DNA from: a virus
Reading direction: 5' to 3' (one strand)
Length of the DNA stretch: 20,312 nt
IMG/VR virus record: IMGVR_UViG_3300009786_001182
Coordinates: 1 to 20,312 of that record
In this document: in pieces, positions 1-20,312 of the stretch
Layout: each line of letters opens with the position of its first letter
Position numbering within the stretch: position 1 is the stretch's first letter
The notes under the pieces: generated by a model
What the model was told of the DNA's origin: nothing
Seen by the model: only the letters and a program-made list of their open reading frames with translations
Databases searched by the model: none
Made by a program: the position numbers and the translations under genes

Positions 1-81
1 GGTTATGATCCTAAAGTTTCAATATCTGAAGGTGTATCTAAATTTGTACATTGGTACAAAGATTATTATAAGGTAAATTGA
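1..81 (+). CDS. NAD-dependent nucleotide-sugar epimerase, C-terminal end only
   Basis: Only the last 26 residues and the stop are in the window; the gene starts upstream. They read GYDPKVSISEGVSKFVHWYK and then DYYKVN. This is the usual tail of short-chain epimerases such as UDP-glucuronate 4-epimerase (a G-Y-x-P-K segment, then an amphipathic helix ending W-Y-x-x-Y-Y). Such enzymes invert a sugar carbon of a UDP-sugar in the cytoplasm. The stop TGA overlaps the next start (TGATG), so the two genes are translationally coupled. This fits a glycan-building role next to the glycosyltransferases and the UDP-glucose-dehydrogenase-like gene downstream. The family call rests on a short tail, and the substrate cannot be told. 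Confidence 0.6.
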   Translation, partial: GYDPKVSISEGVSKFVHWYKDYYKVN

Positions 82-782
82 TGAGAGCATATTGCATTAC
101 ATTAAAAGGCGATCATACTTCCGAGCAAGGCTTTAATAGATGCTGGACAAGTGCAAGAAACTTAGAATGTGACTTTGATTTTTATATTGAAAGATTTGAT
201 GCAACAGTGGCAAAAAACGCACACAAAGAATTAATGCAGTGGGACTTAATGTGGAACTACCCCTGGGAAGGTAAAGTCGCTGACATTGCCACAGGTCTTA
301 TAAAATCTGCATATTCTACAGCAATCAAAGAGAGACGAATTGCATGTGCTATAAGTCATTTTAGACTATGGACAAAATGCTTTGAGATAAAAGAGCCAAT
401 TCTTGTATTAGAGCATGATGCCGAATTTATAAAAAAGTTAGATTATCAATATATTTTGAATTCAAAATATCAAGTAGTGGGTATTAATAATCCACTTGGT
501 TCAACAAGACGTTCAAGACAATACTATGATATTATTCAAAAGAATAAAAATCCTATTCAAGAAATACCAACTATTGACGAATGGAATATTCCGCAAGGTC
601 TAGCGGGAAATTCTGCATATATTATTAAACCGGAAGGTGCGGAAAAACTCATATCAAACGCATTCAGTTATGGTCTTTGGCCTAATGATGCTCTTATGTG
701 TAAGCAATTAGTTGACAATATGGGTGTGACTAAAACCTTTTATACTAAAGTCCAAGGACTTCAATCTACAACAACTCAATAG
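81..782 (+). CDS. Glycosyltransferase family 25-like protein (LPS/glycan type)
   Basis: A protein of 233 aa resembling GT25 transferases, which move a sugar onto LPS or protein glycans. It has the N-terminal strand RAYCITLKG, the helix motif ISHFRLW near residue 91, then ILVLEHDAEF with the E-H-D motif at residues 111-113, corresponding to the E-D-D/D-x-D metal site of the family. GNSAYIIKPEGAEKLI later fits the typical C-terminal part. I chose ATG at 81 rather than TTG at 78 because ATG overlaps the upstream stop and follows an AAGG Shine-Dalgarno. It shares its architecture (SH-x-x-LW, then EHDA) with the protein at 5206, so the two are probably paralogues. No signal peptide is seen. Donor and acceptor are unknown. 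Confidence 0.7.
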   Translation: MRAYCITLKGDHTSEQGFNRCWTSARNLECDFDFYIERFDATVAKNAHKELMQWDLMWNYPWEGKVADIATGLIKSAYSTAIKERRIACAISHFRLWTKCFEIKEPILVLEHDAEFIKKLDYQYILNSKYQVVGINNPLGSTRRSRQYYDIIQKNKNPIQEIPTIDEWNIPQGLAGNSAYIIKPEGAEKLISNAFSYGLWPNDALMCKQLVDNMGVTKTFYTKVQGLQSTTTQ

Positions 783-798
783 AAAGAGAGTAATAAAA

Positions 799-1857
799 AT
801 GAAAAAACTTTTAGCAATCGTAGCAGCGGGAATGATGTTTGCAACAAGCGCATTCGCTGGGGATACAGTAAAAGTAGGGTTCGTATATGTCGGACCAATT
901 GGCGATCATGGATGGACTTACCGTCATGATATCGGCAGACAAGATGTGGAAAAACATTTCGGTGATGCAGTGGAGACAATGTATGTCGAAAGTGTACCTG
1001 AAGGACCTGATGCGGAAAGAGTAATTCGTGGTATGATTCAGCAAGGTGCAGATATTATCTTTACTACATCATTTGGTTATATGACTGCAACTGAGAAAAT
1101 GGCAAAGCAGTTTCCGAATGTGAAATTTGAACATGCAACTGGTTATAAACAGTCTGATAACATGGCAAGCTATGGTCTTAGACTATATCAAGCGCGTCAT
1201 GTTCAAGGCGTAATTGCGGGGCTAATGACAAAAACAAATAAGATTTGTTATGTTGCTGCATTTCCTATTCCTGAAGTAATTCGTGAAATTAACACATATT
1301 ATCTCGGTGCAAAGAGTGTAAATCCAAATGTTGATATTGACATTGTTTGGGTGAATACTTGGTATAATCCAGGAAAAGAATCCGAAGCTGCTAAAGTTAT
1401 GATGGCAGAAGGATGTGATATGGTCGCACAACATCCTGATAGTCCTGCACCACTACAAGCCGCAGAACTACAGGGCAAACTGGGATTTGGTCAAGCGTCT
1501 GATCAAATTCGTTTTGCACCAAAAGCACAACTAACAGCAACTATTGATAACTGGTCACCCTACTATATCGCAAAAGTTCAAGCCGTTATTGATGGTAATT
1601 GGAAGAGTGGAGACTATTTTGGACATATGAGTGAAGGTGTTGTAGGAATGGCACCATTTACAAATATGCCATTTAATGTAAGAGCAAAGGCTCAAGCCAT
1701 AAAAGATGCTATTTCTAATGGCTCGTTTTTTGCTTTTACTGGACCACTATACGATAATAAAGGAAATCTTCAATTAGCTGCGGGTGAAATTGCAACCGAT
1801 ATGCAGCTTAATTCAATGGACTATTACGTTGAAGGAATCGACGCTCAAGTACCATAA
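799..1857 (+). CDS. Secreted BMP/PnrA-family substrate-binding protein (auxiliary metabolic gene)
   Basis: A protein of 352 aa. Residues 1-20 are a classic signal peptide (MKKLLAIVAAGMMFATSAFA, cleavage before GDT), so it is exported to the periplasm. There is no lipobox cysteine. The mature part begins VKVGFVYVGPIGDHGWTY, the hallmark first strand and loop of BMP-family (PnrA/Med/TmpC) ABC-transporter binding proteins, known to bind nucleosides. Later blocks also fit: IIFTTSFGYM, PNVKFEHATGYK, CYVAAFPIPEVIREIN, and FTGPLYDNKGN near the C-terminus. Length is normal and the gene looks intact. No permease or ATPase lies nearby, so it would have to feed a host transporter. The protein resembles alphaproteobacterial members, suggesting capture from a host. 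Ligand unproven. Confidence 0.85.
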   Translation: MKKLLAIVAAGMMFATSAFAGDTVKVGFVYVGPIGDHGWTYRHDIGRQDVEKHFGDAVETMYVESVPEGPDAERVIRGMIQQGADIIFTTSFGYMTATEKMAKQFPNVKFEHATGYKQSDNMASYGLRLYQARHVQGVIAGLMTKTNKICYVAAFPIPEVIREINTYYLGAKSVNPNVDIDIVWVNTWYNPGKESEAAKVMMAEGCDMVAQHPDSPAPLQAAELQGKLGFGQASDQIRFAPKAQLTATIDNWSPYYIAKVQAVIDGNWKSGDYFGHMSEGVVGMAPFTNMPFNVRAKAQAIKDAISNGSFFAFTGPLYDNKGNLQLAAGEIATDMQLNSMDYYVEGIDAQVP

Positions 1858-1911
1858 AAAATGGGTGAAGCATTTAGTTAAAGAACACCCTCTTATTCAA
1901 AAGGAAAAACA

Positions 1912-1965
1912 ATGAAACATTTTTTACTCGCAATAGTAGCAATGGTATTTGCTACATATGAATAG
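1912..1965 (+). CDS. Signal-peptide-only microORF upstream of ClpP-like gene
   Basis: A 17-codon frame reading MKHFLLAIVAMVFATYE, preceded by AAGGAA at good spacing. It looks exactly like a bacterial signal peptide (Lys/His start, hydrophobic core, small residues before the end) with no mature protein. Its last codons overlap the ATG at 1958 of the ClpP-like gene in another frame. Either it is a leader peptide coupling translation, or the ClpP-like protein was once secreted and a one-base frameshift separated the signal. The ClpP-like protein at 13326 keeps an in-frame signal peptide, which supports the second view. Confidence 0.4.
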   Translation: MKHFLLAIVAMVFATYE

Positions 1966-2542
1966 TGTAACAAATAACAATGGCGCTCAAGCACCAGCAA
2001 TACCGCCTAAAATGCAATTACTTTCAAATGGAATGTATGTATTCATGGGTGATGTATCAATGGATACAATGAGTCCAATTATTGACTGGATACTATCAGA
2101 AAATATGAAAAGAAGTGATAAACAAAAAGAATTGACTTTAGGTATTTGTTCAAGGGGAGGAGACTTGAATGCGTGTTTTGCTTTAATTGATGTTATGAGA
2201 GCTTCTACAATTCCTGTTAAAACAATAGGATTAGGAATGATTGCATCTTGTGGGCTTCTGATGTTCATTTCTGGTAAAAAAGGTCGTAGAATACTTACAC
2301 CTAATACAGCAATTTTATCTCACCAATATTCATGGGGTAGTGTTGGAAAAGAACATGAACTTTTTGCAAGAGTTAAAGAGATGGAACTTACAACTGAAAG
2401 AATGATCAATCATTATAAAAAATGTACAGGCTTGAATGAAAAGAAAGTAAGAGACTTCCTGCTTCCACCCGAAGATGTTTGGTTAAGTGCAACTGAAGCA
2501 AAAACTTTAAAACTTTGTGATAAAATAGAAGATATACAATAA
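1958..2542 (+). CDS. ClpP-like serine protease
   Basis: A 194-aa protein with the ClpP/crotonase-type protease fold. From ATG at 1958, GICSRGGDLNACFALIDVM (about residues 62-80) is the substrate-strand/glycine block, MIASCGL carries the likely nucleophile Ser97, ILSHQYSWG carries His122, and PEDVWLSATEAKTLKLCD contains the expected acidic residue, Asp173. The length matches ClpP (about 195-205). The N-terminus is Asn/Ala/Pro-rich. The frame is also open from a TTG at 1949, which has no better ribosome site. A signal-peptide microORF sits directly upstream in another frame. The gene ends before a strong intrinsic terminator. In phages such proteases may process capsid or host proteins; which applies here is not shown. 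Confidence 0.8.
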   Translation: MNSVTNNNGAQAPAIPPKMQLLSNGMYVFMGDVSMDTMSPIIDWILSENMKRSDKQKELTLGICSRGGDLNACFALIDVMRASTIPVKTIGLGMIASCGLLMFISGKKGRRILTPNTAILSHQYSWGSVGKEHELFARVKEMELTTERMINHYKKCTGLNEKKVRDFLLPPEDVWLSATEAKTLKLCDKIEDIQ

Positions 2543-2570
2543 AAAATATGCTAAATATATCTAATGAGTT

Positions 2571-2596
2571 AGGGAGCTTTTGGGCTCCCTTTTTTT
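2571..2596 (+). terminator. Intrinsic terminator after ClpP-like gene
   Basis: A perfect 7-bp stem AGGGAGC/GCTCCCT with a 6-nt loop is followed by six T residues. It separates the BMP/ClpP genes from the synthetase/tRNA genes. Confidence 0.85.
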
Positions 2597-2613
2597 GAGG
2601 AGAGAAAGATAAA

Positions 2614-3432
2614 ATGACGCAACTAATAAATCCAAAAAAGTTTACTAACGCAGTGTCCCTATTGAGGGACTTTTTTTTGACTAAAGGCTTTGAAGAAGTA
2701 CATACCCAAAATAGATTGAGTATCTTAGCCGCTTGTGAAGATCCCGAAAACGTAGCAAGTTATAATTATGAAGGCCAAGTTTGGCCATTACCTCAAACTG
2801 GCCAGATGTGGCTAGAACATGAATTACTTACCAGCCCCGATTCAAAGGGGTTTTTTTGTGTTTCAACGTCATACCGACAAGAGCCTAATGCAATTCCTGG
2901 CAGACATGATACAATCTTTCCAATGTTTGAATTTGAAATGCCTGGAAATATAAATGATTTGAAAAGTATGGAATATGAACTATGTGAGCATCTAGGATTT
3001 GATGCAATTACAGAAAAGACCTATCGTGAATGGCAAAAACACTATGGTGCAAGTGCAGCTACAGAACTAGATGCACAACACGAATTAGCTATGCAAGCAT
3101 CATTTGGATCTTGTATGATTACAGAGTTTCCAGAGATGACCAGCCCGTTCTGGAATATGTCTAGAAATGAAGATGGCACAAGTAGAAAGATTGATGTTAT
3201 TCTAGGTGGTATGGAAACAATCGGTAGTGCCGAGCGTAGTACAGATAGAGATCAAATGAGAGATACGTTTCATACGATTTCTAACGGCGAATATGCTGGA
3301 CTCATTAAAAGTTTATTCGGAGATCAGAGGGTTGAGGATGAATTAGAAAAATTCTTAGAGTTTGATTTCTTTCCGAGAGTTGGAGGTGGCATCGGCATGA
3401 CTCGAATGATAGCCGCTCTAGAAACGATCTAG
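2614..3432 (+). CDS. Class IIb aminoacyl-tRNA synthetase catalytic domain (AsnRS/AspRS-like), no anticodon-binding domain
   Basis: A 272-aa protein with the class II synthetase core. Motif 1 lies in LLRDFFLTKGFEEVHTQ (about 16-32; the usual Pro is replaced by Gln). LPQTGQMWLEHELL (59-72) is the amino-acid/ATP pocket loop. Motif 2 is STSYRQE with Arg88 and Glu90, followed by HDTIFPMFEFEM. FPEMTSPFWNMSRNEDG (172-188) and ETIGSAER resemble the AsnRS/AspRS block before motif 3. Motif 3 is GGGIGMTRM with Arg264. Full AsnRS is about 430-470 aa with an N-terminal OB-fold domain; here the protein starts at the catalytic domain. It could charge the odd GUU tRNA 9 nt downstream, or act like the AsnRS paralogues and AsnA that make asparagine. 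Catalytic residues look intact. Two terminator-like hairpins lie inside the frame. Confidence 0.8.
   Translation: MTQLINPKKFTNAVSLLRDFFLTKGFEEVHTQNRLSILAACEDPENVASYNYEGQVWPLPQTGQMWLEHELLTSPDSKGFFCVSTSYRQEPNAIPGRHDTIFPMFEFEMPGNINDLKSMEYELCEHLGFDAITEKTYREWQKHYGASAATELDAQHELAMQASFGSCMITEFPEMTSPFWNMSRNEDGTSRKIDVILGGMETIGSAERSTDRDQMRDTFHTISNGEYAGLIKSLFGDQRVEDELEKFLEFDFFPRVGGGIGMTRMIAALETI
2655..2678 (+). terminator. Terminator-like hairpin inside synthetase gene (first)
   Basis: GTCCCT, loop ATTG, AGGGAC, then eight T residues: a perfect 6-bp stem with a U tract, in the 5' part of the coding frame (about codons 14-22). Its form is a textbook intrinsic terminator although it encodes SLLRDFFL. Confidence 0.6.
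2835..2857 (+). terminator. Terminator-like hairpin inside synthetase gene (second)
   Basis: CCCC, loop GATTCAAA, GGGG, then seven T residues, within the coding frame (around residues 75-82). A G-T and an A-T pair can extend the stem to 6 bp. It is weaker than the first, but again G+C stem plus U tract. Confidence 0.5.
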
Positions 3433-3441
3433 AGCGCATAG

Positions 3442-3548
3442 TCTGGGGTGGCGGAATTGGTAGACGCGCGGTACTGTTTATACCTTGAATATATACTACT
3501 ATAAATGTATATTTATTCGTGCAGGTTCGAATCCTGCCCCCAGAGCCA
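3442..3548 (+). tRNA. Unusual class II tRNA with GUU (Asn) anticodon, Leu-like body and long variable arm
   Basis: The acceptor stem is TCTGGGG/CCCCAGA (3442-3448 with 3538-3544), then G73 and encoded CCA (3546-3548). The D-arm GCGGAATTGGTAGACGC is typical of tRNA-Leu. The T-arm is GCAGG-TTCGAAT-CCTGC. The anticodon stem GGTA/TACC closes a 7-nt loop CTGTTTA, giving anticodon GTT (Asn codons AAC/AAU). The variable arm (about 3486-3519) forms a 10-bp helix with a 2-nt bulge, longer than normal even for class II tRNAs. GUU plus G73 are known AsnRS identity elements; tRNA-Leu normally has A73. Position 37 is U, where a purine is expected. The whole is 107 nt. It follows the synthetase-like gene by 9 nt and precedes the next ATG by 13 nt, so it is cut from an mRNA. 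Confidence 0.75.
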
Positions 3549-3561
3549 AAGGAAATAGCAA

Positions 3562-4428
3562 ATGATACCAGTAATTGATTTTAATGAACTTAATTTAAAT
3601 TCTCATATTGAAGATGCTTACGCTTCTGTAGGTTTTGCAGTTTTCATAAATTGCTTGACAAAACCAGAAAAATCTGATATGATTGAATGGTTCAGTGAGA
3701 TGAAAGAATTTTTTAATTTATCTGAAGAAACAAAGAAAGGGTATCCATATGAAGGCGACACTAATTTAGGCTATAGTATGGTAGGAGATGAAAACGTTGA
3801 TCCTACTGCACCTAAAGATATTAAAGAAAGTTTTAACTATAATAATAAACGTATGAATGAAAAACTTTGGCCAAGTGAACTTCCAAAATTTAAAGAAAGT
3901 GCATTGCGGAGTATTGAAATTGCAGATAGGCTTAGTCTTAGTATATTAGATAAATTCGACCAAATTTTAGATCCCGCAAGATCAACACTTGTAGATGCTC
4001 ATATGGAACCATATAATACGACAAGAGTAATTCACTATCCTGCATATGATGGTGAAATTGATGATAGACAAATGAGAATTGGAGAACATAGTGATTATGG
4101 AACAATTACACTATTATGGCAAATTAATGATGTTCCAGGATTAGAAGTTCAAGATTTAACAGGCAAGTGGCATCCTGTGCCATATAATGTTGATGGAGTA
4201 GTTGTGAATATTGGCGATTTGCTTCAGCGATGGACAAATGATCACTTTAAGAGTACTAAGCATAGAGTAGTTAATACACACATAGATAAAACTAGATTCA
4301 GTATGCCACACTTTGTTGATCCTACTCCAGGCACGATGGTAGAAAATATGAGAAGATTTGAGGAAGCAAAGTATGATCCGATTGAAAGTAAAGAATATTT
4401 GATGTGGAGACTAGCGCAAAGCTATTGA
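3562..4428 (+). CDS. 2-oxoglutarate/Fe(II)-dependent oxygenase, isopenicillin-N-synthase-like family
   Basis: A 288-aa protein of normal family length. The N-terminal DIOX_N-like segment begins IPVIDFNEL and continues GFAVFINC. The double-stranded beta-helix carries the metal triad His176-x-Asp178 (GEHSDYGTITLLWQ) and His234 (STKHRVV), with the 2-oxoglutarate-binding Arg245-x-Ser247 (TRFSMPHF). VVVNIGDLLQRWTND is the conserved strand before the distal His. These cytoplasmic enzymes hydroxylate, desaturate or cyclise small molecules using O2. The substrate is not recognisable. It starts 13 nt after the tRNA CCA end with AAAGGAA as ribosome site, and is followed directly by the dehydrogenase-like gene, so a role in modifying a nucleotide, sugar or amino acid is possible. 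Confidence 0.85.
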   Translation: MIPVIDFNELNLNSHIEDAYASVGFAVFINCLTKPEKSDMIEWFSEMKEFFNLSEETKKGYPYEGDTNLGYSMVGDENVDPTAPKDIKESFNYNNKRMNEKLWPSELPKFKESALRSIEIADRLSLSILDKFDQILDPARSTLVDAHMEPYNTTRVIHYPAYDGEIDDRQMRIGEHSDYGTITLLWQINDVPGLEVQDLTGKWHPVPYNVDGVVVNIGDLLQRWTNDHFKSTKHRVVNTHIDKTRFSMPHFVDPTPGTMVENMRRFEEAKYDPIESKEYLMWRLAQSY

Positions 4429-4441
4429 TAAGGAAATTATT

Positions 4442-5209
4442 ATGTATTTAAATCATTTGAATTTGATTGGTTATGGATTTGTTGGTAAAGCAGTCTATAA
4501 CTTTTTGAAAGACAAGCACACCATAAACATTGTTGATCCACATTATAACGATAATATTTTACATTATAATACTGATGGTTATATTGTTTGTGTGCCAACA
4601 CCTACAGATGATAATGATGGAAGTTGTGATATGTCAACAGTATATGATGTGTTAAAAACTATTCCAGAACAATCTAATGTTTTAATTAAAAGGACTATTA
4701 GTTTAGAAGGCTGGAAATATATCAAAAATAAATTTGATGAACTGAAAATTGCGTTTAGCCCAGAGTTTTTGACTGCCGTAAATGCTTCCGAAGATTTAGA
4801 TAATGAAAAAAATATCTTACTGGGCGGTACTTCTTTAGAATTTTGGTATAATGTGTTTAATCAATGTAAACCAAAAGATGCACAACTTGCAAATATAGAA
4901 GAACTTATTTTAGCAAAATATGCTAGAAATAGTTTTCTTGCAACAAAGGTTACATTTTTTAATGAGTTATATGATTTGTGTCAAGAAACTGAAATTGACT
5001 ATGATACAGTTAAAGAACTTGTGGGTATGGATGATAGAATTTCTATAGGGCATACTCAAGTACCTGGACCAGATGGAAAGAGAGGTTTCGGTGGAGCATG
5101 TTTTCCCAAAGACACTTTAGCATTAAAAGCTACATACGAAGCAAACGGGGTGGAATCTTATTTGTTAAATAAAGTGATTGATATAAATTATAAAATGAGG
5201 GAAAAATGA
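4442..5209 (+). CDS. UDP-glucose 6-dehydrogenase-like protein, short form
   Basis: A 255-aa protein with the N-terminal NAD(P)-binding Rossmann fold (GYGFVG, residues 10-15), CVPTPTD (50-56), the SPEFL segment (106-110), KYARNSFLATKVTFFNE (159-175), and the catalytic segment GKRGFGGACFPKDT with Cys220. These are the signatures of nucleotide-sugar dehydrogenases that oxidise UDP-hexose to uronic acid. Full enzymes have about 390-450 residues; this one ends soon after the catalytic Cys, so the C-terminal UDP-binding domain is absent or supplied in trans. The catalytic cysteine is kept, which argues against simple decay. Ribosome site AAGGAA; the last codons overlap the next gene (ATGA). Together with the upstream epimerase it fits uronic-acid sugar synthesis. 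Confidence 0.8.
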   Translation: MYLNHLNLIGYGFVGKAVYNFLKDKHTINIVDPHYNDNILHYNTDGYIVCVPTPTDDNDGSCDMSTVYDVLKTIPEQSNVLIKRTISLEGWKYIKNKFDELKIAFSPEFLTAVNASEDLDNEKNILLGGTSLEFWYNVFNQCKPKDAQLANIEELILAKYARNSFLATKVTFFNELYDLCQETEIDYDTVKELVGMDDRISIGHTQVPGPDGKRGFGGACFPKDTLALKATYEANGVESYLLNKVIDINYKMREK

Positions 5210-5862
5210 AAGCTTTTGTGATTGCAATTCAGGAACTACAATCATCTATTAGGTCGGCAAATAAATGTATTATGTCTGCTTCTGAATATGATGTGGAGGT
5301 GGAACTGTTTGATGCTATAACGCCAAACAATGATCCTTATAAAATGCTAATAGATAAGGGTATAAGTGAGAAGAACTTTGAAGAAGTCTGGTCAAGAACA
5401 GATAGATGCATTTCAGCTTTTTTGTCTCACCACACTTTATGGGAAAGATGTGCTGAAGATAATGAACCATTTTTAATATTTGAACATGATGCGATTGTAG
5501 AAGGAAATATTCCTACTGACATTTTAGATTATGAAAATAAGGCTATGCTAATTAGTTTTGGTTCTCCTTCTTATGGTAAGTTCAACACTCCTCCAAAATT
5601 TGGTTTGAATAAATTAATTTCAAAGCAGTACTTGCCTGGTGCTCATTCATATATGATTAATCCAAAAGCTGCAAAAATTATGATTGAACAAGCTAAAACT
5701 GATGCTGGACCTACAGATGTTTATCTAAACAACAATCGTTTTGATTTTCTACATGAATACTATCCTTATCCTGTTGTCGTAAAAGATACCTTCACAACAA
5801 TACAGAGAAAAGAGGGCTGCATGGCAAAACATGCATATAATGAACGATATGAAATTATTTGA
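5206..5862 (+). CDS. Glycosyltransferase family 25-like protein (second copy)
   Basis: A 218-aa protein with the same plan as the transferase at 81: N-terminal MKAFVIAIQ, then AFLSHHTLWERC (71-82) and PFLIFEHDAIVEG with E-H-D at residues 93-95, then GAHSYMINPKAAKIMIEQA as the C-terminal substrate part. The EHD triplet replaces the classical EDD, as in the first copy. It is coupled to the dehydrogenase-like gene by an ATGA overlap and runs into the next transferase by a short out-of-frame overlap, so at least four genes form one translation unit. Predicted cytoplasmic; donor and acceptor unknown. It is clearly diverged from the first copy, so an old duplication or separate acquisition is likely. 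Confidence 0.7.
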   Translation: MKAFVIAIQELQSSIRSANKCIMSASEYDVEVELFDAITPNNDPYKMLIDKGISEKNFEEVWSRTDRCISAFLSHHTLWERCAEDNEPFLIFEHDAIVEGNIPTDILDYENKAMLISFGSPSYGKFNTPPKFGLNKLISKQYLPGAHSYMINPKAAKIMIEQAKTDAGPTDVYLNNNRFDFLHEYYPYPVVVKDTFTTIQRKEGCMAKHAYNERYEII

Positions 5863-6517
5863 TAAAGTATTCCTAACGGGATGTGATGCTAGTCATCAGT
5901 GGATTCTACCTTGGTTTATATCTGGATATACTGCTCATAATGATATACCTTTAGTGTTTGCAGATTTTGGCGTCACAGTAGCTTGCAAAAACGAATTACT
6001 TGCCATGGGCATCGATCATATTATTGATATGACCCACACATCAGATAGGGGTTGGTTTAAAAAACCCAAATCTATGATTGAAGCATCTAAAATTGCAGAT
6101 GGGGTTTGTTGGATTGATACTGATATTGAAATTTTATCCAGTATGAAAGGTGTATTTGTTTATGTTGAGCCTAATAGAATTGCTATGTGTGAAGATAAGC
6201 CTTGGACAAAAAGAATGGGCGGTGGAGGTACTTGGTATAATAGTGGTGTAGTTGCTTTTGAGGATTGTCCACAAATTCTTTTAAATTGGGCAAAAGAAGT
6301 TGAAACTAATCCTACTAGGGGAGACCAAGAAACTCTGCATTTCATGCTTTCAGATCCGCTTAGCAAACGCATACATATTACTGATCTGCCTAATGAATAT
6401 AATTGGTTAAGATTGCAATTAGAACATGACAATCAAGATAGTGTAAAGAAAAAAGCAATTCATTGGACAGGAAATAAAGGTAAAGATAGAATTAAAGGAA
6501 TGATCGAAAATGGCTAG
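5849..6517 (+). CDS. Putative glycosyltransferase with DxD motif
   Basis: A protein of 222 aa from ATG 5849 (MKLFDKVFLTGCD). The frame is open from ATG 5831 and also has ATG 5840; none has a clear ribosome site because the start lies inside the previous gene. I prefer 5849 because it begins directly at the first beta strand and gives the shortest overlap. VCWIDTDIEIL carries a D-T-D metal site at residues 90-92, typical of nucleotide-sugar-dependent GT-A transferases (GT8/GT32-like). MGGGGTWYNSGVVAF and GDQETLHFML follow as in capsule or LPS transferases, and AIHWTGNKGK near the end resembles the terminal H-x-x-G of that group. The sugar is unknown. Confidence 0.65.
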   Translation: MKLFDKVFLTGCDASHQWILPWFISGYTAHNDIPLVFADFGVTVACKNELLAMGIDHIIDMTHTSDRGWFKKPKSMIEASKIADGVCWIDTDIEILSSMKGVFVYVEPNRIAMCEDKPWTKRMGGGGTWYNSGVVAFEDCPQILLNWAKEVETNPTRGDQETLHFMLSDPLSKRIHITDLPNEYNWLRLQLEHDNQDSVKKKAIHWTGNKGKDRIKGMIENG

Positions 6518-7166
6518 TGTAGCACACATCGTTGGTAATGGAAGAAACGCGGGTTTATATACACCAACAAAAGGTTTAAAAATTGCGTGTAATTATCCAC
6601 ATTCAGCAATTGATAATCTCTATGCAACAGTGATGGTAGATTTTAAAATGATGAAAGCTATTCATGAAGATAAGTTAACGATAGATGGTGATTGGGTATT
6701 AGGAGCAAGACCGAAAAAGTGGATGGAAATGCGTAATGATTTCCATATGAAATACGCTAGACAAATCAAAGAATTTTATTTAGTATTGCCAAAATATGCA
6801 CCCAATTATACAGATTTTAATTGTGGTCACATGGCAGTACACTGGGCAGCAAATAAACTTAAACGTGAAGAAATTCATATGTATGGATTTGATAGCATTT
6901 TTGGATTTGATATTACAAGCGCAGTTGATTTAATTCTACCGTCTCCACGAGACAATTTGAATACTCAAAGATTGACAGAGAACTGGCGCCCAATCTGGCA
7001 TCATATGTTTAGAGAATTTCCAAAGACAAACTTCATTATACATCAGCAGAAAGGGAACGCCCTGATAAAACTTCCAGATAATGTTGAAGTTAGGCGCCCT
7101 AAAGGAAAAGTAATGAGTCGAGAATTGACAAAAGATTCTTTTGAAAAACTTAGAAATTCCTCTTGA
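6510..7166 (+). CDS. Putative glycan-related transferase (DUF115/GT29-like)
   Basis: A 218-aa protein starting at ATG 6510, overlapping the previous stop by 8 nt. It begins ASVAHIVGNGRNA, a nucleotide-binding type loop, and contains HMAVHWAANKLKREEIHMYGFDSIF (split around residues 107-130), resembling the central part of DUF115 and sialyltransferase-like proteins in phages. No DxD motif is seen. Position at the end of the transferase run supports a glycan role, but function is inferred. Its stop TGA lies inside the TTGACA of the next promoter. Bases 6992-7038 are exactly repeated, inverted, at 19219-19265, where the complementary sequence codes for the start of another protein. Confidence 0.45.
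   Translation: MASVAHIVGNGRNAGLYTPTKGLKIACNYPHSAIDNLYATVMVDFKMMKAIHEDKLTIDGDWVLGARPKKWMEMRNDFHMKYARQIKEFYLVLPKYAPNYTDFNCGHMAVHWAANKLKREEIHMYGFDSIFGFDITSAVDLILPSPRDNLNTQRLTENWRPIWHHMFREFPKTNFIIHQQKGNALIKLPDNVEVRRPKGKVMSRELTKDSFEKLRNSS
6992..7038. repeat. 47-bp perfect inverted repeat, copy 1
   Basis: The reverse complement of this segment is identical over 47 nt to 19219-19265. Here it is coding on the + strand (residues about 162-176, around PIWHHMFREFPKTNFII). The flanking bases differ at both ends. Confidence 0.9.
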
Positions 7167-7191
7167 CAAAGACCCTAAAGTATGCTATCTT
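7163..7191 (+). promoter_or_regulatory. Early-type promoter (TTGACA/extended -10)
   Basis: TTGACA at 7163-7168, 17-nt spacer ending TGC, then TATCTT at 7186-7191. The leader downstream, TATAAGAGTAAAGAGAATC then GCTTAGGAGATA, belongs to the same leader class as those after 16882 and 17571. The TGA of the -35 box is the stop codon of the upstream gene. Confidence 0.85.
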
Positions 7192-7224
7192 ATAAGAGTA
7201 AAGAGAATCGCTTAGGAGATAGAG

Positions 7225-7413
7225 ATGCTAAACTTCACAATTCAACCTAATGAGACCTTCAATCATTCAGTTCTTGAAGAATTTTGTGAAAGTCATGAAC
7301 TATTTGCTCAAATGAATAGCAACAATACAATAACTTTATATTCATTAGTTTTAGATGAAGTTGATGAAGCTTATGAACAACTTGAAAATTTAGTTGTATC
7401 TACCGACGATTAA
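7225..7413 (+). CDS. Small acidic phage protein, unknown
   Basis: A 62-aa acidic protein starting MLNFTIQPNETF, with a strong ribosome site (TAGGAGA) and its own promoter at 7163. The C-terminal half (VLDEVDEAYEQLENLVV) is predicted to be an amphipathic helix. No known domain, signal or metal site is recognised. First gene of an early operon that continues through the metallopeptidase. Confidence 0.6.
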   Translation: MLNFTIQPNETFNHSVLEEFCESHELFAQMNSNNTITLYSLVLDEVDEAYEQLENLVVSTDD

Positions 7414-7436
7414 TTCAGATAGAAAGAGAAACTTTT

Positions 7437-7721
7437 ATGTACACTTATCATATCACTATGAGAAACCTTCATACAGTTACTCTCCGTTACAAGTATGTTG
7501 ATAATTTTGCTTACAACCACAATCTCGAATTTCGTTTAGTACGTAATGCACATGAAAACTCACGCTATTTCTTTTTCTCAAAAAGCTATGATCAGCTAGA
7601 AAAAGCCCGCAATGAAATGCGTAATATGATACCTGCAGTAATAAAAGAAATACGTTTAGATAAAGTTCCTGTGATACCAGAGCATCCAGAAAGTTGCTCT
7701 TATGCAGATTTAAACTTATGA
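7437..7721 (+). CDS. Small phage protein, unknown
   Basis: A 94-aa protein starting MYTYHITMRNLHTVTLRYKY. It is rich in aromatic and charged residues and has the look of a compact alpha/beta domain (strand YTYHITM, then helix QLEKARNEMRNMI). No family is recognised. It lies 23 nt after the previous gene, with a weak AGAAAGAGAA ribosome site, and overlaps the next start by ATGA, so it is in the same operon. Confidence 0.6.
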   Translation: MYTYHITMRNLHTVTLRYKYVDNFAYNHNLEFRLVRNAHENSRYFFFSKSYDQLEKARNEMRNMIPAVIKEIRLDKVPVIPEHPESCSYADLNL

Positions 7722-8125
7722 TTTTAGATACCTACAATCAGCCAAAAAAACTAACTACAGAGTTACTTGACTCTGTAGTTGCTCATGCATCTGATATGCT
7801 TATGTTAGATGATTTGGATGAACTTCAATTGGTGTTCAAGGGAGCAAATGGCGACAATTGCGGATACTTTGATGGTATCGGTGACGAGGAAGAAGGCGTT
7901 GCATCTATAGAAATCAACAGCAAAAAGTCTGTTAATGAAATAATCAAAACAATATTCCACGAATTAGTCCATGTGCAGCAAGTCTTACATGAAATGTTTG
8001 ATGATGTTGCAAAAACTTGGCATGGAGAATATTTTGGTGATCTAGACTATAATGATCTTCCTTGGGAAAAAGATGCGTTTGAAAAAGAAGAAACCCTATT
8101 TAATACATGGAAAAATAGTGTCTAA
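7718..8125 (+). CDS. Zinc metallopeptidase-like protein (HExxH)
   Basis: A 135-aa protein from ATG 7718, which overlaps the previous TGA; an upstream in-frame TTG at 7694 is unlikely. IIKTIFHELVHVQQ gives the zinc motif His81-Glu82-x-x-His85. A later DLPWEKDAFEKEE (114-125) provides Glu117 or Glu122 as a likely third ligand, a pattern seen in small phage and bacterial HExxH proteins. An acidic loop GIGDEEEG precedes it. Function in the phage is unknown; it may process a host or phage protein in the cytoplasm, as no signal peptide is present. An 11-bp perfect hairpin lies within its first 25 codons. Confidence 0.7.
   Translation: MILDTYNQPKKLTTELLDSVVAHASDMLMLDDLDELQLVFKGANGDNCGYFDGIGDEEEGVASIEINSKKSVNEIIKTIFHELVHVQQVLHEMFDDVAKTWHGEYFGDLDYNDLPWEKDAFEKEETLFNTWKNSV
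7753..7780 (+). other. Perfect 11-bp hairpin within metallopeptidase gene
   Basis: AACTACAGAGT (7753-7763), loop TACTTG, ACTCTGTAGTT (7770-7780). It has no U tract. It may modulate translation or RNA decay near the gene start. Confidence 0.6.
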
Positions 8126-8178
8126 AATACTTTCAACTACTAAATATAGTATAAGACTAACTACAAATGCGGTAATAT

Positions 8179-8262
8179 ATGCATCATCCAAAACCAGTTC
8201 CAATAGACGATCCTCATGATGATTGGAGCAAATACATTGATAGGTTAACAGAAAACCCTTGA
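8179..8262 (+). CDS. Possible microprotein (27 aa)
   Basis: An ATG frame reading MHHPKPVPIDDPHDDWSKYI and then DRLTENP. Its stop TGA lies inside the TTGACA of the following promoter, as for two other genes in this window. It has no strong ribosome site (GCGGTAATAT only) and no recognised family. The remaining 8126-8331 gap holds this frame, the promoter and an AT-rich leader. Confidence 0.35.
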   Translation: MHHPKPVPIDDPHDDWSKYIDRLTENP

Positions 8263-8287
8263 CAATGTAACAAAATTCTGCTACAGT
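8259..8287 (+). promoter_or_regulatory. Early-type promoter
   Basis: TTGACA 8259-8264, 17-nt spacer ending TGC, TACAGT 8282-8287. The downstream leader contains AAAGAATCACT, the conserved leader box of this promoter family, and then AAAAGGAG before the ATG at 8332. Confidence 0.75.
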
Positions 8288-8331
8288 ATAACAGTAAAGA
8301 ATCACTAAATAATAGCAAAAGGAGTTGTGCT

Positions 8332-8526
8332 ATGAGAGATGCTGATAATGTTGAGTGGACTATAAAAGCGTATAATTGGCTTAACGGCAACTTTGAACTT
8401 GCCGAGTGGGGATCTGGTTATGGTTTCACCCAAGCTGATAATTATTTTAAAAACTTGCATAGTGACAATTCCTTTGCTAAGATTGAAATGATGAAAACTA
8501 CTATTAACGAGGAGATTTGCCAATGA
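8332..8526 (+). CDS. Small phage protein, unknown
   Basis: A 64-aa protein, MRDADNVEWTIKAYNWLNGN at the start, rich in Trp, Asn and acidic residues. First gene behind the promoter at 8259, with ribosome site AAAAGGAG. It overlaps the next start by ATGA. No domain recognised. Confidence 0.6.
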   Translation: MRDADNVEWTIKAYNWLNGNFELAEWGSGYGFTQADNYFKNLHSDNSFAKIEMMKTTINEEICQ

Positions 8527-8786
8527 GATTAGAAATACAAATTGATGAAGGTCCAGAATATATGTCCGCAGATGAAATTGCGGTACATTCAATTTTAAAC
8601 GGTTATCATTTACCTAGTGTAGACTCTAGAAGAATAGAAGATAATCTCATCGGAGATGCCTATGCTGGCAAACTAGGTCCACTTGACCAAGAACAAGTGG
8701 ATTTTGCTGTACAATTAATTCATGAGATGGGAGTGGTGGGAGTTGTAAAAGAAGCTAAAGAGGTAATAGAAAAGAAGATCAAATAA
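8523..8786 (+). CDS. Small phage protein, unknown
   Basis: An 87-aa acidic protein from ATG 8523 (overlapping the preceding TGA; GAGGAG lies upstream in the previous gene). It begins MRLEIQIDEGPEYMSADEIA and ends in a Lys/Glu-rich helix (VVKEAKEVIEKKIK). No signal peptide, metal motif or known domain is seen. Operon context suggests an early accessory role. Confidence 0.6.
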   Translation: MRLEIQIDEGPEYMSADEIAVHSILNGYHLPSVDSRRIEDNLIGDAYAGKLGPLDQEQVDFAVQLIHEMGVVGVVKEAKEVIEKKIK

Positions 8787-8811
8787 TATAAAAACACAGA
8801 AAGAGTTAGTG

Positions 8812-9129
8812 ATGATAGATCAAGATAAAGTTGCAATTGATAATGAAATCAGTAGGATTCAAGCTATTCCACAAATGGGTGAACAAGAATCTACAATTGT
8901 ACAAGAGTTTGTAGATTGGTGGGCTAAAGAATACGACATCAACGTCCACCATATAGTAGATTCCCGTTTCGCCGATCGCCTTACTTTGAGGGTAGATTCC
9001 CAATCAACGTCTGGCACTGGCGATTATGAGATTGAAACATTAGAAATGGATAGATATGCTGAATATCGAGGCTGGATACAAAAAGGCCAAGACAACTTTC
9101 AAATAGTTCAAACAGAAGAAAGTATGTAA
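8812..9129 (+). CDS. Small phage protein, unknown
   Basis: A 105-aa acidic protein from ATG 8812; a GTG directly before it is less likely. Sequence features are a helical N-terminal half (VAIDNEISRIQAI, then IVQEFVDWWAKEYDI) and a C-terminal part with RFADRLTLRVD and ETLEMDRYAEYRGW, compatible with a small alpha/beta fold. No family is recognised. It lies 25 nt after its upstream neighbour in the same operon. Confidence 0.6.
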   Translation: MIDQDKVAIDNEISRIQAIPQMGEQESTIVQEFVDWWAKEYDINVHHIVDSRFADRLTLRVDSQSTSGTGDYEIETLEMDRYAEYRGWIQKGQDNFQIVQTEESM

Positions 9130-9131
9130 TA

Positions 9132-9266
9132 ATGGATCATCAAATTGCAGTTACGGTTATCTCTGGCACCATGACAATTTCTGGCCTTGTAATAGGATAT
9201 GTCCTTGGTATGCAAGATGCTTGGAAAGACGCTAAGAAAATTTATGCTTATGGCACACGCCTATGA
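9132..9266 (+). CDS. Small single-pass membrane protein
   Basis: A 44-aa frame beginning MDHQIAVTVISGTMTISGLV. Residues about 5-26 form one hydrophobic segment, followed by a positively charged tail (WKDAKKIYAYGTRL), so an N-out, C-in single-pass inner-membrane protein is likely. It starts 2 nt after the upstream stop and overlaps the next gene by ATGA, so it fits the operon perfectly although short. Function unknown. Confidence 0.6.
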   Translation: MDHQIAVTVISGTMTISGLVIGYVLGMQDAWKDAKKIYAYGTRL

Positions 9267-9517
9267 TTCGTAAGATAACTCCAGCTTCCGAAATGATTAT
9301 CAATCTTGATGGTCCAAAGGGTAATGCGTTTCATCTAATGAAAGTGGCAAAAGAACTTGCCCATTTTGAAGATAAAGGGGTGACAATGATTATGAGCGAA
9401 ATGTGTGGTGATGCAGATTATTTTAAATTAGTTAAGGTTTTTGATAAACATTTCGGTCATTTAGTCGTTCTAGAGAGTAGTAATGAAAAACTTTTGGAGT
9501 TTGTAAATGCGGATTAA
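9263..9517 (+). CDS. Conserved phage protein, unknown
   Basis: An 84-aa protein beginning MIRKITPASEMIINLDGPKG. The block MIINLDGPKGNAFHLMKVAKEL resembles a hypothetical protein I recall from marine and other T4-like phages, in which a glycine/asparagine loop joins a strand to a helix. The rest (MIMSEMCGDADYFKLVKVFD) is acidic and helical. No enzymatic motif is certain. Coupled to both neighbours by overlaps. Confidence 0.65.
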   Translation: MIRKITPASEMIINLDGPKGNAFHLMKVAKELAHFEDKGVTMIMSEMCGDADYFKLVKVFDKHFGHLVVLESSNEKLLEFVNAD

Positions 9518-9743
9518 TTCATATGGAAAAACTGCGATGGCTATTGCAACAAATAGAGTCGCACCTGTAAAATCAACAACAAAGACGCAATTCTTATCAG
9601 TTATGGAGTTACAAGAAATGTCAAGAAAAGATAGTAGTAATGTTGTGGACATTAATATAAGTGCCCGTCAAAACAGATACAATCAAATTGATTTCGATAA
9701 ACTGTTAGACGCCATCATAAAAAGTGGTGATTTAAAATCATGA
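9507..9743 (+). CDS. Small phage protein, unknown
   Basis: A 78-aa basic protein (MRINSYGKTAMAIATNRVAP at the start) whose ATG lies inside the previous gene and whose stop overlaps the A-type Fe-S carrier start (ATGA). The N-terminal half is Ala/Thr/Lys-rich and probably flexible; the C-terminal half (IDFDKLLDAIIKSGD) is helical. No family recognised. Tight coupling to the Fe-S gene may mean joint use. Confidence 0.55.
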   Translation: MRINSYGKTAMAIATNRVAPVKSTTKTQFLSVMELQEMSRKDSSNVVDINISARQNRYNQIDFDKLLDAIIKSGDLKS

Positions 9744-10048
9744 TGTTATCACTTACATCTGGCGCCAAAGAATATATGACTCAGCAGTTAGTTTTAGCTG
9801 AGAAAAATTACGTTCTCCTTGAGGTAAAAGGTGGTGGCTGTAGTGGATTTAAATATGACTGGACCTATGTAAATGATGCTGAAAAAGGAACGCTGATTGA
9901 TAGCACGTTGGTCGTTGATGCAATGGCTGAAATGTTTTTATTCGGATGTACTGTCGATTATGTTAAAGAATTGGGAGGTAATTATCTGATAGTTAAGAAT
10001 CCAAAAGCGACCGCACAATGTGGTTGCGGAGAAAGTTTTGCTGTTTAA
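9740..10048 (+). CDS. A-type iron-sulfur cluster carrier (IscA/ErpA/SufA-like)
   Basis: A 102-aa protein of normal family length. It has the three invariant cysteines: Cys34 in KGGGCSGFKYDW and Cys94 and Cys96 in QCGCGESF. A-type carriers hold and hand over [2Fe-2S]/[4Fe-4S] clusters to apo-enzymes in the cytoplasm. The frame has ATG at 9740 and 9743; the first overlaps the previous TGA. The gene end together with the adjoining -35 region is duplicated 171 nt downstream with a palindromic element between. With the MIP18-like protein at 11595 this phage carries two Fe-S assembly factors, presumably to sustain host or phage Fe-S enzymes. Confidence 0.9.
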   Translation: MMLSLTSGAKEYMTQQLVLAEKNYVLLEVKGGGCSGFKYDWTYVNDAEKGTLIDSTLVVDAMAEMFLFGCTVDYVKELGGNYLIVKNPKATAQCGCGESFAV

Positions 10049-10243
10049 AATAATGGTTGACAAACATCTCAACACTTACTTGATTTTTAGTGTTACTAAT
10101 ACCATGGTATTAGTAATCGACCTAAAATAGGTATTAGTAATATCATGGTATTAGTTATTAGTAACACTACAAATCACTAAAAATCAAGTAAGTGTTGAGG
10201 TGAAGGCTTTGCTGTTTAAAATAATGGTTGACAAACACCTCAA
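10028..10243. repeat. Duplicated gene-end/promoter segment flanking a large palindromic element
   Basis: Bases 10028-10072 (last codons of the Fe-S carrier, its stop and a TTGACA) recur at 10199-10243 with 4 differences in 45 nt, offset 171. Between them lies a long inverted repeat: 25-nt perfect arms at 10068-10092 and 10175-10199, with a perfect 24-nt palindrome at 10093-10116 around CCATGG, and a degenerate second palindrome around 10131-10168 sharing TATTAGTAAT. The first TTGACA copy has no -10 hexamer at the right spacing; the second keeps one. It looks like an inserted, MITE-like or replication-slippage element. Confidence 0.8.
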
Positions 10244-10256
10244 GATATGCTAGTTT
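10228..10256 (+). promoter_or_regulatory. Early-type promoter
   Basis: TTGACA 10228-10233, 17-nt spacer ending TGC, TAGTTT 10251-10256, followed by the leader TTATAGAAACAGAATCACTT and GAAAGGGTTCA, almost identical to leaders at 18865 and 19175. Confidence 0.85.
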
Positions 10257-10292
10257 AGTTATAGAAACAGAATCACTTGAAAGGGTTCAAAA

Positions 10293-10505
10293 ATGTTTGA
10301 TATTGGTATGGGTGTTGTACGGCCTTACGCTTCGGGTCGTGTTGGTGTTGGTGAGATTTCATCAATCCACGATGATGCTGATGGCGAAACACTGATCACT
10401 GTCATGTATAACGATGGCGCGGTAAAAGTTTACACCGAAAACGCAATAATGAAAAATCTAGGTCGGCGCATAATTGTTACCGAAACTTCTTTCTCTACTA
10501 CTTAA
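10293..10505 (+). CDS. Small phage protein, possible beta-barrel
   Basis: A 70-aa protein starting MFDIGMGVVRPYASGRVGVG. Alternating strand-like segments (VGVGEISSIHDD, ETLITVMYNDGAVKVYTENAI) suggest a small SH3/KOW-like barrel. No catalytic residues are recognised. Single gene behind its own promoter at 10228, followed directly by the next promoter, so it is a one-gene unit. Confidence 0.65.
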   Translation: MFDIGMGVVRPYASGRVGVGEISSIHDDADGETLITVMYNDGAVKVYTENAIMKNLGRRIIVTETSFSTT

Positions 10506-10513
10506 ATAAAAGG

Positions 10514-10542
10514 TTGACAAGTACCACAGAATATGTTATAAA
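10514..10542 (+). promoter_or_regulatory. Early-type promoter
   Basis: TTGACA 10514-10519, 17-nt spacer ending TGT, TATAAA 10537-10542. Leader AGTATAGAAAGAATCACT, then GTCACTGAAAGGAC before the ATG; the same leader class occurs before the gene at 18230. Confidence 0.85.
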
Positions 10543-10583
10543 GTTAGTATAGAAAGAATCACTAGTCACTGAAAGGACTAAAA

Positions 10584-10835
10584 ATGCAAAATCAAGTTTC
10601 ATATATCTCAGCCCATAACGGTGGAATTCAGATGTTCTCAACCAGTTCATCTGACCAGACCTCAACGCTTGTCGGATATGGAAAAACTGCTGAGTCGATT
10701 GCGTATGTTCTTCAAACTAAAGGTATTGCTTCTACAATTTTTCAATCATCTTCTATGGATTTCGCTTCGGAAGAAGGATTTGCAACAGATGATGCCGCTT
10801 CACTATTAATGAAAAGAGCGTATGAATTAATTTAA
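10584..10835 (+). CDS. Small phage protein, unknown
   Basis: An 83-aa Ser/Ala-rich protein starting MQNQVSYISAHNGGIQMFST. It shares the leader and first codons (ATGCAAAAT) with the gene at 18230, though the proteins are otherwise unlike, suggesting a shuffled promoter-leader-start cassette. The middle (LVGYGKTAESIAYVLQTKGI) has a glycine turn and a helix. No family is recognised. One-gene unit between two promoters. Confidence 0.6.
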   Translation: MQNQVSYISAHNGGIQMFSTSSSDQTSTLVGYGKTAESIAYVLQTKGIASTIFQSSSMDFASEEGFATDDAASLLMKRAYELI

Positions 10836-10843
10836 ATAAGGGG

Positions 10844-10872
10844 TTGACAAAGAGTTTAAAATATGTTATGTT
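10844..10872 (+). promoter_or_regulatory. Early-type promoter of the RNA island
   Basis: TTGACA 10844-10849, 17-nt spacer ending TGT, TATGTT 10867-10872. Leader AGTATAGAAAGAATCAC follows, but no gene: the next CDS is more than 700 nt away. It should transcribe the structured RNAs listed below. Confidence 0.8.
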
Positions 10873-10884
10873 ACTAGTATAGAA

Positions 10885-10937
10885 AGAATCACGTTAGTTT
10901 CGATGGAGTTAGAGGTGGGAGATTCTAACGTGATTTT
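10885..10937 (+). ncRNA. Promoter-proximal hairpin of the RNA island
   Basis: The conserved leader box AGAATCAC extends into a stem: bases 10885-10897 pair with 10925-10937 (core CACGTTAG/CTAACGTG, then A-T pairs and one G-U outward), about 13 bp with a 27-nt purine-rich loop. It is the 5' start of the transcript from 10844. Confidence 0.6.
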
Positions 10938-11079
10938 AGACTTTTTACTACTGCGTCTGTGGATGAGGGAAGGCCAACTACACTCCACTATCGATGAAAC
11001 AATTAGATACTGATCAGCAAAGGGTCAGAGTTATATAGAATTGTTGAGGTATGCAGAGGGCGTAGTAGTAAGAAGTCTA
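10937..11079 (+). ncRNA. Structured RNA element, copy A (long-loop form)
   Basis: A 19-bp helix: 10937-10955 (TAGACTTTTTACTACTGCG) pairs with 11061-11079 (CGTAGTAGTAAGAAGTCTA), with two G-U pairs. Inside the 5' strand end follows the conserved block TCTGTGG, two variable bases, GAGGGAAGGCCAACT, shared with copies B and C; AGGG precedes the 3' strand as in those copies. The loop is about 105 nt and includes its own pairings (ACAATT with AATTGT, CTGA with TCAG). No open frame of note. Function unknown. Confidence 0.7.
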
Positions 11080-11159
11080 GACTGTTTTTTGGTGCGTCTG
11101 TGGGAGAGGGAAGGCCAACTGAACCCCATGTTCGTAAGGGCGTATCAAAAAGCAGTCTA
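11078..11159 (+). ncRNA. Structured RNA element, copy B
   Basis: A 19-bp helix: TAGACTGTTTTTTGGTGCG (11078-11096) with CGTATCAAAAAGCAGTCTA (11141-11159), three G-U pairs. The 44-nt interior is identical to copy C and has GAGGGAAGGCCAACT, a small GAAC/GTTC hairpin around CCCAT, and AAGGG before the 3' strand. Compared with copy C two stem positions change on both strands (G-C to A-T and T-A to C-G), a compensatory pattern that supports an RNA fold under selection. Its first bases overlap the end of copy A. Confidence 0.8.
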
Positions 11160-11178
11160 TAAAGAGTAGTAAGAAGTT

Positions 11179-11260
11179 TAGACTATTTTCTGGTGCGTCT
11201 GTGGGAGAGGGAAGGCCAACTGAACCCCATGTTCGTAAGGGCGTATCAGAAAATAGTCTA
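11179..11260 (+). ncRNA. Structured RNA element, copy C
   Basis: A 19-bp helix: TAGACTATTTTCTGGTGCG (11179-11197) with CGTATCAGAAAATAGTCTA (11242-11260). It is a tandem copy of B at an offset of 101 nt; the linker GTAGTAAGAAGTTTAGACT repeats the corresponding linker before B (11065). The interior is unchanged while the stem has covaried. It is not recognised as a known riboswitch, ribozyme or phage RNA class. Confidence 0.8.
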
Positions 11261-11287
11261 TAAAGAAAGGAGATACTGAGAAAAACA

Positions 11288-11400
11288 AACGCTAGAATAT
11301 TAACCTTCCTGTCCCTCCACCCGTCTTCTAAGCGGGACCATAAGAGGAGGATGGATGGCAAGAGGTTCGATTCCTCCAGGAAGGTCCATACTCTAGCGTT
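11288..11400 (+). tRNA. D-armless tRNA-Arg(UCU)-like RNA inside a clamp helix
   Basis: An outer perfect 9-bp clamp (AACGCTAGA 11288-11296 with TCTAGCGTT 11392-11400) encloses a tRNA-like core at 11304-11388. The acceptor CCTTCCT/AGGAAGG (extendable to 9 bp) is followed by U73 and CCA (11386-11388). The anticodon arm CCCGT-CTTCTAA-GCGGG has the exact tRNA-Arg(UCU) loop, anticodon 11327-11329. The T-arm has the standard TTCGATT loop with a 4-bp GAGG/CCTC stem. Only 9 nt separate the acceptor from the anticodon arm, so there is no D-arm; instead CCTCC (11314-11318) can pair with GGAGG (11346-11350), extending the anticodon arm. It could be a functional minimal tRNA, a tRNA mimic, a processing signal or a decayed gene. 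Confidence 0.5.
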
Positions 11401-11409
11401 CTAGAGTCG

Positions 11410-11535
11410 TTATATGAAACTGTGGTTTCTGTCATATAATGTATATAGAACCAATCGACTTGAACGCTGGGTGTCGGCAGATAGTTTAAATTAAATCCTC
11501 TAGGGACTCCGACAGAAATGCGCGGTTGAAGGTTC
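11410..11535 (+). ncRNA. Structured leader upstream of the SufT-like gene
   Basis: Two folds are visible. A hairpin at 11410-11439 has TTATAT/ATATAA with inner GAAAC/GTTTC and a UGUG loop. A larger fold at 11448-11535 has GAAC/GTTC, CAATCG/CGGTTG, CGC/GCG and an inner TGTCGG/CCGACA helix (11472-11477 with 11509-11514). A further small GGGAT/ATCCC hairpin lies at 11561-11575, before AAGGATT and the ATG at 11595. They could be a regulatory leader for the Fe-S gene or further products of the island. Confidence 0.5.
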
Positions 11536-11594
11536 CAACATGTTTAAACGTACATAAAAAGGGATAGGGCATCCCAAATTTAAGGATTATACGA

Positions 11595-11894
11595 ATGTTA
11601 AAAGAAAAAGTTATTGAAGCACTCAGGCAAGTGTATGATCCTGAGATGCCAACAACTAGCATATACGACCTAGGTCTAATATACGAATTAGAAGTGAGTG
11701 AAGATGGAGATGTAGATATTAAACACACACTAACATCTATGTTTTGCCCATTTGCTGACGAAATATGCCAAAGTATAGAGGTCGCTGCTGGAAGTGTTGA
11801 AGGAATTAAAAAAGTAAAAAGAGAACTAGTATTTGATCCACCATTCTCTATAGAAATGGTTCCTGAAGAAACAAGAATGGTGATGGGATTTTAA
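11595..11894 (+). CDS. MIP18/PaaD/SufT-like iron-sulfur assembly protein
   Basis: A 99-aa protein matching the small MIP18 (DUF59) domain. It has the VYDPEMPTTSIYDLGLIYEL block (14-32 region; D-P-E then D-L-G-L-I-Y), the LTSMFCPFADEI segment with Cys51, a second Cys58, and DPPFSIEMVPEETR near the end, equivalent to the DP-x-W/F motif. Members help mature Fe-S proteins; bacterial SufT is the closest functional analogue. Length is normal for a single-domain member. It follows a structured leader and has AAGGA as ribosome site. It pairs functionally with the A-type carrier at 9740. Gene symbol left open because SufT and PaaD share this fold. Confidence 0.85.
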   Translation: MLKEKVIEALRQVYDPEMPTTSIYDLGLIYELEVSEDGDVDIKHTLTSMFCPFADEICQSIEVAAGSVEGIKKVKRELVFDPPFSIEMVPEETRMVMGF

Positions 11895-11924
11895 ATTCGC
11901 GCCAAATACGATAAGGAGATAGCA

Positions 11925-12137
11925 ATGCTAACATGTTTAATAATTGCAGGTTCATTATGGATAGGTGATGAACAGATAATGTTCCCTACACAAGGATCAT
12001 TTTACTTTCATAAATTTCAAGAAACTATAAAAATATATGGTAAAGGTGGTGACAGACATGGAAGTTTTGTCATTCCGAAAGAAATGCGTGGAGAAACTAT
12101 AACAGAAGTTTTTGAAAATTGTACCAGCGAGAAATAA
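11925..12137 (+). CDS. Small phage protein, unknown
   Basis: A 70-aa protein, MLTCLIIAGSLWIGDEQIMF at the start, preceded by AAGGAGA. The first 14 residues are hydrophobic but too short for a sure membrane segment; the body is beta-rich with a GKGGDRHGSFVIP loop. No family recognised. The next, zinc-ribbon frame starts within its last codons. Confidence 0.6.
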   Translation: MLTCLIIAGSLWIGDEQIMFPTQGSFYFHKFQETIKIYGKGGDRHGSFVIPKEMRGETITEVFENCTSEK

Positions 12138-12256
12138 TATTTCATTTCACTTGTAAAGAGTGTAAAGGTTGGTGGTCTATCGCTACGATGGAATTGGATT
12201 GGAAGCCCAAACGACTATTTTGTCCTCACTGTGGGCATAAAGATAACGGAGTATAG
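12119..12256 (+). CDS. Zinc-ribbon microprotein without ATG start
   Basis: An open frame of 45 codons from TTG 12119. It contains HFTCKECKGWWSIA and RLFCPHCGHKDNG, a clear Cys-x2-Cys ... Cys-x2-Cys zinc ribbon of the kind seen in small phage proteins. There is no ATG before the ribbon: start options are TTG 12119, inside the previous gene's end, or ATA codons at 12134/12137. An in-frame TGA at 12113 bars anything further upstream. The stop TAG is at 12254-12256, so the last 10 nt are also the first 10 nt of tRNA-Pro. The ribbon is convincing; the start is not. Confidence 0.5.
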   Translation: MYQREIIFHFTCKECKGWWSIATMELDWKPKRLFCPHCGHKDNGV

Positions 12257-12323
12257 GCTAGTCTGGTAAGTCGCTTGCTTTGGGAGCAAGAAATCCGAGG
12301 TTCAAATCCTCGTACTCCGACCA
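12247..12323 (+). tRNA. tRNA-Pro(UGG)
   Basis: A canonical 77-nt cloverleaf. The acceptor CGGAGTA/TACTCCG has the proline-type C1-G72 pair and A73, with encoded CCA. The D-stem is GGCT/AGTC. The anticodon stem CTTGC/GCAAG encloses loop TTTGGGA, anticodon TGG. The T-stem is CGAGG/CCTCG with TTCAAAT. The first 10 nt overlap the zinc-ribbon coding frame, and a T4-type late promoter motif follows 1 nt after the CCA. Confidence 0.95.
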
Positions 12324-12324
12324 G

Positions 12325-12332
12325 TATAAATA
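12325..12332 (+). promoter_or_regulatory. T4-type late promoter motif
   Basis: Perfect TATAAATA, 28 nt before the start at 12360. In T4-like phages this octamer is bound by the phage late sigma factor gp55 with gp33/gp45. Confidence 0.6.
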
Positions 12333-12359
12333 GTTATTTAAGCTGAAAAGGATTAATAA

Positions 12360-12809
12360 ATGGCTGATATGATAGAGCGCCCTAGATGGGCAAAAGGTGC
12401 TGTTCCAACTGCTAGAGGTTGGTTCAAAGGCAGAGAAAAGATGCAAGGTAGAAAGTTTTCACCTGAGCAAATTGCAGAATGGTTTAATGCACATCCAGAA
12501 GTTGATAACCCAAATGCGCCAGTAATGTTGAGCGAAACTATGCCAGTACAACCAGCGCCATTAGAAGAACCTGAAATGTTGGTAGAAACGATGCCTGTCG
12601 ATCATCCAGATAGTGTTTGGCAATCTATATCAGAACCTGAGCCTGAAATGTTGGTAGAAACACCTAAGCTTGGTGGTACTGTTGTAGCACAGCTAGATTC
12701 TATGTCAAAAAGAGAGTTAGAAATGATGGGCAGAGAACATGGTATTGAACTGGACCGGCGGCAAAGTAAAAGAAGCTTGATTGGACAAATTAAAGGCCTT
12801 TTAACATAA
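12360..12809 (+). CDS. Phage protein with C-terminal SAP/HeH-like helices
   Basis: A 149-aa protein. Residues 7-45 (RPRWAKGAVPTARGWFKGRE region, then FSPEQIAEWFNAH) form a basic conserved-looking N-terminal part. Residues 54-104 are a Pro/Glu-rich linker with an imperfect repeat: EPEMLVET occurs twice, from a 20-nt exact DNA repeat at 12570 and 12642. Residues 111-148 (LDSMSKRELEMMGREHGIEL, then a basic helix) look like a SAP/HeH/LEM-type helix-extension-helix, which often binds DNA. It lies behind a late promoter motif, so a virion-associated or DNA-end role is possible; this is inference. Ribosome site AAAAGG. Confidence 0.6.
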   Translation: MADMIERPRWAKGAVPTARGWFKGREKMQGRKFSPEQIAEWFNAHPEVDNPNAPVMLSETMPVQPAPLEEPEMLVETMPVDHPDSVWQSISEPEPEMLVETPKLGGTVVAQLDSMSKRELEMMGREHGIELDRRQSKRSLIGQIKGLLT

Positions 12810-13072
12810 TGGATATTAAATCAAATTATCACCATATGATGGCTCAACAACCTCTTGAATTGATCCATAAAACTCAAATGGCAAAAGATTTTCAAATGGA
12901 ACAAGTGGTGAAGCAAAGGCGATGGGTTGAACAAACAACCGCTGAACCTCATAAAGCAATGAGAAAATCTTATGAGGGTCATAATGGAACATACGATGCA
13001 GCAGGCAAAGTACAGCGTGGACCTCAACCAGTTGAAGGTGCAATGTCTAAGTCTGTAGACGTACAAGCTTAA
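12809..13072 (+). CDS. Phage protein, unknown (likely late)
   Basis: An 87-aa, Gln/Lys/His-rich protein (MDIKSNYHHMMAQQPLELIH at the start) coupled to the previous gene by TAATG. The first two thirds are predicted helical and charged; the tail (GAMSKSVDVQA) is flexible. No family or motif recognised. Co-translation with the SAP-like protein suggests a joint role. Confidence 0.6.
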   Translation: MDIKSNYHHMMAQQPLELIHKTQMAKDFQMEQVVKQRRWVEQTTAEPHKAMRKSYEGHNGTYDAAGKVQRGPQPVEGAMSKSVDVQA

Positions 13073-13126
13073 TTTGAAATAACCAACCACATACATAATG
13101 TAGGAGAAATGTAGGAGATTTATAAA

Positions 13127-13333
13127 ATGAGAGAATTATTAATAAAAGCTTTTAAAAGCCATGCCCAAGGACACATTGATAAACATTTAGCTAATGTGGA
13201 AGTATATCTTCATAATCCAGCAGGTATTGGTGAACATTCAGATATTATCGAAGCTATGGAACTTGAAATGGAAGAAGTTGCAAAATATAATGATATGTTA
13301 GAGATGGTAGAAAAGCATCTCCAAAATGATTAA
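13127..13333 (+). CDS. Conserved T4-like phage protein
   Basis: A 68-aa helical protein with HAQGHIDKHLANVEVYL (12-28), NPAGIGEHSDIIEAMELEM (30-48) and AKYNDMLEMVEKHL. From memory of marine T4-like myovirus genomes this GIGEHSDI protein recurs there as a conserved hypothetical. The 54-nt gap before it contains a doubled TGTAGGAGA ribosome site. It overlaps the secreted protease start. Function unknown. Confidence 0.65.
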   Translation: MRELLIKAFKSHAQGHIDKHLANVEVYLHNPAGIGEHSDIIEAMELEMEEVAKYNDMLEMVEKHLQND

Positions 13334-14147
13334 ATCGCTTGTTATTGGAGTATTAGTATTTTTTCTAATGTACACAACACAAGCTGTTTCCCATGAACAG
13401 ACGGAAGAATACACAATAAAATATGTAAAAGATGGTCTTTACGGCAATCCTATGTTGGTATTTAAAGGTGATTTTGTTAAAGGATTAGCTAAGGCATTTA
13501 TAAGATCATATGCTAGGCATCCTGATGTAACGATGGTTTCAATGACATCTCCTGGAGGATTACTCACGGAAGCATATGAAGTGGGTAAAATTCTATCAAA
13601 TTATAAGGCACACGTTTGGGTTCCACGAAATGCAGCATGTATATCAGCATGTGCCCTTGCTTTGATGGGAGGAGAAACTTACAAAATAAGTGGAGTATTA
13701 GCATTTCATGCTCCTTATATGCCCTTGTATAAAGGAAGTGTGTCGATGGATAAGATTTATTCTGAAGGACAAATGACAGGATCTTATCAATCTTATTATT
13801 TTGCCGCTAATGGATTTAGGGCACAACTTTATATGATGATTGCACAATTTACAAATAAGAGTACCTTTGTATATTTTATGAATTCACACGATTTTTATTA
13901 TTTTCTAATGCATCCCGAAAGAACTTATGATGATTATTTGATGCAAAATCCAGCTCCTAAATCTGTTATTCAAGGAGGTGATAAAGTTCTAAAGGCTATC
14001 CTAGAGAAAAAAATGTTTGAAGTATTGAGAAACAATTCTGAGATTAATGTTTTTAAGCTGGGAGATGACGGTGAACTGAATAACGTTTTATCTTATAAAG
14101 AAATTCAAAACAAATTTAAAGATGAGGTTATAAAATCGGTAAAATGA
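13326..14147 (+). CDS. Secreted ClpP-like serine protease
   Basis: A 273-aa protein with an N-terminal signal peptide or signal anchor (KSLVIGVLVFFLMYTTQAVS, residues 3-22). The ClpP/SppA-type core includes VSMTSPGGLLTEAYEVGKIL (71-90), NAACISACALALMGG with likely nucleophile Ser107, and LAFHAPY with His128. A third catalytic residue is not certain. A C-terminal helical extension of about 120 residues follows. It would act in the periplasm or membrane, in contrast with the ClpP-like protein at 1958. A periplasmic protease might aid lysis, superinfection exclusion or envelope remodelling; none of this is shown. It overlaps both neighbours, so it is in one late-type operon. Confidence 0.75.
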   Translation: MIKSLVIGVLVFFLMYTTQAVSHEQTEEYTIKYVKDGLYGNPMLVFKGDFVKGLAKAFIRSYARHPDVTMVSMTSPGGLLTEAYEVGKILSNYKAHVWVPRNAACISACALALMGGETYKISGVLAFHAPYMPLYKGSVSMDKIYSEGQMTGSYQSYYFAANGFRAQLYMMIAQFTNKSTFVYFMNSHDFYYFLMHPERTYDDYLMQNPAPKSVIQGGDKVLKAILEKKMFEVLRNNSEINVFKLGDDGELNNVLSYKEIQNKFKDEVIKSVK

Positions 14148-14485
14148 AATATATAATAGATATTGACGGCACTATATGTAAAGAAGTGATTATTCCTGAT
14201 AGTGGTGGTAAGAAAGATTATGCCAATCATATTCCATATCCTGAAAGAATCGAGAAAGTCAATGCACTCTATGAAGCTGGTCATACAATTAAATATATGA
14301 CTGCAAGAGGTGCAGTAAGTATGGTAGACTACTATGGCCTTACTAAAAGTCAACTAGACAAATGGGGTGCAAAGCATCACGAACTTAGTGTTGGCAAGAA
14401 AGAACACTATGATGTTTGGATTGATGATAAATCTGTTAACTCAGAGTCTTACTTTATTGATTGTATTGGGGAAACTTATGAGTAG
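14144..14485 (+). CDS. HAD-superfamily phosphatase
   Basis: A 113-aa protein beginning MKYIIDIDGTI, the HAD motif I with nucleophile Asp6 and acid/base Asp8. Motif II is YMTARG with Thr53, motif III is the Lys in VGKKEHYD, and motif IV is WIDDKS with Asp94/Asp95. The order and short length match small cap-less HAD proteins found in capsule and nucleotide-sugar gene sets and in phages. It likely removes phosphate from a small sugar phosphate or nucleotide in the cytoplasm. ATGA overlap with the secreted protease. Confidence 0.85.
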   Translation: MKYIIDIDGTICKEVIIPDSGGKKDYANHIPYPERIEKVNALYEAGHTIKYMTARGAVSMVDYYGLTKSQLDKWGAKHHELSVGKKEHYDVWIDDKSVNSESYFIDCIGETYE

Positions 14486-14491
14486 TACAGA

Positions 14492-14499
14492 TATAAATA
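14492..14499 (+). promoter_or_regulatory. T4-type late promoter motif
   Basis: Perfect TATAAATA, 32 nt before the start at 14531. It sits between short complementary arms ACAGA and TCTGT. Confidence 0.6.
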
Positions 14500-14530
14500 C
14501 TATTTAAGTCTGTAATAAAGGAGTTTTATT

Positions 14531-14884
14531 ATGAAAAAGTATTCATATACAATTTTTGCATTATTTGCATTATTTGCAACATCAACATATGCACAAAATA
14601 TTATACCTAGAAACGCCCAGCAATATCTTATAATGGTTCCATGTGATACATCAGCTTATATTAAAAATTTAATAGAAGTTGAAAATAGTGAAAGATTATT
14701 ATTTGATGCTGAAGGTTTAGTCTTTACTATTCCTTCAGATGGAAGAACACCAGAACCAGCTAAAACGCCTGCAAGTTTATATGTAAATATGGAATCAGGG
14801 CGTTGGTCACTAGTATTAAAGCCAACAAATCGTCTTTGGTGTTTGCTTGTAAACGGTTCAGAATTTGTTGCAGGCGGCAACTGA
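14531..14884 (+). CDS. Secreted small protein, unknown
   Basis: A 117-aa protein with a clear signal peptide (MKKYSYTIFALFALFATSTY, then AQ, cleavage near residue 21). A short tandem repeat GCATTATTT occurs in its signal-peptide codons. The mature part has two cysteines, Cys38 and Cys104, which could form a disulfide in the periplasm, and a beta-rich body (LVFTIPSDG, SLYVNMESGRWSLVL). Start chosen by AAGGAG. Behind a late promoter motif. No family recognised; a periplasmic role late in infection is inferred. Confidence 0.65.
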   Translation: MKKYSYTIFALFALFATSTYAQNIIPRNAQQYLIMVPCDTSAYIKNLIEVENSERLLFDAEGLVFTIPSDGRTPEPAKTPASLYVNMESGRWSLVLKPTNRLWCLLVNGSEFVAGGN

Positions 14885-14886
14885 TT

Positions 14887-15192
14887 ATGGATTTTCCAAT
14901 TTGGATATTATATACACTTTTTATATTAACTTCTGATGGCGAAAGATATGTTTCTCAAGCATCACAATTTGATAATCGCAATGAGTGTATAGCATATGCA
15001 AAAAAATATTCTATTGAATTAAGTGATGCTTGGCAAGCAGCATTAGACCGAGAACATGGTGTCGATAATTATTTTGCTTTAGAAATGGGCTGTGTGCCTA
15101 GAGATAAAAATAACAAAGAATTTGCAGATAAACGGATACCAGTAATAGCAATACCATGGTCAATGCCCGGACCAGAAGGAGAGTTATTGTAA
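14887..15192 (+). CDS. Small protein with hydrophobic N-terminus, unknown
   Basis: A 101-aa protein from ATG 14887, 2 nt after the upstream stop; longer starts run into the previous gene. Residues 2-15 (DFPIWILYTLFILT) are hydrophobic, perhaps a signal or anchor. The remainder contains two cysteines (NECIAYAKKY and EMGCVPRD), which would suit a periplasmic disulfide, as in its neighbour. No domain recognised. Confidence 0.6.
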   Translation: MDFPIWILYTLFILTSDGERYVSQASQFDNRNECIAYAKKYSIELSDAWQAALDREHGVDNYFALEMGCVPRDKNNKEFADKRIPVIAIPWSMPGPEGELL

Positions 15193-15193
15193 A

Positions 15194-15313
15194 ATGTTTT
15201 ATGATATTCATGAAGATTGGATAGAACATTTCAATCTCGTAGCTGAAAAAAGAGAACTCTACCATGAGTGGATTTTAAGAAAATTAAAAGAAGAACGGAA
15301 AGAAAATGACTGA
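15194..15313 (+). CDS. Microprotein (39 aa)
   Basis: A charged helical protein starting MFYDIHEDWIEHFNLVAEKR and ending in a Lys/Glu-rich helix. It starts 1 nt after the upstream stop and overlaps the next start by 8 nt, which fits the spacing rules of this genome. No known family. Confidence 0.55.
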   Translation: MFYDIHEDWIEHFNLVAEKRELYHEWILRKLKEERKEND

Positions 15314-15569
15314 CGATATTTTTGATTTTGGATTTACGGCCGTAACCGAAGAAGAATTGGACACGGTTCAACAGTTGACTCAAAAATCATCTGATACTCA
15401 AGAGACTGCGGACGCAGTACAGAATAAAATTGATAAGCTGTATAATGCGGTAGTTCCATTACTTAATAATCTAAAGAAAAATCCAGAAAAAGATTATATT
15501 CACTGGCCTAATCGACTTGATAAAGTAGAACAATTTGAAGATATGCTTACTAAAATTTATAAATCCTAG
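15306..15569 (+). CDS. Conserved T4-like phage protein (IFDFGFTAV family)
   Basis: An 87-aa acidic protein beginning MTDDIFDFGFTAVTEEELDT, followed by a coiled region (QETADAVQNKIDKLYNAV), then PLLNNLKKNPEKDYIHWPNR and a helical end. From memory this closely resembles a small conserved protein present in many marine T4-like myoviruses, including cyanophages, so it is good evidence for that phage group. Its role is unknown; the coiled segment suggests oligomerisation. Confidence 0.75.
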   Translation: MTDDIFDFGFTAVTEEELDTVQQLTQKSSDTQETADAVQNKIDKLYNAVVPLLNNLKKNPEKDYIHWPNRLDKVEQFEDMLTKIYKS

Positions 15570-15572
15570 CTG

Positions 15573-15580
15573 TATAAATA
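15573..15580 (+). promoter_or_regulatory. T4-type late promoter motif
   Basis: Perfect TATAAATA, 24 nt before the start at 15604. Confidence 0.6.
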
Positions 15581-15603
15581 TAAGAAAACAGAAAGCAACT
15601 CAC

Positions 15604-16212
15604 ATGAAAACACTTAATCAATTTTTAAATGAACGCTTTGTAAATGCTCATCCTAATGATGGGGAATTGAAGCGCAAATGGGCTGATCGAGTCTGGGACT
15701 TACTTCAAAGATCATATGCAAATATCGGCGGCATTAAAGGTAGTGGTTTTGAAAACAAAGAGTCGATGATAGCTAAGATTCCTATGTGGAAAATGGCAGT
15801 AAAAGATGGCAAGTTACTTGCTGTAATTCTTTATAAAGAGAAAAGTGGCAGAAAATCAGTTGCTATGGGTGCAGAAGGTAGCGATCAAGCGAAAGCGATT
15901 GTTGCAAATATGTTTAAACAGGAAGTCAAAAGAGCGTATGGTGAGAAAAGTAAAGCAGCACTGGGCGCAATGATGAAATCAATGCCTTGGGATGTAATTG
16001 AACCTTTTCTTATGACTCCCGATCAAGTAAAAAGAACATCTGGCGCTGATGTTCAACCTATAGCAAAAATGAAAACTAGTGATTTGCCTAAAGATGCTCA
16101 GTTTACACTTAACAAGTATCCTATGCTAAAACCTTACGGATATCTCCGCGCTCTTGGCGATGAAATGATTTTCAAAGTTTCTTTGGGAACTACTGGTAAA
16201 AATATCAAATAA
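15604..16212 (+). CDS. Conserved phage protein, unknown
   Basis: A 202-aa protein from ATG 15604 (after GAAAGCAACTCAC, weak ribosome site); the frame is open further upstream but that part overlaps the previous gene and the late promoter. It begins MKTLNQFLNERF, like the leader-like N-terminus of many T4-like internal proteins. The central segments WDLLQRSYANIGGIKGSGF, KIPMWKMAVKDGKLLAVILY and KSVAMGAEGSD suggest a compact alpha/beta, possibly GNAT-like, domain; this is uncertain. MPWDVIEPFLMTPDQV may be a linker. Late expression and a virion-internal role are possible. Confidence 0.6.
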   Translation: MKTLNQFLNERFVNAHPNDGELKRKWADRVWDLLQRSYANIGGIKGSGFENKESMIAKIPMWKMAVKDGKLLAVILYKEKSGRKSVAMGAEGSDQAKAIVANMFKQEVKRAYGEKSKAALGAMMKSMPWDVIEPFLMTPDQVKRTSGADVQPIAKMKTSDLPKDAQFTLNKYPMLKPYGYLRALGDEMIFKVSLGTTGKNIK

Positions 16213-16215
16213 TGG

Positions 16216-16244
16216 TTGACAAACTGATCCACTTAGTGTAATAT
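16216..16244 (+). promoter_or_regulatory. Early-type promoter
   Basis: TTGACA 16216-16221, 17-nt spacer ending GTG, TAATAT 16239-16244. Leader CTAAGAGTAACGAATCAGA keeps the GAATCA box. Confidence 0.8.
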
Positions 16245-16271
16245 CTAAGAGTAACGAATCAGAGAGAGATT

Positions 16272-16850
16272 ATGAATATACTTTACATTCACGGATGGGG
16301 TAGTCGTTTCGATCCCACTAATGATAAAATACTTCTGTTGTCTGAAATAGGGAATGTGACTGGTGTTGATGTAGATTACACCCAACCCATTTCAGAAATT
16401 CAAGAAACGATATACAACGCAATGATAGCAGATGATATAGATTTACTTGTTGGTACTTCTATGGGTGGCTATATGGCTAATCTAATGGGCACAACTTGGT
16501 GTGTTCCTTATGTTATGATTAACCCAGCAACTGATCCTGCTATAAGCCTTCAAAAATATATTGGTGCTGGTATTGATTATTATGATCGGCACTATACACT
16601 TAGGGCTGAAACACTCACAACTTTTACCTCAATGTCAGATAATACCAATGTTCCTGGCTTGCTGCTGTTAGATATGGCAGATGACGTTTGTAATGCTGTT
16701 GAAACAAATCAAATGTTTCTTAATAGCAGTAATGTTTCCACATATACTTGGAATGACGGTTCACATAGGTTTGATCACATGGCAGAATCTTTGCCTTTAA
16801 TTGAAGATTTTGATGCTAGAAATCTTTCATATGGATTTGGTGATAATTAG
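16272..16850 (+). CDS. Alpha/beta hydrolase (YqiA-like esterase)
   Basis: A 192-aa protein beginning MNILYIHGWGSRF, the oxyanion-loop HGWGS of small alpha/beta hydrolases. LLVGTSMGGYMANLM carries the nucleophile Ser63 in G-x-S-x-G. LLLLDMADDVCN offers Asp137 or Asp138 as the acid, and DGSHRFDHM gives His165 or His169 as the base. Length and layout resemble YqiA-type esterases. It is cytoplasmic. Physiological substrate unknown; in phage infection it could act on storage polymers, lipids or signal esters. One-gene unit between two promoters. Confidence 0.8.
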   Translation: MNILYIHGWGSRFDPTNDKILLLSEIGNVTGVDVDYTQPISEIQETIYNAMIADDIDLLVGTSMGGYMANLMGTTWCVPYVMINPATDPAISLQKYIGAGIDYYDRHYTLRAETLTTFTSMSDNTNVPGLLLLDMADDVCNAVETNQMFLNSSNVSTYTWNDGSHRFDHMAESLPLIEDFDARNLSYGFGDN

Positions 16851-16853
16851 AGG

Positions 16854-16882
16854 TTGACATTTCTTTTAAATTATGCTAGTTT
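16854..16882 (+). promoter_or_regulatory. Early-type promoter
   Basis: TTGACA 16854-16859, 17-nt spacer ending TGC, TAGTTT 16877-16882; leader ATAAGAGTAAAGAGAATCAC and TTAGGAGATACA before the ATG at 16918. Confidence 0.85.
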
Positions 16883-16917
16883 ATAAGAGTAAAGAGAATC
16901 ACTTCTTAGGAGATACA

Positions 16918-17568
16918 ATGCTTTGTTATGCCACAGATCAAAAACCTGTTATTGAAGCACTACAAGCTAACAACTGGGATAATGATGATATCATGACATA
17001 TCTTTCTTATCTTAATAAAAAGAAAACCCTTATCAACACTGGTCGCAAACACGGTAAGTATTCGCGTGATTCAGATAGATCCAAAGTTTACAACTCCGAG
17101 TTTAAATATGAGCGGACTTACGGTACTGGTAAGCAGTTTAAAAATCTTAAAGAAGCACAAAAATATTGTGATAAAGTGCTTGCTTCTGTTGCCTGGAATA
17201 AAATGTCCAATGTCACACACATTGCTTTGTCCACTATGACTGGCCATAGAACCGCAGGTCGCGCTTGGAGAAATAACATTGATTTAAATATCAGAAGTGG
17301 TATGAATCAATATGTTCTACTCCATGAAATGGCACACTCTGCTGGCAATATGCACCATGATACTCAATTTCGTATTGATCTACTTAAATTGGTTTCTCGG
17401 TTCATCGGTAAAGAGCAAGCTAATTATTTGAAAAAATGTTTCAAGGAGAAGAATCTCAAGTTGTCGATCAACAAAAATGTGTTGAACCCCGATGCTTGGA
17501 TGAAAATGAAGTTGCGTATGGAAAAAGCCCGTGAGAAAAGGGTTGACAAACACTTCAAAGTGTGCTAA
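16918..17568 (+). CDS. Zinc metallopeptidase-like protein (HExxH, SprT/WLM-like)
   Basis: A 216-aa basic protein from ATG 16918, chosen because TAGGAGATACA precedes it; the longer frame would start inside the promoter. QYVLLHEMAHSAGNMHHDTQF contains His136-Glu137-x-x-His140 and a following His146/147 with Phe151, the H-E-x-x-H-x(5-6)-H spacing of SprT- and WLM-like proteases, which often act on DNA-bound or ubiquitin-like targets in other organisms. The Lys/Arg-rich flanks could bind nucleic acid. The stop codon TAA lies in the -10 hexamer of the following promoter, and the last residues (RVDKHFKVC) are encoded by promoter DNA. Substrate unknown. Confidence 0.75.
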   Translation: MLCYATDQKPVIEALQANNWDNDDIMTYLSYLNKKKTLINTGRKHGKYSRDSDRSKVYNSEFKYERTYGTGKQFKNLKEAQKYCDKVLASVAWNKMSNVTHIALSTMTGHRTAGRAWRNNIDLNIRSGMNQYVLLHEMAHSAGNMHHDTQFRIDLLKLVSRFIGKEQANYLKKCFKEKNLKLSINKNVLNPDAWMKMKLRMEKAREKRVDKHFKVC

Positions 17569-17571
17569 TTT
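17543..17571 (+). promoter_or_regulatory. Early-type promoter
   Basis: TTGACA 17543-17548, 17-nt spacer ending TGC, TAATTT 17566-17571; leader ATAAGAGTAAAGAGAATCAC and CCAGGAGATACAA. The promoter lies within the last codons and stop of the metallopeptidase gene. The spacer holds a small CACTT/AAGTG hairpin. Confidence 0.85.
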
Positions 17572-17607
17572 ATAAGAGTAAAGAGAATCACTTCCCAGGA
17601 GATACAA

Positions 17608-17859
17608 ATGACAACTGTAACAGAAACTCAGCAATTAGTTAATGACTATATGAATGCCGGCGGAACTGTAACGAAAGCAAAACGTGCCGTTTGGGCAAAG
17701 GGAGCAAAGTTAGCAAAAACTCAACCCGTTGCAGGGAAGTACCTCACATATTCAAAAAAGCCTACCGGACCTACCGGACTGTGTAGTTTAAACTATCAAT
17801 TAGCCGGTGACCGTGCCGGCGGATACAACACAAAATATATGCTTGATTCAAACAGCTAA
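17608..17859 (+). CDS. Small basic phage protein, unknown
   Basis: An 83-aa protein rich in Lys, Gly, Thr and Ala (MTTVTETQQLVNDYMNAGGT at the start), with a Lys/Ala-rich centre (KAKRAVWAKGAKLAK) and the imperfect repeat KPTGPTG. It may bind nucleic acid. Ribosome site AGGAGA. No family recognised. Confidence 0.6.
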   Translation: MTTVTETQQLVNDYMNAGGTVTKAKRAVWAKGAKLAKTQPVAGKYLTYSKKPTGPTGLCSLNYQLAGDRAGGYNTKYMLDSNS

Positions 17860-17891
17860 GATACACAAACAGTATAAGGGATACAAATGAC

Positions 17892-18152
17892 ATGAAAGTT
17901 TATTCTATAACAAAAAGTGTCTTATCTAAGACTTGGAAAAAAGATAGCTCAAAAGTCAGAGACATAGACAGAATAATGCGAGCCAAGTTCTATGATAGGG
18001 ATCCTTTCACAAGAATAGAGTTTGTTAAAGAGGGCGCCAGCTATCTTATGTGGAATGATGTGAAAAATAAAAAAACATTATCTTCTGCAAAATCTACTAT
18101 GGGATTTGTTTGGAGTTATATGATAAAAAATAATATACTAGTAACCGTATAA
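17892..18152 (+). CDS. Small basic phage protein, unknown
   Basis: An 86-aa Lys/Ser-rich protein (MKVYSITKSVLSKTWKKDSS at the start). The body has a DPFTRIEFVKEG strand and a C-terminal hydrophobic stretch (MGFVWSYMIKNNILVTV) too short to be a sure membrane anchor. Its leader GGGATACAAATGACATG repeats the start region of the gene at 17608, with an ATG-ACA-TGA remnant just before the true ATG. It is followed by a fused terminator/promoter. Confidence 0.55.
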   Translation: MKVYSITKSVLSKTWKKDSSKVRDIDRIMRAKFYDRDPFTRIEFVKEGASYLMWNDVKNKKTLSSAKSTMGFVWSYMIKNNILVTV

Positions 18153-18154
18153 TA

Positions 18155-18178
18155 GGGGTTGACAAGACCCCTTTTTTT
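18155..18178 (+). terminator. Terminator fused to promoter (1)
   Basis: GGGGT (18155-18159), loop TGACAAG, ACCCC (18167-18171), then seven T residues. The loop and stem include most of the TTGACA of the overlapping promoter. Confidence 0.7.
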
Positions 18179-18188
18179 ATGCTAGTTT
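18159..18188 (+). promoter_or_regulatory. Early-type promoter overlapping terminator (1)
   Basis: TTGACA 18159-18164, 18-nt spacer ending TGC, TAGTTT 18183-18188; leader AGTATAGAAAGAATCATTTG and GTCACTGAAAGGGC. The spacer is one base longer than in its sister copies because the T tract has seven instead of six T residues. Confidence 0.8.
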
Positions 18189-18229
18189 ATTAGTATAGAA
18201 AGAATCATTTGTCACTGAAAGGGCAAAAA

Positions 18230-18745
18230 ATGCAAAATACTTACTGGAACCAAAACGGAACTTTTCAATCTGATTATGATCACCTTAAAGAATTAGTTCC
18301 TATGTCGGGAAATTGTTACACTGTTGCTGGAGAAATGATTCGGGCAGTAACACGGCTTGCTCATGATCTTTACAATAACGGAATGGGAAACAACACTTCT
18401 GGTGCTGTAAATTATCTTTCTAATAGGAATGTGATTGATTGTAAAACCACTCATGCAATTCATCCTTTCACAATGGGTCGCCACTATGAAGGTAGTTACA
18501 ACGGAGATAGTTTGCAAGTGGCAATCGAATCCGCTATTGATCAGACTATACAACATATCTTAAATAATCCTGAGTTAGAGACTCAACAGAATGATGATGA
18601 TATGTTTCTTCATGAAGATGAAGATGAACGTTACTGTGAAGAATGTGGAGACACATTAGGAAGTTTCGATGATCACACATGTGAAGATTGTGAAAATACT
18701 TTAAATGAAATGTGGGAAGAGGAAGAAGAAGATGAATGGGTATAA
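18230..18745 (+). CDS. Phage protein with C-terminal zinc ribbon and acidic tail
   Basis: A 171-aa protein from ATG 18230; an upstream in-frame GTG at 18209 lies before the ribosome site GAAAGGG and is unlikely. The N-terminal domain (TYWNQNGTFQSDYDHLKELV, ending at the helix AHDLYNNGMGNNTSGAVNYL) resembles, from memory, a conserved protein of large T4-like phages. Near residues 137-154, YCEECGDTLG and HTCEDCEN form a Cys-x2-Cys ... Cys-x2-Cys zinc ribbon. The last 15 residues are nearly all Glu/Asp with Trp. The acidic tail may mimic DNA or RNA. Function unknown. Confidence 0.7.
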   Translation: MQNTYWNQNGTFQSDYDHLKELVPMSGNCYTVAGEMIRAVTRLAHDLYNNGMGNNTSGAVNYLSNRNVIDCKTTHAIHPFTMGRHYEGSYNGDSLQVAIESAIDQTIQHILNNPELETQQNDDDMFLHEDEDERYCEECGDTLGSFDDHTCEDCENTLNEMWEEEEEDEWV

Positions 18746-18839
18746 TAAAGACGCTGTTACCAAAGAGATAACAAAAGATCCTAGCATCTCAAAAAAAGGT
18801 GCAAAATTAATTCACGCATTATTGAAAGGAAGGGGTTGA
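18732..18839 (+). CDS. Microprotein (35 aa)
   Basis: A basic helical protein, MNGYNKDAVTKEITKDPSIS then KKGAKLIHALLKGRG. Its ATG overlaps the end of the zinc-ribbon gene (GATGAATGGG) and its stop TGA is part of the TTGACA of the following promoter. The good fit to both neighbours supports a real gene. Confidence 0.5.
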   Translation: MNGYNKDAVTKEITKDPSISKKGAKLIHALLKGRG

Positions 18840-18854
18840 CAAGACCCCTTTTTT
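18832..18854 (+). terminator. Terminator fused to promoter (2)
   Basis: GGGGT (18832-18836), loop TGACAAG, ACCCC (18844-18848), six T residues. Same design as at 18155 and 19142. Confidence 0.7.
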
Positions 18855-18864
18855 ATGCTAGTTT
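18836..18864 (+). promoter_or_regulatory. Early-type promoter overlapping terminator (2)
   Basis: TTGACA 18836-18841, 17-nt spacer ending TGC, TAGTTT 18859-18864; leader TTATAGAAACAGAATCACTT and GAAAGGGTTCACAA. Confidence 0.85.
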
Positions 18865-18900
18865 AGTTATAGAAACAGAATCACTTGAAAGGGTTCACAA

Positions 18901-19134
18901 ATGTCTATGATCGTAAATTCCACTATCACAAAAAATGGTTTACAAGCGTATGACTTTACTTCACGAGGAACCAAATATACTGTAATTGAGAATGGTCAAT
19001 GCGCTAACATGTGGGATGTTTATAGCAATCGTTTGAATGTGTCTTTCTCACCTCAAGTCGCTGTAATGACATTGAAAGAAATGAAGGCTCGCTCGAAAGC
19101 CCTTAATCATCTTGCAACACTGATCGAAATGTAG
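18901..19134 (+). CDS. Small phage protein, unknown
   Basis: A 77-aa basic protein (MSMIVNSTITKNGLQAYDFT at the start). The first half is strand-rich, the second a helix (VAVMTLKEMKARSKALNHLA). One-gene unit between two fused terminator/promoters. No family recognised. Confidence 0.6.
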   Translation: MSMIVNSTITKNGLQAYDFTSRGTKYTVIENGQCANMWDVYSNRLNVSFSPQVAVMTLKEMKARSKALNHLATLIEM

Positions 19135-19141
19135 GAAGAAA

Positions 19142-19164
19142 GGGGTTGACAAGACCCCTTTTTT
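19142..19164 (+). terminator. Terminator fused to promoter (3)
   Basis: GGGGT (19142-19146), loop TGACAAG, ACCCC (19154-19158), six T residues. Confidence 0.7.
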
Positions 19165-19174
19165 ATGTTACCTT
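19146..19174 (+). promoter_or_regulatory. Early-type promoter overlapping terminator (3)
   Basis: TTGACA 19146-19151, 17-nt spacer ending TGT, TACCTT 19169-19174; leader AGTATAAACAGAATCACTT and GAAAGGGTTCACAA. Confidence 0.85.
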
Positions 19175-19210
19175 ACTAGTATAAACAGAATCACTTGAAA
19201 GGGTTCACAA

Positions 19211-19432
19211 ATGACTACTAATGAAGTTTGTCTTTGGAAATTCTCTAAACATATGATGCCAGATTTTGCAATATACGGAACCGGTACTGCTAGTGTTCGC
19301 GGAGAAGTAAAATCTCTTGAGAATGAGTTAGTGAATACTGAAACCGATTATGGCAATGCTGCCGAATGGGTTTGTACTTATTCTGAGATTTTCCCAGATG
19401 TTGAATTTACCATAAAAGAAAGAGTATCCTAA
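19211..19432 (+). CDS. Small phage protein with antisense-derived N-terminus
   Basis: A 73-aa acidic protein, MTTNEVCLWKFSKHMMPDFA at the start. Codons about 4-18 come from a 47-nt segment identical to the antisense strand of the transferase gene at 6510. The remainder (GTGTASVRGEVKSLENELVN, then ending FTIKERVS) looks like an ordinary small phage protein. First gene behind the third fused terminator/promoter, coupled to the next gene by TAATG. Function unknown. Confidence 0.6.
   Translation: MTTNEVCLWKFSKHMMPDFAIYGTGTASVRGEVKSLENELVNTETDYGNAAEWVCTYSEIFPDVEFTIKERVS
19219..19265. repeat. 47-bp perfect inverted repeat, copy 2
   Basis: Identical to the reverse complement of 6992-7038. It covers the 5' part of the gene at 19211, so the same peptide reading appears on the minus strand at the first copy. 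Confidence 0.9.
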
Positions 19433-19605
19433 TGAATGAATATCGTGAAATCGCTCAAATGCTTCGACAGTTGATCAAAAATACACAATCGCCAGAGTCG
19501 CCTGTTCCTGCAAGCCATATCTTGGCTTTGTCGGAAGTTTTTGATTTCAAGGCAGATGATGTTGAAATGGATATGATTGTTGAAATGCAAAGGAATGCAA
19601 TATGA
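19432..19605 (+). CDS. Small acidic protein, unknown
   Basis: A 57-aa protein starting MNEYREIAQMLRQLIKNTQS, helical with a PESPVPASH linker and a Met/Asp-rich end. Start TAATG overlaps the upstream stop; its own stop overlaps the next start (ATGA). No family recognised. Confidence 0.6.
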   Translation: MNEYREIAQMLRQLIKNTQSPESPVPASHILALSEVFDFKADDVEMDMIVEMQRNAI

Positions 19606-19817
19606 AAATGACTAAATATGACGAAAGACATGGCGGACCATATGACAGAGGCAGCGCAGACTCTTGGTATCGCCGTGGTCCAAATCCACATTATTGGACT
19701 GGTGGAAGTTATCACGGTGAAAAAATGTTTGAATCTGAAATGACCAAAGAAGAAATAGAAGCTTATTATGCTGGGTTTGATGAAAACGAAGAAGCGGGCA
19801 GTTTTAAAGAATATTAA
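19602..19817 (+). CDS. Conserved T4-like phage protein (MTKYDERHGGPYDRG family)
   Basis: A 71-aa protein, MKMTKYDERHGGPYDRGSAD at the start, then SWYRRGPNPHYWTGG and MTKEEIEAYYAGFDENEEAG. This is, from memory, a small conserved protein of many marine T4-like myoviruses, so it supports the phage assignment. It is rich in Gly, Tyr and charged residues; no catalytic motif is known to me. Operon with its two upstream neighbours. Confidence 0.75.
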   Translation: MKMTKYDERHGGPYDRGSADSWYRRGPNPHYWTGGSYHGEKMFESEMTKEEIEAYYAGFDENEEAGSFKEY

Positions 19818-19829
19818 GGAGTATTAGAT

Positions 19830-20036
19830 ATGGCATTATATCGTCATGATAGTTATGTTTTGGACCTATCCGGAAAGAGCAATGACAAAGCTAAAGTTTA
19901 TCGTGATGGTATTCTCATATTTCAAGGACAAAGCACACACGCAATTCCTATCTTTGTAAAAAGGTGCGATTCACCTGAAGTTACCAGAAAGTTTTATTCA
20001 AATAAGACTCGACAAAACCTTACCAATGAGTTATAA
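19830..20036 (+). CDS. Small phage protein, unknown
   Basis: A 68-aa basic protein (MALYRHDSYVLDLSGKSNDK at the start), strand-rich at first, with a helix near SPEVTRKFYSNKT. Ribosome site AAGGAGT. Its stop lies inside the next promoter's -10 region. No family recognised. Confidence 0.6.
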   Translation: MALYRHDSYVLDLSGKSNDKAKVYRDGILIFQGQSTHAIPIFVKRCDSPEVTRKFYSNKTRQNLTNEL

Positions 20037-20037
20037 T
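20009..20037 (+). promoter_or_regulatory. Sigma70-type promoter
   Basis: TCGACA 20009-20014, 17-nt spacer, perfect TATAAT 20032-20037; the start at 20066 follows GGAGAATAAT. It lacks the leader box of the other early promoters. Confidence 0.7.
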
Positions 20038-20065
20038 ATAGTAATGATTCGTAATGGAGAATAAT

Positions 20066-20312
20066 ATGAAAAGTGCAGCAACAAATGCAGATCGAATGGC
20101 TCTTATTAAAGAAGTCCATGAACGGCGTAAAAAAATATCAAATATTAAACAGAAATCTAAAAACTTAATGTCAAAGCCTAAAGCAACCAGAGAGTTTGCC
20201 GATATTACTATTGCTTCTGATACAAACCAAAACATCAACCACTATACCGATGCTAGTAAATATGCTGAAGAATATTACGGCGATATTCTACACGAAACAA
20301 CCCGTTATGATA
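20066..20312 (+). CDS. Phage protein, N-terminal part (runs off window)
   Basis: At least 82 residues, starting MKSAATNADRMALIKEVHER, open to the window end. The first 45 residues are a highly basic helix (KKISNIKQKSKNLMSKPKAT), followed by an acidic part (DASKYAEEYYGDILHE). It may bind nucleic acid. No family recognised from this fragment. Ribosome site GGAGAA. Confidence 0.6.
   Translation, partial: MKSAATNADRMALIKEVHERRKKISNIKQKSKNLMSKPKATREFADITIASDTNQNINHYTDASKYAEEYYGDILHETTRYD

Follow-up and report, generated by a model that had tools for sequence, protein, structure and literature searches.

Several described systems resemble parts of the locus analysed here, a gene for an AsnRS-like enzyme followed by a tRNA gene in a 20,312-nt stretch of viral DNA (IMG/VR record IMGVR_UViG_3300009786_001182; hereafter the window). 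The enzyme has the catalytic fold of AsnRS, a class IIb synthetase (Z 27 to AsnRS-Asn-AMP complexes), together with its Asn/ATP pocket motifs and motifs 2 and 3, but it is without the anticodon-binding domain, shares about 20% identity with AsnRS and scores 20 bits against the asnS cut-off of 343. The archaeal asparagine synthetase A (AS-AR, PRK06462) is likewise an AsnRS-derived core of similar length without an anticodon domain (Z 23.6); it belongs, however, to a different sequence family, for which the phage enzyme scores 18 against 389 bits. EpmA/GenX/PoxA, the EF-P beta-lysine ligase, is also a truncated class II core, EpmA serving a non-tRNA substrate (Z 24.0), but its amino-acid pocket differs, and relatives of the phage enzyme reach 17-22 bits against a cut-off of 287. 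In the PylRS/tRNA-Pyl system a synthetase core stands beside a structurally odd tRNA and the enzyme core does not read the anticodon, as may apply here, whereas PylRS is of another subclass and the phage tRNA carries the sense anticodon GUU, with no new amino acid evident. Finally, the CarAB-PyrB-PyrC route to dihydroorotate has unrelated folds, and an AMP-forming ligase chemistry is presumed for our enzyme, but in cells the enzyme family seems to occupy that same place in the pathway.

The homologue in phages P-SSM2 and P-SSM7 was named merely 'tRNA ligase' (T4-GC 194) by Sullivan et al. 2010 (PMC3037559), and the enzyme corresponds to PHROG_29758, a PHROG without known function. In the open-access literature searched we found no description of the enzyme-tRNA pair or of an AsnRS-like enzyme replacing PyrB, nor of a tRNA that throughout a large phage clade is strictly bound to a single enzyme gene and combines an invariant anticodon with an un-tRNA-like position 37. 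The locus represents an undescribed phage unit that is real, widespread and unexpectedly linked to nucleotide metabolism.

The enzyme is encoded on the plus strand at positions 2614-3432 and has 272 residues, which the ORF, Pfam and an AF2 model identify as a class IIb catalytic domain only. Its sole above-threshold Pfam match is tRNA-synt_2 (55.5 bits, residues 11-269). Against the NCBIfam AsnRS models TIGR00457 and NF003037 it scores 20-21 bits, with cut-offs of 343 and 414, and against the archaeal asparagine synthetase model (PRK06462) 18.4 bits, with a cut-off of 389; the AspRS and LysRS cut-offs are also far from reached. The AF2 model (pLDDT 93.3) comprises a complete AsnRS catalytic domain and leaves no residues over for an anticodon-binding domain; the N-terminal OB anticodon-binding domain is absent, and phage and cell relatives alike consist of the core only. 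The closest folds were the AsnRS catalytic domains 8h53 (Z 27.4) and 1x54 (Z 26.6), and AsnRS-Asn-AMP complexes ranked above AspRS, EpmA and archaeal asparagine synthetase A.

Four plus-strand segments carry the conserved features. The AsnRS-like substrate-pocket segment (residues 41-68, CEDP ... QTGQMWLE; positions 2734-2817) aligns with EGG ... SQLYLE of AsnRS; motif 2 (residues 88-109, RQEPNAIPGRHDTIFPMFEFEM; 2875-2940) is conserved in relatives and aligns with its AsnRS counterpart; the segment from E201 to R208 (ETIGSAER; 3214-3237) is equivalent to EIVGGSMR of AsnRS; and motif 3 (residues 257-264, GGGIGMTR; 3382-3405) is conserved in relatives. In 65 relatives, R88, E90 and R97-H98 of motif 2, R264 of motif 3 and the pocket residues E42, Q64 and E68 are invariant, as are E201 and R208. 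Seven of these residues (E42, E68, R88, E90, E201, R208 and R264) align with what we take, from general class IIb knowledge, to be the amino-acid and ATP ligands of AsnRS. These data show the enzyme to be the catalytic core of an AsnRS, retaining Asn- and ATP-pocket residues, so that Pfam, the AF2 model and the conservation in 65 relatives bear out the preliminary description of a class IIb core with motifs 2 and 3 intact and no anticodon-binding domain. The phage enzymes are strongly acidic (net charge -14 to -25) and differ from the cell enzymes at few conserved sites (N46, A93, S183, G198 and others). Many of them (e.g. L021, L022, L023, L030, L066 and L067) have short C-terminal tails reminiscent of ssrA-type degradation tags (ELAKAA, ALAKAA, FALAA or QEAA, for example); the enzyme of the window has none.

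A 9-nt spacer (3433-3441; 3-227 nt in relatives) separates the stop codon of the enzyme gene from a 107-nt class II tRNA on the same strand (3442-3548) with anticodon GUU, U1-A72, G73 and an encoded CCA, which is supported by Rfam and by covariation. The Rfam RF00005 match spans 3442-3545 with 43.2 bits; ARAGORN did not detect the class II GUU tRNA at 3442-3548. The acceptor stem is UCUGGGG/CCCCAGA with G73 at 3545, the D arm is of the Leu type, the anticodon (3476-3478) is followed by U37 at 3479, and the variable region forms a long arm of 35 nt (3486-3520). The first anticodon-stem pair is mismatched (C at 3469, U at 3485), a C-U mismatch unique to the window copy, all five pairs being formed in the other 72 distinct tRNAs. 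The size, spacing, anticodon, G73 and giant variable arm reported from first inspection are thus confirmed. In 20 enzyme-bearing cell genomes the tRNA model found no class II GUU tRNA, and its best match was an ordinary tRNA-Leu each time, which supports the proposed Leu-like body.

Searching IMG/VR with the enzyme returned at least 599 relatives, and among the matches listed the tRNA and the enzyme were both present in about 112 of 118 non-redundant phage loci, the tRNA always downstream and within the range of distances given above. A strict motif scan within 700 nt accounted for 106 of the 118, six further loci being assigned by a covariance model or by reading the sequence, or being cut at the contig end. 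In a search from the tRNA side, in which the anticodon arm was run against the collection and the enzyme then looked for nearby, the enzyme lay directly upstream in all 80 tRNA matches with room on the contig. On contigs without the tRNA beside the enzyme, mostly short fragments, it was not found elsewhere either. All tRNA-bearing enzymes fall in one phage clade of the tree (support 85), and the tRNA dates to the base of this clade, whose deepest members (L095 and L149) already have it, with several later losses. The enzyme also occurs, at 64-70% identity, in the Prochlorococcus phages P-SSM2, P-SSM5 and P-SSM7, each time beside a tRNA annotated as tRNA-Asn; in P-SSM2, whose 252 kb encode just one tRNA (PMC3037559 Table 1), that tRNA is the enzyme-linked GUU tRNA. 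When the enzyme of a megaphage (L005) served as query, no IMG/VR relatives were found.

The coupling of enzyme and tRNA is firm, and together they are an old, widespread phage unit. That the two form a functional unit, as had been proposed from the window, is strongly supported by the 80 of 80 adjacencies and by the presence of the tRNA at the base of the clade. The accompanying suggestion that the truncated enzyme reads the long arm was not supported, as the variable region is 11-39 nt long across relatives, which have no sequence in common there, and cell homologues without a class II GUU tRNA have almost the same motif 2 loop. A sporadic, decaying Leu tRNA occurring without the enzyme was rejected, since the helices covary, all 80 matches adjoin the enzyme and the anticodon is the same in every distinct tRNA.

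In 18 diverged relatives, 99.7% of the helix cells are paired and two-sided changes occur in 13 of 20 pairs, a covariation far above chance that none of 500 shuffles equalled. The anticodon is GUU in 73 of 73 distinct tRNAs, and U33, G73 and U1-A72 are each present in 72. The set of anticodon and G73 by which bacterial AsnRS recognizes its tRNA (PMC9976931) is thus complete apart from one copy (73/73 and 72/73), as is U1-A72 (72/73), which GatCAB reads in the tRNA-Asn of many bacteria (PMC4206432). In other respects the tRNA departs from bacterial tRNA-Asn: the class I body with a short variable loop is replaced by a long-armed body with a Leu-type D arm, and A37, the t6A site, is retained in only 10 of 73, the window having U. 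It departs from tRNA-Leu as well, with G73 and GUU in place of A73 and a Leu anticodon.

Position 37 is U in 60, A in 10 and C in 3 of the 73 distinct tRNAs, that is, a pyrimidine in 63, compared with 2 of 167 other distinct tRNAs from the same loci, the remaining 165 having a purine. U37, which the preliminary description had called odd, is therefore both real and general. Neither t6A nor m1G is possible on a pyrimidine at this position, so efficient decoding is seemingly not what keeps the anticodon under selection, and a non-ribosomal purpose, one of the uses considered at the outset, is favoured. The tRNA is under selection, though apparently not as a normal decoder. Individual copies deviate. 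In the tRNA of L069, which is possibly decaying or odd, U33 is replaced by G (loop CGGUUUA). The most divergent tRNA, in L149 (7077-7170), has GUU and U37 together with A73 and two acceptor-end mismatches and may be changing identity or decaying. In L091, positions 6866-6885 right after the enzyme gene, the place of the tRNA in relatives, hold only TCCGGGG-TC-CCCCGGA-GCCA, an acceptor stem with G73 and CCA from which the whole intervening part is deleted; this is either a minihelix occurring naturally or the result of a deletion in assembly.

A link of the enzyme family to pyrimidine biosynthesis in cells was unforeseen from the sequence of the window. A GTDB scan located cellular members, at approximately 50-60% identity, in Patescibacteria, Aureispira and its relatives, Flavobacteriia, Midichloriaceae, Pasteurella atlantica and DPANN archaea. 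Genes for dihydroorotate dehydrogenase, orotate phosphoribosyltransferase or OMP decarboxylase (pyrD, pyrE and pyrF; families checked) lie within a few kb in about 24 of some 70 cellular loci, and in Midichloriaceae the gene run is enzyme-pyrF-pyrE-pyrD-prs. Among 20 enzyme-bearing genomes, CarB was above the cut-off in one (G005), PyrB in none (two weak matches) and PyrC in none (sub-threshold matches in eight), and PyrF was found in 18, these genomes being mostly MAGs of unstated completeness; all 14 control genomes matched each of the PyrB, CarB, PyrC and PyrF families. Within the Aureispira order (120 genomes), seven genomes have the enzyme and 102 have PyrB, with no overlap, for which a hypergeometric estimate that ignores relatedness gives a chance of about 5e-7. 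The complementary phyletic pattern of the enzyme and CarB/PyrB is firm, the one exception being G005, in which CarB adjoins a divergent carbamoyltransferase. PyrC-like proteins are present in several Bacteroidota. Canonical AsnRS is also encoded in 12 of the 20 genomes, indicating that the enzyme is not needed there as an AsnRS. The pyrimidine link of the family is good, and a role in UMP synthesis is probable: since the cell members sit in UMP operons of genomes without CarB and PyrB but with PyrF, they probably supply the entry to dihydroorotate, and replacement of CarAB-PyrB at this point is the simplest inference. If so, the family would supply the start of the pathway that many Patescibacteria, Midichloriaceae and Aureispira-type bacteria otherwise lack, and would show how phages tap the pyrimidine pathway. 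In some bacteria (L114, L134 and L165) the enzyme gene adjoins argH (argininosuccinate lyase), and the L114 locus also has pyrE and a cytosine-deaminase-like amidohydrolase.

In phages, the link to pyrimidine genes is partial. Genes resembling pyrD or pyrE lie within 4.5 kb of the unit in 19 of 116 phage loci and prs in 4 of 116, and two loci have the order pyrD-enzyme-tRNA-pyrE. When loci were retrieved with a phage pyrE-like protein instead, 13 of 43 had the enzyme within 6 kb. Fourteen contigs bearing such pyrE- or pyrD-like phage genes were without the enzyme over their whole length, and P-SSM2 and P-SSM7 gave no match to the phage pyrD/pyrE-like genes.

Taken with less than even confidence, our preferred reading is that the phages carry an AsnRS-derived, Asn-activating enzyme with its own Asn-type tRNA, most likely for pyrimidine supply and not for general translation. 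The phage enzyme would perform the same chemistry as its cellular relatives from ATP and asparagine, for example by converting Asn, bicarbonate and ATP to dihydroorotate. Least certain is the part of the tRNA, which might receive Asn from host AsnRS through GUU and G73, or from AspRS followed by GatCAB reading U1-A72, and might then act as the dedicated Asn carrier or donor of the enzyme, its pyrimidine-37 loop and class II body perhaps excluding it from normal decoding. A host-charged carrier is favoured because the enzyme is without an anticodon-reading domain and GUU never changes while position 37 does. Stated in full, the proposal is a pyrimidine entry free of CarAB and PyrB by a truncated AsnRS, with an Asn-charged, non-decoding class II tRNA delivering asparagine in marine phages; as a whole we consider this somewhat unlikely, but if true it would constitute a tRNA-dependent step in nucleotide metabolism.

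The preferred reading has difficulties of its own. The AsnRS binding mode activates the alpha-carboxylate, from which no obvious path leads to dihydroorotate; were the mode reversed, as it is in asparagine synthetase A, the side chain would be activated, and the data favour neither mode. As the enzyme runs without the tRNA in cells and the tRNA was lost in several phages, the tRNA is not chemically indispensable. The absence of pyr-like genes from P-SSM2 and P-SSM7, the 14 pyr-like contigs without the enzyme, CarB with its divergent carbamoyltransferase in G005 and the PyrC-like proteins of Bacteroidota also count against it.

The alternative that survives best, although unlikely, is an orthogonal translation pair, in which the phage enzyme charges the linked tRNA with Asn via the acceptor end (U1-A72, G73), the tRNA decodes AAU and AAC during infection, and the cellular pyrimidine context reflects a separate function of the same fold. 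It is simpler than a host-charged carrier and agrees with the full AsnRS active site, with a tRNA that is never found without the enzyme, as expected for a cognate pair, and with the encoded CCA and the reported invariance of GUU, U33 and G73 (U33 and G73 at 72/73). However, the pyrimidine 37 in 63 of 73 tRNAs excludes t6A and m1G, the enzyme is very acidic and has no anticodon domain, and its motif 2 loop is common to the tRNA-less cell homologues; both position 37 and the family context, with cell members in pyrimidine operons, would be left unexplained. Were it correct, the unit would be of interest for orthogonal translation as a compact, naturally occurring pair of Asn synthetase and tRNA.

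A reading in which the enzyme makes a pyrimidine precursor, thereby draining Asn, and the tRNA is no more than an accessory for compensation or regulation that buffers or senses Asn charging is quite unlikely; it accords with the dependence of the tRNA on the enzyme and not the reverse but explains neither the altered position 37 nor why a Leu-type body was rebuilt when an ordinary tRNA-Asn could have been taken. Very improbable is a decoy, or a nuclease-resistant replacement, of host tRNA-Asn attacked by a host defence: the loss of A37 and the changed body could let the tRNA escape enzymes reading t6A37 or the normal tRNA-Asn fold, but strict dependence on one enzyme gene is not expected of a decoy. 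Charging of the long-armed tRNA by host SerRS or LeuRS, placing Ser or Leu at Asn codons, is hardly credible, since a long arm with G73 does turn leucine into serine identity in several systems (PMC9976931) but A73, essential for leucine identity (PMC9976931), is absent, and the invariant GUU, U1-A72 and the AsnRS-like partner indicate Asn. The mis-insertion of Leu at Asn codons that the preliminary description had raised is unlikely for the same reason, G73 taking the place of the key leucine determinant and GUU, G73 and U1-A72 being near-invariant, and was set aside.

Other frequent neighbours of the unit in phages were named from Pfam matches in the window and by eye, and represent associations only. 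They include a 2OG-Fe(II) oxygenase (plus strand, 3562-4428 in the window; 26 of 116 phage loci), a BMP/PnrA-like ABC transporter substrate-binding protein (plus strand, 799-1857; 24 of 116) and a Rieske oxygenase. Directly upstream of the unit the window has a ClpP-family protease gene (1949-2542), and a separate, ordinary tRNA-Pro (UGG) is encoded at 12247-12323.
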